Source: Flavobacterium pectinovorum
GTDB taxonomy: Bacteria; Bacteroidota; Bacteroidia; Flavobacteriales; Flavobacteriaceae
DNA length: 64,000 nucleotides
Reading direction: 5' to 3'
Assembly (NCBI RefSeq): GCF_006438875.1
Contig: NZ_RCZH01000005.1
Coordinates: 124,001 to 188,000 of the forward strand
Numbering within the stretch: position 1 is the stretch's first letter; every line of letters begins with the position of its first letter. This document shows positions 1 through 64,000 of this stretch, piece by piece. Made by a program: the position numbers and the translations under genes. The notes under the pieces are model-generated. The model did not search any database and had not been told where the DNA came from. It saw only the letters and a program-made list of their open reading frames with translations.

Positions 1-323
1 TCACTTTGTGGACCTTTATGAACAAACACGGCATATAATCCAGTGGGAATTATTAAAGCTTCCATTTCTTTTGGGATATGATCAAGATCTGAAACTTCTA
101 CTGCTGCCCATTTTTGGAATGTATTATTTGGGTCAAAATTATCAAAATGCCCAACCGGAAAAACTTCAAGCGAATACAAATTTAAATCAACAGCGTTTTT
201 GATTTCTTTTCTTTTAGGCATAAAACCATTCCATAACTGAAAAGTTTTATTTTCTATAAACGACATGTCAATGTGTTTACCGACAAGTTTTTTTTCGGTA
301 AAAATTTTGATTTGGGCTTCCAT
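1..323 (-). CDS. Effector-binding (GyrI-like) domain protein, 3' part cut by window edge
   Basis: An open frame starts at an ATG at 321-323 and runs off the left edge, giving about 107 residues with no stop. It begins MEAQIKIFTEKKLVGKHIDM and later reads PTGLYAVFVHKGPQS, which matches the core of the GyrI-like/AraC effector-binding fold (typically GxYAVFxHKGP). No DNA-binding region precedes this domain, so it is a stand-alone small-molecule binding protein rather than a full AraC regulator, unless a HTH follows outside the window. It starts 11 bp downstream of the DUF4249 stop on the same strand and is probably cotranscribed with the DUF4249 and TonB receptor genes. The ligand is unknown. 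Confidence 0.75.
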   Translation of the reverse strand, partial: MEAQIKIFTEKKLVGKHIDMSFIENKTFQLWNGFMPKRKEIKNAVDLNLYSLEVFPVGHFDNFDPNNTFQKWAAVEVSDLDHIPKEMEALIIPTGLYAVFVHKGPQS

Positions 324-334
324 TTTTTTCTTAA

Positions 335-1156
335 TTATTCGATTTTGTATTTTTTTGTTACGGTTTCACAAAGCGAAAAATACCCTAACGGATAATTTGC
401 TTTGTCTGTTGTATTAATGATGTTTCCTTTTACGGTTGCAGGCGGCGACTGAAACGGTCCGCCAACGTTGCTTCCGGCAATACTGACCAAAATAGTCATG
501 TAATTATAGTATTGTTTTGAAATCCCATAATGTGTTATTTCAATAGTGTTTCCAATTTCTAAATCATCGTCATTTGATTTACTAAAAAATTCATTTCCCT
601 GATAGAACTTATCTTCGTCAGCATAATAAGTTGAGGTTACCTTATTGGAATATAAATATTTGTAAAGATAATAATTGTCTGCGTCACCCGGATCATTATA
701 ATACGCTCTAATTTCTATATCTGTTCCTGCAATTCCGCCTTCGTTATTTTGTTCTATTCTGGTTATTGGAGCGACTGATTTTAAGGTTTCGCTTGCAGTA
801 TATGTATTTCCTTTATTTATTACGGTCAATGTATATTGTTCGTCAATTTTGGGTTTGAAGTTTGTACATATATATCTGCCGGTTTTAGGAACTTCGTTAA
901 AAATAAACAATTGGTTTGTGCTGTTTCGGATAAAAACGGTTGCTCCTGAAACGATTGGGATTTTGCTTTCAAAATAACCTGTTGTAGTCGTTAGTTTGAT
1001 GGTTTGCTGAGCTCCGGTTGTTCCTTTTTCCCAATTAATAGCGGCTTCGATTACTAATTTTGGTGGTGCAGTATCTAAATTTACATCGACAACTTCCTCA
1101 CAACTTGTGAAGAATAATGCTGTAAAAAACAGAATTATTAAGGTTGCTTTTTTCAT
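335..1156 (-). CDS. DUF4249 outer-membrane-associated lipoprotein
   Basis: 273 residues. The N-terminus is a lipoprotein signal (hydrophobic stretch, then FFTSCEE with the lipidated Cys at 19). The start of the mature protein, EEVVDVNLDTAPPKLVIEA, is the hallmark of DUF4249, a family of Bacteroidota lipoproteins usually encoded beside a CarboxypepD_reg-like TonB receptor. The receptor lies 35 bp upstream on the same strand, so the two probably form a surface uptake or sensing pair. In the family this protein is thought to sit at the outer membrane with the receptor; no substrate is suggested by the sequence. Start chosen at the ATG giving the complete signal peptide. Confidence 0.85.
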   Translation of the reverse strand: MKKATLIILFFTALFFTSCEEVVDVNLDTAPPKLVIEAAINWEKGTTGAQQTIKLTTTTGYFESKIPIVSGATVFIRNSTNQLFIFNEVPKTGRYICTNFKPKIDEQYTLTVINKGNTYTASETLKSVAPITRIEQNNEGGIAGTDIEIRAYYNDPGDADNYYLYKYLYSNKVTSTYYADEDKFYQGNEFFSKSNDDDLEIGNTIEITHYGISKQYYNYMTILVSIAGSNVGGPFQSPPATVKGNIINTTDKANYPLGYFSLCETVTKKYKIE

Positions 1157-1191
1157 GTGGTATCTTTTATTTCTTTGAAAGAAAATGGTTT

Positions 1192-3576
1192 TTAAAATTT
1201 AAAATTATAACTCACTGCAGGTACAATCCCAAAAATTGATGTTTGTACTGCTTCATTTGCGCCAGTATCAACATTCTGACGGAAATTTATAGAGGCTGCA
1301 TTATGGCGATTGTATAAGTTGTAAATGCTAAAAACCCATTCGCCTTTCCAGTTTCGGTCTTTATTTGTTCGGGGTGTTAAGGTTGCCGAAACATCTAAAT
1401 GGTGATAAGCCGGCAATCGATTTTCGTTTCGTAATCCATAACTCGGAACTGTAATTCCCAAATATTCATATTGTGCGTTTGGATAGGTAACCGGTTGACC
1501 GGATTGTAAAGCAAAGTTAGCACCAAAAGACCATTTTTCGTTCAAATTATAGGCAGATGTGACCGCTAAATTATGTGTTTTGTCATAAGGAGAACTGTAC
1601 CATTGACCATTGTTTATACCTGTTTCTTCAGGAGTTCTTCCCGGAGTTTGCTGCTGTGATTTTGACAAAGTATAGGAAATCCATCCGTTGAATTTGCCTT
1701 CATTTTTCTTTAGCATAATTTCCAGTCCATAAGCTCGCATTCTTCCGTTTAGAATTACTTGCTCAATGGCGTCATTTGCAATTAAATCGGCACCATCAAT
1801 GTAGTCCAGTCTGTTTTGAATCTTTTTATAATAAGTTTCTACCTCCAGTGAATAAGCTCCATTATTAATGTTTCTAAAGTATCCCAATGCAACCTGATCT
1901 GCAATTTGTGGTTTGATATAATTATCACTAGGCATCCAGACATCAAGCGGAGTAGGAGATGAGGTATTTGATATTAACTGAAGATATTGCGCCATCCGAT
2001 TATAACTTGCTTTAATCGACTGATCGTCATTGAGCTGATACGAAATTGCAAATCTTGGTTCTAAATTATTATAGCTTTGAATAACTTTATTCTGGCTGTA
2101 ATATTTAGTCGAAGTTGGAATTCCTTTTTGATAAATCTGCGTGTCTGTATTGAAAACCACAGGTTCGTTATTTTCGTAATAATTAATGGTTGATGCTCCC
2201 AAACGATAAAATAAACTATAGCGCAATCCATAAGAAACCGTGATCTTTTTCGAAAGTTGATTTTCGGCTTCGATGTAAGCGGCAGGTTCAAAAGCATATT
2301 TTTTGTCTAATTGATCAGGATTGATTCCCGATTTAGAGTCAGTTGGTTTAATGGTTCCCGGATTAAATTCATAATAAATTCCGTTAAGACCATAATTCAA
2401 TTTGAATTTATCTGAAATATAGTTTTTGAAATCGTATTTAATGTTATAATTTTTAATTCCGGAATCCCAATTGAAGCCTACAAAGTTTAAGTCAAGTCCG
2501 TAATAATAATCACTGTAAATCAAAGATAAATTGGCAAATAGTTTATCAGAATATAAATGATTCCAACGCAGGTTTAAAGTTGAATTTCCGTAAGTATTCG
2601 TAAAACTTTTATTCAGGCTAAAAACATCACGACCAAAATAACCGGATAAATACAAGCTGTTATTATCGTTTAATTTATAGCTTAATTTGGTATTTAAATC
2701 ATAGAAATAAGCGGCATTATCTTTATTCTTTTCGGATAGTTTTAGGAATAAATGAGCATAAGAAGCTCTTCCTCCAATTAAAAAGGAACCTTTATCTTTT
2801 ACCAAAGGTCCTTCGGCGAGAATTCGGCTTGAAACCAGTCCGATTCCTCCATTTACATGAAATTCTTTACTGTTTCCATCTTTCTGATAAATATCTAAAA
2901 CCGAAGAAGCTCTTCCGCCATATCGCGCTGGAATTCCGCCTTTATATAATTTTAAATCCTTAATAGCATCAGGATTAAAAACAGAGAAAAAACCAAAAAC
3001 ATGCGAGGAATTAAAGATGGTTGCTTCGTCTAATAAAATTAGGTTTTGATCGGCTCCTCCGCCTCGAACATTGAATCCCGAAGCGCCTTCGCCGGCATTC
3101 GTAACTCCGGGAAGCAGTAAAATCGATTTCAAAACATCGACTTCTCCCATAACGACCGGCATTTTTTTGATAGTAGCAATAGAAAGTTTATTGGTACTCA
3201 TTTCCGGCGATTTGATATTGATTTTTTTTCTGTTATCCGTAATTACGACTTCTTGAAGTTCTTCGCCACCTTCGTTAATGGCAAAATTATTTTTTGTATT
3301 TTGATTTAAAGGAATGATCTTCTGAATGGTTTTATAGCCAACATAACTAATTTCGATTTCATATTCTCCTTTGGGAACTGTAAGGGAATAAAAACCGTAT
3401 TCATTGGTGGTTGTTCCAATTTTTAAAACCGGAATATAAACATTTACTCCAATTAAGGTTTCATTATTTTTATAATCTGTTATTGTACCACTTAAAGTAA
3501 ATTTTTCCTGCGAAAATGAAGTTAGGGTTATTAAGAAGAAGAAGATAAAAAGAAGGCCATTTTTTTTTATAATCAT
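1192..3576 (-). CDS. TonB-dependent receptor with CarboxypepD_reg-like N-terminal domain
   Basis: About 794 residues from the chosen ATG at 3576; the frame stays open 30 bp further upstream but the signal peptide (IIKKNGLLFIFFFLITLTSFSQ) begins here. Order: signal peptide (1-23), CarboxypepD_reg-like beta-sandwich (about 25-105, SGTITDYKNNETLIGVNVYI), plug domain (about 130-230, with GFNVRGGGADQNLILLDEA), then a 22-strand-type barrel ending in the aromatic VSYNFKF. It imports a substrate across the outer membrane using TonB energy; the substrate cannot be read from the sequence. It is somewhat shorter than SusC-type receptors and its partner is DUF4249 rather than SusD, so a glycan is not implied. 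Confidence 0.9.
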   Translation of the reverse strand: MIIKKNGLLFIFFFLITLTSFSQEKFTLSGTITDYKNNETLIGVNVYIPVLKIGTTTNEYGFYSLTVPKGEYEIEISYVGYKTIQKIIPLNQNTKNNFAINEGGEELQEVVITDNRKKINIKSPEMSTNKLSIATIKKMPVVMGEVDVLKSILLLPGVTNAGEGASGFNVRGGGADQNLILLDEATIFNSSHVFGFFSVFNPDAIKDLKLYKGGIPARYGGRASSVLDIYQKDGNSKEFHVNGGIGLVSSRILAEGPLVKDKGSFLIGGRASYAHLFLKLSEKNKDNAAYFYDLNTKLSYKLNDNNSLYLSGYFGRDVFSLNKSFTNTYGNSTLNLRWNHLYSDKLFANLSLIYSDYYYGLDLNFVGFNWDSGIKNYNIKYDFKNYISDKFKLNYGLNGIYYEFNPGTIKPTDSKSGINPDQLDKKYAFEPAAYIEAENQLSKKITVSYGLRYSLFYRLGASTINYYENNEPVVFNTDTQIYQKGIPTSTKYYSQNKVIQSYNNLEPRFAISYQLNDDQSIKASYNRMAQYLQLISNTSSPTPLDVWMPSDNYIKPQIADQVALGYFRNINNGAYSLEVETYYKKIQNRLDYIDGADLIANDAIEQVILNGRMRAYGLEIMLKKNEGKFNGWISYTLSKSQQQTPGRTPEETGINNGQWYSSPYDKTHNLAVTSAYNLNEKWSFGANFALQSGQPVTYPNAQYEYLGITVPSYGLRNENRLPAYHHLDVSATLTPRTNKDRNWKGEWVFSIYNLYNRHNAASINFRQNVDTGANEAVQTSIFGIVPAVSYNFKF

Positions 3577-3668
3577 TGTCTTGGTTTTGAAACACATAGT
3601 TAACAATTCTTGCCAAATATAACTACGGAACGTTTGTTAAACATTAGTTAAGAATAATTTCTTTTTTA

Positions 3669-3781
3669 AAGGTTCAAAGGTTCAAAGATACAGAGGTTCA
3701 GAGTTTTTGGTTTAAAACAAAAAAAAGACAACCGTAAAGTTGTCTTTTTTATATTTCTGTAGAGACGCACAGCAGTGCGTC
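3669..3781. repeat. Intergenic GGTTCAAAG words, terminator and GACGCAC hairpin
   Basis: The space between icd and the TonB receptor holds three recurring elements. At 3669-3705 there are degenerate tandem copies of GGTTCAAAG. At 3721-3750 lies a terminator hairpin. At 3764-3781 is the palindromic stem GACGCAC-agca-GTGCGTC. The first and third recur together at 44.4-44.6 kb, which marks them as interspersed families rather than chance. Confidence 0.8.
3721..3750 (-). terminator. Rho-independent terminator of icd
   Basis: AAGACAAC-cgtaaa-GTTGTCTT flanked by A and T runs on both sides, 52 bp downstream of the icd stop. The flanking runs let it act on either strand, but only icd runs into it. 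Confidence 0.85.
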
Positions 3782-3801
3782 TTTATCAAATTGTCTTTGT
3801 A

Positions 3802-6036
<2,235 letters not shown>

Positions 6037-6097
6037 TTATAATCGTATCGCCGAGATTAAGCGATGTAAAGGTATAGTCGGCTCAGAATGAGCGGAG

Positions 6098-6105
6098 CAA
6101 ATATA
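6098..6105 (-). promoter_or_regulatory. -7 box TATATTTG upstream of icd
   Basis: Exact match to the Bacteroidota sigma-ABfr -7 consensus TAnnTTTG, 74 bp upstream of the icd ATG. A small inverted repeat, CGAAAAC-n6-GTTTTCG (6118-6137), sits immediately upstream and might be a regulatory site. Confidence 0.6.
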
Positions 6106-6389
6106 ATAAAAACACTCCGAAAACGGTGTAGTTTTCGTGAGAAATGCCGAAATTATCAGATTGTTATTTCGGACTCATTAAATTGCTAAATCGATGATTT
6201 TGATATTAAAAAATTACGGTTTTGATGAATCAAAGTTAAAAGTCAAAGGTTCCTAAAAAGGAAAACATCAGAAGTCGTAGAAATCCGTTTAACCTTTGAT
6301 AGTTTTTGTCTGAAAAGTTGTATTTTTGGCTAAAATGCAATAGACATATAACAAATGTGAGATACATTGTTTAATATGTTTTTTACCTG

Positions 6390-6421
6390 TTGTTTATTAT
6401 TACCCTTAATCGTTATCTTTG
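6390..6421 (+). promoter_or_regulatory. Promoter of the XRE gene, probably leaderless
   Basis: -7 box TATCTTTG at 6414-6421 and a TTG at 6390-6392, a 21-bp spacer, resembling the Bacteroidota -33/-7 arrangement. The ATG begins at 6426, only 5 nt after the -7 box, where transcription would normally start. Confidence 0.6.
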
Positions 6422-6425
6422 AATT

Positions 6426-6836
6426 ATGAGCACACTAACAAAACCAAATCATATAGGGCGAAAAATTAGCCGTATTCGTGAACTTCGTGATATGAAACAG
6501 GAAGCTTTGGCACAAGCTTTAGGAACAAATCAACAAGCTATATCTGCTTTAGAAAATAGTGAAACTATAGATGAACAAAAACTTGCAGAAGTTGCAAAAG
6601 CACTTTGTGTAACACCAGAAGCAATTAAAAATTTTTCAGAAGAAAATATGATTAGTTATTTTAATAGTTTCCATGATAACAGTGTCAATAATGGTAATTT
6701 TGCAAATAATCATTGTACTTTTAATCCATTGGATAAATTAATTGAAACTTTCCATGAAAAAGAAAAGCTTTACGAACGTTTATTACAATCCGAAAAAGAC
6801 AAAATCGAATATTTGGAAAAACTATTAAATAAATAG
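6426..6836 (+). CDS. XRE-family (Cro/CI-type HTH) transcriptional regulator
   Basis: 136 residues. The HTH_3 domain spans about 12-68: GRKISRIRELRDMKQEALAQ, then GTNQQAISALEN as recognition region, and VAKALCVTPEAIKNF. The C-terminal 45 residues are asparagine-rich then strongly charged (EKEKLYERLLQSEKDKIEYLEKLL), a likely coiled coil for dimerisation. It resembles the short XRE proteins common in Flavobacterium genomes that have an Asn-rich linker after the HTH. The gene stands alone, has a near-leaderless promoter, and its operators are unknown. Confidence 0.85.
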   Translation: MSTLTKPNHIGRKISRIRELRDMKQEALAQALGTNQQAISALENSETIDEQKLAEVAKALCVTPEAIKNFSEENMISYFNSFHDNSVNNGNFANNHCTFNPLDKLIETFHEKEKLYERLLQSEKDKIEYLEKLLNK

Positions 6837-7062
6837 AATACCAATTTTCATTAAAATACAAACCGATGCTTTATGAGTGTTGGTTTTTTTATTTTGGGCG
6901 TGTCCCTCCGGGCCGGGCTATCCGTTTCAAGTCCTCGCACTTCCTTCGTCAGGCTGTGGGCTTTCCACTTCTATCCCTCACGCAAAACCGTAGAAGAAGA
7001 AATTTTTGTTTATTAGAAAATAAATCAATTTCATTATTTAAGACATCTGTTTTTACGGTTTT

Positions 7063-7256
7063 TTGTTCCATCGGAACATCTCATCGGTAGCCAAATAAAT
7101 ACGGCGTTTTTTACGTTCCGTAGGAACGTTTGATTTTATAAATAATGACATCAAAAACACATACAGATTAGACACACAATTTGTCAAACGTCCTTACAGG
7201 ACGATATTTTTCACGATCTATTTTTTTTCTACCGATGAGATGTTCCGATGGAACAA
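7063..7256. mobile_element. MITE-like element with 28-bp perfect terminal inverted repeats
   Basis: Arms at 7063-7090 and 7229-7256 are exact reverse complements (TTGTTCCATCGGAACATCTC... and its complement). Inside them is a second inverted repeat, GTTCCGTAGGAACGTTTGA (from about 7114) against TCAAACGTCCTTACAGGAC (ending near 7202). The same architecture, with diverged words, occurs at 53399-53581, and a damaged copy lies at 9684-9830. There is no coding capacity, so mobility would depend on a transposase elsewhere. Confidence 0.65.
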
Positions 7257-7623
7257 ATTGTTGTTGACTACTCAATCTTGTCATTTATGACAAGATTGCG
7301 AATATTAGATAACGTAAACCTTTGTCAAAGTTTTAAACTTTGACAAAGGTATCCACAGTTCTATTTGACAGAGCAAGAAAGCCAAAACTAAACGAAAATA
7401 TTGTTATGAAAATGATTGCCCTAGCCCCGATAGTCCCGAAGCTTCGGGAGGAAATCCTTTTGTGTAATGAAATGGAGCAAAAGATTGAAACGAATAGCGG
7501 GATTAGCTCCTGAAAAAGATTTGGTATTATTATAGAAATCGAAATGACAAAACCTTTAAGAAACCTGTTGGGTTTGGCATAAACTAAATTCAAGATATTT
7601 TTTTTTAAAAAAAAACAGACACA

Positions 7624-7661
7624 AAAAAAACTCGTTTCAAATAAATGAAACGAGCTTTTTT
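7624..7661 (-). terminator. Rho-independent terminator of rplS
   Basis: Stem CTCGTTTCA / TGAAACGAG with A and T runs, 20 bp after the rplS stop. Confidence 0.85.
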
Positions 7662-7680
7662 ATAACAAAGAGATAAATGA

Positions 7681-8031
7681 TTATCTTCTTTTATCTTTAA
7701 TCTTAGCTTTTTTACCAGTAAGTTCTCTGAAGTAGAAAATTCTAGCTCTACGTACAGCTCCTTTTTTGTTGATTTCAATTTTCTGTAAAGCTGGTAAGTT
7801 TACTGGGAAGATACGCTCAACTCCAATTGCACCTGACATTTTACGGATAGTAAAAGTTTCTGTGTTACCAGAACCTCTTCTTTGAATAACAACTCCTTTG
7901 AAAAACTGAGTTCTTGTTTTTTCACCCTCTTTAATTTCGTAGAAAACTGTGATAGTATCTCCAGCTCCGAAAACAGGGAAATCTTTTTTAGCAACTAATT
8001 CGGTTTGAACGAATTTCATTAAATCTGCCAT
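7681..8031 (-). CDS. rplS: 50S ribosomal protein L19
   Basis: 116 residues, usual length. It sits at the 30S-50S interface. Conserved segments are all present: FGAGDTITVFYEIKEGEKTR, QFFKGVVIQRRGSG, TFTIRKMSGAIGVERIFPV and the basic C-terminus with RARIFYFRELTGKKAKIK. It follows trmD on the same strand as in the classical rpsP-rimM-trmD-rplS order, but the 223-bp gap holds its own -7 box, so rplS can be transcribed alone. Confidence 0.97.
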   Translation of the reverse strand: MADLMKFVQTELVAKKDFPVFGAGDTITVFYEIKEGEKTRTQFFKGVVIQRRGSGNTETFTIRKMSGAIGVERIFPVNLPALQKIEINKKGAVRRARIFYFRELTGKKAKIKDKRR

Positions 8032-8104
8032 GATATCTTGTAATTATGGTTTTTGTATAGAGCAACATTCACGGATCTCGCCAGAGGTTGGTCTAATTTG
8101 GGTG

Positions 8105-8112
8105 CAAATGTA
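8105..8112 (-). promoter_or_regulatory. -7 box TACATTTG for rplS
   Basis: Matches TAnnTTTG about 73 bp upstream of the rplS ATG, leaving a leader that could hold a ribosomal-protein autoregulatory structure, though none is evident. Confidence 0.55.
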
Positions 8113-8175
8113 GAAAATAATTATGAATTATAAATTATGAATTGTAAATTATTTTAAGTATCTGATAAAAAGAGT

Positions 8176-8250
8176 GTTAGTCGCAGTTTCAGTCGCAGTC
8201 TCAGTATTAACCGCAATCAAATTCACTGAAAACTGGGACTGAGACTGAAA
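8176..8250. repeat. CAGTC-word inverted repeat between trmD and rplS
   Basis: AGTCGCAGTTTCAGTCGCAG followed, after about 20 bp, by GAAAACTGGGACTGAGACTG. The arms pair imperfectly. It belongs to the same hexamer family as 18881-18938, 24277-24331 and 62963-63050, and may terminate trmD transcripts. Confidence 0.65.
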
Positions 8251-8254
8251 ACTT

Positions 8255-8929
8255 TTACTCGAGAAGATCCGGACGTCTGTTCTTTGTATGTTCATACGCC
8301 ATATCCTCACGCCATTTGTCAATTTTGGCGAAATGTCCGCTGGTTAAAACCTCCGGAACTTTCCATCCTTTATAATCTGCAGGTCTTGTATATATAGGTC
8401 CTGAAAGTAAATTATCCTGAAAACTATCTGTCAATGCTGAAGTTTCGTCGCTTAAAACACCTGGAATTAAACGAATCAAAGCATCAGATAAAACTAAAGC
8501 GCCTAATTCTCCGCCTGATAAAACGTAATCACCAATCGAAATTTCTTTGGTAATAAAATGATCACGAACACGCTGATCTACACCTTTATAATGTCCGCAT
8601 AAAATGATAATGTTTTCATACATCGACATTGTATTGGCCATTTTTTGATTCAGCGTTTCTCCGTCAGGTGACATATAGATGATTTCGTCATATTCGCGTT
8701 CGCTTTTCAAATGCGTAATGCAAGCATCAATTGGCTGAACTGTCATAACCATTCCGGCGCCTCCTCCAAACGGATAATCGTCGACACTTTTTTGTTTATT
8801 CGTAGTATAATCGCGTAAATTATGAAAATGAACTTCTACAAGACCTTTGTCTATAGCACGTTTCATAATCGAAGCCTCAAATGGACTCTTTAATAATTCC
8901 GGTAAAATCGTTATAATGTCAATTCGCAT
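8255..8929 (-). CDS. trmD: tRNA (guanine37-N1)-methyltransferase
   Basis: 224 residues, the normal length. It methylates G37 next to the anticodon, preventing +1 frameshifts. Signatures: [20 protein letters not shown] at the start, [26 protein letters not shown] and [16 protein letters not shown], which form the deep trefoil knot that binds S-adenosylmethionine; the catalytic Asp of the C-terminal part is in the [21 protein letters not shown] segment region. A -7 box at 8956-8963 lies 26 bp upstream. It precedes rplS on the same strand, a conserved pairing. Confidence 0.97.
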
Positions 8930-8955
8930 TTTTTTTCTTCAATAGTTCTAAGCGG

Positions 8956-8963
8956 CAAAGATA
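8956..8963 (-). promoter_or_regulatory. -7 box TATCTTTG for trmD
   Basis: Exact TAnnTTTG match 26 bp upstream of the trmD ATG on the minus strand. Confidence 0.6.
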
Positions 8964-9151
8964 CAAAGTTAATATTTGAGAATTTTAAGATTTTAAAATT
9001 GAAATAATTGCTTTTCTAAGAATGTTTGAAACGGAATTTTTTGTTTTTTAATTTGTTTAAAATCAGTTTGATATAGTATTTTGTATTGGGATTCGTACAC
9101 TAATTTTTATTATATTTAAATCATTTTAGAATAATTTAAAATCAAAATAAG

Positions 9152-9616
9152 ATGAGAAAACTAATAACAATCGCAGTTGCAGTTTTTATGTTTATTTCCT
9201 GTAACAACCAAAATCAACCAAAAATTGAGGATACTGCTCAAAATGAAAAATTGGTAAAGCAATACTTCGATCATTTTAATAATCATGATTGGAAAAAGAT
9301 GTCGGAAATGTATATCGAAACGGCTGACTTTAAAGATCCTTCTTTCGGAAAAGGAATCGTAAAACAAACCCGCAAACAAACGGAAGATAAATATGCGGAG
9401 TTAAATAAGATTTTCCCGGATTTGCATGATAAAATTATCCAGATTTATCCATCGGGAGAAAAGAATATAATTGTAGAATTTGTTTCAACAGGAACTGCGC
9501 CGGATAATTCAAAATTAGAATTACCTATCTGTACTGTTTTCACGATCGAGAACGGATTAATCACCAAAGATTTTACGTATTTTGATAATTTTGAAGCAGA
9601 TACGAGTAAGAAATAG
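9152..9616 (+). CDS. NTF2/SnoaL-like lipoprotein
   Basis: 154 residues. It has a lipoprotein signal (MRKLITIAVAVFMFISC, lipidated Cys 17), then a single SnoaL/NTF2-like alpha+beta domain: LVKQYFDHFNNHDWKKMSEM, a middle section ending in IFPDLHDKIIQIYPSG, and VFTIENGLITKDFTYFDNF. This is the pattern of polyketide-cyclase-like/ester-cyclase proteins, which form a cone-shaped ligand pocket. The pocket fits many small molecules, so no reaction can be named. It stands alone, with a repeat-rich region downstream. Confidence 0.75.
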   Translation: MRKLITIAVAVFMFISCNNQNQPKIEDTAQNEKLVKQYFDHFNNHDWKKMSEMYIETADFKDPSFGKGIVKQTRKQTEDKYAELNKIFPDLHDKIIQIYPSGEKNIIVEFVSTGTAPDNSKLELPICTVFTIENGLITKDFTYFDNFEADTSKK

Positions 9617-10088
9617 AAATCATACCAGTTGTAGTTCCATAGAACAATGTCATTAGTTAGGGAAAAATCCGATGGAACAATTTGTTTTGTTCCATCGGAA
9701 CATTTCATTGGTAGCCCAATAAATATGGCGTTTTTTCAAGTTCCGTAGGAACGATTGATTTTATAAATAATAATTGGTAAAAACATATACAGATTACAGA
9801 TACAATTTCTCAAACGTCCCAATGGGACAATGTCATTAAGTTAAGCTTTTAAAAAATAAAATTATTGCAGATCAAATCCGTTTTTATCCGCGTTTTTACA
9901 AAGTAAATCTGTTTTTATCCGCGTCAAAATTAGACGCTGATTTTACTGATTCGCTAAAGCGAAAACGCTGATAAAAACGGATTTTTCTAATTACTTTCTT
10001 TCAATTAAAAGGTCAAAAAATATTTGATAAGAAAACCAAATAGAAAATGAAAACAGCTATTTTTTTGAATATATTTAACGAAAAGTAT
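9617..10088. repeat. Intergenic region with two damaged repeat elements
   Basis: About 470 bp. It contains a degenerate MITE end (9645-9661, CAATGTCATTAGTTAGG) and a left half of the GTTCC-type element (9684-9830, related to 7063-7256). A truncated copy of the 18-bp-TIR element follows at 9828-10000. The promoter of the next gene must lie in the last 90 bp, but no clear -7 box was found. Confidence 0.7.
9828..10000 (-). mobile_element. Truncated copy of the CAATGTCATTAAGTTAAG element
   Basis: Starts with the intact 18-bp terminal repeat (9828-9845) and follows the reverse complement of the copies at 38976-39198 and 42102-42322 up to TTCTAATTACTTTCTT. There the match stops, so about 50 bp and the second terminal repeat are missing. 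Confidence 0.75.
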
Positions 10089-10994
10089 ATGAGAAAAATA
10101 GCTATTCTTATTTTTATAATATTTTGTTCCTGTAACAAAGAAAAAATGAAAGTAATTACAAAAGAGCAACCAAAAGAAATTCCTGAAGAAGTGCCATATT
10201 TTAAGCAAATCAAAAGTAATGACATTAAATTGGCTGAACCTGTTTATGGAGATTGGTTGTTTTCTCGTAAGGAAAAAGGACAAACTTTTGAGCAGTATTT
10301 TAGGTCTAAGCATACTGTTCCAACAAAGGATGCTAATATTATTTATATCCGTCCTATTGGAAATTTTAATGTTTTGCAAAAGAGACAAATTCAGCTTGCC
10401 AATGAATATTTAGAAATTTACTTTCAATTAAAAACAAAAACTTTGGAACCAATCTCTAATGATGTAGTTCCAAATTCTGCCAGAAGAATGATGTATAGTC
10501 ATGAGCAGTTATTGGCTGGTTATCTTTTAAATGATGTTTTAAAAGAAGAAGAGCATTTAAATAGAATTGCTTTAATGGGGCTTTCAGAATTGGATTTATA
10601 TCCTAAGCCAGAATGGAATTATGTTTTTGGTTTGGCTTCTTATCGTGATAAAGTTGGCGTGAGTTCAATTTACAGATTACAGGATGGGGAATTAACATCT
10701 GAAAATTTTAATCTATGTTTATCAAGATTGCTTAAAATAAGCTCCCATGAAATCGGGCATATGTTTGGTCTTCATCATTGTACGAATGCAAATTGTGTTA
10801 TGAATGGTACTAATAGTATGGAAGAAACCGACAGGCATTCGATAAGATTATGTTCTGTTTGTCAGAGAAAATTGAATTCCTGTATAGCATATGACAATAA
10901 AAAAAGATTAATTGATTTAGAAAAATATTTTAAAAAGAATGACTTAAATGACGAATTTGATTTGATGAAAAAGGATATTAAAGTTATTCAGTAA
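10089..10994 (+). CDS. Archaemetzincin-like zinc metalloprotease, lipoprotein
   Basis: 301 residues from the ATG at 10089; the frame is open from 10047 but this start gives a proper signal (MRKIAILIFIIFCSC). Near the C-terminus it carries HEIGHMFGLHHC-4aa-C-V-M and, 16 residues later, C-S-V-C (His220, Glu221, His224, His230; Cys231, 236, 255, 258). That is the archaemetzincin signature: a catalytic zinc bound by three His and a structural zinc bound by four Cys, with the Met of the metzincin turn. Archaemetzincins are proteases of unknown substrate found in archaea, vertebrates and scattered bacteria. Here it is predicted to be membrane-anchored outside the cytoplasm. It abuts the next gene (TAAATG). 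Confidence 0.85.
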   Translation: MRKIAILIFIIFCSCNKEKMKVITKEQPKEIPEEVPYFKQIKSNDIKLAEPVYGDWLFSRKEKGQTFEQYFRSKHTVPTKDANIIYIRPIGNFNVLQKRQIQLANEYLEIYFQLKTKTLEPISNDVVPNSARRMMYSHEQLLAGYLLNDVLKEEEHLNRIALMGLSELDLYPKPEWNYVFGLASYRDKVGVSSIYRLQDGELTSENFNLCLSRLLKISSHEIGHMFGLHHCTNANCVMNGTNSMEETDRHSIRLCSVCQRKLNSCIAYDNKKRLIDLEKYFKKNDLNDEFDLMKKDIKVIQ

Positions 10995-11528
10995 ATGGAA
11001 ATGAAAAAAATAAAAATACTTGCCATAACAGGCAGCACAAGAAAGAATTCCAGCAATTATAAAATCTTAAAATATATTTCAGAACATATAAAAGGAGATT
11101 TTGAAGTCGAAATTTTTGAAGATTTGGCTGAAATTCCTCATTTTAGTCCGGATTTAGATACAGAGAATCCGCCAAAGCACGTTGAAGTTTTTAGAAATAA
11201 AATTATTGAAGCTGATGGTGTTATCATTTGTACACCTGAATATGTTTTCAGTTTACCCGGAAGTTTAAAAAATGCTTTAGAATGGTGTGTTTCGACGACT
11301 ATTTTTTCGAATAAAAAGACGGGATTAATCACTGCTTCGGCTTCGGGCGAAATGGCACATGAGCAATTGAATTTGATAATGAAAACATTAGAAGCAAAAT
11401 TGGATACTGATACTCAGCTTTTGATACAAGGTATTCGCGGAAAAATTAATGATGAAGGGAAAATAATTCATGAAGAAACGGAAATTGCACTTCAGCTTTT
11501 TATAAATAATTTTGAAAGACAATTTTAG
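10995..11528 (+). CDS. NADPH-dependent FMN reductase family protein
   Basis: 177 residues with a flavodoxin-like fold. LAITGSTRKNSSNYKILKYI near the N-terminus is the FMN-phosphate-binding loop, TPEYVFSLPGSLKNALEWC the second flavin-contacting region, and GLITASASGEMAHEQLNLIM the third. It would reduce FMN, quinones, azo compounds or chromate with NAD(P)H in the cytosol. The start at 10995 directly follows the stop of the protease gene; a second ATG two codons later (11001) is equally plausible. Translational coupling with the protease is likely, although the functions are not obviously related. Confidence 0.85.
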   Translation: MEMKKIKILAITGSTRKNSSNYKILKYISEHIKGDFEVEIFEDLAEIPHFSPDLDTENPPKHVEVFRNKIIEADGVIICTPEYVFSLPGSLKNALEWCVSTTIFSNKKTGLITASASGEMAHEQLNLIMKTLEAKLDTDTQLLIQGIRGKINDEGKIIHEETEIALQLFINNFERQF

Positions 11529-11588
11529 TACTTTAGTATAAGTTTTTAATTAAAAGATTAGATTTACTTTTCAAATTTTCAAAGCAAA

Positions 11589-12461
11589 ATGGTTACAAGA
11601 AGAAACTTCATAATAAACACCAGTCTGGCTGCAACGGCAGTTTTGGCTTTGCCATCATTAGCATTTACCATGAATAAAAAAGAAATAGGTTTGCAATTGT
11701 ACACTTTGCGGGATGAACTTCCTAAGGATGTAAAAACAACTTTAGAAAAAGTAGCCGCTGCCGGATTTACGACTGTTGAGACGTATGGTTTTTCCATAAA
11801 AGATCAGTTTTGGGGATTATCTCCGATCGAATTAAAGAAAATATTAGACCAAAACGGTCTAAAAGCTGTTAGCGGACATTATAATCTTGGAAGCTTTTTA
11901 GCAGACGGAAATACAACTGAACTGCTTGCGGCTATTGAAGCTGCAAAGATTTTGAACAGCGAGTATTTAACCGTTCCGTGGATTGATGAACCGCTTAGAA
12001 AAAATATTGCCGATTATAAAATAATTGCCAATCGGTTAAATCAGGCTGGTAAAGCCTGTGTAAATGCAGGTTTGAAATTAGCGTATCACAATCATGATTT
12101 TGAATTTCAAAAGCATGACGGAATCACAGGTTATGAAATTCTATTAAAAGAAACTGATAAAGATTTAGTTCATTTTGAGTTGGATTTATACTGGGTGGTT
12201 CGCTCAGGAAATGATCCTCTTAAATTGTTTGCAGAAAATCCGGGACGTTTTAAAATGTGGCACGTTAAAGATATGGATAAGAAAAATGCAGCTTTAAATA
12301 CTGAAATTGGTTCAGGTTCTGTTGATTTCAAAACTATTTTTAAGGAAGCGAAACTATCCGGAATGAAACATTTTTTTGTAGAGCAGGAGAATAATTACAA
12401 TCCTAATCCTTTGGAATCAATTAAAGTAAGTTGCGATTTTATTTCTAAAAATTTGATTTAG
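11589..12461 (+). CDS. Sugar phosphate isomerase/epimerase-like protein with Tat signal
   Basis: 290 residues. The N-terminus MVTRRNFIINTSLAATAVLA is a twin-arginine signal, so the folded protein is exported. The rest is an AP-endonuclease-2/xylose-isomerase-like TIM barrel: IGLQLYTLRDELPKDVKTTL, LKLAYHNHDFEF, HFELDLYWVVRSGNDPLKLF (metal-binding Glu and His positions), and MWHVKDMDK, GSGSVDFKTIF. Close Bacteroidota relatives are annotated as sugar isomerases or epimerases and often lie in carbohydrate loci; here the neighbours are a cupin and an MFS transporter. The substrate is unknown. Confidence 0.85.
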   Translation: MVTRRNFIINTSLAATAVLALPSLAFTMNKKEIGLQLYTLRDELPKDVKTTLEKVAAAGFTTVETYGFSIKDQFWGLSPIELKKILDQNGLKAVSGHYNLGSFLADGNTTELLAAIEAAKILNSEYLTVPWIDEPLRKNIADYKIIANRLNQAGKACVNAGLKLAYHNHDFEFQKHDGITGYEILLKETDKDLVHFELDLYWVVRSGNDPLKLFAENPGRFKMWHVKDMDKKNAALNTEIGSGSVDFKTIFKEAKLSGMKHFFVEQENNYNPNPLESIKVSCDFISKNLI

Positions 12462-12505
12462 AAACAAACTCATCTTAAAATAGTATAATACAATTAAAAA
12501 CAGAT

Positions 12506-12856
12506 ATGAAAAGTTTCGGAACAAGCAAGGAATTTATAAAAGGAGATGAACTGGAATGGGAAGTTGTTGGCGAAGGAATCAAACGCAAAATTATGGCGTA
12601 CGACGATCGCGTGATGTTGGTTAATGTTCATTTTGAAAAAGGCGGAATTGGTGTTTTGCATGAGCATTATCATTCACAGGTAACTTACATTTCCAGTGGT
12701 AAATTTGATGTTACGATCAGTGGTATTACACAAACATTAAAAGAAGGCGATAGTTTTTATATTCCGCCACACGCGATTCATGGCGTTGTTTGTTTAGAAA
12801 GCGGACTTTTAACAGATGTTTTTAGTCCAATTCGAGAAGATTTTATGCAATCGTAA
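12506..12856 (+). CDS. Cupin-domain protein
   Basis: 116 residues forming one small beta barrel. Motif 1 is HEHYHSQVTYISSGKFDV (two metal-binding His of the HxHxnE pattern, with Gln in place of the usual Glu neighbourhood) and motif 2 is YIPPHAIHGV. It follows the Tat-exported isomerase-like gene by 44 bp on the same strand. Cupins of this kind are often lyases or isomerases of sugar acids (KdgF-like) or sensors; ending with FSPIREDF is typical of the KdgF-like group, which linearises unsaturated uronates. That assignment is an inference from pattern only. Confidence 0.8.
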   Translation: MKSFGTSKEFIKGDELEWEVVGEGIKRKIMAYDDRVMLVNVHFEKGGIGVLHEHYHSQVTYISSGKFDVTISGITQTLKEGDSFYIPPHAIHGVVCLESGLLTDVFSPIREDFMQS

Positions 12857-12937
12857 GATTTTAAAAATCAGTATAATCTCTAATAAAAATGTCTGATTGG
12901 TTCCTGAATTTGAAAAATTTATAGATTTTTTAAAGTT

Positions 12938-12964
12938 TTGGTAAAGATTAGATTGGTATTTTTG
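12938..12964 (+). promoter_or_regulatory. Promoter of the MFS gene, leaderless
   Basis: -7 box TATTTTTG at 12957-12964, TTG at 12938-12940. The ATG starts at 12969, 4 nt after the -7 box, so the transcript would begin at or within the start codon. Confidence 0.6.
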
Positions 12965-12968
12965 CAAA

Positions 12969-14135
12969 ATGAATTTATCCAAAACGAATGTCTTATTTAT
13001 GGCAGCTTGCACTGGACTTATAGTTGCAAATCTGTATTACTGCCAACCCTTAATTGTTTTAATTGCCAACGAATTTAAGATTCCTGAAGCCGATGCGGGT
13101 ACAATAACGTATCTAACGCAAGCCGGTTACGCAATTGGATTGTTTTTTATGGTTCCGTTAGGCGACAAAATCGAACGTAAAAAGCAAATTTTAATGACCA
13201 CTTTTGCCTCTGTAATTGCCTTAATTATTGCAGCTACGGCAAAAAGTTTTTTTCTTTTGCAAATTGCCTCTTTATTGATCGGAATTACTTCAATTGTTCC
13301 GCAACTTATTTTGCCATTGGCAGCTTCGTTAAGTACACCTGAACAACGAGGAAAAGTTATTGGAACCATCATGAGCGGTTTATTAGTCGGAATTTTACTT
13401 TCCAGAACTTTAAGCGGATTTATTGGTCAGATTCTTGGATGGAGATCGATGTTTTATATCGCAGCCGGAATTTGTTTATTGATCTTTTTTGTGATCCAAA
13501 ATAAATTCCCCGTTAATAAACCTCAGTTTCAAGGAACTTATGGTCAATTAATTAAATCCCTTTTTACACTTATAAAAACACAACCCATTTTACGTGAAGC
13601 TACGATGATTAACGTATTTAGTTTTGCACAATTCGGTGCCTTTTGGGTTACTATGGTTTTATTGCTTTCAGGAGAACCTTTTCATTATAGCAGCGCGACA
13701 ATTGGTTTGTTTGGTATTGTAGGTGCTTCGGGAGCTTTAGCGGCGCCTTTGGTTGGGAAGTTGGGAGATAAAGGAGGTTCAAGAGTAACAGTTGGTTATG
13801 GCTGTTTATTGATATTAATTAGTTTTATAATATTTTATTTCTCAATAGAAAGTGTCATCGGAATCGCGATCGGAATTGTATTTATTGACGTAGGAATTCA
13901 GGGAGTTCACATTTCAAACCAAACCCGAGTTTATTCGTTGCTTCCAGAAGCGAGAAACAGATTAAATACCGTATTTATGTCGTTTAGCTTTTTAGGAACA
14001 GCAGCAGGATCTGCTTATGGGTTATTATTATGGAAACTTGGCGGGTGGCACGCTGTAACAATCGGATGTGTTGGTTTGTCATTACTCTCATTTGTAGTTT
14101 ACGGTCTTACTTATAAATCAAAGTCTAAAAAATAG
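12969..14135 (+). CDS. MFS transporter
   Basis: 388 residues with about 12 hydrophobic segments. The loop 2-3 signature reads FFMVPLGDKIERKKQILMTT, and a related copy in the second half reads LAAPLVGKLGDKGGSRVTVG. The early ANLYYCQPLIVLIANEF is typical of the AraJ/YnfM-like drug:H+ antiporter subgroup found in many bacteria. Direction and substrate cannot be deduced; efflux of small compounds is most likely. The gene is not tightly linked to its neighbours and has its own leaderless promoter. Confidence 0.88.
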   Translation: MNLSKTNVLFMAACTGLIVANLYYCQPLIVLIANEFKIPEADAGTITYLTQAGYAIGLFFMVPLGDKIERKKQILMTTFASVIALIIAATAKSFFLLQIASLLIGITSIVPQLILPLAASLSTPEQRGKVIGTIMSGLLVGILLSRTLSGFIGQILGWRSMFYIAAGICLLIFFVIQNKFPVNKPQFQGTYGQLIKSLFTLIKTQPILREATMINVFSFAQFGAFWVTMVLLLSGEPFHYSSATIGLFGIVGASGALAAPLVGKLGDKGGSRVTVGYGCLLILISFIIFYFSIESVIGIAIGIVFIDVGIQGVHISNQTRVYSLLPEARNRLNTVFMSFSFLGTAAGSAYGLLLWKLGGWHAVTIGCVGLSLLSFVVYGLTYKSKSKK

Positions 14136-14164
14136 AAAGCACAAATTGATATAAAATTAATTTG

Positions 14165-14172
14165 TAAATTTG
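14165..14172 (+). promoter_or_regulatory. -7 box TAAATTTG for the PPIase gene
   Basis: Exact TAnnTTTG match, 23 bp upstream of the ATG; the leader is A-rich, the usual substitute for a Shine-Dalgarno in this phylum. Confidence 0.6.
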
Positions 14173-14195
14173 CAATCAAATTAAAAATAACAACA

Positions 14196-15128
14196 ATGGA
14201 AAACGGAATATACGCTAAATTCAACACTAGTAAAGGTTCGATTTTAGTAAAACTAACACACGATTTAACACCGGGAACCGTAGGGAATTTTGTAGCTCTT
14301 GCAGAAGGAAATATGGAAAATAAAGTAAAACCTCAGGGACAAAAATTCTATGACGGATTAACATTCCATAGAGTTATTCCTGATTTTATGATACAAGGTG
14401 GATGTCCAAAAGGAACAGGAACTGGTGATCCAGGATATAAATTTGATGATGAATTTCACCCAAGTTTAAAACACGATCGTCCAGGAGTTCTGGCAATGGC
14501 AAATTCAGGACCTGCAACTAATGGTTCTCAATTTTACATCACTCACGTTCCAACTTCTTGGTTAGACGGAAAACATACTGTTTTTGGTCACGTAATCGAA
14601 GGTCAGGATATCGTTGATGCAGTTGCTCAAGGTGATTCTCTTGATAATGTAGAAATCATCAGAGTAGGTGAAGAAGCAGAAAAATTTAATGCTATCGAAG
14701 CTTTTATTGGTTTAAAAGGTGCCCGTCTAAAAAGAGATGCAGCTTTAAAAGCAGAATCTGAAGCTAAAATGGAACAATTGGCTGCTGGTTTTGATAAAAC
14801 GGATAGCGGTTTACGTTACAAAATGATTCAAAAAGGAGACGGTAAAAGAGCAGAAGCTGGTAAAACAGTAGCAGTTCATTACGAAGGATCTTTAGAAAAC
14901 GGAAAAGTTTTTGATTCTTCTTACCCACGTAAAAAACCAATCGAATTTAGATTAGGTCAAGGTCAGGTTATCGAAGGTTGGGATGAAGGTATTGCTTTAT
15001 TGCAAGTTGGAGATAAAGCTCGTTTTGTAATTCCATCTGATTTAGGGTATGGAGCTGCAGGTGCAGGAGGAGTTATTCCACCAAATGCAACTTTGATTTT
15101 TGACGTTGAATTAATGGAGGTTAAATAA
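14196..15128 (+). CDS. Dual-family peptidyl-prolyl isomerase: cyclophilin fused to FKBP
   Basis: 310 residues carrying two unrelated prolyl isomerases. Residues 1-165 are a cyclophilin: FHRVIPDFMIQGG (catalytic Arg), GVLAMANSGPATNGSQFYIT, and WLDGKHTVFGHVIEGQDIV with the Trp that determines cyclosporin binding. A charged linker (about 170-205) leads to an FKBP domain (about 215-310): VHYEGSLENGKVFDSSY, GQVIEGWDEGIALLQVGDKA, IPSDLGYGAAGAGGVIPPNA. Such cyclophilin-FKBP proteins are known from Flavobacterium and a few other organisms. It lacks a signal peptide, so it is cytosolic and may aid folding. Its own terminator follows. Confidence 0.93.
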   Translation: MENGIYAKFNTSKGSILVKLTHDLTPGTVGNFVALAEGNMENKVKPQGQKFYDGLTFHRVIPDFMIQGGCPKGTGTGDPGYKFDDEFHPSLKHDRPGVLAMANSGPATNGSQFYITHVPTSWLDGKHTVFGHVIEGQDIVDAVAQGDSLDNVEIIRVGEEAEKFNAIEAFIGLKGARLKRDAALKAESEAKMEQLAAGFDKTDSGLRYKMIQKGDGKRAEAGKTVAVHYEGSLENGKVFDSSYPRKKPIEFRLGQGQVIEGWDEGIALLQVGDKARFVIPSDLGYGAAGAGGVIPPNATLIFDVELMEVK

Positions 15129-15165
15129 GATTTTTAATTACAATTTAGTATTGTTTTAAATAATA

Positions 15166-15197
15166 ATCCCATATGCTGCGGTGTATGGGATTTTTTT
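15166..15197 (+). terminator. Terminator of the PPIase gene
   Basis: ATCCCATA-n9-TATGGGAT followed by a T run. Confidence 0.85.
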
Positions 15198-15224
15198 ATA
15201 TTTACTTAAAAAATAAGTAAAACA

Positions 15225-15536
15225 ATGAAAACAAAAATCTTAATCCTGACTGCTGTAGTGTTGCTTTTAGTTTCATGCGGTACTAAAAAATCAGTACCGG
15301 CTACTCCGGCAACTCCAGTTGTAACTGAGGCTGCAAAAACTACAACATTAACGCCTGAATTGGCAGAAGGTAAAAACTTGTACGAAAACAGTTGTGCAAG
15401 ATGTCATAAATTATTTGACCCAAAGAAGTTTAGTCAGGAAGATTGGAAACCAATTTTAGTAAAAATGCAGAAAAAAGCGAAGTTAGATGATACTCAAATG
15501 GCTTCAATATCAAATTATATAACTTCTCAATTGTAA
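15225..15536 (+). CDS. Small c-type cytochrome lipoprotein
   Basis: 103 residues. Lipoprotein signal with LLLVSCGTKK (Cys 18), an Ala/Pro/Thr-rich linker, then one heme-binding site NSCARCHKLF (CxxCH) and a Met in the C-terminal helix (KLDDTQMASISNYI) that can be the sixth ligand. It should be tethered to a membrane on the periplasmic side and carry single electrons. No partner oxidoreductase is adjacent; it lies between terminators of its own and the upstream gene. Confidence 0.85.
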   Translation: MKTKILILTAVVLLLVSCGTKKSVPATPATPVVTEAAKTTTLTPELAEGKNLYENSCARCHKLFDPKKFSQEDWKPILVKMQKKAKLDDTQMASISNYITSQL

Positions 15537-15563
15537 TAAGAAGTTGTTATTACAGATTCAATT

Positions 15564-15598
15564 AAACTATTCAGTAAAATTTATTGGATAGTTTTTTT
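15564..15598 (+). terminator. Terminator of the cytochrome gene
   Basis: AACTATTC / GGATAGTT stem followed by seven T. Confidence 0.75.
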
Positions 15599-15614
15599 AT
15601 TTAAAATAGAACAT

Positions 15615-15650
15615 AAAAAAACACCTTCACAAGTGAGGTGTTTAAAAAAT
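15615..15650 (-). terminator. Terminator of the GreA-like gene
   Basis: AAACACCTTCAC-aa-GTGAGGTGTTT with one bulged base, flanked by A and T runs, at the 3' end of the minus-strand gene. It may also stop readthrough from the plus strand. Confidence 0.8.
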
Positions 15651-16045
15651 TACAGATTGTTGATGGCGGCATTATTTACCGCAATTATCTTTAATGTCTT
15701 TATTCCGGAAGGCATTTCCCAATCAACTTCATCATTTTCCTTAAAGCCAATAATGGCTACGCTTAAAGGTGCCAGAATCGATATTTTTCCCTCTTTTACG
15801 TCCGCAAATGAAGGCAGCACAATCTGAATTTTCATTTGTTTCTTAACTTTTACATCTTCGATAGTAACATAAGAATTGATTCTTACGATGGAATTAGTTA
15901 ATTCACTTTCTTTACTTATAACGGCGCGATCTAATTCTTGAGAAAGCTGATTGGCTTCTTTAGTATTTGTTGAATTTTTACTTTTTAATATCAATTCTCT
16001 TAAAAACTGATAATCTGTTTTACAGAAGGTAGGTGTTGGTTTCAT
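15650..16045 (-). CDS. GreA/GreB-family (Rnk-like) elongation factor homologue
   Basis: 131 residues. The C-terminal half is a GreA/GreB C-terminal FKBP-like domain (about 50-130): IQIVLPSFADVKEGKISILA, SVAIIGFKENDEVDWEMPSG, KTLKIIAV. The N-terminal half is a short helical region (TDYQFLRELILKSK...) instead of the long coiled coil of GreA, the layout of Rnk, which binds RNA polymerase without cleaving backtracked RNA. The acidic pair at the coiled-coil tip needed for transcript cleavage is absent. It stands alone. Confidence 0.8.
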   Translation of the reverse strand: MKPTPTFCKTDYQFLRELILKSKNSTNTKEANQLSQELDRAVISKESELTNSIVRINSYVTIEDVKVKKQMKIQIVLPSFADVKEGKISILAPLSVAIIGFKENDEVDWEMPSGIKTLKIIAVNNAAINNL

Positions 16046-16463
16046 AATGATATTTATTATTATTAATTATTTAATTTATTGATAACTAGTGTTTTTGAGC
16101 GATTTTTTTACAGGCTGACAAAAGCATAATCATTTCCTAAGTTGCACATTTGCAATTGGAAATAAAACTATGTTTTGGAAATTTTAATTTGAAAAACCAG
16201 AAAATTATTTGAGAGAGGATTTACTCTTTCAAATAAAATAGGTGATTAAATCGTGGTATAAATCCTCCGCCTGAAAGAAGAAATTGGAATAGACGGAGGC
16301 CTAATTAATAAAGGCCTTACTATGTGAAATAAATACAGCAGTAAGCGGTTTTCTTTTTAAGGAAAACAACAAGAGTATCGCTGTAAATAAGTTTATAGTG
16401 CTCACAATGAGAATATTTATTGATCTGCAAAGATAGGAAAAGTTTTCGGAAAACCTAAAATCT
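16046..16463. other. Intergenic region upstream of the GreA-like gene
   Basis: 418 bp, no gene. It holds a small palindrome AGGCCT-n9-AGGCCT (about 16296-16317). A 62-codon open frame (16301-16489 minus) has no family features and overlaps the redoxin gene's end. No clear promoter box was found for the GreA-like gene. Confidence 0.5.
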
Positions 16464-17021
16464 TTATTTCCATTTGATACTACAGCCAATACTTGGCTTT
16501 TGAATTTCGTTCAAACTTCTGTTGTAAATCAGCGCATCTATCGCACTTCGAAGATCACTTCCGCTTAACGGAATTCCGTTTCCAGGTCTTGAATCATCCA
16601 ACTGACCATGGTAAAACAGTCGATCCTGACTATCAAATAAATAAAAATCCGGAGTACAGGCAGCTTCATAAGCTTTGGCGACTTCCTGACTTTCGTCGAA
16701 TAAATAAGGGAAATCTATTTTATTCTGAAAAGCAAATTCCGTCATCATCTCTGGAGAATCTTGCGGATATTTTACAATATCATTGCTCGAAATTGCAACA
16801 ACACCAATTCCCTGAACGCGATAATCATTGGCAATCATTACAATTTCCTTAATAACATGAAGCACAAATGGGCAATGATTACACATGAAAATTACAAGTG
16901 TACCTTTCGATCCTTTTAAATCTTCAAACGAATATTCTTCATTATTCGAATTAGTATCTTTTAATTTAAATCCCGGAGCAATTGTCCCCAGCGGAATCAT
17001 ATTTGAAGGTGTACGTGCCAT
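16464..17021 (-). CDS. Thioredoxin-like redoxin (AhpC/TSA family)
   Basis: 185 residues, no signal peptide. Residues 10-60 show the peroxiredoxin/redoxin layout (LGTIAPGFKLKDTNSN, then LVIFMCNHCPFVLHVIKEI) with the redox pair Cys47 and Cys50 in a CNHC motif. Further on come VVAISSNDIVKYPQDSPEMM and ACTPDFYLFDSQDRLFYHGQ with the cis-Pro loop. Proteins of this subgroup (thioredoxin family with CxHCPF) are widespread and usually of unknown partner; disulfide reduction in the cytosol is likely. Confidence 0.85.
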   Translation of the reverse strand: MARTPSNMIPLGTIAPGFKLKDTNSNNEEYSFEDLKGSKGTLVIFMCNHCPFVLHVIKEIVMIANDYRVQGIGVVAISSNDIVKYPQDSPEMMTEFAFQNKIDFPYLFDESQEVAKAYEAACTPDFYLFDSQDRLFYHGQLDDSRPGNGIPLSGSDLRSAIDALIYNRSLNEIQKPSIGCSIKWK

Positions 17022-17500
17022 TTTTACAAAAATAAGTTCTTCAAAAATAGCCTTAAAATTCTGTAAAAGAAAGCGTACAGGGGTAATTATTATTGGCTAT
17101 CTGTTTTCTGGGAGAATTTCGCTTTTTTGTTACTCCCGATAGCTCAATGTCATTAAGTTAAGGAAAATTTATCCCCGAAGCTTCGGGACTATGGTGAGTA
17201 AATCCCTAGCAAAGACAGAAAATCGAAAAGGTTTTGTCAATTTCGACGAAGGAGAAATCTCCGCGAGTAGCTCGACAAAGATTGGATTCTCGTTACGGAG
17301 TTACTTGCGGAGATTTCTCCTTCGTCGAAATTGACAATATTGTATTTAAGCTTTTTGACTTTGCGAGAAAAATTATAATTCAAAAAAGCTTAACTTAATG
17401 ACATTGCCCAATAGTTATCGGAATTCATAGATTATAATTTGTTCATTTGTAAAGCAAAAAAATCTTTATAATTAATGTAATCTGTGCATTTTTTAGATTG
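17022..17500. repeat. Intergenic region occupied by a MITE-like element
   Basis: 479 bp. Most of it is the element at 17145-17406, flanked by pieces of the palindromic word CCCGATAGCT/AGTTATCGG. The last 90 bp are A+T-rich. Confidence 0.7.
17145..17406. mobile_element. MITE-like element, variant interior, with 18-bp terminal inverted repeats
   Basis: 262 bp bounded by CAATGTCATTAAGTTAAG (17145-17162) and its exact reverse complement (17389-17406). The interior differs from the other copies: it carries a 31-bp perfect inverted repeat (17234-17264 and 17307-17337, beginning TTGTCAATTTCGACGAAGG) that belongs to a different repeat family also seen at 26.3 kb and 42.0 kb. Confidence 0.75.
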
Positions 17501-18394
17501 TTAGGCATTCAAAAACTCTAATAAGTCTTTGTTTAATTTGTCTTTATGAGTGTAAAATAAACCGTGTGGTGCACCTTCATAAACTATATATGTATTTTCT
17601 CGGATTGCTTTTGATGCTTTTTTGGAAGTCAGTTCAATAGGAACAATTTTGTCATCGTCGCCATGGATTATTAATGTCGGCACTTTTATAAAATCCAATT
17701 CTTCTCTAAAATCAGTAAACGAAAAAGATTCGGCACATTTTAAAGTAGCACGAGGCGAAGCAAAGGAACACAACGTTCTGTAATATTCTAATAATGGAGT
17801 GCTTATTGGTCTGTTGATAATATTTATGCCGAAAAAGGTTTTACCAAAATTATCTACAAATCCTATTCGGTCTTCTGTGATCGCGCTGGCTGTATTTTCG
17901 CTTTTTTCTTTTGGATGTCCGTCAGGATTATCATTGGTTTGTAATAAAAAAGGAACGACAGATGAAATTAGCGCCGCTTTTGTAACGCCCTTTCCGCCAT
18001 AACGGCTAAAATAACGTACAACTTCGCCACCGCCCATCGAGAACCCAACAAGAGTTGCATTTTCTAATTGAAGCTGTTCGATAATTTCTTTTAAATCGTC
18101 AGTCAAAGTATCATAATCATATCCGTCATAAGGCTGCGATGATTTACCAAATCCGCGGCGGTCATAAGCAATAACACGATAATTGTTCTGAACTAGAAAA
18201 TCAATTTGATATTCCCACATTTCGTTAGAAAGTGGCCATCCATGAATTAAAATTACTGGTTTTCCTTTTCCGTAATCCTTTACATACAGTCTTACGTTTT
18301 TGTCGGTTAGTATATATTTATCTGTATTTTGTTCATGAATATCAAAATCAAAATCTCTAAGAGAGTGGTCGGTATTAAGAAGACTATTTTCCAT
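17501..18394 (-). CDS. Alpha/beta hydrolase, non-heme chloroperoxidase-like
   Basis: 297 residues. Core motifs: PVILIHGWPLSNEMWEYQ (oxyanion hole), VIAYDRRGFGKSSQPYDGYD, nucleophile elbow GFSMGGGEVVRY with Ser119, IHGDDDKIVP for the acid and EGAPHGLFYT for the catalytic His. This is the pattern of cofactor-free haloperoxidases and related aryl esterases. An N-terminal extension of about 30 residues precedes the domain and has no signal peptide. Haloperoxidase activity in this family is usually a side reaction of an esterase, so the physiological substrate is open. Confidence 0.85.
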   Translation of the reverse strand: MENSLLNTDHSLRDFDFDIHEQNTDKYILTDKNVRLYVKDYGKGKPVILIHGWPLSNEMWEYQIDFLVQNNYRVIAYDRRGFGKSSQPYDGYDYDTLTDDLKEIIEQLQLENATLVGFSMGGGEVVRYFSRYGGKGVTKAALISSVVPFLLQTNDNPDGHPKEKSENTASAITEDRIGFVDNFGKTFFGINIINRPISTPLLEYYRTLCSFASPRATLKCAESFSFTDFREELDFIKVPTLIIHGDDDKIVPIELTSKKASKAIRENTYIVYEGAPHGLFYTHKDKLNKDLLEFLNA

Positions 18395-18494
18395 ATCTAT
18401 ATTTTTTAGTATTAGCTTAATTATCTGATAAGTAAAATTAAAAGCTGGACTAAAAAAAAGGTTATAGAATTAGTGGTAATAATTACAAAATTTA

Positions 18495-18502
18495 TAGGTT
18501 TG
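18495..18502 (+). promoter_or_regulatory. -7 box TAGGTTTG for csaA
   Basis: Exact TAnnTTTG match 25 bp upstream of the csaA ATG. Confidence 0.55.
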
Positions 18503-18527
18503 TGAATGAATAAATATTGAAATAAAA

Positions 18528-18863
18528 ATGGATTTAACCTGGAATGAATTTGAAAGAACCGATATGCGTGTCGGAACCATTATAGAAGTAAATGATTTTC
18601 CCGAAGCAAGAAAACCTGCCTATCAGCTTACGATTGATTTTGGTGCCGAAATTGGAATCCGAAAATCATCGGCACAAATCACTGTACATTACAAAAAAGA
18701 AGATTTATTAAATCGTCAAATTATATCAGTAGTAAATTTTCCTAAAAAACAAATTGGAAAATTTATGAGCGAATGTCTTGTTCTTGGCGCAATAGGCAAG
18801 GAGGGAGATGTTATTTTATTAGCTCCTGATTTTAAAATAGAAAACGGGCTTAGAATTGGATAG
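18528..18863 (+). CDS. csaA: tRNA-binding protein / secretion chaperone-like CsaA
   Basis: 111 residues, the full length of CsaA. It is a single OB-fold tRNA-binding domain like that appended to methionyl-tRNA synthetase: FERTDMRVGTIIEVNDFPEA, QLTIDFGAEIGIRKSSAQIT, VVNFPKKQIGKFMSECLVLG and the ending PDFKIENGLRIG. In Bacillus it was described as an export-related chaperone, but structure points to tRNA binding. It is a homodimer in the cytosol. It stands alone, followed by a repeat array. Confidence 0.93.
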   Translation: MDLTWNEFERTDMRVGTIIEVNDFPEARKPAYQLTIDFGAEIGIRKSSAQITVHYKKEDLLNRQIISVVNFPKKQIGKFMSECLVLGAIGKEGDVILLAPDFKIENGLRIG

Positions 18864-19184
18864 TTTTTAGTCGCAGTTTACAGTCTCAGTCTCAGTCTCA
18901 GTCTCAGTCTCAGTCTCAGTCTCAGTCTCAGTCTCAGTTTACAGTTTTTGCCACAGATTTTGTTGTTAATAAGATTTTCAAAACTTTGAAGTTGAATTTT
19001 CTCGCAGATTTGGCAGATTGAGCAGATCAATTTTAAAACATATAGAAAAAAATCTGCTCAATCTGCCAAATCTGCGAGCTAAAAAACTACTCGACAAAGC
19101 TTTACTTTGCGTAAAACCTTTGCGGACTTTACGGTTAATTAAAGTCCAGACTGAAAACTGAGACTGAAGACCGCGACTGAAAAA
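18864..19184. repeat. Nested inverted repeats with a CAGTCT microsatellite
   Basis: This region separates two convergent genes. Nine tandem copies of CAGTCT plus CAGT (18881-18938) form the left side; words of the complementary type (GACTGAAAACTGAGACTGAAG, about 19149-19170) form the right. Between them is a 26-bp perfect inverted repeat (19001-19026 and 19053-19078, starting CTCGCAGATTTGGC). It probably ends transcripts from both sides. Confidence 0.8.
18881..18938. repeat. Hexanucleotide tandem array (CAGTCT)9.7
   Basis: 58 bp of uninterrupted, identical 6-bp units, counted directly. Such arrays are prone to length change by slippage. It starts 18 bp after the csaA stop and is not in a reading frame. 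Confidence 0.95.
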
Positions 19185-19730
19185 CTAAGAAATTTTCTCA
19201 ATTAACTGCTGTAATATCACTTGTCCTTCTTCCCAATATTTTAAATCTGAGTCAGAGTTGATGTGACCTTGTTGACCGACATTTACAAAATCACTTCCCC
19301 ATTTTTCTGCAAAATATTGTTTTCTTTCGAAAGAAGCGTAAGGATCATTTTCGCTTGCGACAACAATTGACGGAAAAGGTAATTTTGAAATTGGCATAGG
19401 AGAAAAATTCCGAACAGATTCCGGAGTATGTTCTGGTGAATCTACATCGGCAGGAGCCACCAATAATGCGCCTACAATATTTTTGTTTGTATTTGATACT
19501 GCCCAATGTTGTACTAATGAAACTGCTAAGCTGTGTGCGACCAAAATAGTTGGGCGATCAAGTTTAGAAATTTCCTCGTTTAAGCGTTCAATCCATTCTT
19601 CGCGAACAGGTTCGTCCCAATTGTGCTGAACCAAGCGTATGGAGTTTTTGAATTTTTTATGCCAAAAGGTTTGCCAGTGTTTAACGCCGGAATTTCCAAG
19701 TCCGGGTAATATTAATAAGTTTGTTTCCAT
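19185..19730 (-). CDS. RBBP9/YdeN-family serine hydrolase
   Basis: 181 residues, the typical size of this compact alpha/beta hydrolase family. LLILPGLGNSGVKHWQTFWH at the start, PTILVAHSLAVSLVQHWAV with the nucleophilic Ser, ALLVAPADVDSPEHTPE, and SENDPYASFERKQYFAEKWG followed by GQQGHINSDSDL supplying acid and His. Substrates are unknown across most of the family. It lies 21 bp downstream of an esterase gene on the same strand, so the two hydrolases are probably cotranscribed. Confidence 0.88.
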   Translation of the reverse strand: METNLLILPGLGNSGVKHWQTFWHKKFKNSIRLVQHNWDEPVREEWIERLNEEISKLDRPTILVAHSLAVSLVQHWAVSNTNKNIVGALLVAPADVDSPEHTPESVRNFSPMPISKLPFPSIVVASENDPYASFERKQYFAEKWGSDFVNVGQQGHINSDSDLKYWEEGQVILQQLIEKIS

Positions 19731-19751
19731 TGCCGTGGATTGTATTTGAGA

Positions 19752-20576
19752 TTATTTTTTATGTTCTTTTATAATTCGGTTTACTTCGTTTACGAGCAAC
19801 GGAAAACCTGGTTCAGTCATTCCGTGTCCATAACCATCTAACTCATAAAGTTTGGTTTGTTTATGACCAACCAGCTTCATCATGCGTGCCATATAAGCGT
19901 TTTCTTCGTAACGTCCCAACATTTCCAATTCACGATCTCCTGTAATTAATAAAAGTGGCGGAGCATCCGCGCGAACGTAAAATAAAGGAGCAAAAGCATC
20001 AATTGTTGGTGTAGTATCCGGAATACCATTTTCTTTTCTAATTTCAAAATGCGTAATACATTGCCCGCTAAACGGAATTAATCCTGCAATTTTATTAGCA
20101 TCGATTCCTTCTTTTTGCAGCCATTTTTTATCAAGACCAATCATCGAAGTTAAATATCCGCCCGCAGAATGTCCTGAGATGAAAATTAAGGATGTATCGC
20201 CTCCATAAGAAGCAATGTTATTAAAAGCCCATGCAACCGCAGCAGCAGCGTCTTCAATGGCTTTTTCGGCTTTTACTTTTGGCGATAATCTGTAGTTAAC
20301 GCCAATGATGGCAAAACCTTTATTTTTTAAAGCCTCGGGAATTTCTTTGCTTCCACCAGTTAATCCACCGCCGTGAAACCAAACTATTGTAGCGAAGTTT
20401 TTAGTGTTTTTTGGGTAATAAATATCCAGAACACAATTTTCGTTAATGTAACTGTCAGATTTATTGGTTGCTGCGTTATAATATTGAGTATTGGTTTTCG
20501 TTTCATATTCTGTTTTTTGGGCAAAAGATGAAATTCCGATAAATAGAAAACAAAGTAAAAGAGTTATTTTTTTCAT
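19752..20576 (-). CDS. Exported alpha/beta hydrolase (carboxylesterase, BD-FAE-like)
   Basis: About 274 residues from the ATG at 20576 (frame open 24 bp upstream, but the signal peptide MKKITLLLCFLFIGISSFAQ starts here). Motifs: CVLDIYYPKNTKNFATIVWF-HGGG with the oxyanion-hole HGGGLTGGS, and FISGHSAGGYLTSM carrying the catalytic Ser; ITGDRELEMLGR and DGYGHGMTEPG give Asp and His. This is the hormone-sensitive-lipase/feruloyl-esterase-like group, so it may deacylate plant polysaccharides or small esters in the periplasm. Cotranscribed with the RBBP9-like gene. Confidence 0.85.
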   Translation of the reverse strand: MKKITLLLCFLFIGISSFAQKTEYETKTNTQYYNAATNKSDSYINENCVLDIYYPKNTKNFATIVWFHGGGLTGGSKEIPEALKNKGFAIIGVNYRLSPKVKAEKAIEDAAAAVAWAFNNIASYGGDTSLIFISGHSAGGYLTSMIGLDKKWLQKEGIDANKIAGLIPFSGQCITHFEIRKENGIPDTTPTIDAFAPLFYVRADAPPLLLITGDRELEMLGRYEENAYMARMMKLVGHKQTKLYELDGYGHGMTEPGFPLLVNEVNRIIKEHKK

Positions 20577-20726
20577 TTTAAAATCTTGAATTATTATCAT
20601 TTGGTTTTAGAGCGTTTAAAAAATCTAAAATCTAAACTCTGCAATCTAAAATAATAAATTTATATATAAAAAAAGTCCAAAATGCAGGACATATTGGACT
20701 TGTACTTTTAAAAAAGTTATTTTCGA

Positions 20727-21110
20727 CTAAATATCGTCAAAATCAATATCGGTAAAACTAGTTCTTGGTGCGTCGGGCTTATCAGAACCGTATTCTTTTT
20801 TGAAATCTTTTTGGTGTCTTTCAGAAATTACTTCTTCGCCTTTGTGGTTCAAGACGTATGAAGTCATTTCTTCTAGTATTTCGGCAAAAGCACTAAAATC
20901 TTCTTTGTACAAGTAAATTTTGTGTTTTTTAAAATGAAAAGAACCATCTTCTTCAGTAAATTTTTTACTTTCGGTAATCGTGATATAATAATCGTCAGCT
21001 TTAGTAGCTCTCACATCAAAGAAATAAGTTCTTCTTCCTGCTCGTAATACTTTAGAAAAAATCTCTTCTTTTTCTAACATGTCATTTTCTCTCATAATAC
21101 GTTCTATCAT
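20727..21110 (-). CDS. DUF3276 / PUR-domain nucleic-acid-binding protein
   Basis: 127 residues. The region 15-90 (EEIFSKVLRAGRRTYFFDVR, DDYYITITESKKFTEEDGSF, HKIYLYKEDFSAFAEILEEM) is the bacterial PUR-alpha-like domain, known in Borrelia as the DNA/RNA-binding regulator BpuR and conserved through Bacteroidota. The C-terminal 30 residues are charged and end in an acidic FTDIDFDDI tail. Two further in-frame ATGs (residues 6 and 11) could be the real start; MRENDMLEKEE looks like a conserved beginning. Cytosolic; a post-transcriptional or DNA-binding role is inferred from relatives. Confidence 0.85.
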   Translation of the reverse strand: MIERIMRENDMLEKEEIFSKVLRAGRRTYFFDVRATKADDYYITITESKKFTEEDGSFHFKKHKIYLYKEDFSAFAEILEEMTSYVLNHKGEEVISERHQKDFKKEYGSDKPDAPRTSFTDIDFDDI

Positions 21111-21164
21111 TTTTTGGAATTAATAGTACTCAAAAATCATAAAAAATTATCTATTACGCAACAT

Positions 21165-22943
21165 TTAAAGTGATTCTTTTTCCGAAAGTTGTTTTAAATA
21201 TAACGATGAATAATAGCCTTCCTGATTTATTAATTGATTATGAGAGCCTTGTTGAATGATTCTGCCGTCTTCTAAAATGATTATTTTATCGGCATTCTTA
21301 GCCGATGAAACACGATGACTTACTATTATTGTAGTTTTATCTTTACAAATTTCAAATAAATTATTCAAAATCGTCTCTTCAGTTTCAGTATCTACAGCAG
21401 ACAGGCAATCGTCAAAAAGTAAAATAGCCGGGTTTTTAATAATCGCACGCGCAATAGATACACGCTGCTTTTGTCCGCCGGAAAGTGTAATACCTCTTTC
21501 TCCTAAAATGGTGTCATATTGTTTATTGAAAGCAATGATATTGTCATGAACCACAGCGCTTTTTGCAGCTTCTTCTACTTCTTCGTCAGTTGCATTTTGA
21601 TTTCCAAATTTGATGTTGTTTTTAATGGTATCCGAGAATAAAAAAGCATCTTGCGGCACAATTCCAATGTTGTTTCTTAAGTCATTTAAGTTTAAAGTAC
21701 TTATTTCATTTTGGTCAATTGTGATTCTTCCTTCGGTAACATCATATAAACGGGAAATCAAAGATAATATTGTTGATTTTCCGGAACCTGTTTTCCCCAG
21801 AATTGCCAATGTTTCTCCTTTTTTCACAATGAAAGTCACATTTTTCAAAGCTTCAATATTGGTATCTTCATAGATATAACTTACATTTTCAAAAGCAATT
21901 GAGCCTTGAATGTCTGATGAATTTTCGTTGTTGTTTTTAATTTCGGGTTCAATTTTTAAAAATTCATTCAAACGTTTCTGAGAGGCTTCTGCTTCCTGAA
22001 CCATTGATGAAACCCATCCTAATGAAGCTACAGGCCACGTAAGCATGTTTACATATAAAATGAATTCTGCAATTGTACCAATATTGGCAATCGTTCCGTT
22101 GATGTACATAACGCCTCCAAAATAAATAACCACCAGGTTACTGATTCCGATTAAGGCAATCATCAATGGACCAAATAGCGATTGTACTTTGGCTAAATCT
22201 AAACTCTTCTTTTTACTTTCATCGGCAAGAGCCACCATATTATTCTGATGTTGGTCCTCTAAAGAATAGGCTTTTATAACACGGATTCCTGAAAATATTT
22301 CCTGCGAAAAACTGGATACTTTTGATAAATATTGCTGAAAAGTGGTGCTTCGTTTATTGATTTCTGAACTCAGTTTAAAAATACAATAAGACAAAATTGG
22401 CAATGGCAAGATCGTATATAAAGTCAATAATGGCGAAACATTATACATATATATGATGACAATAGCAAAACGGATAAAGGTATTGATAGTGTACATAACT
22501 GCCGGACCAACATACATACGAACCTTAGAAACGTCTTCGCTGATTCGGTTCATTAAATCTCCCGTACGATTTTGTTTGTAGAAATTCTGTGAAAGGTTTT
22601 CATATTGTTTAAAAACTTCATTTTTTAAATCAAACTCAATGTGACGTGACATTACGATTAAAGTCTGGCGCATTAAAAAAGTCAGAAAACCTGCTACGAT
22701 TGTAGTAGCTATGATTAGCAGTACGTTATGAATTAAACCTTGACGATAGGTATCGATAATTAGTTGCGATGCCTGATCTGCTTTTGGCAGTTTATCAAAC
22801 CTTTCGATAGCGTTTAAAGACTTGCTAATAAGCTTTGGAGTAAATAAAGAGAATATTTGTGCGATTATGGTGATTAAAATTCCTAAGGAGAAACTATATT
22901 TATATTTGATGAAATATTTGTTTAAATAGCTTAATTCTTTCAT
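21165..22943 (-). CDS. ABC exporter (permease-ATPase half-transporter, MsbA/MdlB-like)
   Basis: 592 residues. Six membrane helices fill 1-320; the nucleotide-binding domain follows: Walker A GKTGSGKS (383-390), ABC signature LSGGQKQR (487-494), Walker B ILLFDD (507-512) then CLSAVDTETEE and the switch His in IIVSHRVSSAKNAD. The residue after the Walker B Asp is Asp instead of the catalytic Glu, as in MdlA/MdlB and other heterodimeric half-transporters, so a partner or slow hydrolysis is possible. No second half-transporter is nearby. Possible substrates are lipids or drugs. Confidence 0.92.
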   Translation of the reverse strand: MKELSYLNKYFIKYKYSFSLGILITIIAQIFSLFTPKLISKSLNAIERFDKLPKADQASQLIIDTYRQGLIHNVLLIIATTIVAGFLTFLMRQTLIVMSRHIEFDLKNEVFKQYENLSQNFYKQNRTGDLMNRISEDVSKVRMYVGPAVMYTINTFIRFAIVIIYMYNVSPLLTLYTILPLPILSYCIFKLSSEINKRSTTFQQYLSKVSSFSQEIFSGIRVIKAYSLEDQHQNNMVALADESKKKSLDLAKVQSLFGPLMIALIGISNLVVIYFGGVMYINGTIANIGTIAEFILYVNMLTWPVASLGWVSSMVQEAEASQKRLNEFLKIEPEIKNNNENSSDIQGSIAFENVSYIYEDTNIEALKNVTFIVKKGETLAILGKTGSGKSTILSLISRLYDVTEGRITIDQNEISTLNLNDLRNNIGIVPQDAFLFSDTIKNNIKFGNQNATDEEVEEAAKSAVVHDNIIAFNKQYDTILGERGITLSGGQKQRVSIARAIIKNPAILLFDDCLSAVDTETEETILNNLFEICKDKTTIIVSHRVSSAKNADKIIILEDGRIIQQGSHNQLINQEGYYSSLYLKQLSEKESL

Positions 22944-23089
22944 TTTTTTAAGAGATTCAATGATGAAATGTTTTGATTTTACAAATTTATATGAATTAAA
23001 ATTAACGGAAAGTGTAATTTAATCAAAACAAAACGATTGTTATATTGTTATTTTAAAGATAAAAAATTAGCACATGTGTATTTTTTAAT

Positions 23090-23097
23090 TATGTTTG
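23090..23097 (+). promoter_or_regulatory. -7 box TATGTTTG for leucine dehydrogenase
   Basis: Exact TAnnTTTG match 50 bp upstream of the ATG. Confidence 0.55.
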
Positions 23098-23147
23098 AGA
23101 TGTCTTTTTGACAAATTCATAATTTATAACTAATAAATACTATTACT

Positions 23148-24257
23148 ATGGATGCAACTTTCGCAACTGGAAAGGAACTTCAAAAAATGGATCCTGTTTT
23201 TGGTCAATTGTCTTTTGACGATCACGAACAAATTGTTTTTTGCAACGACAAAGATACAGGTTTAAAAGCAATTATTGGTATTCATAATTCGGTTATGGGA
23301 CCAGCTTTAGGAGGAACCAGAATGTGGAATTATAATACGGAATGGGAAGCATTAAACGATGTTTTGCGTCTTTCAAGAGGTATGACATATAAATCTGCCA
23401 TTACCGGATTAAATATCGGTGGAGGTAAAGCAGTAATTATTGGTGATGCTAAAACGCAAAAAACACCTGAATTAATGCGTAAGTTTGGTGAGTTTGTTCA
23501 CTCTTTAGGAGGTAGATATATCACTGCAGAAGATGTTGGAATGGAAACAAAAGACATGGACACAGTTAGAGACGTAACTCCTTATGTTACGGGTATTTCT
23601 GAAGAAAGAGGTGGTTCAGGAAATCCTTCTCCTATAACAGCTTACGGTGTTTATTTAGGGATGAAAGCGGCTGCAAAAAGTCAGTTTGGTACTGATGTTT
23701 TAGACGGTAAAAAAGTTTTGGTTCAGGGAATTGGTCACGTTGGTGAAGCTTTGGTTGAGTATTTGACTAAAGAAGGAGCGATCGTTACAATTGCTGATAT
23801 CAACGAAGAAAAATTATACGAAGTAGCTCAAAAATACAACGCAACAATATTTACAGGAGAAGATTTATACGCTGCCGATGTTGATATTTATGCGCCATGT
23901 GCAATGGGAGCGACAATTAATAATGATACCGTAAATAAAATTAAAGCTAAAGTTATTGCCGGTGCTGCCAACAATCAATTAGCAGATGAAAATGTTCACG
24001 GCCAAAGATTACAGGAAAGAGGTATTTTATACGCTCCGGATTTCCTGATCAACGCTGGTGGAATCATCAATGTTTATGCTGAATTAGAGCATTATGGTAA
24101 AGCTGAAATCATGAGTAAAACAGAAAATATCTATAATACTACTTTAGAAATTATCGATTATGCTGTTAAAAACGGAATGACTACGCACAAAGCAGCTCTT
24201 ACAATTGCTCAAAATCGTATTGATTTAAGAAGAATTGAAAACGCTGCTAAGAAATAA
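23148..24257 (+). CDS. Leucine (branched-chain amino acid) dehydrogenase
   Basis: 369 residues, as for Leu/Val dehydrogenases of the Glu/Leu/Phe/Val family. It interconverts branched-chain amino acids and their 2-oxo acids with NAD+ and ammonia. The substrate domain shows GPALGGTRMWNY and MTYKSAITGLNIGGGKAVI with the catalytic Lys; the coenzyme domain shows VLVQGIGHVGEALVEYLTKE (GxGxxG). The CAMGATINNDTV and VIAGAANNQLADENVHG segments are diagnostic of the leucine/phenylalanine branch. It connects with HMG-CoA lyase at 35.6 kb, both acting in leucine degradation, but the genes are not linked. Confidence 0.9.
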   Translation: MDATFATGKELQKMDPVFGQLSFDDHEQIVFCNDKDTGLKAIIGIHNSVMGPALGGTRMWNYNTEWEALNDVLRLSRGMTYKSAITGLNIGGGKAVIIGDAKTQKTPELMRKFGEFVHSLGGRYITAEDVGMETKDMDTVRDVTPYVTGISEERGGSGNPSPITAYGVYLGMKAAAKSQFGTDVLDGKKVLVQGIGHVGEALVEYLTKEGAIVTIADINEEKLYEVAQKYNATIFTGEDLYAADVDIYAPCAMGATINNDTVNKIKAKVIAGAANNQLADENVHGQRLQERGILYAPDFLINAGGIINVYAELEHYGKAEIMSKTENIYNTTLEIIDYAVKNGMTTHKAALTIAQNRIDLRRIENAAKK

Positions 24258-24276
24258 TTATTAGTTTACACTTTAC

Positions 24277-24336
24277 AGTCCCAGTATTCAGTCTCAGTTT
24301 GCAATGTAAACTGAGACTGAATACTGGGACTTTTTT
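24277..24336 (+). terminator. 24-bp perfect hairpin terminator made of CAGTC words
   Basis: Arms 24277-24300 and 24308-24331 are exact complements around a 7-nt loop and end in a T run, 19 bp after the dehydrogenase stop. Confidence 0.9.
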
Positions 24337-24691
24337 ATAGGTAACGTGATATTGTAACTGATTTTTTACCGCAAAGTTTGCTAAGATTTTTATTCATTAT
24401 TGCGGTTAGAAACCAGAAAGTTCGCAAAGCTGGTTCAACACTCAGCTTTGTGAACTTTGTGTTTTTACAAAACTGCTTAATTAAAAAAACTTTGTGAACT
24501 TTGCGGTAAAAAAAAACTTCAGATTGAAAATTTTCTGCACTGAAAAACAAAATGTTTTTTGTTAAAGATTTCAAAGTCTTGCCAAGTGAAAACTGGGACT
24601 GAAAACTGAGACTTTCTATGAATATCATAAATTAATTGCTTTTTGAGAGGTTTTTTATTCATTTAAATTTTATTATCACCTGTTAAATTCT

Positions 24692-24699
24692 TATTTTTG
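24692..24699 (+). promoter_or_regulatory. -7 box TATTTTTG for nusB
   Basis: Exact TAnnTTTG match, 28 bp upstream of the GTG start. Confidence 0.6.
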
Positions 24700-24727
24700 C
24701 AGACTAATTTTTAAATGTTCTTACAAG

Positions 24728-25672
24728 GTGGTAAACAGAAGACACATACGCGTTAAAGTAATGCAATCCATTTATGCAATGCATCAGAGCGGTTCTGATA
24801 ATATGGAAAAAGAAGAGAAGTTTCTTTTTTACAGCATAGATAATATTCAGGACTTATATCTTATAATGCTTTCTTCATTGATTGAAATTTGCAAAAAAGA
24901 ATCTGTTTTTTTACATCTTTCAAGCAAAAAACATCTTGCAACTGCTGCAGAACGTAAACCGAACGAAAAGTTCATCAACAACAAAATTTTTCAACTTCTT
25001 GCCGAAAGTAATTCACTTAGCATTGCTTTGGAGAATCGTAAAATCAACAACTGGTCTTTGAATGATGATTATATCATTTTGCTTTTAAATGATATTAAAG
25101 CAAGCGAATTGTATTCTAAATACATGAGCACTACAGTTAATACTTTTGAAGAAGACAGACAATTCGTAATTGATTTGTTTGCTGATGTAATTGTTCCTAA
25201 CGAAAAATTATATGAGTATTTAGAGGATGATAAATTAACTTGGGTTGATGATATTCCGGTTGTGAATACACATATTGTAAAACAATTGAAAGCGATCAAA
25301 ACACAAGATCCTGACGACTTTAGAGTGCCAAAATTGTATAAAGATGTTGAGGATAAAGATTTTGCAAAAGATTTGTTCAGAAGAACAGTTTTGAACGAAG
25401 CTATTCTGGCAAAAGAATATGATGATAAAACACCAAATTGGGATAGCGAAAGAATCGCTGAGATTGATACAATTATCTTGAAAATGGCAATCTGTGAATT
25501 CTTGAAATTCCCTTCAATTCCAGTAAAAGTAACTCTTAACGAATATTTAGAAATTGCAAAAGAGTATTCTACACCAAAAAGTAGTATTTTTATCAACGGA
25601 ATTTTAGATAATCTTGTTAAAGAGCTTACTGCTAATAAAAAGATGATTAAAGTGGGACGTGGTTTGATGTAA
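24728..25672 (+). CDS. nusB: Transcription antitermination factor NusB (long Bacteroidota form)
   Basis: 314 residues, about twice the size of E. coli NusB; the long form is the rule in Bacteroidota. NRRHIRVKVMQSIYAMHQSG at the N-terminus is the conserved NusB beginning, and DTIILKMAICEFLKFPSIPV-K-VTLNEYLEIAKEYSTPKSSIFINGILD near the end is the NusB core helix pair. NusB binds boxA RNA with NusE to let polymerase read through rRNA operons. The start is GTG at 24728: the next ATG (residue 12) would remove the conserved RRHIRVK region. It precedes yajC. Confidence 0.93.
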   Translation: MVNRRHIRVKVMQSIYAMHQSGSDNMEKEEKFLFYSIDNIQDLYLIMLSSLIEICKKESVFLHLSSKKHLATAAERKPNEKFINNKIFQLLAESNSLSIALENRKINNWSLNDDYIILLLNDIKASELYSKYMSTTVNTFEEDRQFVIDLFADVIVPNEKLYEYLEDDKLTWVDDIPVVNTHIVKQLKAIKTQDPDDFRVPKLYKDVEDKDFAKDLFRRTVLNEAILAKEYDDKTPNWDSERIAEIDTIILKMAICEFLKFPSIPVKVTLNEYLEIAKEYSTPKSSIFINGILDNLVKELTANKKMIKVGRGLM

Positions 25673-25830
25673 AATTGGTTAAATTTCAATTTTTAAATTC
25701 CAAATTCCAACGTTATCACATTTAGTGAAGTCGAAGAACTAAATTAAAAATAACAATATCAATCTGAGCGTCTCGAAATTTCGTGAGTACAGAAAAAAAT
25801 ATATTAATAAAAAACAACTAAATTAAAATT

Positions 25831-26106
25831 ATGGGAAATTATACTTTATATATTCAATTAGGCTTAATGGCTGTGATATTTTACCTTTTTATCATTAGAC
25901 CAAATCAGAAAAAAGCAAAAAATGAAAAAGAATTTGAAACTGGCTTAAAAGTTGGAGATAAAATTATAACTAAAAGTGGTTTTCACGGTAAAATTGTTGA
26001 ACTTGCTGAAACAACAGTTGTAATCGAAACAATGTCTGGAAAATTAAAATTAGAGCGTTCTGCGATTTCTTTAGAGCTAAGTGCTTCTTTGAATAAAAAA
26101 GCTTAA
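25831..26106 (+). CDS. yajC: Preprotein translocase subunit YajC
   Basis: 91 residues: one membrane helix (6-23, LYIQLGLMAVIFYLFIIRPN), the diagnostic RPNQKKAKNEKEF, and a small cytosolic SH3-like part (GLKVGDKIITKSGFHGKIVE). It associates with SecDF at the inner membrane. It lies 158 bp after nusB. In many Bacteroidota a DUF1573 gene sits between nusB and yajC as I recall; here only an AT-rich spacer with no frame is found. Confidence 0.95.
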   Translation: MGNYTLYIQLGLMAVIFYLFIIRPNQKKAKNEKEFETGLKVGDKIITKSGFHGKIVELAETTVVIETMSGKLKLERSAISLELSASLNKKA

Positions 26107-26129
26107 TTTTTTTTAAATTTCAATATTTA

Positions 26130-26165
26130 AAATCCCAAATTCCAAAAGGAGTTTGGGATTTTTTT
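26130..26165 (+). terminator. Terminator of yajC
   Basis: AATCCCAAA / TTTGGGATT stem followed by a T run. Confidence 0.85.
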
Positions 26166-26190
26166 TGTTTTTATAATTAGCGCAACGTAT

Positions 26191-26491
26191 GTCCTTGCGA
26201 GGAACGAAGCAATCTCATTTGCAATTGACACAAAGTAAATCGTCAAAGAAAGAACGCGGATAACGCGGATTCGCCTTGCGAAGACACGGATTTATACGGA
26301 TTTTTTTTCTTGCAATTAGTAACCACAATCTTGTCATCTTGAGGAACGAAGGATCTTCGTTAGTAGCTCGCCAAAGATTGGAGTTTAACTGTACGGAGTT
26401 TCATGTGGAGATCCTTAGTTCCTCAGGATGACATGCTTTGAGGCTACTATGTGTCAATTGCTAGTGAGATTGCTTCGTTCCTCGCAAGGAC
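26191..26491. mobile_element. MITE-like nested inverted-repeat element
   Basis: About 300 bp with outer arms that are near-perfect complements over 42 bp, enclosing a second inverted repeat whose words (GAGGAACGAAGGATCTTC) resemble the interior of the 17145-17406 element. No open frame inside. Mobility is inferred from structure and recurrence only. Confidence 0.55.
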
Positions 26492-26661
26492 AAAAAATGC
26501 GTAAAAAAAACCTTTGTCAAAGTTTTTAAAACTTTGACAAAGGTTAAGTATGTTGTAATTGGTTCTTCGACTTCGCTCAGAGTGACATGCTCTTCGGCTT
26601 CGCTCAGAGTGACAAACTAATTGGAATTTGGCAATTTAAAAAAATTGGAATTTCCTAAATC

Positions 26662-27249
26662 TTACCTGTATTTATCATTCAACCCAATATTCCCTAATAT
26701 CATCGGAATCACTTTCTCAATTCTGGAAAGCTTTGTTTTCTCTTGTTTTGCGGTTTCAACATATTCCAGAAACTCATATTGTTTGTAAGGACTGAATTTT
26801 TGAAAAGCTTCTGCTAAAGCTGGACTCTGATCCATTTCTTTTTGAAGAAGTTCAGAAACAATTGTTTCTTTTTTAGAAGGTTTTATGACTTTACCTTGTT
26901 TTTCGTTTTCTATAGCTTCTGCGATGTATTCTAAAACCTCTTTCTCATTTACTTCGCTTTTTGAAATAAATCTCCATTGACGTAAAGATTTTGTTTTGTC
27001 TTCCTGAGCGTTGATTAACCTCTTTTTTTCATCTTTTAAGAATACTCCGTTCAGAAACCAAATTGCAAAATAATTTTTAAAACCGCCAATTCCGATAACA
27101 TTTCTTTTGTTGTAAACATAAATTGGACCGCCCCATTTTATGGTTTCAACCAGTTCAGTTTTGTCAATAATTGATTTGAGGAAAAGGAGTTCTTCTTCCC
27201 AATTATTGATTTTGTCCCAAACGTGTTTTTTATCAGAATCAGGTTCCAT
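26662..27249 (-). CDS. YdeI/OmpD-associated family protein with DUF1801-like domain
   Basis: 195 residues. The first 110 resemble the DUF1801 (YdhG-like) fold: WEEELLFLKSIIDKTELVET, IKWGGPIYVYNKRNVIGIGG, FAIWFLNGVFLKD. The last 60 match the YdeI/OmpD-associated helical domain (SPALAEAFQKFSPYKQYEFLEY, TAKQEKTKLSRIEKVIPMI). The family has been linked to bacteriocin or polymyxin tolerance in enterics; the molecular role is unknown. Its start codon is 2 bp from the pepT stop, so it is cotranscribed with pepT. Confidence 0.85.
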   Translation of the reverse strand: MEPDSDKKHVWDKINNWEEELLFLKSIIDKTELVETIKWGGPIYVYNKRNVIGIGGFKNYFAIWFLNGVFLKDEKKRLINAQEDKTKSLRQWRFISKSEVNEKEVLEYIAEAIENEKQGKVIKPSKKETIVSELLQKEMDQSPALAEAFQKFSPYKQYEFLEYVETAKQEKTKLSRIEKVIPMILGNIGLNDKYR

Positions 27250-27251
27250 TT

Positions 27252-28529
27252 TTATCTCTTTCCTTTAGGTTTTTCAGGTGCGTCAAAAATGCCTTGAATT
27301 GCAGTCAATTCGGCAATTTTCACAATAACATCAGTTGCTTTTTGGATGCTTTCTGCAGGAACATATTCGTATTTTCCGTGAAAGTTATGACCGCCGGCAA
27401 AGATATTCGGGCAAGGCAATCCCATAAAGGATAATTGAGAACCATCGGTTCCGCCACGAATAGGTTTTATGATCGGTTTTATGTCTAATTCTCTCATTGC
27501 TTTTTCGGCAATGTCGACAATATGTTTTACGGGAAGTACTTTTTCTTTCATATTGTAATACTGATCTTTTACCACAGCAGTTACAATATCTTCCCCAAAT
27601 TGCTTGGCGAATTTTTTGTTGATTTTCTTGGCAATTTTCCCAATTAAATCTTTTCTTTTTTCAAATTTGATTTTATTATGATCACGGATAATTAATTCCA
27701 AAACTGTTTCTTCAATACTTCCGGTTAAGTGATGAACGTGGAAAAAACCTTCGTAACCTTTAGTTTCCTGTGGAGTTTCTCCTTTAGGTAATTCGTTGAT
27801 GAAGTCATTTGCAATCAACATTGAGTTGATCATTTTTCCTTTGGCATAACCAGGATGAACGCTTTTTCCTTTGAAAGTAATTTTGGCTCCGGCTGCATTA
27901 AAGTTTTCATATTCTAATTCACCAATCTGACTTCCGTCCATTGTGTAAGCCCATTGCGCGCCAAATTTTTCTACATCAAAATGATGTGCACCACGACCAA
28001 TTTCTTCGTCAGGTGTAAAACCAATTCTAATTTTTCCGTGTTTGATTTCAGGATGCTGAATTAAATATTCCATTGCTGAAACAATTTCGGTAATTCCGGC
28101 TTTATCATCAGCTCCCAATAGGGTGGTTCCGTCAGTTGTGATGATTGTCTGACCTTTATATTGCAGTAAATCTTTGAAATAGTTTGGAGATAAAACAATA
28201 TTTTTCTCTGCATTTAAAACAATGTCTTTTCCGTCATAATTGGTAATGATTTGAGGTTTTACATTTGCTCCGCTAAAATCAGGAGAAGTATCAAAATGCG
28301 ATACAAAACCTATTACAGGTACTTCGTGGTCTACATTGCTTGGCAAAGTTGCCATGATATAGGCTTTGTCGTCTATAGTAACATCTTCTAAGCCAATTGT
28401 TTTTAGTTCTTCGACTAATTTATTGGCAAGATTCCATTGTTTTTCTGTACTTGGTGTAGTTTGTGAATTTGGGTCTGATTCAGTATCAATTGTTATATAA
28501 CTGATAAAGCGATCTATAATATGTTGCAT
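27252..28529 (-). CDS. pepT: Peptidase T (tripeptide aminopeptidase)
   Basis: 425 residues, typical of the M20B family. Dinuclear zinc site residues: His78 and Asp80 in [14 protein letters not shown], Asp141 in [12 protein letters not shown], Glu175/Glu176 in [10 protein letters not shown], and the later Asp in [14 protein letters not shown] and His in [13 protein letters not shown]. It releases N-terminal residues from tripeptides in the cytosol. The lid/dimerisation domain lies about 210-320. A -7 box is 17 bp upstream of the start. First gene of a two-gene unit with the YdeI-like gene. Confidence 0.96.
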
Positions 28530-28830
28530 TTGTTTTATTTTTAGGCAAATATAAACAAATATTTAGGCGTTTTAAAGCTTTAGATAGTATAAGCTGGAAA
28601 AAAGGTTGTCACGAATTTCACGAATTTTCACTAATGAAATATGTTTTTGTATGTCTGGAAATTTGAATTTATTTAGTAGGGGAAAGTAGCCAAGAATTCA
28701 CGAATTTTCACTAATGGAATATGTTTATATAGCTCAAAAAAAAATCCAATTTCACGAATCATAATTCGTGAAATTGGATTTTATATTTAAGTTGATTTGT
28801 GCTAATTCGTGCAATTTGTGGCAAAAAAAA
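28530..28830. repeat. Intergenic region with CACGAATTTCACGAATTTTC words
   Basis: About 300 bp. Three copies of the CACGAATT-type word (28608-28640, 28689-28712, and 28750-28790 as an inverted pair AATCCAATTTCACGAATcA / TTCGTGAAATTGGATT) precede the formylglycine-enzyme gene's 3' end. The same family forms the hairpin at 59316-59404. They may end transcription of the gene at 28831. Confidence 0.65.
28546..28553 (-). promoter_or_regulatory. -7 box TATATTTG for pepT
   Basis: Exact TAnnTTTG match, 16 bp upstream of the ATG. Confidence 0.6.
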
Positions 28831-29964
28831 CTATTGAACGCATCTAAAACCAATATGATTGGCTGGTGATTTATAATCTCCTTTTCCTCTGGTTCCTACC
28901 ATATAGCGTGTGCAGTATTGATCAGTACATAAAAATGATCCTCCGCGCTGTACTTTTTTAGGTAAATTTGGTTCTCCGGGATCATAAGAAGTATCTGGTC
29001 CTTGCGGGTTTTTAACAACTTGACCACTTTCGCTTATTACGGAATAATAATCGGCAGTATACCAATCATTTGTCCATTCCCAAACATTTCCTCCAATATC
29101 ATAAAGACCATAAGGATTTGGTTCAAATTGAGCCGTTGGAGCAATACCAATATAGCCATCTTCGCCAGTATCTCCTTTTTCTATAGGAAAGTGTCCCTGA
29201 TAGATATTAGCCTGAAATTTTCCTTTAGGTTTTAATGTATTTCCCCAAGCATATAACTGACCTGATTTTCCGCCACGTGCTGCAAATTCCCATTCTGCTT
29301 CTGTAGGTAATCTTTTTCCTGCCCATTTTGCATAAGCAGCGGCGTCATCATAAGAAACTTGTACGACGGGATACTTTTCTCTCCCTTTTATAGAGCTTCC
29401 GGCTCCTTCCGGATGTCTCCAGTCTGCTCCTTGAACATAACTCCACCATTGCATGTAATTATTTAAATTTACCGTGCTTGGAGTCGGGGTAAATACTGCC
29501 GATCCTGCAATTAGGTTTTCTAAGGGAGCATCAGGATATTCCTCATGAGTTGGTTTTTTTTCGGCTAAGGTTACATAACCTGTGGCTTTTACGAAAGCTT
29601 CAAATTGTTCGTTTGTCACTTCGGTTTGATCCATATAATAACCATCTACATAAACTCTATGTATTGGTGCTGCATCTTTTGTAACGCCTTTTATACTGCA
29701 TAAACTTTCGTCTTCTACATTGCTTCCCATTGAGAATTCTCCACCGGGAATCCAAACCATTCCTTTTGGTGTTTTATTTGCAGCGGGTTTATTTTTGTTT
29801 TCTATGGTTGGTTTAAACAAAGAACTTTCAGAAGCATTTGGGGTTTCGGCACAATCCATTGCTGCCAACTTTTGTTTTGGAAAAATAAGTTTTGTGTAGC
29901 CGTAAGCAATTGAAATAATGGAGATTGTAAGTATTGCAAAAATCCAGTACGTTTTATTTTTCAT
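28831..29964 (-). CDS. Formylglycine-generating enzyme (sulfatase-modifying factor) homologue
   Basis: 377 residues from the ATG at 29964; the frame extends upstream but the anchor peptide NKTYWIFAILTISIISIAYG starts here, so the protein is exported or membrane-tethered. The SUMF1/FGE domain fills about 75-377: GMVWIPGGEFSMGSNVEDES, VYVDGYYMDQTEVTNEQFEA, WAGKRLPTEAEWEFAARGGK, GGNVWEWTNDWY. Near the end RGGSFLCTDQYCTRYMVG contains Cys346 and Cys351, aligned with the copper-binding catalytic pair of human FGE (CHRSYC). Many FGE-fold proteins lack them, so true formylglycine formation on a sulfatase Cys is plausible. No sulfatase with CxPxR was found in this window. Confidence 0.88.
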   Translation of the reverse strand: MKNKTYWIFAILTISIISIAYGYTKLIFPKQKLAAMDCAETPNASESSLFKPTIENKNKPAANKTPKGMVWIPGGEFSMGSNVEDESLCSIKGVTKDAAPIHRVYVDGYYMDQTEVTNEQFEAFVKATGYVTLAEKKPTHEEYPDAPLENLIAGSAVFTPTPSTVNLNNYMQWWSYVQGADWRHPEGAGSSIKGREKYPVVQVSYDDAAAYAKWAGKRLPTEAEWEFAARGGKSGQLYAWGNTLKPKGKFQANIYQGHFPIEKGDTGEDGYIGIAPTAQFEPNPYGLYDIGGNVWEWTNDWYTADYYSVISESGQVVKNPQGPDTSYDPGEPNLPKKVQRGGSFLCTDQYCTRYMVGTRGKGDYKSPANHIGFRCVQ

Positions 29965-30012
29965 TATGGTTATTTTTAATCGGATGGTAGTTATTAATAA
30001 TAAGGATAAAGT

Positions 30013-30055
30013 TAAAAAAAATAACCTTATCAAACTCTATTTATTTGATAAGGTT
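30013..30055 (-). terminator. Terminator of the DUF6515 gene
   Basis: AACCTTATCAAA-n8-TTTGATAAGGTT with a T run on the minus strand, located between the DUF6515 stop and the FGE-like gene. Confidence 0.85.
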
Positions 30056-30065
30056 ACTGTAGTTT

Positions 30066-31064
30066 TTATTTATCTTTCTCAACATCAACGACTTCATATT
30101 TGTTTTTGCCGTCTACTTGAACTGGTTGATAATAAGTTTCTCCAAATTTTACATATTTAGCGTCTCCTATTGTAACTTCTTCACCACCTTCGGGTAAGTT
30201 GTCTACGAGTGTTCCTGCGGTTGGAGCAACTACCTTATATGTGCTGCCGTCTTTTTCATAATAGGTTCCTCCGTAATAATAGTTGTTGACGGTTCCGGTA
30301 TTTACAGTTTCTGCGCCACTCGGAATATTATTTACAGTTCCGCCTACAGGTGCCGGTACAGCCGTATAACCTCCGCTTGACGGGGTGTACCAAACTCCCT
30401 GATCATAATGATATTGAGAACTTTCTACACTTACTACAATTGCAGTTACTGCCAGAGTAGCTACAACGAATCCCCATGGATGCCAAACCGGTCCCCAATA
30501 ATAGGGATGATAAGGACGTGGATAATAAGGATGATAACTATTGTATCTGTAACCTCCATATACATAAGGCGGACGAACATAAGGTCTTGCGCCTGGTCTT
30601 ACAACGGTGTTATGGTTGTTTTGAACATGTATACTATTGTTTACATTGATGTTTACGTTATTTTTATTTCTGTTGACAGTATTGCCACTAATATTGGTGT
30701 TTTTATTGCCAGTGTTATTTCTGTTTACTGTGTTTGAATTTCTATTATTTGTTGTTCTATTTCCAACTTTTGCGTTTGATCCGGTCGATGTTCTGTTAAC
30801 TTTATTAGTCCCAGAGCCATTTGTTCCGGGTCTGTTGGCAGTTGTTGGTTTTTTAATTCCGGAACCTGAAGAAGGTCTGTTTGCAGGTCTTGCTTGATTT
30901 GCAGGTCTGCTTGCAGCAGGTCTTGCCTGACCTCCTCCGCCACCTCTGTGCCCACCGCCACCGCCGCCATGACGTTGCGCAATACTATCAAGTGAAATTA
31001 AAAAAAATGATCCCATCAGGCACATAAGTGCTGTTTTTCTAAGAGTCTTTTTTATACTTTTCAT
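30066..31064 (-). CDS. DUF6515-family exported protein with low-complexity region
   Basis: 332 residues. Signal peptide 1-29 (ending LDSIAQ). Residues 30-150 are low complexity: Gly/His-rich, then Ala/Pro/Arg, then strikingly Asn-rich. A hydrophobic segment (about 193-212, GFVVATLAVTAIVVSVESSQ) is followed by the DUF6515 repeats: VNNYYYGGTYYEKDGSTYKVV-type units containing (Y)YxxxGxYYxxDGxxYxVV, twice or three times, with LPEGGEEVTIGDAKYVKFGE. Function unknown; envelope location is likely. Neighbours are an FGE-like enzyme and a porin on the same strand, but a terminator separates it from the former. Confidence 0.8.
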   Translation of the reverse strand: MKSIKKTLRKTALMCLMGSFFLISLDSIAQRHGGGGGGHRGGGGGQARPAASRPANQARPANRPSSGSGIKKPTTANRPGTNGSGTNKVNRTSTGSNAKVGNRTTNNRNSNTVNRNNTGNKNTNISGNTVNRNKNNVNINVNNSIHVQNNHNTVVRPGARPYVRPPYVYGGYRYNSYHPYYPRPYHPYYWGPVWHPWGFVVATLAVTAIVVSVESSQYHYDQGVWYTPSSGGYTAVPAPVGGTVNNIPSGAETVNTGTVNNYYYGGTYYEKDGSTYKVVAPTAGTLVDNLPEGGEEVTIGDAKYVKFGETYYQPVQVDGKNKYEVVDVEKDK

Positions 31065-31227
31065 TTTCAGGATTTTATGTTCATTAAAATTATTAAAAAA
31101 AAATAAGAATATTACTAAAAGTTAAAAACATTTAACTTCAAAAATATCAGAATACTGCAGTTTTAATTTTCATACAAATACAATACCTCAATTTGTAATT
31201 TGCTGTTTTTTTAAGGTTTTTTATTAT

Positions 31228-32451
31228 TTATAGCGAGATATCCCATTGTATTCTAAAACGCCATCCGGCTTCCAGAGGTAAGCTTTTGTCCTGAAAACTA
31301 AAATAACTAAATTCAGAGGTGAGTTTGTTTTTGTGTCCTTTAAAAAACCAGTTAAAAGCAACCGTCGTTTCGTTTTGCAAATTTTGCCTAATCGAATTAT
31401 CAGGTCTGTATGCTGCATGTCTTCCTGCCATTTCCAAATGTTGGGGCCACCATTCAAAAGCATTATGAAAAAAATATCCAGCCTGAACGTAATATCCTTT
31501 TAAGGTTGTTGTCTTATCATCATTTAATTTGTCTGTAATTTCTTTAGTATGCCATTCGCTTTGCCATGAAAAGCCGCGGTACATAAAGGCGCTTTCCAAA
31601 TTCCATTGATTTACGCGATATTGTCCCGGAGCCCCATTTTCATATCCTTCTAATGATCCACCGCCAGATTGAGAAAATCGGGTATATGGACTGCGGTTTG
31701 TAAGTGCCGAAAAGGCAATAATAGGCGTTGGTTTTTCGTGAAAATTTATATCACTGCCTTCAAAATCCAGAAATCGTCCTAAGAAATTCCATTGTGCCCG
31801 ACCAAAATACATTAGATTATTATCATCATTTGTAGTATTTCCTCGTCCTGTTCCGGTTAGTGCGGCAGCCCAATAATTAAAATCGGCAATTCCTTTGCCT
31901 TTAAGATGCCCATATACTTCAACTCCCATTTGTCGATCTGCGGTAAAAGGCCTATTGATTAAGGATCTGTCTACCGTTTGCTGCTCGCCGGAACTGATAA
32001 AACGTTCTCGCGAAAACTCAACCTTCCATTGACCTGCTTTAAAACTTAGCCATTCCCATTTTTCGACCATAAGCCTAAAATCTAAAAGATTAGACTGGCT
32101 CAATTCATATTCCCAATAATATTTTAACCAAGGTTCAAAAGCATGACCACCTACTTTTAATCTGGCACGATTAATTTTGAAAGTGGTTTCTTTGGCTTGG
32201 CTGTAATCATCGTATGTCAATGGATCCTGATCGTTTGGAGTAGAAAACCTAAATTGTAAACGGCTTTGCAATTGGAAAAGAAATTTATTGTCTTTTGTTC
32301 TTAATTCAATTCCTTTATCACCATAACTTACATTAATCAATTTGGTTGTATCCTTTATTTGCTGCGCTTTTCCGGATAGAGCAATAATGAAAAATAAAAA
32401 TACAGACAAGTATTGTTTAAAGGGTTTTATGATTTTTTTTATACTGTACAT
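31228..32451 (-). CDS. Porin, phosphate-selective O/P (OprP) family
   Basis: About 407 residues from the ATG at 32451, where a signal peptide begins (SIKKIIKPFKQYLSVFLFFI... ending GKAQQ). The body is beta-strand rich: GIELRTKDNKFLFQLQSRLQ, YWEYELSQSNLLDFRLMVEK, FSRERFISSGEQQTVDRSL, YYVQAGYFFHNAFEWWPQHLE, and it ends with an aromatic-flanked strand (WRFRIQWDISL). This is the Bacteroidota branch of the OprP/OprO fold. It allows diffusion of anions or other solutes through the outer membrane; phosphate selectivity is not shown for this branch. Confidence 0.85.
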   Translation of the reverse strand: MYSIKKIIKPFKQYLSVFLFFIIALSGKAQQIKDTTKLINVSYGDKGIELRTKDNKFLFQLQSRLQFRFSTPNDQDPLTYDDYSQAKETTFKINRARLKVGGHAFEPWLKYYWEYELSQSNLLDFRLMVEKWEWLSFKAGQWKVEFSRERFISSGEQQTVDRSLINRPFTADRQMGVEVYGHLKGKGIADFNYWAAALTGTGRGNTTNDDNNLMYFGRAQWNFLGRFLDFEGSDINFHEKPTPIIAFSALTNRSPYTRFSQSGGGSLEGYENGAPGQYRVNQWNLESAFMYRGFSWQSEWHTKEITDKLNDDKTTTLKGYYVQAGYFFHNAFEWWPQHLEMAGRHAAYRPDNSIRQNLQNETTVAFNWFFKGHKNKLTSEFSYFSFQDKSLPLEAGWRFRIQWDISL

Positions 32452-33012
32452 AGTATTGATTTGATTGTAAATAAGGCTTTGTTTTTTCGGCAAGTTTGGT
32501 TGTTTTTTGCCAAAGTTTTTGCAATTACTAGTCCGATTCCTCAACTATCATAAGCATTCCATTTAAAATCATACTAAAAGTTCCAAAAACTTCCTGCTCA
32601 TCACCTAAAAGAAAGGAATTTTGAAAAATAACTATTTCGGTATGGCATTTTGTTATTGATTTAAAACCAAACAATTCTCGATATTTTAAAACAAGAATTT
32701 TCTTAATATCAAATAATTCAAAAATAAGTATTAAATGATTTAAAAAGCTTCTTGAAAGCCCTGACGTTGTTTCATTTTATAATTTGCAACGTTAAAAATT
32801 AATTTTTTGCTTATGATGTTACATCAGTAAATCTTTCACAGTTTGTAAGGATTAAAGTGCTTGATTTTATAATCGTTTTATATTTAGTACTTTATAAGAC
32901 TCTTGGATTTGCAGACGTCGATTTAAAAACTGTTATGATTTGTTTTTTATAAAAATGATTCACTTTCAAGTATTATAATTAAATTTGCATCCGAAAAAAC
33001 AACAACACTCTT
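32452..33012. other. Divergent intergenic region porin / pyrD
   Basis: 561 bp. It has the pyrD -7 box (32980-32987). A minus-strand frame of 82 codons (32528-32776) is open and reads somewhat protein-like (ends FSMILNGMLMIVEESD) but lacks an ATG or credible start, and I recognise no family; it could be a gene remnant or chance in AT-rich DNA. No repeats of the families seen elsewhere. Confidence 0.5.
32980..32987 (+). promoter_or_regulatory. -7 box TAAATTTG for pyrD
   Basis: Exact TAnnTTTG match, 25 bp upstream of the ATG. Confidence 0.6.
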
Positions 33013-34053
33013 ATGTATAAATTGATAATTCGTCCGATACTTTTTTGGTTTGATCCAGAAGAAGTACATTATTTTACTTTTTCATTTGTTAAATTCATTT
33101 CAAAAATACCGGGAGTTTCGTCAATAATCAAATCGATTTACGAAGTAAAAGACAGTCGTTTAGAGCGTGAAGTTTTCGGAATTAAATTCAAAAATCCGGT
33201 AGGTCTTGCAGCAGGATTTGATAAAGATGCAAAACTATATAAAGAGCTTTCTGATTTTGGTTTTGGATTTATAGAAATAGGAACCGTAACGCCGGTAGGT
33301 CAGGAAGGAAATCCTAAAAAACGTTTATTCCGTTTAAAAGAAGATCAGGCAATTATTAACCGAATGGGTTTTAATAACGGAGGTGTTCTTGAAGCCGTAG
33401 AACGTTTGAAAAAGAATTCAGGAGTTTTGATTGGCGGAAACATTGGAAAAAATAAAGTAACGCCAAACGAAAATGCTGTTGATGATTATGTCATTTGCTT
33501 TGATGCTTTGTTTGATCATGTAGATTATTTTGTTGTGAATGTAAGTTCGCCAAATACGCCAAATTTAAGGGCATTGCAAGACAAAGAACCTTTGACAGCT
33601 TTATTGCAGACCTTACAAAACAGAAATGTAGAAAAGCAAAAAACAAGTACTCAGAAAATAAAACCAATACTTTTAAAAATTGCTCCGGATCTTACTGATG
33701 AGCAATTACTGGATATTATTGATATTGTAAAAACGACTCAGATTGCGGGCGTAATTGCAACAAATACTACTATTTCAAGAGACGGGTTGCAATCTGAAAA
33801 TCAATCTGAAATGGGAGGATTGTCAGGAAAACCATTAACAAAACGTTCGACAGAAGTGATTCGTTTCCTTTCGGAAAAAAGTAATAAAGCATTCCCAATA
33901 ATTGGAGTAGGAGGAATACATTCTGCAGATGATGCCATCGAAAAATTAAATGCAGGAGCAAGTCTTGTACAATTATATACCGGATTTATTTATGAAGGTC
34001 CGGCATTAATAAAAGCGATTAATAAAAAAGTTTTAAAACAATTGAAGCAGTAA
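33013..34053 (+). CDS. pyrD: Dihydroorotate dehydrogenase (quinone), class 2
   Basis: 346 residues. The N-terminal extension (1-45, including [21 protein letters not shown]) is the membrane-associated quinone tunnel typical of class 2. Core FMN-barrel motifs: [68 protein letters not shown] with the catalytic Ser, [42 protein letters not shown]. It oxidises dihydroorotate to orotate in pyrimidine synthesis, passing electrons to menaquinone. Its last 21 bp overlap the convergent DUF3307 gene. Confidence 0.96.
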
Positions 34054-34749
34054 AACCTGTACGATTAATGCCGTTGCAATAGCAGTTCCAAAACTAAGTA
34101 ACGTACCAATTAAAACATATTCGGTAAGTTTTCGGTCTTTGGCTTCTTTTAAATCTCCAAACCTGAAAATAGATTTGGCTGCCAATAAAAATCCGATAGC
34201 TTCAAAATGTCCCGTGAGGATAAAACAGAATACAAACAGACGTTCTAATACGCCAATGTAGTTTCCTGCTTTGGCAAGAGAATTGTCGTCGTGACTGTTT
34301 TGAGTTTCGGGATTCCAGATCGAAATAATCGTTTTAATGATAATAGAAGTTGGTTTTGTGATGAATAAAACTCCGGTAATCAAAATCCAAAATTGATTAT
34401 TGAACCATAAAAAGTTTATCGTTTCACCTTTATACAGAAACACAACGCCAACTAAAACTAAAACGTGCATAATTTGGTCAACTATAAACCAAGTGCGTTT
34501 GGTGTTTTCTTTCTGAAAATTCAGTTTGACTAAATCAATAATTCCATGAGTTACGGCAATTAAAATGGTGTAAGGTATAAACTGAATTTCTCCAACCAAA
34601 ATTGCTGCTAAAACTCCGTGAAGGAGAATATGAAGATACAAGTAAATACTTTTGTGTTTTTTAGCTTCTTTGTCAGCGACCCAGGAATTGGGCTGCCAGA
34701 TAAAATCTCCAAGTAAATGCGCTAAAAGTAGTTTTATAAATAAAATCAT
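34033..34749 (-). CDS. DUF3307 polytopic membrane protein, SatD partner
   Basis: 238 residues with about six or seven hydrophobic segments. Conserved family marks: [17 protein letters not shown] near the N-terminus, [43 protein letters not shown] and [11 protein letters not shown], then [12 protein letters not shown]. Polar residues (His, Asp, Glu) embedded in the helices (HxxGD, THxxxD, DQxxH) suggest a membrane-embedded active or metal site. Its start overlaps the satD stop by 4 bp (ATGA), so the two are translationally coupled. The function is unknown; the gene pair is conserved in several phyla as I recall it. Confidence 0.85.
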
Positions 34750-35360
34750 GGGGCGGTAAGTTGTTTTATTTGTTTTCTAAAATAACGATCTAAATTTTGT
34801 ACCAAATCAAATTGAGCCCTTTTTTGTCGTCGGCTTACAGCAGCTTGATTGATACCTAATTTTTGTCCTAATTCTTCTTGTGATAAAGTTGGGTTTTCTA
34901 TGGCAACAGCAACAAATTCTGCCGATTGTGCAAGCCAGTTGTCCATAAAAGTCAACGCCAATTGTATCATTAAATTCAATTTTTCATCAATATCAACATC
35001 GTCAGTTCGCATGGCAAGAGTTACTTTTTGTTTCTTTAAAGTTTCAAAAAGTTCTCCTGAGTTTATAAAAGCAGATCCATTACTCTCCGATATTTTTTCG
35101 GCATCATGAGTTTTATCTCCAAAACCAATACTCATTCTCGCATCAAGTTTTATAGCTCTCAAATGTGCTTTTATTAGTATGGCAGACCATAAAGCATCTT
35201 CGGGATTTTTAATTTCAACTTGAAATTCGTCACCTCTATAAACTTCCCATTGACTTGGCGTTGCTCCAAACGGAGCTAAAATGTTCTTCAAGCCTTCAAC
35301 CCAATCTTTGGATTTTTGTTTTCTCGAGTCAATTATGTCACCTGTAATTACACTAGTCAT
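34746..35360 (-). CDS. satD: SatD-family protein: cyclase-like N-terminal domain plus C-terminal HTH
   Basis: 204 residues. The family name comes from the streptococcal acid-tolerance operon; the biochemical role is unknown. What I see: VITGDIIDSRKQKSK (5-19), WEVYRGDEFQVEI (38-50), a helix with NPEDALWSAILIKAHLRAI (52-70), LDARMSIGFGDK (72-83) and SNGSAFINSGELFETL (93-108). This order mimics class III nucleotide cyclases (DIxGS/T, GDxxxxxF, RxGIxxG, GxxVnxAxRL), with Asp8 and Asp44 as possible metal ligands. Residues 157-182 (PTLSQEELGQKLGINQAAVSRRQKRA) are a helix-turn-helix. Coupled to DUF3307; preceded by the half-site array at 35397-35500. The cyclase likeness is inference. Confidence 0.85.
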   Translation of the reverse strand: MTSVITGDIIDSRKQKSKDWVEGLKNILAPFGATPSQWEVYRGDEFQVEIKNPEDALWSAILIKAHLRAIKLDARMSIGFGDKTHDAEKISESNGSAFINSGELFETLKKQKVTLAMRTDDVDIDEKLNLMIQLALTFMDNWLAQSAEFVAVAIENPTLSQEELGQKLGINQAAVSRRQKRAQFDLVQNLDRYFRKQIKQLTAP

Positions 35361-35367
35361 AACAATT

Positions 35368-35375
35368 CAAATATA
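35368..35375 (-). promoter_or_regulatory. -7 box TATATTTG for satD, near-leaderless
   Basis: Exact TAnnTTTG match. Its last base (35368) is 7 nt before the satD ATG, so the transcript begins at or just before the start codon. The -33 region coincides with the first half-site of the array. Confidence 0.65.
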
Positions 35376-35396
35376 ATTAAAAATATATAAACTTAA

Positions 35397-35500
35397 TATT
35401 ACAAATATACGTAATATATTTTAGTATTACTTTTTTTGGTAATATTTGTAATTATTACTTAATTGTGTAATAATATAAAGTATTACCATTTTTAGTAATA
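35397..35500. promoter_or_regulatory. Array of eight alternating 6-bp half-sites at exact 14-bp period
   Basis: TATTAC starts at 35397, 35425, 35453 and 35481; GTAATA (its reverse complement) starts at 35411, 35439, 35467 and 35495. All eight are perfect. They form four 20-bp palindromes TATTAC-N8-GTAATA separated by 8-bp spacers (28-bp period); the N8 and spacer sequences all differ, so only the half-sites are conserved. The array lies between divergent satD and HMG-CoA lyase genes and abuts the satD -7 region. It is best read as an operator or activator array, perhaps for SatD's own helix-turn-helix. Confidence 0.85.
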
Positions 35501-35575
35501 GAATAATTAAAAGAAAATTATAACTTTTATTTCTTTAAAAAAGAAACTAACTTAGCCCTTACAAAAGAATAAGCT

Positions 35576-36442
35576 TTGAACAAAGAAATCAAAATTATCG
35601 AATGTCCACGTGATGCTATGCAAGGTATCAAAACTTTTATTCCCACAAAAAATAAGGTTACCTATATACAGGCCTTGCTTCGTGTAGGGTTTGATACCAT
35701 TGATTTTGGGAGTTTTGTATCTCCCAAAGCCATTCCGCAAATGCAGGATACGGCTGAGGTTTTGGCACAGCTTGATCTTTCGCAAACCACCAGCAAATTG
35801 CTGGCAATAATTGCTAATACGCAAGGCGCACAATTGGCGGCAGAGCATGAACCTATTCAATATTTAGGATTTCCTTTTTCTATATCTGAAAACTTTCAGA
35901 TGAGAAATACGCATAAAACAATTGCAGAATCATTGGTTACACTCGAAGAAATTCTTGAAATCGCTGATAAAAAAAACAAAGAAGTCGTAACCTATCTTTC
36001 AATGGGTTTCGGGAATCCTTACGGAGATCCGTGGAATGTTGAAATCGTTGGCGAATGGACTGAAAAATTGGCAGGAATGGGTGTGAAAATATTATCGCTC
36101 TCAGACACCGTTGGCAGTTCTACACCGGAAGTCATCACGTACCTTTTTTCTAATTTAATTCCAAAATACCCGCAAATCGAGTTTGGAGCGCATTTGCATA
36201 CCACTCCAACCAGTTGGTTTGAGAAAGTAGAAGCAGCATCAAATGCAGGTTGTACACGTTTTGATGGCGCTATTCAGGGATTTGGCGGATGCCCAATGGC
36301 AACTGATAAACTGACTGGAAATATGCCTACAGAAAAATTGATTTCTTATTTTACAGCCAATAAAAAAGTAACAGGTTTAAATTCTCTAAGTTTTGAAAGT
36401 GCTTATAATGAAGCATCAAAATTGTTTGGGAAGTTTCATTAG
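35576..36442 (+). CDS. Hydroxymethylglutaryl-CoA lyase
   Basis: 288 residues. It cleaves HMG-CoA to acetoacetate and acetyl-CoA, the last step of leucine degradation. ECPRDAMQGIKTFIPTKNKV is the N-terminal (E/D)xxPRDxxQ motif with catalytic Arg; VGFDTIDFGSFVSPKAIPQM, SLSDTVGSSTPEVI and FGAHLHTTPTSWFEKVEAAS with metal-binding His residues, and DGAIQGFGGCPMATDKLTGN with the catalytic Cys follow. The start is TTG at 35576: an in-frame stop lies two codons upstream and the first ATG (residue 15) falls inside the catalytic motif. A weak -7-like TAACTTTT is at 35521-35528. Confidence 0.92.
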   Translation: MNKEIKIIECPRDAMQGIKTFIPTKNKVTYIQALLRVGFDTIDFGSFVSPKAIPQMQDTAEVLAQLDLSQTTSKLLAIIANTQGAQLAAEHEPIQYLGFPFSISENFQMRNTHKTIAESLVTLEEILEIADKKNKEVVTYLSMGFGNPYGDPWNVEIVGEWTEKLAGMGVKILSLSDTVGSSTPEVITYLFSNLIPKYPQIEFGAHLHTTPTSWFEKVEAASNAGCTRFDGAIQGFGGCPMATDKLTGNMPTEKLISYFTANKKVTGLNSLSFESAYNEASKLFGKFH

Positions 36443-36467
36443 AAAATTAATTTAAAATCCTAGTTTA

Positions 36468-36794
36468 ATGAAAGATTTTGAACTTTGGTTAGAATTTGAA
36501 GAAGTTGATCCAGGCAATTGGGATGTGACTAATGAGGCTTGTAATATTCATATTCAAATGAAAGATGGAAGAGAGTATGGAATAAATGTTTGGACTTATG
36601 ATGTTTTTAAAAAAATCGTTGAATTAGATCAAAAGTGTGGAAATAATCTTAATGGTTTATATCTAATTCCGCCCGATTTATTTGTAAAAGAACTAACTAG
36701 AGATTGTATAGAAAAGACGATTCAGGATTTATTAGATATTGATGATCTTGAGAAAGTATTAAACACAAGTATAATTTCGAAAACTGATATTTGA
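36468..36794 (+). CDS. Small acidic protein of unknown function
   Basis: 108 residues, no signal peptide or membrane segment, strongly acidic. FELWLEFEEVDPGNWDVTNE, CNIHIQMKDGREYGINVWTY and a C-terminal helical part (LTRDCIEKTIQDLLDIDDLEKVL). I do not recognise a family. The size, acidity and Trp/Tyr-rich beta pattern resemble immunity proteins of polymorphic toxin systems, which are often orphaned, but no toxin is nearby and this is only a resemblance. It begins 25 bp after HMG-CoA lyase on the same strand and may share its transcript. Confidence 0.7.
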   Translation: MKDFELWLEFEEVDPGNWDVTNEACNIHIQMKDGREYGINVWTYDVFKKIVELDQKCGNNLNGLYLIPPDLFVKELTRDCIEKTIQDLLDIDDLEKVLNTSIISKTDI

Positions 36795-36908
36795 TAATAA
36801 TGTATTAGCTTGTTACACAATAAAAAACTATATTTACTTATAGTAAAAAACATACAATAAGTAATCACAAAATAGTGTTGTTCATTATTTATTCAAACAA
36901 ACCTAGCC

Positions 36909-37460
36909 ATGAAATCAAATTTCATCAGCAGAATTTCTAAGCTTTTACTTTTAGCACCATTATTGTTTTCGTGTTCAAGTAGTTTAGATTTTGATCAGGT
37001 TAATGATCTCAAATTGAAACCTGTTTTTGTCGCCAATCTGGCTTATTTTGATATTCCTGCAACTCAGCTTATCAATGACGGAAGTGCAGAGCCGTTTGTT
37101 GACGTAAGCGAATTTAATGCGTTCAAGGACAAGTTTTTTAGAGATAATCTGGTAAAGGCAGAACTTAATTTTGAGATTGAAAACACTATAATTAGATCAT
37201 TTCGAATCGATTTAATGCTTCTGGATGCTAACGATCAAATACTTGAAACAGATTCTTATCAAGTTCCGGCATATTCAGGAACACCCAATATTATAAAATT
37301 TCCAACAGAAGTATTCGAAAATGAAAGATTAGATCTTTTGAAAAAAACTGCAAAGCTTGGTTTTGTTGTCACAATGGATGCCGGACCTCCATTAGATATA
37401 AATAGTAAAGGCAATTTGAAATTCCGCTCAGGCGCAACTATTTATATGGAAATAGAATGA
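36909..37460 (+). CDS. Lipoprotein of unknown function paired with DUF5723
   Basis: 183 residues. Signal peptide ends LLFSCSSS (lipidated Cys 22). The mature part reads as beta-rich: LDFDQVNDLKLKPVFVANLA, NLVKAELNFEIENTIIRSFR, DLMLLDANDQILETDSYQVP, TAKLGFVVTMDAGPPLDINS and ending KFRSGATIYMEIE, a pattern like an immunoglobulin-type sandwich repeated twice. The stop overlaps the next gene's ATG by 4 bp, so the two are coupled, and both are exported to the outer membrane. Function unknown. Confidence 0.8.
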   Translation: MKSNFISRISKLLLLAPLLFSCSSSLDFDQVNDLKLKPVFVANLAYFDIPATQLINDGSAEPFVDVSEFNAFKDKFFRDNLVKAELNFEIENTIIRSFRIDLMLLDANDQILETDSYQVPAYSGTPNIIKFPTEVFENERLDLLKKTAKLGFVVTMDAGPPLDINSKGNLKFRSGATIYMEIE

Positions 37461-38857
37461 GAAAAGGATATTTGATTTTACTCGTAATTTTTCAGCTTTC
37501 TTGTTTCGCCCAAAACAAGCAAGTATTATATAATTTTACCTCAATTCCGCAATCATTATTAGTAAATCCGGGAGCAGATGTTTCCTATAAGTTTTATTTC
37601 GGAATCCCAATTTTATCCGGAGTTTCGGCAAATTTAGGATCGAGTAGTTTCTCAGCATATGATTTATTTGCCAATAATGGAGTCGACTTCAACGATAAAG
37701 TTCGAAATATTATCAGTAATTCATCCAATAAAGATAAAACTCAGGTAAACCAGCAACTCGAGATTTTCTCAGGAGGTTTTAGAATTGGCGGCAAAGAAAG
37801 TCAGTCTTATATTTCGTTTGGAGTTTATCAGGAATTTGATTTTCTAATGTATTTCCCAAAAGACTTAGCCATTTTAGCCGTCGACGGAAATCAAAACTAC
37901 ATAGGAAAAACATTCAACTTGGCCGATTTGAATCTTAGAGCCGAAGTGCTTTCAGTATTCCATGTGGGATTTCATAAAAAGCTAAGTGAAAAACTTGTTT
38001 TAGGCGGACGAGCCAAGATTTATTCCAGTGGTGCAAATGCTACATCGACCCACAATTCAGGATTTATTTATACAGGACAAAGTGTGGGAACACCCAATCT
38101 TTATAATCAGATAATATCATCAAATCTGGAATTAAAAACATCAGGACTCAATAAATTTACAAAAGACGAATATGAAGGGAGCGTTCCCAGTGATATCGCG
38201 CGCAATACTTTTTTTAACGGAAGTTTAGGTTTGGGGCTTGATGCAGGAATTACCTATTACATCAAAGAAAATCTACAGTTTACAGCCAGTATAGTCGACA
38301 TTGGGTTTATAAAACAGTCAAAAGACGTAGAAACTCTGACCTATAAAGGTACCTACAGTTACAAAGGCGCAAACCCAAATTTTGATCCCGTAAACAAGCC
38401 TGAAGATGTTTTTGATCAATTCGATAAAGCGATTCCGCGCGACACTTTATACAATAAATACACCACTTGGCGGCCAACAAAATTATATTCTTCAATTCAA
38501 TATTCCTTTGGTGAATCCCGATCTGATGACCAATGTAATTGTAAAGGAAGTATCAATAGGAGATATCTTAATGCAATTGGCGGTCAAATGTTTGCCATGA
38601 CAATGCCCAGTGAACCTTATGTAGCCATAACCGCTTTTTATAAACGAAGTATTTTCGAAAAACTAGATCTTAAAGCTACTTACACAATCGATCCGTATTC
38701 GAATAAAAATATAGGTTTAGGACTTTCAGGAACACTCGGAAAACTAAATATGTACCTTCTCGTAGATAATGTTTTGGAATACAAAGACGTTTCCAAAGCC
38801 AATAGTCTGGCATTTCAATTTGGTTTCAACTTTGTTTTTCAGGATTCCGAAGACTGA
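37457..38857 (+). CDS. DUF5723-family outer-membrane protein
   Basis: 466 residues. Signal peptide 1-19 ends CFAQ. The beginning (LYNFTSIPQSLLVNPGADVS) and strands such as FYFGIPILSGVSANLGSSSF, FRIGGKESQSYISFGVYQEF, LGLGLDAGITYYIKENLQFT and SIVDIGFIKQSKDVETLTYK are typical of DUF5723, a Bacteroidota beta-barrel-like family related in feel to PorP/SprF and FadL-like proteins. It ends in LAFQFGFNFVFQDSED, so the last strand is not at the very terminus. Coupled to the upstream lipoprotein; the pair may form an envelope complex. Role unknown. Confidence 0.85.
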   Translation: MRKGYLILLVIFQLSCFAQNKQVLYNFTSIPQSLLVNPGADVSYKFYFGIPILSGVSANLGSSSFSAYDLFANNGVDFNDKVRNIISNSSNKDKTQVNQQLEIFSGGFRIGGKESQSYISFGVYQEFDFLMYFPKDLAILAVDGNQNYIGKTFNLADLNLRAEVLSVFHVGFHKKLSEKLVLGGRAKIYSSGANATSTHNSGFIYTGQSVGTPNLYNQIISSNLELKTSGLNKFTKDEYEGSVPSDIARNTFFNGSLGLGLDAGITYYIKENLQFTASIVDIGFIKQSKDVETLTYKGTYSYKGANPNFDPVNKPEDVFDQFDKAIPRDTLYNKYTTWRPTKLYSSIQYSFGESRSDDQCNCKGSINRRYLNAIGGQMFAMTMPSEPYVAITAFYKRSIFEKLDLKATYTIDPYSNKNIGLGLSGTLGKLNMYLLVDNVLEYKDVSKANSLAFQFGFNFVFQDSED

Positions 38858-38975
38858 TTTTTACCATATAAGTTATATAAGTTCATTTAATATTGTTGTC
38901 GAACGAATTCAATTATCAGTTCGAGCGTCCCGTCCTGACCCCGTCCCGATCCCGAAACTTCGGGACGGGATCGGG

Positions 38976-39198
38976 CAATGTCATTAAGTTAAGGGGAAAT
39001 CTATAAAATTACATAACAGTTTAATCAAGAAAGTAATTAGAAAAATCCGTTTTTATCAACATTTTCGCTTTAGCGAATCAGTAAAATCAGCGTCTAATTT
39101 TGACGCGGATAAAACAGATTTACTTCGTAAAAACGCGGATAAAAACGGATTTGATTAGCAATAATTTTATTTTTTTAAAGCTTAACTTAATGACATTG
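38976..39198 (+). mobile_element. Complete MITE-like element with 18-bp terminal inverted repeats
   Basis: 223 bp between CAATGTCATTAAGTTAAG (38976-38993) and its exact complement (39181-39198). The interior has a second inverted repeat, AAATCCGTTTTTATC and GATAAAAACGGATTT, around GCGTCTAATTTTGACGC. It is very similar along its whole length to 42102-42322 and, in reverse, to 9828-10000. No coding capacity. Confidence 0.8.
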
Positions 39199-39482
39199 GC
39201 TTCGGGAGAGAACCTTCATCTTATAATTACTTACATAACTCATATTGTGATTTTTTTTAGAAGCAATTTCCAGCTGTACATTACAAGCACTCGAGCAAAA
39301 CAACTTTTTTCTAAGGTTTTAAAAGAGCTTCCGCTGGTCGCTTTTTAAACCCACGAAAAAATGTAGTTTTACTTTTCGTGGCTTTCCATTTCCATCTGGG
39401 CTAGGCTCTGGGAATTTATAAGGCTTTTCTTGTAAAGTTAAATTTATGAATAAGTTAGTATCCAAGTTTCCAATTTATTCAC

Positions 39483-39490
39483 TATATTTG
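39483..39490 (+). promoter_or_regulatory. -7 box TATATTTG for guaB
   Basis: Exact TAnnTTTG match, 26 bp upstream of the ATG. Confidence 0.65.
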
Positions 39491-39516
39491 CACGCAATTC
39501 AACTAGAAATTGCAAC

Positions 39517-40989
39517 ATGATAGCACACAACTCCAAGATTATCGGCGAAGGTTTAACTTACGACGATGTATTATTAGTACCTAACTACTCTAATGTGCTT
39601 CCTCGCGAAGTGAGTATCAAATCAAAATTTTCACGAAATATAACACTAAACGTTCCAATAGTATCAGCTGCTATGGATACCGTTACCGAAAGTGCAATGG
39701 CAATCGCTATGGCGCAAGAAGGCGGAATTGGTGTTTTACATAAAAACATGACCATCGAGCAACAAGCTGCGAAGGTACGAAGAGTAAAACGTGCTGAGTC
39801 AGGAATGATTATCGATCCGGTAACATTGCCAATGAACTCCACTATTGCAGACGCAAAAAATGCAATGAAAGAATTCGGAATTGGCGGAATCCCAATCGTT
39901 GACGAAAACAGAATCCTAAAAGGAATCGTTACAAACCGTGATTTACGTTTCGAAAAGAATGGTGCAAGACCAATCGCTGAGGTAATGACAAGTACAAACT
40001 TAGTAACTGTTGCCGAAGGAACTTCATTAGAACAAGCCGAAGTAGTTTTACAAGGACACAAAATCGAAAAATTACCGGTAGTAAATGCTAATTATGAATT
40101 AGTTGGTTTAATTACATTCAGAGATATCACAAAACTGACTCAAAAACCAATCGCTAACAAAGACGTTTTTGGACGTTTAAGAGTAGCTGCGGCAATTGGA
40201 GTTACAGGTGATGCCGTTCAAAGAGCAGAAGCATTAGTTGCTGCAGGAGTAGATGCAATCATTATTGATACTGCTCACGGACATACAGAAGGTGTTGTAA
40301 ATACCTTAAAAGAAGTAAAATCAAGATTTCCACAAATAGATGTAATTGTTGGAAACATCGCAACTCCGGAAGCAGCTAAATATTTAGTAGAAAATGGAGC
40401 AGATGGAGTAAAAGTAGGGATTGGACCAGGTTCTATCTGTACAACTCGTATCGTTGCAGGTGTTGGTTTCCCACAATTCTCAGCAGTTCTTGAAGTAGCC
40501 GCAGCTATCAAAGGAACCGGAGTTCCGGTTATTGCAGATGGCGGAATTCGTTACACAGGAGATATTCCTAAAGCGATCGCTGCAGGTGCTGATTGTGTAA
40601 TGTTAGGTTCATTATTAGCAGGAACAAAAGAATCTCCGGGAGAAACAATTATCTTCGAAGGAAGAAAATTCAAATCATACCGCGGAATGGGTTCTGTTGA
40701 AGCAATGCAAACAGGTTCAAAAGACCGTTATTTCCAAGATGTTGAAGACGACGTTAAAAAATTAGTTCCGGAAGGAATTGTTGGTCGTGTTCCTTACAAA
40801 GGAGAATTAAACGAAAGTATGCTTCAATTCGTTGGAGGTCTTCGTGCCGGAATGGGATACTGTGGTTCAAAAGACATTCCAACTTTACAAGAAACCGGAC
40901 GTTTCGTTAGAATCACCTCAAGCGGAATTACAGAAAGTCATCCTCACAATGTTACAATTACAAAAGAAGCTCCAAATTATTCAAGATAA
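39517..40989 (+). CDS. guaB: Inosine-5'-monophosphate dehydrogenase
   Basis: 490 residues, normal length. It oxidises IMP to XMP with NAD+, the committed step to GMP. The (beta/alpha)8 barrel is interrupted by two CBS domains (about 95-210: [20 protein letters not shown]..., [20 protein letters not shown]). [20 protein letters not shown] carries the catalytic Cys308; [20 protein letters not shown] and [16 protein letters not shown] make the mobile flap. Monocistronic with its own promoter, ended by a terminator shared with the convergent gene. Confidence 0.97.
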
Positions 40990-41010
40990 TTTTTAGTTTT
41001 CATTATAAAA

Positions 41011-41045
41011 CAAAAGGCATAAGATTTAGTTTCGTATGCCTTTTT
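41011..41045. terminator. Bidirectional terminator guaB / hypothetical gene
   Basis: AAAGGCATA-n13-TATGCCTTT with A and T runs on both sides, between convergent genes. Confidence 0.88.
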
Positions 41046-41051
41046 TTATGT

Positions 41052-41888
41052 TTAATTTTTGCTAATATGAATGGTTTGATTAAAGTTGCTATTTGATTTT
41101 ACTTTCAGTCCAAATGTTTCTTGCTTTAAGTCAAAAGTTAATCCTATATCTAACTTAAATTGTGTGGCAAAATGGTTAGGAATATCATATAGTAATTTTC
41201 CATTTCCGCCTCCTTCAGCATTTATGTTGTATTTACCGTCTAACATTGCAACATCCAAAACGTATTTTTGATCAATATCAAAATTAGCAGTTTGATTTGT
41301 AACACTGATTAATTTATAAATAGTTGTAATCTGCATATCCATAGAAAGGCCGGCAATTGGAATTTTAAGTGGAGTTTCTTGTGAAAATGATTCGCCAATT
41401 TTCATTTTTTTCTCCGGTAATGCAATTTGCGAAAACATACTTTGAATGGTACTAAGAAGGGTGCTTTTGAAAGATTCATCAAGATCTTTTGAAATAATTG
41501 AGTCTAATTTTGGCATTGTTGAAGTTGATGCAATTCCATAAAGTATTGTTCCATCAGGTATAATAATTTTGTTTTCTGAATTTGTAGATTTATTAAATTC
41601 TATAGTTACAGGGAAATTTCCATCTTTTGCGGTTTTACCAGTCTTACAAACCGATTCCATTATTGAAAAAGTTTTTGCCAGAGTGGGATTAGCAACGCCT
41701 TTATTCTTTAATTTTTCCAAAAGTTCATCAGAACCAATATAATGAAGTTCAGTTTCTGACGATTGCTCAAGAATTTGTGTATATACTGTTTGTGGAGCAT
41801 ATCCAATCTTAAAATCAAGAACTTGCCCTGTTTGTGCAAAATTGAAAATTGGGAATAATATTAGAATAAATAAGATGTTATTTTTCAT
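41052..41888 (-). CDS. Exported protein of unknown function
   Basis: 278 residues with signal peptide MKNNILFILILFPIFNFAQ. The body (VLDFKIGYAPQTVYTQILEQ, EKKMKIGESFSQETPLKIPI, ADMQITTIYKLISVTNQTAN-like strands, GGGNGKLLYDIPNHFATQFK) resembles the loosely defined DUF6263/LPS-assembly-like beta proteins, but I cannot assign a family. No Cys lipidation. It shares a terminator with guaB and stands alone upstream. Confidence 0.75.
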   Translation of the reverse strand: MKNNILFILILFPIFNFAQTGQVLDFKIGYAPQTVYTQILEQSSETELHYIGSDELLEKLKNKGVANPTLAKTFSIMESVCKTGKTAKDGNFPVTIEFNKSTNSENKIIIPDGTILYGIASTSTMPKLDSIISKDLDESFKSTLLSTIQSMFSQIALPEKKMKIGESFSQETPLKIPIAGLSMDMQITTIYKLISVTNQTANFDIDQKYVLDVAMLDGKYNINAEGGGNGKLLYDIPNHFATQFKLDIGLTFDLKQETFGLKVKSNSNFNQTIHISKN

Positions 41889-42447
41889 GTTTTAGTTCTT
41901 TAAAGCAATCTTTTATTTAATGCTTTTTAGCAAACGAAAATAGAAAAATTAAATTGACTTAATGATAAGAGAAAACGATTTTATTTAAACCCGATAGGTT
42001 TTGAAAACCTGTCGGGTTTCGCAATCTTGTCATTTCGACCGAAGGGAGAAATCACACTCGATTATCGACAAGATTGACGACTTTCTTTGCGTCCAGAAGC
42101 TCAATGTCATTAAGTTAAGGGGAATCTATCAAATTACTTAACAGTTTAATCTAGAAAATAATTAGAAAAATGCGTTTTTATCAGCGTTTTCGCTTTAGTG
42201 AATCAGTAAAATCAGCGTCTAATTTTGACGCGGATAAAACAGATTTACTTCGTAAAAACGCGGATAAAAACGGATTTGATCTGCAATAATTTTATTTTTT
42301 AAAAGCTTAACTTAATGATATTGCCCGAAGCTTCGGGGTAGTGTGATTTCTCGTTCCTCGAGATGACAAAACTAATCCAAATCACTATAATAAAGCAATA
42401 ATAATAATCCAGCTAATATGAACTTATATCACTTATATGGTAATGAA
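41889..42447. repeat. Intergenic region with nested repeat elements
   Basis: 559 bp. It holds a hairpin AAACCCGATAGG/CCTGTCGGGTTT (41987-42019) and then the outer arms of an inverted repeat, CTTGTCATTTCGACCGAAGG-type at about 42026-42057 and its complement at about 42340-42367. Between them the complete MITE-like element 42102-42322 is inserted, next to a CCCGAAGCTTCGGG palindrome. Confidence 0.75.
42102..42322 (+). mobile_element. Complete MITE-like element inside another inverted repeat
   Basis: 221 bp, left terminal repeat 42102-42119 (CAATGTCATTAAGTTAAG), right 42305-42322 (one mismatch, GATATTG for GACATTG). The interior closely matches 38976-39198. The flanks are the two arms of a different hairpin family, so this copy appears to have landed inside an older repeat. 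Confidence 0.8.
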
Positions 42448-43593
42448 TTAAACCCCACCACGGCTATTCAAAATATCTTCTGCTGTAATATCAGAATGTA
42501 ATAAAATTTCCATTTTAGTAGTCTGACGTTGTGCTTCCAGAGCATAGTCAAACATTTTTTGTTCATAATCATCAATTGCTTCCTGAAGAGTTTTAAATTC
42601 TCCATTAGTCAAATTCTCAGTTAATTGATATGCATCCATTAATCCCATATTTACGCCTTCACCTGCAAATGGAGGCATTACATGTGCTGCATCGCCCACC
42701 AACGTAATGTTTGAATGTTTTTTCCAAGGCTCTTCCAATGAGAATAATCTAAGTGGCAATCCTGAAAAATCTGTTGCAACATTAAAAAAAGCTTTATAAT
42801 CATCGTCCCAATTTGCAAACGTTTCATTTAGAAAAGTTCTTATGTTATTATTGTCTTCAAAATCAAGTCCATTATTTAAAATCCAATTTTCATCAGCCAT
42901 AAATGAAACTCCAAAATGTACAGAACCGTCGCCTAAAGTATGGGTATAAAACATCTTTTGTTCGCCCATTGCCATGACATTTCCATCACCATATTTAGGT
43001 TTAAATTCGGGATAATCGCGCTCCGGATTTTCAATTTCACCCTGAATAATGTAGGTTCCTGAAAGTTGAGGTTCTTTGTCAGTAACAAATTTTCTGGCAT
43101 TTGACCTTCCGCCATTGGCGACGATAACAAAATCGGAAATTGTTTTAGAACCGTTTTTGAATTCTAAATGATATTGTTCTCCTATCTTTTCAATATTTGT
43201 CAGATGACTGTTCCAAACAACCGTATTTTCGTGAAGATTTTCCAGCATAATTTTTCGTAAATCATTACGATCAATTTCTGGACGTAAATAAGCATTTTCT
43301 TCATTTGGTATTTCATCAGAAGTTATATTTCCATACATATCCGCCATTTTTTCGCCTGTTGGTCTTGCATATTTATAGAACTCGTCCATTAAATCCGCTT
43401 TTTGAATCGCTTTTTGTCCGGAATCTGAATGAATATCAAGTGTTCCGCCCGATGTTCTGGCTTCTTTGTTTATATCTCTCTCATAAACCGTTACGTCGGC
43501 ACCGTTAATTTGTAAAATTCTGGCAGTTGTTAAGCCAACAGGTCCGCCACCGATAATGGCTATTTTTTTATTTTTTATAAGTGAAGTATTCAT
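42448..43593 (-). CDS. TetX-like FAD-dependent monooxygenase
   Basis: 381 residues. KKIAIIGGGPVGLTTARILQ (FAD-binding GxGxxG), REARTSGGTLDIHSDSGQ-like segment, EIDRNDLRKIM (Arg113), GSVHFGVSF (His226, Gly228) and LVGDAAHVMPPFAGEGVNMG (Asp301) align by eye with Tet(X), in which these regions bind FAD and tetracycline. The Tet(X) position equivalent to Arg213 appears to be Asn205 here, so substrate binding may differ. It would hydroxylate an aromatic substrate with NADPH and O2. A TetR regulator lies 117 bp upstream on the same strand, forming a small regulated unit. Whether it inactivates tetracyclines cannot be told from sequence. Confidence 0.85.
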   Translation of the reverse strand: MNTSLIKNKKIAIIGGGPVGLTTARILQINGADVTVYERDINKEARTSGGTLDIHSDSGQKAIQKADLMDEFYKYARPTGEKMADMYGNITSDEIPNEENAYLRPEIDRNDLRKIMLENLHENTVVWNSHLTNIEKIGEQYHLEFKNGSKTISDFVIVANGGRSNARKFVTDKEPQLSGTYIIQGEIENPERDYPEFKPKYGDGNVMAMGEQKMFYTHTLGDGSVHFGVSFMADENWILNNGLDFEDNNNIRTFLNETFANWDDDYKAFFNVATDFSGLPLRLFSLEEPWKKHSNITLVGDAAHVMPPFAGEGVNMGLMDAYQLTENLTNGEFKTLQEAIDDYEQKMFDYALEAQRQTTKMEILLHSDITAEDILNSRGGV

Positions 43594-43710
43594 CTGACTT
43601 TTTATTTAATTGATATTTTTGTGATTGAATTAATTTATATTTAGATTAATTGATATTGATTTTTAGAATTAACATTGAAATTGACATTGATTTTAGACAT
43701 TGATTTCTAT

Positions 43711-44301
43711 TTAAGGTGTTAAAGCTTTTATAACCAAATTAAAAGCCTCATCCCTAATTTCGTCAGTAAAGACAAAAGGTTTTCCCGACATAGATTTTCC
43801 TTCTCTGTGAAGTTCTAAAAGAGAATAAAGTGATCCATAAGCAATACTCCAAAAGACTTCGAAAGTAACAGGAAGAAGTTCCTTTTTTTCAATGGCTTTC
43901 GTAATAAATTTTGTCATTTGATCTTTAAAATCTGAAGTGATTTCAGATAAAATGGCGTCACCATAACTGGAATGTTTTAAGAGTTCCAAACAGGTGGTTT
44001 GCAAAGAAAAATTGATTGTAAACTTAGAACGGTTTTCCCATTGTTTACGCAAACCTTCCACAAATGACATTTCTGAAGAAAATCCCACGAGCATTTCTTC
44101 AAAGAAATTTTTGCCAATTTCGATTCCAATTTTGCGAATAAGATCTTCCTTGTCTGAATAATAGATGTATAATGTCGCAACAGAAACACCGCATTCTTTA
44201 GCTAATCTATTCATTCCAAAACCTTCTACGCCTTGTGCAACAAGCATTTCGATCGCTTTTTGTTTTACAATTTCTTCCTTATTTGTATCTCTTGTTCTCA
44301 T
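43711..44301 (-). CDS. TetR-family transcriptional regulator
   Basis: 196 residues. N-terminal HTH (8-58): KEEIVKQKAIEMLVAQGVEG, FGMNRLAKECGVSVATLYIY, YSDKEDLIRKI, the classic TetR pattern. The C-terminal ligand domain (80-196) has no recognisable ligand signature. It is preceded by a -7 box (44322-44329) and a palindrome GAACGTTC (44343-44350) at the -33 position, a probable autoregulatory operator. It probably controls itself and the adjacent TetX-like monooxygenase. Confidence 0.9.
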   Translation of the reverse strand: MRTRDTNKEEIVKQKAIEMLVAQGVEGFGMNRLAKECGVSVATLYIYYSDKEDLIRKIGIEIGKNFFEEMLVGFSSEMSFVEGLRKQWENRSKFTINFSLQTTCLELLKHSSYGDAILSEITSDFKDQMTKFITKAIEKKELLPVTFEVFWSIAYGSLYSLLELHREGKSMSGKPFVFTDEIRDEAFNLVIKALTP

Positions 44302-44321
44302 AATTTGAATTAATTATGGTA

Positions 44322-44350
44322 CAAAGATAATATAAATAAAATGAACGTTC
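44322..44350 (-). promoter_or_regulatory. TetR gene promoter with palindromic operator
   Basis: -7 box TATCTTTG (44322-44329 minus). The perfect palindrome GAACGTTC, in context ATGAACGTTCGCT, covers the -33 region at 44343-44350. TGAACGTTC-type palindromes are common TetR-family operators. Confidence 0.65.
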
Positions 44351-44698
44351 GCTTATTTATTAAAAAAAGGTTCAAAGTTGTAAAGAGGCAGAGGTTCAAA
44401 GGTTTTATCGTAGGACGCACAGCAATGCGTATTTTGTGTTCAATATAGACCTAACAAGTTTTTTAAACCTGTTAGGTCTGGCAATGGTAAGATCTATAGC
44501 GACAAAGGTTTTATCGTAGCATGCAGTTATTTATTTGAAAAAGGTTCAAAGGGACAAAGGTTTAACGTAGAGACGCACAGCAGTGCGTCTTGCCCAGGGA
44601 AATTATAATATTTTAAATCTAAATTATTGAATAGGCTCCAGCTTTCGGGGGAGTTTTAAAGCAGTATTACATTGGCTTTAGCTCAATTATCTCAAATA

Positions 44699-44743
44699 AA
44701 AAATCAGCTAAAACATATTTAAATGCTTTAGCTGATTTTTATA
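44699..44743 (-). terminator. Terminator of the L,D-transpeptidase gene
   Basis: AAATCAGCTAAA / TTTAGCTGATTT stem with flanking A and T runs, 15 bp after the stop. Confidence 0.85.
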
Positions 44744-44758
44744 AATAGTTATATGTTT

Positions 44759-45643
44759 TTAAGGAGTATTCGATTGCTCTGTTTCTCTGACTTTTTGATT
44801 GTCTAAGATTTTCTGTAAAAAGGGATTTACCTGATTTTCAATTTCGGATTCAGATATATCTAAAGATTTTGGATCGTCTACTAATGCATGCCACGGTTTT
44901 GGACCATCAAAATTGTAGTTTCCGAAAACAATTACTGGAGTTCCTTTTACTTTTACGTTTTCCTTGTCTTTCAAAATCCATTCATCTGCCCATTTATAAA
45001 GATCTTTGGCGTCTTTTTCCTGTAAACGCAAGCAAGAATGTGAAGCAGGATATCCTGGTAATGCGTATTCGTGGAAACCAACGCCAAGTTTGTTTTCGAT
45101 ATTAAAATTCCATTTTAAGTCCCATTCGTCATTAAAAGTGCTGGTTGTTTTTTCGGCTTTCCAATTGGTAAAAAATAATCCGGTTGGAGTTGGATCTTTT
45201 TTTCTTCCCATATTGGTTGGACCTGTGTAGATTAATTCTCCATTTTCATATGCAGCAAATGCCTGAGCAGGGTAGGAGAAAATTATAACTTTTGAAACAT
45301 CTGTCAAGGCTGCGACGTGCAACGGAAAAGGAAGATAGTAAACAATATCTCCACTAAAATCACTAGGAATTACAACAGAATCCAATTTTGCAAAATTGGC
45401 TTTGTCTGTTCTGTTTATGGCATAAGCAATACGAAGTTTGCTGCTATCTGATTCGTTTGTTTTTAACCATTCTTTGGTTTTCTCAAAATGAAAACTAACA
45501 GATGATCCTGGTTTCTTATATTCAATTGTTTTATGTGGTTTTGCTTCTTCGCCTGTTCTTATGGTTTTGTTTTCTTTACAGGAAACTAATAGAACTAAAA
45601 TTAACAGAAGTAAAATATTTGTTGTGTAATATAACTTTCTCAT
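44759..45643 (-). CDS. L,D-transpeptidase (YkuD) lipoprotein
   Basis: 294 residues. Lipobox LLVSC (Cys 22). The YkuD domain spans about 115-230; TGPTNMGRKKDPTPTGLF and the catalytic stretch GVGFHEYALPGYPASHSCLR with His191 and Cys204. In most YkuD enzymes the motif reads SHGCxR; here a Ser replaces the Gly (SHSC). The enzyme would form 3-3 peptidoglycan cross-links or attach proteins to peptidoglycan in the periplasm. It stands alone. Confidence 0.85.
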   Translation of the reverse strand: MRKLYYTTNILLLLILVLLVSCKENKTIRTGEEAKPHKTIEYKKPGSSVSFHFEKTKEWLKTNESDSSKLRIAYAINRTDKANFAKLDSVVIPSDFSGDIVYYLPFPLHVAALTDVSKVIIFSYPAQAFAAYENGELIYTGPTNMGRKKDPTPTGLFFTNWKAEKTTSTFNDEWDLKWNFNIENKLGVGFHEYALPGYPASHSCLRLQEKDAKDLYKWADEWILKDKENVKVKGTPVIVFGNYNFDGPKPWHALVDDPKSLDISESEIENQVNPFLQKILDNQKVRETEQSNTP

Positions 45644-45727
45644 AATAGAATTTTTATTATAGTAAAGTTATATTTTTAATACCTGAATTTATTACACAAT
45701 TCCTTGAATTGGTTATTGGATTATCAT

Positions 45728-46303
45728 TTAGTCAATAGCATTCATTTGATACAAATCATCGAGAATCAGCTTGAAAAGTTCAAGTAACAATTTTAAAGTC
45801 TGTATATCTTTGATCTGACCATCCATAAAATAGGATAATTCAAATTCATTTTCGGGTAATTCCTTTTCCCAAATTCCTTGGTAATTTAAAATTTGAATGT
45901 TAACATCTTTTTGAGAGCTGATAAGATTTCTGATTTCTTTATTACGTAATAATGTTTTTATTTTAAATTCATTATTGCTTTTAATGATGAATGCTTTGTC
46001 AAAATCCGGATAACCAATTTCTATATCTTGAGCTCCAAAAAATTTTTCAATTTTCCGAACAAACCCTTCCCGATAGATTTCAAATTTAAAATTATCTTTC
46101 AAAGTAATTGGAGTAATTACCCGAGTCATTTGGGTGGAATTTTTTCCTGACCAAAGTCTATAATTGTCAAAGATAATTTTCCAGTTTTTGTATTCAATTT
46201 CAGTAGAATCGGATCGCCAGGAATATCCTTCTGTGAAAGTTCCGTTAGTTTCTTTTGCGAGTTCTTGCCAAATATTGATGTTATTTTTAGAATTATCAAA
46301 CAT
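45728..46303 (-). CDS. Protein of unknown function (DUF3137-like pattern)
   Basis: 191 residues, no signal peptide. WQELAKETNGTFTEGYSWRS, VITPITLKDNFKFEIYREGF, GYPDFDKAFIIKSNNEFKIK-T and LKLLLELFKLILDDLYQM are seen. The strand pattern with (I/V)GYPDFDKxFxIKSN recalls DUF3137-type domains, which test a stored object against a threshold, but the match is weak. It follows a small exported protein by 24 bp and an alpha/beta hydrolase further upstream, all on one strand, so they form an operon. Function unknown. Confidence 0.7.
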   Translation of the reverse strand: MFDNSKNNINIWQELAKETNGTFTEGYSWRSDSTEIEYKNWKIIFDNYRLWSGKNSTQMTRVITPITLKDNFKFEIYREGFVRKIEKFFGAQDIEIGYPDFDKAFIIKSNNEFKIKTLLRNKEIRNLISSQKDVNIQILNYQGIWEKELPENEFELSYFMDGQIKDIQTLKLLLELFKLILDDLYQMNAID

Positions 46304-46327
46304 TGATTTTATATTAAGAAGGGATTT

Positions 46328-46720
46328 TTATTTTATGATTATAAATTTTATGGGAAATGTTTGATTCCGAACAGTTGCAGTTCCATAGATAGTATCATCT
46401 TTTATTTTTTCAAACTTTACATTCATGATTTCTCCCGCTTTAAACGGAAAATCGGGCAAAGTAATTTCTGTCATCGTTGCATTATACTCACAATCGCTCA
46501 ACCATTCTAAATCAGATTTAATGTAATATTTTCCATCCTCTAAATTCTCAACATGTTTGTTATCTTTAATAATAATATAATCAGTATTGTCTGGCTTGTG
46601 TGCATATTTTAATTTGATATCCTTAAGGATTTTGCAGTCAAAGTTTTGATTATTCTGAGCCATTGAAATTGTTGCGGTAAGAAATAAGATTAAAAGAGTA
46701 AATGATTTTAGAAAACTCAT
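46328..46720 (-). CDS. Small exported protein of unknown function
   Basis: 130 residues with signal peptide ending TISMAQ. Mature region: NFDCKILKDIKLKYAHKPDN, GKYYIKSDLEWLSDCEYNAT and GTATVRNQTFPIKFIIIK, compatible with a single small beta domain with two Cys (a possible disulfide between Cys28 and Cys77 regions). Several Bacteroidota encode similar tiny secreted proteins. Second gene of the cluster 45728-47686; 12 bp after the hydrolase. Confidence 0.75.
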   Translation of the reverse strand: MSFLKSFTLLILFLTATISMAQNNQNFDCKILKDIKLKYAHKPDNTDYIIIKDNKHVENLEDGKYYIKSDLEWLSDCEYNATMTEITLPDFPFKAGEIMNVKFEKIKDDTIYGTATVRNQTFPIKFIIIK

Positions 46721-46732
46721 TTTTTGTAAAGA

Positions 46733-47686
46733 TTAAATTGTTTTTTTGTTTATTAGAAAGTCAGAAACATTTTTATTCCATTCGACTTTGTTTTTTGTCA
46801 GGTAATTTTCATGTCCTGTGTTTTTATGAATATTTAATTTTTTTTGACCTTTCAAATTTGTATAAATTTCATGAATTTCTTTTAGGCTTACACTTTTATC
46901 TTTTTCTCCGTAAAGCAATAAAGTTGGGCAACTTATATTTTTTGCATATTCAGTTGGATTATGACTAAATCCCCAAAAGCCATTTTGAATTCCACCCCAA
47001 AACACTAAAATTCCTGCCATTGGAAAAGTTGGTGCGTTCATTTTTTTGAATCTGGCGCACACTGTTGTATACATTGAGCCAAAAGGACATTCTATTATAA
47101 TCCCTTTTGGTTTTATTTTATAATCATTAATGCATTTCATGATAGCGACTGCTCCCATTGAAGTACCAAATAAGTATATGTTTTTTTCTCTTGTTTGGAA
47201 TAAATAGTCATATACTGTTTTTACTTCTTCGGCTTCTTTATAACCAATTGTCGTTTGATTTCCTTCAGAATTTCCGCTTCCCATAAAATCTACAAGCATG
47301 GTATTAAAACCGAGTTTAATAAATTCATCGGATTTATCAATCATTGAAGATTTATCTCCACCATAACCATGAAATAGAATGATTGTTCCTTTTGACTTTT
47401 CAGTTTTTATTAACCAACACTCAATTTCCTTATTGCTTTTTAGTTTTACTGTTTGATATTTTTGAGTTGGAAACTTTGTGTTTTTTGGTTTAGGGTTATT
47501 AACTCCAAGAAATAAAGTTTTTACTTTTTCAAATGAAGATAGTTTTTCGGGACTATTTGTTTTTACAGATTCGTTTTCTGTAAAATGTGTGAATTTATAA
47601 GCATGAAAAAAAGCAACAATATTTATTAGTATAAAAATTGTTGCTAGTATTGTGGAATATATTTTTCGATTTTTAAATATCTTCAT
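46733..47686 (-). CDS. Membrane-anchored alpha/beta hydrolase (S33-like)
   Basis: 317 residues. One N-terminal membrane anchor (8-28, YSTILATIFILINIVAFFHA). Motifs: TIILFHGYGGDKSSMIDKSD (oxyanion hole), LVDFMGSGNSEGNQTT, nucleophile elbow YLFGTSMGAVAIMK, YGEKDKSVSLKEI for the Asp and NTGHENYLTKNK for the His. Related to BAAT/serine aminopeptidase-like proteins of the E. coli YhfR/FrsA type, without a known substrate. First gene of a three-gene unit. Confidence 0.85.
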   Translation of the reverse strand: MKIFKNRKIYSTILATIFILINIVAFFHAYKFTHFTENESVKTNSPEKLSSFEKVKTLFLGVNNPKPKNTKFPTQKYQTVKLKSNKEIECWLIKTEKSKGTIILFHGYGGDKSSMIDKSDEFIKLGFNTMLVDFMGSGNSEGNQTTIGYKEAEEVKTVYDYLFQTREKNIYLFGTSMGAVAIMKCINDYKIKPKGIIIECPFGSMYTTVCARFKKMNAPTFPMAGILVFWGGIQNGFWGFSHNPTEYAKNISCPTLLLYGEKDKSVSLKEIHEIYTNLKGQKKLNIHKNTGHENYLTKNKVEWNKNVSDFLINKKTI

Positions 47687-47727
47687 TTAATTTTAGTTTG
47701 ATGATTTAAAAATACTCAAAAAAAAAA

Positions 47728-48309
47728 CTAAATCAGACCTTTTATCTTCGCATGCTGCAATAATAAAATGGTTTTTGCATCTGTAATTTCTCCGGATTCA
47801 ATCATGCCATAAGCTTCGTCAAAAGTGTATTCCAGAACTTCAATGTTTTCCTGTTCAGCATCTAATCCTCCGCCATCATTTACTTTCATAGTTTCATCAT
47901 ATTCCCCAACAAAAAGATATAAAATTTCTGTTACAGAACCAGGTGACATATAGGTTTCTATAACTTTTTTAACCTCTTTTAATCTGTAACCAGTTTCTTC
48001 TTCGGTTTCGCGAATTACAGCTTGTTCCGCATTATCCTGATCCAGAAGTCCTGCACAAACTTCGATCATCATTCCGGTTTTATTTCCGTTAAGATAAGTT
48101 GGTAAGCGAAATTGCCTTGTTAGGATTACTGTTTTTTTTGATGAATTATACAATAAAATTGCGGCTCCATTTCCGCGGTCATAAACTTCGCGAATATGAG
48201 ATTCTACTTTGCCATCTTTCTTTTGGTAATCAAAAGTTACTTTGTTAAGTATATACCAATTGTCTGATAACAACTTGGTTTCGGTAACTTTAATTTCTGG
48301 ATTTTTCAT
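47728..48309 (-). CDS. Nudix hydrolase, NudK (GDP-mannose pyrophosphatase)-like
   Basis: 193 residues. The Nudix box reads GLLDQDNAEQAVIRETEEET-GY with RExxEExG catalytic metal ligands. The N-terminal half (TETKLLSDNWYILNKVTFDY, VILTRQFRLPTYLNGNKTGM) and MIEVCAGLLD, YMSPGSVTEILYLFVGEYDE are the pattern of NudK, which hydrolyses GDP-mannose and similar nucleotide sugars. It is downstream of purA but separated by a terminator (48334-48360). Confidence 0.9.
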   Translation of the reverse strand: MKNPEIKVTETKLLSDNWYILNKVTFDYQKKDGKVESHIREVYDRGNGAAILLYNSSKKTVILTRQFRLPTYLNGNKTGMMIEVCAGLLDQDNAEQAVIRETEEETGYRLKEVKKVIETYMSPGSVTEILYLFVGEYDETMKVNDGGGLDAEQENIEVLEYTFDEAYGMIESGEITDAKTILLLQHAKIKGLI

Positions 48310-48333
48310 AAATAGAAATGTTTTGTATAAAAA

Positions 48334-48360
48334 AAAACGCTCTGGTTATCAGAGCGTTTA
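48334..48360 (-). terminator. Terminator of purA
   Basis: AACGCTCTG-gttat-CAGAGCGTT followed on the minus strand by eight T. Confidence 0.9.
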
Positions 48361-48366
48361 GATGTA

Positions 48367-49638
48367 TTATTTTGTTATTGTTTGCTTTCTGTCTGGTCCA
48401 ACAGATACAATCTTGATTGGCACTCCAACTTCTTGTTCAATAAACTCAATATATTCTTTTAGCTCGACAGGTAATTGATCGTAAGTGGTCAATCCCGTTA
48501 AATCAGCGTGCCATCCTTTAAATTCTTTATAAACAGGAGTTACGTTTTCCGGCTCGATGTTATAAGGAAAGTGAGAAATGTTTTGACCTTTATAGTTGTA
48601 CTCTGTACAAACTTTTAAAGTTTCAAATCCTGAAAGAACGTCACCTTTCATCATCATTAATTGTGTAACACCGTTTACCTGAACAGCATATTTTAAAGCT
48701 ACAAGGTCTAACCATCCACAACGTCTTTGTCTTCCTGTAACAGATCCAAATTCGTTACCAACTCTTGCCATTGTAGCACCAACTTCGTCAAAAAGTTCTG
48801 TTGGGAAAGGTCCGCTACCAACACGTGTAACATAAGCTTTAAAAATTCCGTAAACTTCTTTGATTTTGTTAGGAGCAATTCCTAAACCTGTACAAGCTCC
48901 GGCAGCAGTAGTATTTGATGAAGTTACGAAAGGATAAGTTCCAAAATCAACATCTAATAAAGATCCCTGAGCTCCTTCGCATAAAATAGATTTACCAGCT
49001 TTTTGAGCTTGGTAGATATATTCTTCACTGTCAATAAAATCTAATTTTTTTAATTCTTCAATAGCTTCAAAAAACTCTTTTTCAAGTTCCGCTAAATTGT
49101 ATTGAATCGCTACATCATAAAAAGCAATCATTGCTTCATGTTTGTCAGCCAAAGCTCTGTAACGTTCTTTAAAGTCTTCTAATTCGATATCTCCAACACG
49201 CAATCCGTTTCTACCGGTTTTGTCCATATAAGTAGGACCAATTCCTTTAAGAGTAGAACCAATTTTTGCTTTTCCTTTAGATGCTTCAGAAGCTGCATCT
49301 AACAAACGGTGCGTTGGTAAAATTAAATGTGCTTTTCTTGAAATGATCAATTTATTTTTGATGTCAAGGTTAAATTTCGCTAAACCTTCAATTTCTTTTT
49401 GAAAAACTACCGGATCTATTACAACACCGTTACCGATGATGTTTATTGATTTTTTATGAAAAATTCCAGAAGGAATGGTTCTAAGTACATGTTTGATTCC
49501 GTCAAATTCTAATGTATGTCCAGCATTTGGTCCTCCTTGAAAACGTGCAATAATGTCATAATTAGAGGTAAGAACGTCAACAATTTTTCCTTTACCTTCA
49601 TCTCCCCATTGTAATCCTAGTAATAAATCTACGGTCAT
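48367..49638 (-). CDS. purA: Adenylosuccinate synthetase
   Basis: 423 residues, normal length. GTP-dependent conversion of IMP and aspartate to adenylosuccinate. VDLLLGLQWGDEGKGKIVDV (catalytic Asp and P-loop-like motif), GGPNAGHTLEFDGIKHVLRT with catalytic His, GIGPTYMDKTGRNGLRVGD, GAQGSLLDVDFGTYPFVTSS-N and RVGSGPFPTEL mark it clearly. Together with guaB in this window the two branches of purine synthesis from IMP are covered. It is directly downstream of a Fur-family gene on the same strand (95 bp gap). Confidence 0.97.
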   Translation of the reverse strand: MTVDLLLGLQWGDEGKGKIVDVLTSNYDIIARFQGGPNAGHTLEFDGIKHVLRTIPSGIFHKKSINIIGNGVVIDPVVFQKEIEGLAKFNLDIKNKLIISRKAHLILPTHRLLDAASEASKGKAKIGSTLKGIGPTYMDKTGRNGLRVGDIELEDFKERYRALADKHEAMIAFYDVAIQYNLAELEKEFFEAIEELKKLDFIDSEEYIYQAQKAGKSILCEGAQGSLLDVDFGTYPFVTSSNTTAAGACTGLGIAPNKIKEVYGIFKAYVTRVGSGPFPTELFDEVGATMARVGNEFGSVTGRQRRCGWLDLVALKYAVQVNGVTQLMMMKGDVLSGFETLKVCTEYNYKGQNISHFPYNIEPENVTPVYKEFKGWHADLTGLTTYDQLPVELKEYIEFIEQEVGVPIKIVSVGPDRKQTITK

Positions 49639-49733
49639 TCTGTTTTAATTTGCGTTGAGGCAATCTCAATTGCCCTACTGATTAATGTAGTTAATTTTCT
49701 TTTTTTTATTTTCTAAATAATTCCCTTTCCGGA

Positions 49734-50192
49734 TTATTGTTTTTGCTTTTTGTTTCCGTAGAAATATAAGGAATGATTCGTTATTTCGATATCAAATATT
49801 TCTTCGATTGTTTTTTTGATGGTCTGAATTCTTGGGTCGCAAAATTCAATTACTTCGCCAGAATCAGTCATGATAATATGATCGTGCTGTTTGTCGAAAT
49901 AAGATTTTTCGTAATAGGCCTGATTTTGCCCAAATTGATGTTTTCTAACCAAGGCACAGTCTAACAATAACTCGATCGTGTTGTATAAAGTAGCTCTACT
50001 CACACGATAGTTTTTGTTTTTCATTTTGATATATAAGTTTTCTATGTCAAAATGCTCTTCGCTATCGTAAATTTCCTGAAGTATAGCATAACGCTCAGGA
50101 GTTTTGCGATGCCCTTTTTGCTCAAGATACATTGTAAAAACGTTTTTTACAATTTCTTGATTCTTAGTGTTGTCAGTTGAAATGAGTGTCAT
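49734..50192 (-). CDS. Fur-family transcriptional regulator
   Basis: 152 residues from the ATG at 50192. The frame extends to a TTG at 50201, but that codon is part of the -7 box, so it cannot be the start. Winged-helix domain 15-90 ([40 protein letters not shown]), dimerisation part with [20 protein letters not shown]. The structural CxxC zinc pair of E. coli Fur is absent (MTDS at the expected position; only two isolated Cys in the protein). The metal sensed (iron, or peroxide as in PerR) cannot be told. Lies 95 bp upstream of purA. Confidence 0.9.
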
Positions 50193-50198
50193 ATCCGG

Positions 50199-50206
50199 CA
50201 AAGATA
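50199..50206 (-). promoter_or_regulatory. -7 box TATCTTTG of the Fur-family gene, near-leaderless
   Basis: Exact TAnnTTTG match; the ATG begins 6 nt after its last base, so the mRNA starts at or very close to the start codon. Confidence 0.65.
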
Positions 50207-50376
50207 ATTTTTTATTTTTAATGAATAAAAGTTTCGGGTTTAAAGTTTAACTTTCCACTTTAGATTTGATCCGAAATAAGGCACTAATTACAGGCTTTTG
50301 CGGAGATTAAATTTAAAGAATTTAAATAAACTTAATTAACATAATTATTTTTATTTATGATAAAACTAACAAATCT

Positions 50377-50925
50377 TCAGCTAGTCTTAGACATATACAT
50401 GTACCAATTCCATTCCCAGGTTTTTCCCTCGTCGTCTGACATCGCCTGACTCCAAACAGGATTATTTTGATCTCTGGCATCCCAACGGAATACTTGCAGT
50501 ACTTTTTTGTTTTCAAAAATATCTTTAGAAAAAAAATGTCCAACATTGTTTTCAAAGGACCCAATTACTGGTTTATCTAAAGTTCCGGTGTTTGAATCCG
50601 CCCAATAAATACTCCACAATTTTGTTTTTGGATTAAAAAGGCGAACCGTCATTCCTTCAAAAGGCTCACCATCAAAAGTGGCGAGAAAATTATCAATATT
50701 ACCAATTCCGTTTAGAATCTTGTACATTTCCTGAGTCGAAGGAAATTCAATCCATTCGGTACAATTTGCAAATCGTTGTTTTAATTTCTTATTTCGAATA
50801 ACCGATTTTCCTTGAAAAAAATCAAAATCATCTTTTGAAGAAGATTCAGAAGCAACAATTAAAAGTTCTCCGTTTTCGTCAAAATTTACTTTAGGAATTT
50901 CCATTTCTAAGGAACTGTTTTTCAT
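50377..50925 (-). CDS. Protein of unknown function (DUF1579-like pattern)
   Basis: 182 residues, no signal peptide. DDFDFFQGKSVIRNKKLKQR near 33-52 resembles the FxxGxWxxxN opening of calycin-like DUF1579 proteins, followed by antiparallel strands (GMTVRLFNPKTKLWSIYWAD, FSKDIFENKKVLQVFRWDAR, MSDDEGKTWEWNWYMYMSK). These single-barrel proteins bind hydrophobic ligands in some cases; no function is known. It follows the (p)ppGpp synthetase gene by 18 bp on the same strand and is probably in its operon. Confidence 0.8.
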   Translation of the reverse strand: MKNSSLEMEIPKVNFDENGELLIVASESSSKDDFDFFQGKSVIRNKKLKQRFANCTEWIEFPSTQEMYKILNGIGNIDNFLATFDGEPFEGMTVRLFNPKTKLWSIYWADSNTGTLDKPVIGSFENNVGHFFSKDIFENKKVLQVFRWDARDQNNPVWSQAMSDDEGKTWEWNWYMYMSKTS

Positions 50926-50943
50926 ATATAATTAAAAAAATAT

Positions 50944-53166
50944 CTAGGTTCTGTATTCTCGGGTTACTTTATCAACACCGTCAATTTTTTTGATGGCATT
51001 AATCATTTTCTTCAAAATCGTATTATTTTTTACAATAACAGCAATTTGTCCGTGAAAAATTCCTGCATCAGTACTCAACGAAATACTCTGAATATTCACA
51101 CTCATATTGTTCGAAATTACCCTTGTCAATTGGTTTGTAAGCCCCAAAACATCCATTCCGGTAATGTTGATAATAGCTTTGAATTCTTCTTGCGACGAAT
51201 CAATCCATTTGGCGCTCATAATACGATAAGCGTAGTTTGATTGCATTCCAATCGCATTTGGACAGTCTTTTTTGTGAACTTTGATTCCTTCGTTTATCGT
51301 TACAAATCCAAAAACATCATCTCCCGGAATTGGATTACAACATTGCGAAAGTTTGTAATCCAGTTTGTCATGATCAGTTCCAAAAACCAGCATATCATAA
51401 TTACTGCTGATAACAGGTTTATGAATCTCGTCAGAAGTAGTGGTGTCTTTATTTCGTTTAATTTTATTTTTAAAGAAATTGATAAACGTATTGCTTTTTT
51501 GGGCTGCGTAATCTTTTAATTGTTGATTTTCAATCGCTCCAATTCCAACTCTGTAAAATAAATCTAAACTTGTTTTAAGCTTAAAAAAGTTAACCAATTC
51601 ATTGATAACTTGTTCATTGATTGTTATTTTTAAATGTCTTAGTTTTCGGGTAAGTAATTCTTTTCCTTCTTCGGCAATTTTTTTAGTATTCTCGTTAAGA
51701 ACGTTTTTAATTTTATTTTTGGCTCTCGAAGTTGTTACATATTCCAACCAGTTTACTGTTGGTTTTTGATTTGCAGAAGTTATAACTTCGACCTGATCAC
51801 CACTTTTTAATTCGTGATTCAACGGAACCAAACGTCCATTAACACGTGTTCCTCTGGTTTTAATTCCAATTTCGGAGTGAATACTAAACGCAAAATCTAG
51901 TGAAGTTGCTCCTTTTGGCAGCGATTTAATTTCCCCTTTTGGCGTAAAGACAAAGATTTCTTTCGAATATAAATTCATTTTAAAATCTTCTACAAAATCA
52001 ACCGCATTAGTTTCTTGATTTTCCAGCGCTTCACGAAGTAAATTCAGCCACACATCCAAACCGCTTTCTTCAGTTGCTCCGTTTTTGTATTTGTAGTGTG
52101 CTGCATAACCTTTTTCGGCAATTTCGTCCATACGCTCGCTTCGAACCTGTACTTCGACCCAACGGCCTTTTGGTCCCATAACGGTAATGTGCAAAGCTTC
52201 GTAACCGGTTGATTTTGGAGAGGATATCCAGTCACGCAAACGGCTTGGGCTTGGTCTGTAATGATCTGTAACGATGGAATAGATTTTCCATGCTACAAAT
52301 TTTTCATCATGTGGATCTGATTTGTAGACAATTCTTAAGGCAAATTTGTCATAAACTTCATCAAAACTCACATTTTGAGCGCGCATTTTTCGACGAATCG
52401 AATAAATAGATTTCGGACGCCCTTTTATGATATAATCAATGTTCTCCAGGTCTAAAGATTTTTTTAAAACATCTGAGATATCCTTGATATAGGCATCTTG
52501 TTCTTCTTTTGTTTCCCGAATCTTGCTTACAATGTCATTGTAAACAGCCGGTTCTGTATATTTTAAACCTAAATCCTCTAATTTAGTTTTAATATTATAA
52601 AGTCCTAAACGGTGGGCAAGAGGAGCGTAAATATAAAGTGTTTCTGAGGCGATTTTAGTTTGTTTATATTCCGCCATCGAATCCATAGTTTGCATATTGT
52701 GCAAACGATCCGCTAGTTTGATCAAAATTACCCGAACGTCATCGTTCAAAGTCAGAATCATTTTTCTGAAATTCTCTGCTTGCATAGAAGCATTCAAATC
52801 TTTTTGAACCAATGATATTTTGGTTAAACCTTCAACCAACTGTGCTACTTTTGGGTTGAATAAACGCTCAATATCTTCAACTGTTATAGGAGTATCTTCA
52901 ACAACATCGTGCAATAAAGCCGCAGCAATAGAGGTCGCTCCCAAACCAATTTCTGAGGCAACAATTTTTGCAACTGCAATAGGATGAAAGATATACGCTT
53001 CGCCAGATTTACGTCTTTGTTCTTTATGTGCGTCAACGGCAACATCAAATGCTTTACGGATAAGTTTTTTGTCGGTTGGGCTTAAAGTCTGGTAACTGAT
53101 TCGAAGTAATTCTTTGTACTCTTGTGCAATTGCTTTGTTTTCTTTTTCAATATCTATTTCTATCAT
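50944..53166 (-). CDS. Bifunctional (p)ppGpp synthetase/hydrolase (RelA/SpoT family)
   Basis: 740 residues from the ATG at 53166 (the frame allows a start 15 bp upstream; MIEIDIEKENKAIAQEYKEL is the usual beginning). The HD hydrolase domain (about 30-200) keeps its metal ligands: AAALLHDVVEDTPIT, with His86 and Asp87 from this start. The synthetase domain (about 230-370) has KGRPKSIYSIRRKM and KFALRIVYKS, YEALHITVMGPKGRWVEVQV. TGS (about 385-450, FVFTPKGEIKSLPKGATSLD) and a C-terminal ACT domain follow. Both activities look intact, so it sets ppGpp levels on its own in the stringent response. Confidence 0.95.
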   Translation of the reverse strand: MIEIDIEKENKAIAQEYKELLRISYQTLSPTDKKLIRKAFDVAVDAHKEQRRKSGEAYIFHPIAVAKIVASEIGLGATSIAAALLHDVVEDTPITVEDIERLFNPKVAQLVEGLTKISLVQKDLNASMQAENFRKMILTLNDDVRVILIKLADRLHNMQTMDSMAEYKQTKIASETLYIYAPLAHRLGLYNIKTKLEDLGLKYTEPAVYNDIVSKIRETKEEQDAYIKDISDVLKKSLDLENIDYIIKGRPKSIYSIRRKMRAQNVSFDEVYDKFALRIVYKSDPHDEKFVAWKIYSIVTDHYRPSPSRLRDWISSPKSTGYEALHITVMGPKGRWVEVQVRSERMDEIAEKGYAAHYKYKNGATEESGLDVWLNLLREALENQETNAVDFVEDFKMNLYSKEIFVFTPKGEIKSLPKGATSLDFAFSIHSEIGIKTRGTRVNGRLVPLNHELKSGDQVEVITSANQKPTVNWLEYVTTSRAKNKIKNVLNENTKKIAEEGKELLTRKLRHLKITINEQVINELVNFFKLKTSLDLFYRVGIGAIENQQLKDYAAQKSNTFINFFKNKIKRNKDTTTSDEIHKPVISSNYDMLVFGTDHDKLDYKLSQCCNPIPGDDVFGFVTINEGIKVHKKDCPNAIGMQSNYAYRIMSAKWIDSSQEEFKAIINITGMDVLGLTNQLTRVISNNMSVNIQSISLSTDAGIFHGQIAVIVKNNTILKKMINAIKKIDGVDKVTREYRT

Positions 53167-53181
53167 AACGGCATGGTTCAA

Positions 53182-53600
53182 GTACTAAAAATAGCAATAA
53201 GTTTGAACATACGCAAGGGAAACGATTGTTGATTTCTGATTTCTGATTTTAGATTTTAAAGGGTAGATTTTGATACGTAAAATCAAACGTCCCGAAACTT
53301 CGGGAGAGATCCTTTTTTGTTAAAAAGTATTTTGAATCTGTTTAGTTTGACTAAGGTTATTTTGTTTTTTTATCAAACTTAGTGTGGTAAAAAAGGTGTA
53401 GTCCCTACGGGACAAATAATCTTGCTTGGTTTTTTTTACCAACAGATAATCTCTCCGAGATATACTTTTTTTGAGTTAAAATTGAAAGAAAATCTTTAAT
53501 TTCTAAAAAGTATATCTCGGAGAGATTATCTGTTGGTAGCGCCAATTATTAGCCCCAGAATAAAATGTCCCGTAGGGACTATCTGTTTTCTAGAGATAAT
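53182..53600. repeat. Intergenic region with a nested inverted-repeat element
   Basis: 419 bp. After an A+T-rich part with a CCCGAAACTTCGGG palindrome (53291-53304) comes the element at 53399-53581. It also serves as the end of the downstream serine hydrolase gene, whose stop is at 53601. Confidence 0.75.
53399..53581. mobile_element. MITE-like element with two nested perfect inverted repeats
   Basis: Outer arms 53399-53414 and 53566-53581 (TAGTCCCTACGGGACA and complement) are nearly perfect; inner arms 53437-53470 and 53505-53538 are a perfect 34-bp pair beginning TACCAACAGATAATCTCTCC. The layout matches 7063-7256, with the order of inner and outer words changed. No coding capacity. Confidence 0.65.
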
Positions 53601-55148
53601 TTACTCGATCTTCGAAAAATCCAAATCCTGAAAATCATAACTAAAATCAGTCAATTCAGAAATTGGAAGCATTTTTAGATTAGCGACTTTTCCACTTTCA
53701 TCATATTTGAAAAGTAAATGCGCATCGGCGTGAAAAAAGGCATTGTTCCATTTTACGACATAGTTTCCATCTTTATAGAAAAAAACTTCACCAACAAGCT
53801 GCGAAGAACGCTTTGAAGCAAAATAAGCTTTTCCTTTTTTCTCTGTGATGGTGATTTCTCCAAACCAATTGTCTTTGTAAGTTCCTGTAATTTTAGAAAA
53901 ATCAACTTTCAATTTATCTTTTTTGTTTTTGGCAACAGTTGCCCAAACTTCATCGGTTACTTTGTCAGCCGATTCTTCACTGGCTTTCATTCGGTTGCTG
54001 TAAACGGTAACGTAATCATCTGACTTAATGCCTAGATAACTGTCTTTTATCGTGTTAGTAATAGCGCTAAAAGCTGCACCGGATTGTTGATTTGTCAAAA
54101 CAATAATCCCTAAACCTAATTCCGGAATCAAAGTAGTTTGTGTCACATTTCCTTCTAAACCACCTGTGTGTGAAACTTGCTTGTATCCTTTTACATCACT
54201 TAAAAACCATCCTAAACCATAGCCCGAAAAATGAGTATTGTACGGAGGTCTTGTTGTTGCAGGAATAATAGTTTGCAATTGCCACATTTCGTTGTGTTCT
54301 TTCTCCGAAAACAATTGTTTATTATCGCCGTATTTACCGTTATTGATTTGCAAAATCGCCCATTTGCTCAAATCATTTACACTGGAATAAATTCCGGCTG
54401 CTCCATCAAAAAGCTGATTTTCATAACGTTTTATGGTTTTTAGTTTTCCATCAATCGGAACGTGCGGGGTAATTACGTTACTAGTATCTTTTAAACGTTT
54501 AATCGAAGCCACACTACTATTCATTTCCAGAGGTTTCATGATGCGTTCTTCAACAAAATCTGCCCAGGTCTGCCCCGTTACAACATGCACAATTTCGCCA
54601 GCGATGATGTACATTAAGTTGTCATAATCGTATTTAGTTCTAAAACTGGAAACAGGTTTTAAATATCTTAAATTATGAATGATATCCTGCGCTTTAAAAT
54701 CACTCCCGTCAGGCCAGATCATCAAATCTCCGGCGCCAAGTCCAAGACCGCTTCGGTGTGTTAATAAATCACGAATCGTAAATTCACGAGTTACATAATC
54801 ATCAGACATTTTAAAATCCGGAAGATATTTTGTCACTTTATCATCCCATTTAATTTTGCCTTCGTCGACTAACATTGCAAGTGCAGCAGTTGTAAAAGCT
54901 TTACTGTTTGATGCGATTCCAAAAAGAGTATTTGCATCTACTTTTTGCTGTGTTACGACAGATTTTACACCGTAACCTTTTGCCAAAACTACCTTTCCGT
55001 CTTTTACAATAGCAACGGCAATTCCCGGAACATCAAAAGCTTTTATGGTGCGATTTACCAATTCATCGACTTCGGGATTGGTTATTTGTGCAAAAGATTG
55101 AATGCTAAAGGCAAGAAGAAATAAAATGCAAGTGCTGATTTTTTTCAT
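53601..55148 (-). CDS. Exported serine hydrolase (class C beta-lactamase-like) with DUF3471 domain
   Basis: 515 residues, signal peptide ending SIQSFAQ. The transpeptidase-like domain (25-370) has the triad motifs: SNSK at 80-83 (nucleophile Ser80), Y-D-N at 175-177, and HTGG in QVSHTGGLEGNVTQ (about 330). The C-terminal part (400-515, TGTYKDNWFGEITITEKKGK, LLFKYDESGKVANLKM) is a DUF3471-like beta domain. Proteins with this layout hydrolyse esters or D-amino-acid peptides; true beta-lactam hydrolysis is rare. Third gene of the marR operon. Confidence 0.88.
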   Translation of the reverse strand: MKKISTCILFLLAFSIQSFAQITNPEVDELVNRTIKAFDVPGIAVAIVKDGKVVLAKGYGVKSVVTQQKVDANTLFGIASNSKAFTTAALAMLVDEGKIKWDDKVTKYLPDFKMSDDYVTREFTIRDLLTHRSGLGLGAGDLMIWPDGSDFKAQDIIHNLRYLKPVSSFRTKYDYDNLMYIIAGEIVHVVTGQTWADFVEERIMKPLEMNSSVASIKRLKDTSNVITPHVPIDGKLKTIKRYENQLFDGAAGIYSSVNDLSKWAILQINNGKYGDNKQLFSEKEHNEMWQLQTIIPATTRPPYNTHFSGYGLGWFLSDVKGYKQVSHTGGLEGNVTQTTLIPELGLGIIVLTNQQSGAAFSAITNTIKDSYLGIKSDDYVTVYSNRMKASEESADKVTDEVWATVAKNKKDKLKVDFSKITGTYKDNWFGEITITEKKGKAYFASKRSSQLVGEVFFYKDGNYVVKWNNAFFHADAHLLFKYDESGKVANLKMLPISELTDFSYDFQDLDFSKIE

Positions 55149-55208
55149 GTATTCAATTTAATTGGTTTCTATTTTAACATTTGTATTTCTTCTTGCATTT
55201 AAAAGCGA

Positions 55209-56552
55209 TTAACTTTTATTCTTCTCAAAGTTCTCTGTACTTCCGTTTACATTTACTATTGTGATGCCAGAAATTTTATTGTTTACTTTTTTATATTCTA
55301 CTCGCAACATTCTGTCTTCTAGGTCGAAAACATCTTTTTTCAAAGGTAACATTTTGATTTTACGAACCGAATTTACCTGACAATATAAATTTCCATTTTC
55401 GTAGGTAATGATTCTTGGACCAAATATACCAATATAACTTTCAGATTCCTTTTTTTCTAATATTAAAGGTTGTTGTTTTGCTTTCAAAGAGGTCAATAAC
55501 CATGAATATTTTTTAATTGGATTTTGAGATTCGGTTGCCGCCAATTTTTCCAATGCTTTTATTTGCGCTGTAAACAAAGCATCATCCGCGGGAACTTCAA
55601 TATCCGGCTGCACGCCTGTTCCTTCCCAGTTTGTTTTGGTTATCGGGTTAATTGCCCTTCCGATTGGTATCCAGACAGTGAATCGGTCTGTTGCGATATT
55701 ATCTCCACCGGGATTTGCACCGCCGCCTGTAACTTCACCAACAATAGTGGCACGATGTAGGTTTTTTAGATTATAAGTAAATTCTTCCGCGGCAGAGAAT
55801 GTGCCTTTGCTTGTTAATACATAAAGATCTATTTTTGGCATACGTTTCCCGTTTACATAAGGCAAAGTCCATGTTTGAGTATTGGAATCATCTGGTCTGA
55901 AATAGAAATTATTTAAATGTACTGGTTGCGAATCATAAAAGTAACTGGTAATTAACTGAATCATTTCCGATGAACCGCCTCCGTTTTTTCTTAAATCAAT
56001 GATTAGAGCAGTCGCATTAGCGAAAAAATTCATAGCGGCAACCGCAGTTTCACCTCCAACTGAAGGATCCATAAAGTTACGCAAATCAAGATATCCAATA
56101 TTTCCATCCAGTATTTTAACTTCTTTAAAGCCATAGTTGCTGGATTTCCATTGGTCGAGCATGGATGCAGGTATTTCTTCATGATCTGCATTTTTATTTG
56201 CTTCCCTTAATTCTTTTATAAAAGAAGGATTAAAAACAACGCGTATGTGTTTATCATGGCTTATGGATAAAAGATCAGTTGTTAATCTTTCAGAGAACAA
56301 AACGGGATCTGTAATTGAAGCATATGAACCGTTTTTCAAATTCGAAGAAATAAGGTCGCTCATTTTTTTTGCCACTTCCGGAAACACATAATTTTTGTTT
56401 AATAGTGAACTAACGGAATCAATAACTTGCTGCTGTTCTGTTTTTGTTACAGGATCTGGAGTAGTGTTTTGATTCGCTACAGATTGTGCCATTGATTTAA
56501 TTGGAATCAACAGCAAAAAGTAGAAGATAAGTAATACGTTCTTTGTTTTCAT
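55209..56552 (-). CDS. Exported S41-family peptidase
   Basis: 447 residues, signal peptide ending KSMAQ. The tail-specific-protease core occupies about 125-330: IGYLDLRNFMDPSVGGETAV, LIIDLRKNGGGSSEMIQLIT, VLTSKGTFSAAEEFTYNLKN with catalytic Ser253, and VGEVTGGGANPGGDNIATDR. The N-terminal helical part (35-120, VIDSVSSLLNKNYVFPEVAK) is typical of the IRBP-like group, and no PDZ domain is evident, unlike CtpA. A C-terminal beta module (365-447) follows. Degrades peptides in the periplasm; substrate unknown. Starts 30 bp after marR. Confidence 0.9.
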   Translation of the reverse strand: MKTKNVLLIFYFLLLIPIKSMAQSVANQNTTPDPVTKTEQQQVIDSVSSLLNKNYVFPEVAKKMSDLISSNLKNGSYASITDPVLFSERLTTDLLSISHDKHIRVVFNPSFIKELREANKNADHEEIPASMLDQWKSSNYGFKEVKILDGNIGYLDLRNFMDPSVGGETAVAAMNFFANATALIIDLRKNGGGSSEMIQLITSYFYDSQPVHLNNFYFRPDDSNTQTWTLPYVNGKRMPKIDLYVLTSKGTFSAAEEFTYNLKNLHRATIVGEVTGGGANPGGDNIATDRFTVWIPIGRAINPITKTNWEGTGVQPDIEVPADDALFTAQIKALEKLAATESQNPIKKYSWLLTSLKAKQQPLILEKKESESYIGIFGPRIITYENGNLYCQVNSVRKIKMLPLKKDVFDLEDRMLRVEYKKVNNKISGITIVNVNGSTENFEKNKS

Positions 56553-56582
56553 TTTTTTAAGATTTAATTGATTGTTCGTGAT

Positions 56583-57011
56583 TTAATTGATGTTTGATAT
56601 TATTTTTGAAAGAGTTGAATGAAGATTTTTTATTTCTTCATCGGTTATATTTTTGAGTGCCTGAGCTCTGTTGATTTGAATATAAGGCTGCATTTTTTTA
56701 ATAATATCGTTGCCTTCATCTGTCAAAGTCAATTCAAATCTTCTTCGGTCTTCTGATTTGGATTTTCTTGACAAATAACCTTTCTGTACCAATAATTCAA
56801 TAATTCTGGTTATTGAAGCAACGTCTTTAAATGTTTTTGAAGCAATGTCTTTCTGTGGTGTCGAATTATCTTCTTCAATAGTTTTCAATACAAGCCATTG
56901 ATCGATTGTTATTTCGATACCAGCTTTTGATATGTTTTTTTGGGCGAATTGCCTGTATGATTTGATTGATTTTTCAATTGAATAAAAAATTATATCACTT
57001 AGTTTTTCCAT
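56583..57011 (-). CDS. MarR-family transcriptional regulator
   Basis: 142 residues from the ATG at 57011. The frame is open to 57053, but that lies upstream of the promoter, so this start is right. Winged helix with GIEITIDQWLVLKTIEEDNS, PQKDIASKTFKDVASITRII (recognition helix) and RKSKSEDRRRFELTLTDEG in the wing. It is the first gene of an apparent operon with an S41 protease (30 bp) and a serine hydrolase. The operator just upstream suggests autorepression relieved by a small ligand. Confidence 0.92.
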   Translation of the reverse strand: MEKLSDIIFYSIEKSIKSYRQFAQKNISKAGIEITIDQWLVLKTIEEDNSTPQKDIASKTFKDVASITRIIELLVQKGYLSRKSKSEDRRRFELTLTDEGNDIIKKMQPYIQINRAQALKNITDEEIKNLHSTLSKIISNIN

Positions 57012-57032
57012 TATTTTTATAGATTGCTGATA

Positions 57033-57055
57033 CAAATATAATTGATATATCAATT
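57033..57055 (-). promoter_or_regulatory. marR promoter with overlapping 16-bp palindromic operator
   Basis: -7 box TATATTTG (57033-57040 minus). Immediately upstream, sharing one base, is the perfect palindrome AATTGATATATCAATT (57040-57055), between -7 and -33. MarR dimers bind such sites and would block RNA polymerase here. Confidence 0.75.
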
Positions 57056-57270
57056 AAAACAGAAAATATTTTTATTTATTTAATTGTTTGATTGTTAGCT
57101 GAAGTTATAAGGTAATTTGTGACCAAATCAAACTGAGTCGATTTAGATTTAGAATGCTATTTTACTGAAGTTTTATAACAATAGCATGACATCCCAAGAT
57201 CGAGGGATTGTTTTTTTGTTTCCAGTTTTTAGTACAGAAACTTTTAAGAAATGGATTTTTTTAGTTTTTA

Positions 57271-58062
57271 TTATTTAAAACCTCTTTGTCTTTTGGCTTC
57301 AAAAATTAAAATAGCCGCTGCAACCGAAACATTCATGCTGTCAATTTCGCCCTGCATCGGGATAATAATATTTTGTGTTGCAGCATCACGCCAATCTTGC
57401 GTTAATCCTGTAGCTTCTGTACCAACGACTAAAGCGGTTGGAGTAGTAAAATCTTGCGTATGATAAGATGTCGAATTTTGTAAAGTAGCACAGTAAAAAT
57501 CAATCTTTTTTTCTTTCAAAAAAGCAATGATTTCGGCAGTAGTTCCCGTTGCTATTTGGTTGGTGAATAAACAGCCAACACTAGAACGCACAATATTAGG
57601 ATTGTATAAATCACTTTTTGGATTGGCGATCAAAACTGCGTCAAGATTAGCAGCGTCTGCAGTACGTAAAAGTGCACCAATATTTCCAGGTTTTTCGGGA
57701 GCTTCAGCCACTATAATTAATGGATTATCAGATAATTTTAAATCCGATAAAAGCATCGATTTTGTTTTGGCTATAGCCAAAATTCCTTCGGTGGTATCTC
57801 GATAGGCTAATTTTTGATAGACTTCTTTATTGATTTCGATCAATTGAACCGGTGTATTTACCAATTTACTAATCTGACTTTCAGTAACCAATTCCGGTAA
57901 AAATAAAACTGTTTCTATTTCGTAACCGCCTTTTATAGCCAGTGAAATTTCGCGTAAGCCTTCAATTAAAAATGTTCCGGTTTGTTTGCGGTTTTTTGCC
58001 TTTTCCTGTAATAAAACAAGTGATTTTATAAACGGATTTTGTATTGAAGTAATTTGTTTCAT
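57271..58062 (-). CDS. TrmH-family (SpoU) RNA 2'-O-methyltransferase
   Basis: 263 residues from the ATG at 58062 (an upstream TTG is in frame but not needed). The N-terminal substrate-binding part (1-105: ITSIQNPFIKSLVLLQEKAK, GTFLIEGLREISLAIKGG) and the knotted SAM-binding SPOUT domain (about 110-263: LIIVAEAPEKPGNIGALLRT, NPNIVRSSVGCLFTNQIATG, ALVVGTEATGLTQDWRD, IIIPMQGEIDSMNVSVAAAI) match the RlmB/TsnR/TrmH families. rRNA is the more likely target but the site cannot be assigned. Confidence 0.93.
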   Translation of the reverse strand: MKQITSIQNPFIKSLVLLQEKAKNRKQTGTFLIEGLREISLAIKGGYEIETVLFLPELVTESQISKLVNTPVQLIEINKEVYQKLAYRDTTEGILAIAKTKSMLLSDLKLSDNPLIIVAEAPEKPGNIGALLRTADAANLDAVLIANPKSDLYNPNIVRSSVGCLFTNQIATGTTAEIIAFLKEKKIDFYCATLQNSTSYHTQDFTTPTALVVGTEATGLTQDWRDAATQNIIIPMQGEIDSMNVSVAAAILIFEAKRQRGFK

Positions 58063-58068
58063 TTTTTT

Positions 58069-58160
58069 AAGGCTCAAAGTTGCAAAGGTTCAAAGGTACT
58101 GAGTTTTTTTTAAAAAGGTGCAAAGGTTTAGAGGTTCAAAGGGTCAAAGGTTTTTTCTGG
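58069..58160. repeat. GGTTCAAAG words near the methyltransferase start
   Basis: Degenerate tandem copies of GCAAAGGTTCAAAGG (about 58075-58160), of the family found at 3.7, 44.4 and 59.2 kb. Confidence 0.8.
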
Positions 58161-58194
58161 CGAGGTTTTCGAAATCTTGTAGATTTAAAATTAT

Positions 58195-59223
58195 TTATCC
58201 TTTTAGCTTATCTCTTATTATTTTTAAGATTTCGGTATGATAATAAAAAGTCTTTTTTATTATATTAGGATAATAATCAACATTTTCGAGGACAATAACA
58301 GTTGTTTTTGTTTTAGGATAATAATAATTCATTGTAACAAATCCGGGACCATATCCAGTTTGTCCATATTGCAAAACACCATCTATTGTATCTATCGTTA
58401 TTCCGTAACCGTAATCTGTCATTCCAAAAATTGGATGATTTCGTACCGCATTTTTTTGCTTGGTTTCCAGCATTTTCATGGTTTCTTTTTTTAATAACTT
58501 TCCACCGTAAAATTGATCATTCCAAAGGTTTAAATCAATGCAGTTTGATATAAAACCACCCGCAGCTGGATAGTTTTGAAGAGATTTATTTTCGAATTCA
58601 ATTTTACCATTTTCAACTTCCGTATATCCTTTAACTAAATTTTTATATTCTCTAATATCAGGATGAAAAGTATTTTTCATTTTACATTTCGTAAACATTT
58701 TTTGCGAAAGGTCTGCAAATGATTCTCCGGAGGTTCTCTCAATAATTTTGGCTAATAAATCATAACCAATTTGAGAATAAGCATATTGTGTTCCAGGCTT
58801 AAAAGTGGTTGGTTTGTCCAATTCGACAATACCGTGAGTGTGTGTCAACAATTGATGAATCGTAACAGTATCTGCCCAAGTCTGTTGTAATTCGGGCAAA
58901 TATTTATGAATAGGGACAAAAAGTTCGAGACGGCCTTTGTCATATTCCTGAAGAACGAGAATGGCTGTAAATTGTTTGCTTATAGATCCAATCACAAATT
59001 CGTCATTAAGCTGCAAAGGTATTTTTTTGTTTAAGTCAGAATAGCCAAGAGTTTTAAAATATTTTGTTTTTCCTTTTTGAGAAATGAAAATTACACCGTT
59101 AAATGGTTTTTCTGTTTTAGCAGAAATAAGAAAGTCAATCTGTTTCTCCAAATTAGCATTTTGAGCGTAGGTTGTAAGTGTTATTTCAAGAAACAGAAAT
59201 AAAAACAATAATGTTTTGTTCAT
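58195..59223 (-). CDS. Exported serine hydrolase (beta-lactamase-like)
   Basis: 342 residues, signal peptide ending TTYAQ. The nucleophile motif is GSISKQFTAILVLQE (S-x-x-K at 80-83). The second motif, normally YxN, reads Y149-S-Q151 in TQYAYSQIGYDLLA; Gln replaces Asn. The third motif lies around QYGQTGYGPGFVTMNYYYPK (H/K-T-G is replaced by QTG). These changes suggest an altered or lost activity, or an esterase-like use of the Ser/Lys pair. It is unrelated at its neighbours to the hydrolase at 53.6 kb. Confidence 0.83.
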   Translation of the reverse strand: MNKTLLFLFLFLEITLTTYAQNANLEKQIDFLISAKTEKPFNGVIFISQKGKTKYFKTLGYSDLNKKIPLQLNDEFVIGSISKQFTAILVLQEYDKGRLELFVPIHKYLPELQQTWADTVTIHQLLTHTHGIVELDKPTTFKPGTQYAYSQIGYDLLAKIIERTSGESFADLSQKMFTKCKMKNTFHPDIREYKNLVKGYTEVENGKIEFENKSLQNYPAAGGFISNCIDLNLWNDQFYGGKLLKKETMKMLETKQKNAVRNHPIFGMTDYGYGITIDTIDGVLQYGQTGYGPGFVTMNYYYPKTKTTVIVLENVDYYPNIIKKTFYYHTEILKIIRDKLKG

Positions 59224-59239
59224 TTGAAATTAAATCGTT

Positions 59240-59404
59240 TTGAGGTACAAAGGTTCAGAGTTGCAAAGGTTCAAAGGTTTTCAAAACCTACAAGGTTTAA
59301 ATATAAATAAAAAAGTTTGCCACGAATTTCACGAATTTTCACGAATTAGAATTTCGCTGTAAGGCGAATAAAAATTAGCGGAAATTCGTGAAATTCGTGG
59401 CAAA
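59240..59404. repeat. GGTTCAAAG words and a CACGAATTTCAC hairpin
   Basis: Words at 59243-59280, then a 24-bp stem TTTGCCACGAATTTCACG... (59316-59340) and complement (59381-59404) immediately downstream of the phosphatase-like gene's stop, where it may terminate transcription. Confidence 0.75.
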
Positions 59405-59408
59405 AAAA

Positions 59409-60494
59409 TTATTTTTTAAGTACTTCTGAAATCTCATCAGCAACAGGATGTGATGTTGTAAAAGTATATCCCATAATTTTTGCAATGGTTTGTGCAACTT
59501 GTTTTTGATACAATTGAGATTCTGTTTTTACTTCGCCTTTTGCTGAAATTTCAGGTCCCATTGCGGCAAACCAAATTTGTGATGCGCCCGGAACATCAGC
59601 ACCATGATCTGTCCATTGTGCTTTTGTTTTGTCACCACGACCGTGATCTACTGTGATTATCAATGTGGTTTTATTCTTGTATTGCGGATCATTTTGTACA
59701 AAATCCCAGATTTCTTTAATCCATTTGTCTACTTGGTTTGCGGCATCAAGATAAGATCTGTAATGTCCGGCATGTGCCCATTCGTCCGTTTCTCCGTAAG
59801 CGATATAAAGTACTTTTGGTTTCTTGGTTTTCAGTTCGTTTAAAGCTTCATAATGTGTAAAAACATCCAGACATTCATCTTCATGAAAAGGCTTAAACGA
59901 ATTGTTACGTATTTCATTTAATAGTTTCTGAGTGTCTGTAGGTTTATTTCCACCAACATTATCAAAAGCAGAAATTACAGGAAAACCACTTCTTTCTTCG
60001 TTTAAAATTCGATCAAAAGCGTCCCAGGCACCAAAAGCAGCAACTTTTCCTTTTAGTTTAGATTGCTGATTTAAAAATTCCAAAACATTTACATTCGGAT
60101 TCGCTTTGTAACTATTAGAATTAACGGCAACATCAACATTTCCAGTCATGATTTCGCTGTATCCGGGATAACTAAACCAATACGGATTCGAAACATCGAC
60201 TTTATTTCCTAAATCGCGATTGCCATAAATTTGCCCTTTCGTAACAATTTCTGACCATAAAAAAGGCATGATTTTTTTACGGGATTCCTTAAAATCTGAA
60301 CTGGAATATTTTTTATAGATATAAGTACTATCGCCTTGATTGAATTTTTTATCATTGGCAATTGCCGAATCCACTCCTTTAAAAATTTCCTGCCATCTAA
60401 AACCATCAGTGGTTATGATGATGATGTTTTCCGTTTTTTGTGCATTGGCAAAAAAGCTTGTGAAAACGAATAGAAGTAAAATTAGTTTTTTCAT
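59409..60494 (-). CDS. Exported alkaline-phosphatase-superfamily protein (NPP-like)
   Basis: 361 residues, signal peptide ending FFANAQ. NIIIITTDGFRWQEIFKGVD at the start of the fold carries the first metal-binding Asp, the middle region SGYSEIMTGNVDV resembles the nucleophile loop of type I phosphodiesterases, and TLIITVDHGRGDKTKAQWTD has the Asp-His pair of the second metal site. A sulfatase CxPxR motif is absent. It probably hydrolyses phosphate esters or phosphodiesters in the periplasm. Its signal peptide is strikingly like that of the next upstream gene (see findings). Confidence 0.82.
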   Translation of the reverse strand: MKKLILLLFVFTSFFANAQKTENIIIITTDGFRWQEIFKGVDSAIANDKKFNQGDSTYIYKKYSSSDFKESRKKIMPFLWSEIVTKGQIYGNRDLGNKVDVSNPYWFSYPGYSEIMTGNVDVAVNSNSYKANPNVNVLEFLNQQSKLKGKVAAFGAWDAFDRILNEERSGFPVISAFDNVGGNKPTDTQKLLNEIRNNSFKPFHEDECLDVFTHYEALNELKTKKPKVLYIAYGETDEWAHAGHYRSYLDAANQVDKWIKEIWDFVQNDPQYKNKTTLIITVDHGRGDKTKAQWTDHGADVPGASQIWFAAMGPEISAKGEVKTESQLYQKQVAQTIAKIMGYTFTTSHPVADEISEVLKK

Positions 60495-60558
60495 TTTGTG
60501 AGTTTCAAAAGTTGAGACAAAAAAGTTTAAAATTTATTAATCGAATATTCAGATTGTT

Positions 60559-61500
60559 TTATTCTACGTCATTTAACGAATTTACTTTGTAAAGTAATCG
60601 AAGTTTAATTGGATCTTTTTTTGAATTAGGATAAATCTCGCTGTTAACTCTTTGTTCAAAGACTTTCATAATGTCTAAATCTAAATCATCTTTAACAGCA
60701 TAAGTTATTTCGTTTTTTTTCTTTTTCAACTCAAATTCAACCATTATTTTTCCTGATTTCATTGAGTTTTTAAACAATTCGTCAAATATTTGATTTGTTT
60801 TTTTTAGGATTAATTCCAAATCTTCCATTGAAGTATTTGCTTGTAACTCTTCGTCACTATTTAAGAAGATAACCTTTTCCAAAGCCGTTTCTTTTTCTCC
60901 TTTAGAAATAGAATCAATTTCTTTTCCGTCTTGATATTGTTTGTAAGCAACCTGATTTGTATTATTTTGTTTTGGAGCTTCATCTAGCCACAATAATTTT
61001 AAATCTTTTTTTAATAGATTTAAAATATAAGTATGCTCTTTAGTTTCTACAATCAATAATGGCTCTTCGATGTCAAATGATATAACAGACCAATAATAAT
61101 TTAATTCTTGCTCGTTGGCTTTTCTAATAATGTAATCGTTTGAAACTTCATTTTTAAATTCATCCCACACTATTTTAGAAGCGGTCATATCCTGGCTCAT
61201 TTTACCATCTAATATCACATTATCTACATGAAATTCAACTTTACTTCCTTCTATATTTTGTAGTTTGCTATTGTCTTTAAATCTTTTCCAGAGTTCAGGA
61301 CCAATAATAAGATTTTCTTGTACTATTTTGTAATCGTTGGTAGAAGATAAATTGTCACTTATTAGTTTTTTAGCTTTTTCAATTACTTTAGCATCAGCAT
61401 ATTTATAAACTACACCTTTAGGAATTGTTATAGTCTCGCTTTTTTGTGCATTAGACAAAAAGCTTGTAAAAATGAATAGAATTAGGATTGACTTTTTCAT
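60559..61500 (-). CDS. Exported protein of unknown function
   Basis: 313 residues, signal peptide ending LSNAQ. The body is charged and largely helical in feel (VIEKAKKLISDNLSSTNDYK, LNYYWSVISFDIEEPLLIVE, LEKVIFLNSDEELQANTSME, SMKSGKIMVEFELKKKKNEI-TYAV). The last part (QRVNSEIYPNSKKDPIKLRL) resembles a TonB-C/energy-transducer-like beta region, as found in several Bacteroidota secreted proteins, but not firmly. It starts 64 bp upstream of the phosphatase-like gene on the same strand. Confidence 0.72.
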   Translation of the reverse strand: MKKSILILFIFTSFLSNAQKSETITIPKGVVYKYADAKVIEKAKKLISDNLSSTNDYKIVQENLIIGPELWKRFKDNSKLQNIEGSKVEFHVDNVILDGKMSQDMTASKIVWDEFKNEVSNDYIIRKANEQELNYYWSVISFDIEEPLLIVETKEHTYILNLLKKDLKLLWLDEAPKQNNTNQVAYKQYQDGKEIDSISKGEKETALEKVIFLNSDEELQANTSMEDLELILKKTNQIFDELFKNSMKSGKIMVEFELKKKKNEITYAVKDDLDLDIMKVFEQRVNSEIYPNSKKDPIKLRLLYKVNSLNDVE

Positions 61501-61618
61501 TTTTTATTAATTTGAAATTACATTGATTCGTTTGAATTTTGTTTCAAAACTACTTAATTTAATTAATCAATTTTTACGTGATAACGTAATGTAACTATAA
61601 ATTAATACAAGATGAAAA

Positions 61619-62950
61619 TTACAAAATCCCTCTCGCTTTAATCTCCAGATATTTATTAATAGTATCTAAAGTCAGATTTTCAGGTTGTGTCAGAACAGAG
61701 TATATTCCGTATTTCTTGAGTTCGTTGGCAATAAGTTTTTTCTCAAACATGAATTTTTCGGCAATTACTTTATCGTATATTTCCTGAATCGTATTTGTTT
61801 TTCGGTTAATAATCTCATTCAATTCGGTGTTGCTAAAAAACACAACCACTAATAAATGATTCTTTGCAATTCCTTTTAAGTATGGTAATTGACGATTTAG
61901 ACCGTCCATCGTTTCAAAATTAGTATACAAAATAATCAAACTTCTCTGATTGATATTTTTCTTTATATCAACATAAAGGCGGCTATAATCACTTTCGAAA
62001 AAGTCGGTTTTGATGTTGTATAATGTTTCCAGAATTTTCTGCATTTGCGAAGATCTTTTCTCTGCAAAAACTCTGTTTTCTACCTTTTTGGAGAAAGCAA
62101 AAATACCCGCTTTGTCTTGTTTTTTCAGAATAACATTTGACAAAACCAAAGTCGAATTAATAGCATAATCCAATAAACTCAATCCATCAAAAGGCATTTG
62201 CATAACACGGCCTTTGTCAATTGCCATATAAACCGATTGTGATTTTTCGTCCTGAAACTGATTAACCATCAACGAATTTTTCTTGGCAGTAGCTTTCCAG
62301 TTTAAAGTTCTAAGATCGTCGCCCTGAACATATTCTTTAATTTGTTCAAACTCCATTGTATGACCAATTCGGCGAATTTTCTTGATCCCATATTGAAATA
62401 AATTATTCGAAAAAGCCAATAAATCATATTTTCTCAATTGAATATAAGAAGGATATGTTGGCACCATTTGATCTTTATCGAAAGTAAATCTTCTCGAAAT
62501 TAATTTTAAAGGCGAAGAAACATAAAGGTTTAGATTTCCAAAATAATATTCACCGCGTTCTGTTGGACGCAGATCGTAACCAATTTCTTTTTCGGCGGAA
62601 GCCTTAATTGTTTTTACAATTTTGAAATCACGAACTTGAAACTGAAACGGAATTTCATCAATAATTTTTACAGAAATCGTAAAGGTGTAATGGTTTTTGA
62701 TACTAATACTTATCGGATTCAAATCTCCATTTGAGAGCTTTTCGGGCGTATTTCGAGTAGCTTCAACTCCTGTTCTGGCAAAATATAAAAGCAATATATC
62801 AAGCCCAAGAAATGTTATTAAAATCAATACAATAAACCAAACAGCATTATATAAATTCGGAAAAATAAAAGCACAAACAAACATTCCTATAAGGCCTAAA
62901 AGCACATAGAAAAAGAAGTTGTTTAGGTATAGACTTTTTATGAATTTCAT
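61619..62950 (-). CDS. DUF58-domain membrane protein of the MoxR cluster
   Basis: 443 residues. Two membrane helices (about 11-55, FFYVLLGLIGMFVCAFIFPN and NAVWFIVLILITFLGLDILL), a beta-rich section, then the DUF58/vWA-like domain (about 190-330): EFEQIKEYVQGDDLRTLNWK-AT and VYMAIDKGRVM. It follows MoxR on the same strand, the usual pairing in which MoxR (an AAA+ chaperone) activates a partner with a von Willebrand-type domain. Biological role in this phylum is not established. Confidence 0.92.
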   Translation of the reverse strand: MKFIKSLYLNNFFFYVLLGLIGMFVCAFIFPNLYNAVWFIVLILITFLGLDILLLYFARTGVEATRNTPEKLSNGDLNPISISIKNHYTFTISVKIIDEIPFQFQVRDFKIVKTIKASAEKEIGYDLRPTERGEYYFGNLNLYVSSPLKLISRRFTFDKDQMVPTYPSYIQLRKYDLLAFSNNLFQYGIKKIRRIGHTMEFEQIKEYVQGDDLRTLNWKATAKKNSLMVNQFQDEKSQSVYMAIDKGRVMQMPFDGLSLLDYAINSTLVLSNVILKKQDKAGIFAFSKKVENRVFAEKRSSQMQKILETLYNIKTDFFESDYSRLYVDIKKNINQRSLIILYTNFETMDGLNRQLPYLKGIAKNHLLVVVFFSNTELNEIINRKTNTIQEIYDKVIAEKFMFEKKLIANELKKYGIYSVLTQPENLTLDTINKYLEIKARGIL

Positions 62951-62962
62951 TTTTTTTAGTAT

Positions 62963-63050
62963 TCAGTCTTGGTTTTCAGTCGCAGTCGCAGTCTCAGTTT
63001 TCAGTCACAGCTTGAGAACTGAAAACTGCGACTGCGACTGAATACTAAAA
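62963..63050. repeat. CAGTC-word hairpin between moxR and the DUF58 gene
   Basis: AGTATTCAGTC...GTCGCAGTCGCAGTC...AGTTTTCAG against CTGAAAACTGCGACTGCGACTGAATACT; arms of about 28 bp with bulges, sitting in the 100-bp space within a presumed operon. Confidence 0.75.
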
Positions 63051-64000
63051 CTATCTTGGTATTTCGACAGTTTCAATAATTTGCTTAATAATTTCAGAGC
63101 TTGTAATTCCTTCCATTTCACGTTCAGGAGTTACAATAACACGGTGTTGTAAAACAGGAATTGCTGCTTCTTTAATATCTTCTGGCGTCACGAAATCGCG
63201 TCCGCGAATGGCAGCGAAACCTTTGGAAGCGTTCAGGATTGCAATCGAAGCACGTGGCGAAGCTCCTAAATATAAAAAGGCATTTTCGCGCGTGTTTACT
63301 ACAATTCTGGCAATGTATTCCAATAAATTCTGCTCGACTCTTATTTGTTTTACCAAGGCTTGGTACTCTTTTATTTCTGCCGCAGAAAGTACCGTTTTTA
63401 TAGCTTCTAATTTTCCATGATCCTGCAATAAATGCTCTCTTTGGATGATCAAAATCTCTTCGTTTAATTTTGGATAATCAATCGTGATTTTGAATAAAAA
63501 ACGATCTAATTGTGCTTCCGGCAAACGATATGTTCCTTCTTGCTCAATTGGATTTTGTGTTGCAATAACCAAAAATGGAGTTTCAAGCTGATAAGCAAAA
63601 CCGTCAATTGTAATCTGGCGCTCTTCCATAACTTCAAAAAGTGCCGCCTGAGTTTTGGCAGGAGCACGGTTGATTTCGTCAATCAAAATTAAATTGGAGA
63701 AAATAGGTCCTTGCTTAAACTGAAATTCAGAAGTTTTAAGATTAAAAATCGAAGTTCCTAAAATATCTGAAGGCATCAAATCAGGCGTAAACTGAATTCG
63801 GCTAAAGCCAATATTCAACGTTTTAGATAATAGTTTAGCCGTAATCGTTTTAGCAACTCCCGGAACACCTTCAAGCAAAACGTGTCCGTTTGATAGTATC
63901 GCAACCAAAAGTTGATCGATCATTTTTTGTTGTCCCACAATTACCGTTTCCAGCTCTTTTTTGATGCTGTTCACATGCTCTAAAAGTGGTGCTAAATTTA
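63051..64000 (-). CDS. MoxR-family AAA+ ATPase, start outside window
   Basis: The frame runs off the right edge with no stop, so the gene is N-terminally incomplete; 316 residues are visible. Walker A HVLLEGVPGVAKTITAK, Walker B LILIDEINRAPAKTQAALFE, sensor region VIATQNPIEQEGTYRLPEAQ with the arginine LDRF, and TPEDIKEAAIPVLQHRVIV. MoxR ATPases act as chaperones for metal or complex assembly with vWA partners. The DUF58 gene follows 100 bp downstream, so they form the start of a MoxR-DUF58 operon. Visible N-terminus: NLAPLLEHVNSIKKELE. Confidence 0.95.
   Translation of the reverse strand, partial: NLAPLLEHVNSIKKELETVIVGQQKMIDQLLVAILSNGHVLLEGVPGVAKTITAKLLSKTLNIGFSRIQFTPDLMPSDILGTSIFNLKTSEFQFKQGPIFSNLILIDEINRAPAKTQAALFEVMEERQITIDGFAYQLETPFLVIATQNPIEQEGTYRLPEAQLDRFLFKITIDYPKLNEEILIIQREHLLQDHGKLEAIKTVLSAAEIKEYQALVKQIRVEQNLLEYIARIVVNTRENAFLYLGASPRASIAILNASKGFAAIRGRDFVTPEDIKEAAIPVLQHRVIVTPEREMEGITSSEIIKQIIETVEIPR

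Follow-up and report, generated by a model that had tools for sequence, protein, structure and literature searches.

Helix-turn-helix (HTH) repressors that regulate their own genes from cooperative operator arrays are a general class, of which Lrp and the phage repressors are examples. The locus described here, within a window of 64,000 nucleotides of Flavobacterium pectinovorum DNA, resembles them in that SatD, an HTH protein, appears to bind repeated palindromes in its own promoter; the sites lie in the promoter region of satD itself and are conserved in relatives, as required of an autoregulated operator. Unlike the known repressors, the satD array alternates strictly in 14-bp steps, can contain as many as ten exact half-sites, apparently serves one operon, and has a clade-specific half-site on a fixed geometry. 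The SatD family is named after the sat operon of Streptococcus mutans. No description of DNA binding by SatD was found among the matches listed in the SatD/DUF3307 literature, a search that left some streptococcal SatD papers uncovered.

A second likeness is to the class III nucleotidyl cyclases (Ma1120, Rv1264, and Rv1900c), whose fold is seen in residues 1-137 of the SatD model; in contrast to them, SatD carries its HTH at the C-terminus, and there are no data on its activity. As for the approach, the available part of PMC5045206, which deals with the MerR family and cites LacI, indicates that likely contacts can be recognised from the mutual information that protein columns share with columns of the binding site. 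Differently from what that part describes, each satD carries its own array, such that protein-site pairs come directly, and the half-sites differ while the geometry stays. An autoregulated HTH operator is a kind of system already known; the satD system is set apart by its geometry, a partner domain resembling a cyclase, and a family-wide readable pairing, and no description of it was found among the matches listed.

The half-site array and its linkage to satD

The array at 35397-35500 (no strand assigned) was read directly from the window. It is composed of eight 6-bp half-sites in alternating orientation at 14-bp steps, TATTAC starting at 35397, 35425, 35453, and 35481 and GTAATA at 35411, 35439, 35467, and 35495. 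The sequence-only reading had claimed eight perfect alternating half-sites separated by differing 8-bp stretches, and both points were borne out, as all eight positions are free of mismatches and the seven 8-bp spacers are all distinct. The half-sites form four palindromes, likewise without strand: TATTAC-AAATATAC-GTAATA (35397-35416), the innermost and nearest to satD, which holds a -7 box on the satD strand, followed by TATTAC-TTTTTTTG-GTAATA (35425-35444), TATTAC-TTAATTGT-GTAATA (35453-35472), and TATTAC-CATTTTTA-GTAATA (35481-35500). When the window is described by a first-order Markov model, the probability that seven more half-sites follow the first is ~3e-25, a value to be taken as an order of magnitude only because the choice of motif and period is ignored. 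Across 62 GTAATA-type loci with 478 half-sites, the half-site positions hold 1.45-1.98 bits of information and the spacer positions 0.07-1.03 bits; the spacer inside palindromes has an A/T core.

TATTAC-N8-GTAATA occurs exactly four times in the window and exactly four times in the whole genome (6,459,996 bases), always in the array, and a control pattern read backwards occurs three times in the genome. With up to one mismatch allowed, the genome-wide search returned 72 places versus 81 for the control pattern; thus the search that had been suggested for this palindrome found no excess away from satD, and a wider SatD regulon in this genome was rejected on these counts.

We then surveyed 150 genomes of the same genus with a four-half-site pattern (up to three mismatches) and split them by hand according to their SatD match, which 68 of them had. 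The pattern was found in 48 genomes, and the control pattern in none among the matches listed. It was present in 42 of the 44 genomes with a close SatD (E 1.3e-59 or better), and the expectation that related genomes carry the array beside satD was therefore met; it was present in 0 of 24 genomes with a more distant SatD and in 6 of 82 without a SatD match. Among the matches listed, the array adjoins satD in 26 of 27 SatD genomes, and in the remaining one (G1085) array and satD are at the ends of different contigs. As for the two genomes with a close SatD that lack the pattern, G1018 has a contig that breaks off ~46 bp upstream of satD, and G1094 carries a GGAATA array made up of six TATTCC/GGAATA half-sites with a 14-bp period.

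Arrays without satD were sought by inspecting four of the six genomes that have the pattern and no SatD match (G021 and G1104 were not included). G1118, G1103, and G1090 contain one similar three-mismatch sequence each, which is not array-like; G1070 contains a single two-mismatch place with no satD within the 5 kb read, and was discarded as an array lacking satD. A degenerate GTAATA-type place was noted at ~2420-2475 of locus L243, from a genome without a SatD match, where the surrounding ORFs look phage-like. Four loci of the genus with a distant SatD (L016, L017, L018, and L021) show CGATA-type half-sites upstream of satD; since the distant-SatD genomes use this type, at least two operator types exist in one genus.

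In three Flavobacterium genomes (L009, L149, and L074) an insert places the array ~180-190 bp further from the ATG than usual, and the array and its distal -7-like box stay together despite it. Due to this displacement the three loci had initially been scored as lacking a usable array. The insert lies at ~1290-1460 in L009, at ~2780-2960 in L074, and upstream of satD in L149; that of L009 contains a small inverted repeat (cgtcccgaagtttcgggatcgggac).

Geometry and half-site types in the Bacteroidota

For the phylum, 242 loci were fetched, SatD was found in 239, and 221 were kept after removal of duplicates and of two short upstream regions. The geometry scan covered 13 periods (9-21) in two orientations, alternating or direct. 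The 14-bp alternating geometry gave the best score in 120 of 221 loci and the highest mean score, 29.0, followed by 14 bp direct with 23.1, and all other combinations of period and orientation stayed at or below 20.2; 60 shuffled upstream regions gave 17.8 ± 3.0, the largest being 24.6. Scores above the 99% point of Markov-shuffled upstream regions were reached by 145 of the 221 loci, including L009 and L111, which passed through a spurious consensus. A palindrome search recovered 36 further loci of the 221, with TATAAG-N8-CTTATA palindromes. Neither array form was found within 220 bp upstream in 40 of the 221 loci; most of the 40 are distant homologues, and L074 and L149 are also among them. 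Distant relatives of SatD from outside the class (L225, L228, L229, and L232-L241), with a longer HTH of the PSRQAIGDSL type, showed no 14-bp array above threshold in the 220 bp.

The 14-bp alternating geometry is retained at satD genes elsewhere in the Bacteroidota, where the half-site is clade-specific; the types found are GTAATA, as in the window, and GTAACA, GGAATA, CTTATA, CTAATA, CAGATA, CATATA, ACGATA, CCGATA, and ACCAAT. The array scan favours ATA at half-site positions 4-6, such that the constancy there is partly built in. When exact half-sites were measured in 71 Flavobacterium-type loci, the spacing was 14 in 181 of 181 cases inside TATTAC-N8-GTAATA and in 133 of 135 between palindromes, and in the CTTATA-type loci the step from palindrome to palindrome was 29 bp in 30 of 34 intervals. 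Given this strict spacing inside palindromes and the 29-bp step between those of the CTTATA type, the palindrome is likely the dimer unit, as far as can be judged from DNA sequence, and neighbouring units may be able to slip relative to each other. A half-site distance of 14 bp corresponds to 1.33 turns, which is unusual for one dimer on one face of the DNA.

Covariation of the half-site and the recognition helix of SatD

The recognition helix of SatD comprises residues 170-181 (INQAAVSRRQKR; 34818-34853, minus strand), of which 172, 173, 174, and 177 covary with the half-site. Covariation was measured as the mutual information of SatD columns with half-site bases, summed over positions. Residues 174, 173, 177, and 172 were the four top columns of ~198 at 70, 60, and 50% clustering, and the fifth, G32, lies outside the helix. 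Position by position, columns outside the helix were sometimes first or close to first, as was L186 for position 2 with 90% clustering. The 36 CTTATA-type loci entered the covariation set through the palindrome search, and L111, L157, and L140 (odd consensus) and L027 (no helix) were left out; L009, with a spurious GGGACA, was also dropped from the ranking and from the residue-base table. On re-inspection, L140, with TCGAAT and an A at residue 172, and L157, with TACAAT on the opposite strand and a K at this residue, turned out to be real arrays. Like the ACCAAT arrays of L022-L024, they combine AT at positions 5-6 of the half-site with A or K at residue 172; their omission did not favour the case for covariation.

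In the table, which takes one locus per 90% cluster, position 1 is G in 35 of 37 loci with R at residue 177, C in 19 of 22 with E and in 24 of 25 with Q, and A in 9 of 9 with G, whereas K has no single partner (G in 6, A in 6, T in 1). At residue 174, A accompanies T at position 2 (44 of 48), N accompanies A (8 of 11), and S accompanies C (30 of 45), while at residue 172 a Q is paired with T at position 5 (109 of 110) and an R with C (2 of 3). Preferences of Gln for A, Arg for G, and Glu for C are familiar from protein-DNA contacts, and two observations agree with them: Glu is paired with C, and where Arg replaces Gln at 172, G replaces A on the facing strand.

We also compared disjoint pairs of loci. 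Residue 177 differs in 32 of 43 pairs with different sites versus 7 of 43 identity-matched pairs with the same site (p 4e-8), followed by residues 173, 171, 186, and 174 in that order; L186 and N171 hence rank above 174, 172 is outside the top 12, and one combination of two clades recurs in several of the 43 pairs. Two natural switches were found as well. One Flavobacterium clade has the helix changes N171K/Q172R together with a change from GTAATA to GTAACA, residues 165/166 also changing, and in G1094 R177K is the sole helix difference from INQAAVSRRRKR, accompanied by a change from GTAATA to GGAATA. When the whole site was predicted from the nearest neighbour within the training set, the helix reached 0.57 versus 0.49 for the N-terminus at 70% clustering, 0.55 versus 0.55 at 60%, and 0.36 versus 0.39 at 50%; as the helix is no better than the N-terminus at the last two levels, ancestry is only partly controlled.

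A prediction rule was written down before held-out loci were scored. Of 84 new loci, 80 had a detected array; the four without one, and L266 and L251, with at least 90% identity to training, were excluded from the count. For the 78 loci below 90% identity, the whole six-base site was correct in 49 when predicted from the helix, in 35 from the N-terminal domain, and in 12 from the commonest site. The site type of 8 of the 78 was already known before scoring, and without these the counts were 42 of 70 for the helix and 28 of 70 for the N-terminal domain. The two predictions disagreed in 30 loci, none of them among the 8, with the helix right in 16 and the N-terminus in 2; the binomial p of 0.0013 assumes independent loci, and many of the held-out loci are related to each other. 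Counting one locus per distinct helix, the helix was correct in 20 of 41 and the N-terminus in 11 of 41, the disagreements being 9 versus 0 in 20. Fifteen held-out loci whose contact residues had been seen in training had another site, mostly one base off and often CTAATA/ATAATA.

The SatD and DUF3307 proteins

The proposed binder of the array is encoded by satD (34746-35360, minus strand), which specifies a protein of 204 aa. It belongs to PF16264 with 30.8 bits (Pfam cut-off 29), and does not qualify for the AsnC/Lrp HTH family PF13404, for which its 19.6 bits are below the Pfam cut-off of 27. By sequence, the comparison of SatD with solved structures gave nothing better than E 0.12, a tblastn search for SatD in phages gave no match at E 0.01 (plasmids were outside this search), and the sole PADLOC match was a weak one in the HTH region (PDC-S05, E 0.0036). 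An AlphaFold2 model built from 20 Flavobacterium sequences has a pLDDT of 62.9, with residues 171-185 under 50. In this model, residues 1-137 (34950-35360, minus strand) have a nucleotidyl-cyclase-like fold, matching class III adenylyl cyclases with a Foldseek probability of 1.00 to 5d0g (best E 1.9e-3) and a VIA Z of 10.4 to 1y10 (121 residues, rmsd 3.4); ferredoxin-like and PII-like proteins are not far below (Z 8.4-9.7 over ~75-80 residues). The N-terminal domain hence models as a cyclase fold, with the reservation that the model has a low pLDDT and the Foldseek E is weak. D8 is conserved in 258 and D44 in all of 260 SatD sequences; judged from this conservation alone, without superposition on a cyclase active site, they may correspond to the two metal-binding aspartates of class III cyclases. 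SatD does not have the GG(D/E)EF motif of GGDEF diguanylate cyclases: the window protein reads RGDEFQ, residue 42 is R in 97% of the sequences, and of the 260 sequences 123 carry E and 119 carry S at residue 45.

The gene downstream (34033-34749, minus strand) encodes a DUF3307 membrane protein (PF11750), and its start overlaps the satD stop (ATGA), an overlap kept in 51 of 55 Flavobacterium loci. Among array loci whose downstream sequence was long enough, 174 of 176 have a DUF3307-like ORF, as do 42 of 43 loci that lack an array. Among 19 Flavobacterium sequences of this protein, H11, D15, H40, H44, H68, D72, D91, and H95 are invariant, which could suggest a membrane metal enzyme. The protein has a further match in phrog_2470 (E 1e-13), a family of phage membrane proteins in the 'moron' category. 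No solved structure was matched by sequence up to E 1, and the structure model (pLDDT 54.2) is too poor for use.

Alternative explanations and direction of control

The proposal that the array serves the HTH of SatD itself came from the sequence-only reading, and is now supported by the linkage to satD, the absence of genomic excess, the helix covariation, and the held-out prediction, all of which, like the array and its conserved geometry, were computed. Based on the covariation of the half-site with the recognition helix and on the held-out prediction, SatD very probably binds its own operator, direct binding being inferred in the absence of binding data. We consider it highly improbable that some other DNA-binding protein occupies the array and SatD is merely adjacent. 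Shared ancestry alone would indeed give some correlation between satD columns and half-site, but it is in the recognition helix that the four top covarying columns lie, the helix outdoes the N-terminal domain by 16 to 2 where their held-out predictions differ, the residue-base pairings resemble the preferences mentioned above, and the genome has no excess of such palindromes elsewhere. That the array is a mobile or replication-related repeat element, and no operator at all, is hardly tenable: the regular direct period of 28 bp would suit it, but the spacers diverge while the half-sites persist, the array accompanies satD, and the half-site changes with SatD. The array sits between satD and a divergent HMG-CoA-lyase-like gene (35576-36442, plus strand), whose additional control had been suggested. 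All 55 Flavobacterium loci examined have this gene in the 3 kb flanking satD; however, no such gene is seen in 67 of the 80 array loci available with flanks of 1.5 kb, and a divergent-strand TAHHTTTG box at or beyond the distal array end was found in only 9 of 69 loci, such that its control, be it additional or the main role of the array, is unsupported and appears quite unlikely.

Returning to SatD as the binder of the array, the question remains whether it represses or activates its promoter. The -7 box consensus TAHHTTTG and its spacing were taken from the available part of PMC6847099. Two boxes TATATTTG precede satD on the minus strand, a proximal one at 35368-35375, with a predicted start within ~3 nt of the ATG (leaderless), and a distal one at 35402-35409, which fits the consensus and has a predicted start at ~35397 and a leader of ~37 nt. 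The array had been placed at the -33 position of the -7 box, and this geometry is right for the proximal copy (read 35375-35368), but the second copy (35409-35402) is inside the innermost palindrome. Of 69 GTAATA/GTAACA-type loci, 53 have a -7 box within the innermost palindrome. Only 18 of 72 rigid arrays of other types have a TAHHTTTG box there, and in 50 of these 72 the array end is at most 25 nt from the ATG. From these two counts, 53 of 69 and 50 of 72, repression is favoured over activation; given SatD binding, we hold autorepression to be likely, an inference from the positions of sites and boxes without expression data. The earlier alternative of activator or repressor is in this way narrowed and not closed, since an array upstream of the proximal box is also compatible with an activator. 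Such a SatD would recruit RNA polymerase beside the -33 region of the proximal box. Of the 69 GTAATA/GTAACA-type loci, 66 have a proximal box at -9 to -16 relative to the ATG, and that of the window is 21 bp downstream of the start of the array. We find activation unlikely, as no clear -33 motif is seen by eye in the window, SatD on the innermost palindrome or so close to the ATG would block the polymerase, and the proximal box implies a leaderless mRNA. In the available parts of two transcriptome studies, this is a minority class: PMC6847099 gives an average leader of 33 nt, with leaders of 10 nt or less being 13% of those predicted, and PMC9723704 gives 5.5% of leaderless mRNAs.

Proposed mechanism and significance

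In the mechanism that we propose, SatD binds the array and the array serves the satD-DUF3307 operon as its operator. Each 20-bp TATTAC-N8-GTAATA palindrome would be bound by the C-terminal HTH domains of two SatD subunits, whose recognition helices would read the half-sites through residues 172-174 and 177, and further dimers would fill the adjacent palindromes cooperatively at 28-bp steps; both the two subunits per palindrome and the cooperativity are inferred. SatD on the innermost palindrome would cover the -7 box and exclude RNA polymerase, and SatD would thereby limit the expression of itself and of DUF3307. The nucleotidyl-cyclase-like N-terminal domain probably carries a signal, a nucleotide or an oligomeric state, that would release or tighten the array. 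As for a nucleotide signal in particular, the chances seem to us even, the idea being inferred from the model with neither cyclase activity nor nucleotide binding backed by data. Taken as a whole, an operator of satD-DUF3307 bound cooperatively by an autorepressing SatD with an N-terminal signal domain is an explanation that we regard as probable.

A more far-reaching idea, which we put forward only as speculation and with more doubt than trust, is that SatD is a nucleotide-gated transcription factor whose cyclase-fold domain controls how an ordered SatD chain assembles on the 14-bp alternating operator, the family being a natural recognition-code library. If true, the matched operator of each genome would make the SatD family a natural library for a testable amino-acid-to-base code. 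The matched protein-operator pairs and the switches of a few residues (R177K; N171K/Q172R) make the co-evolution of HTH specificity and site directly testable, and the fixed 14-bp geometry with varied half-sites could offer orthogonal repressor-operator pairs for Bacteroidota genetics. With the binding proposed here, a widespread gene family of unknown function would have a DNA target and a likely mode of action assigned to it, together with a signal domain that can be tested.
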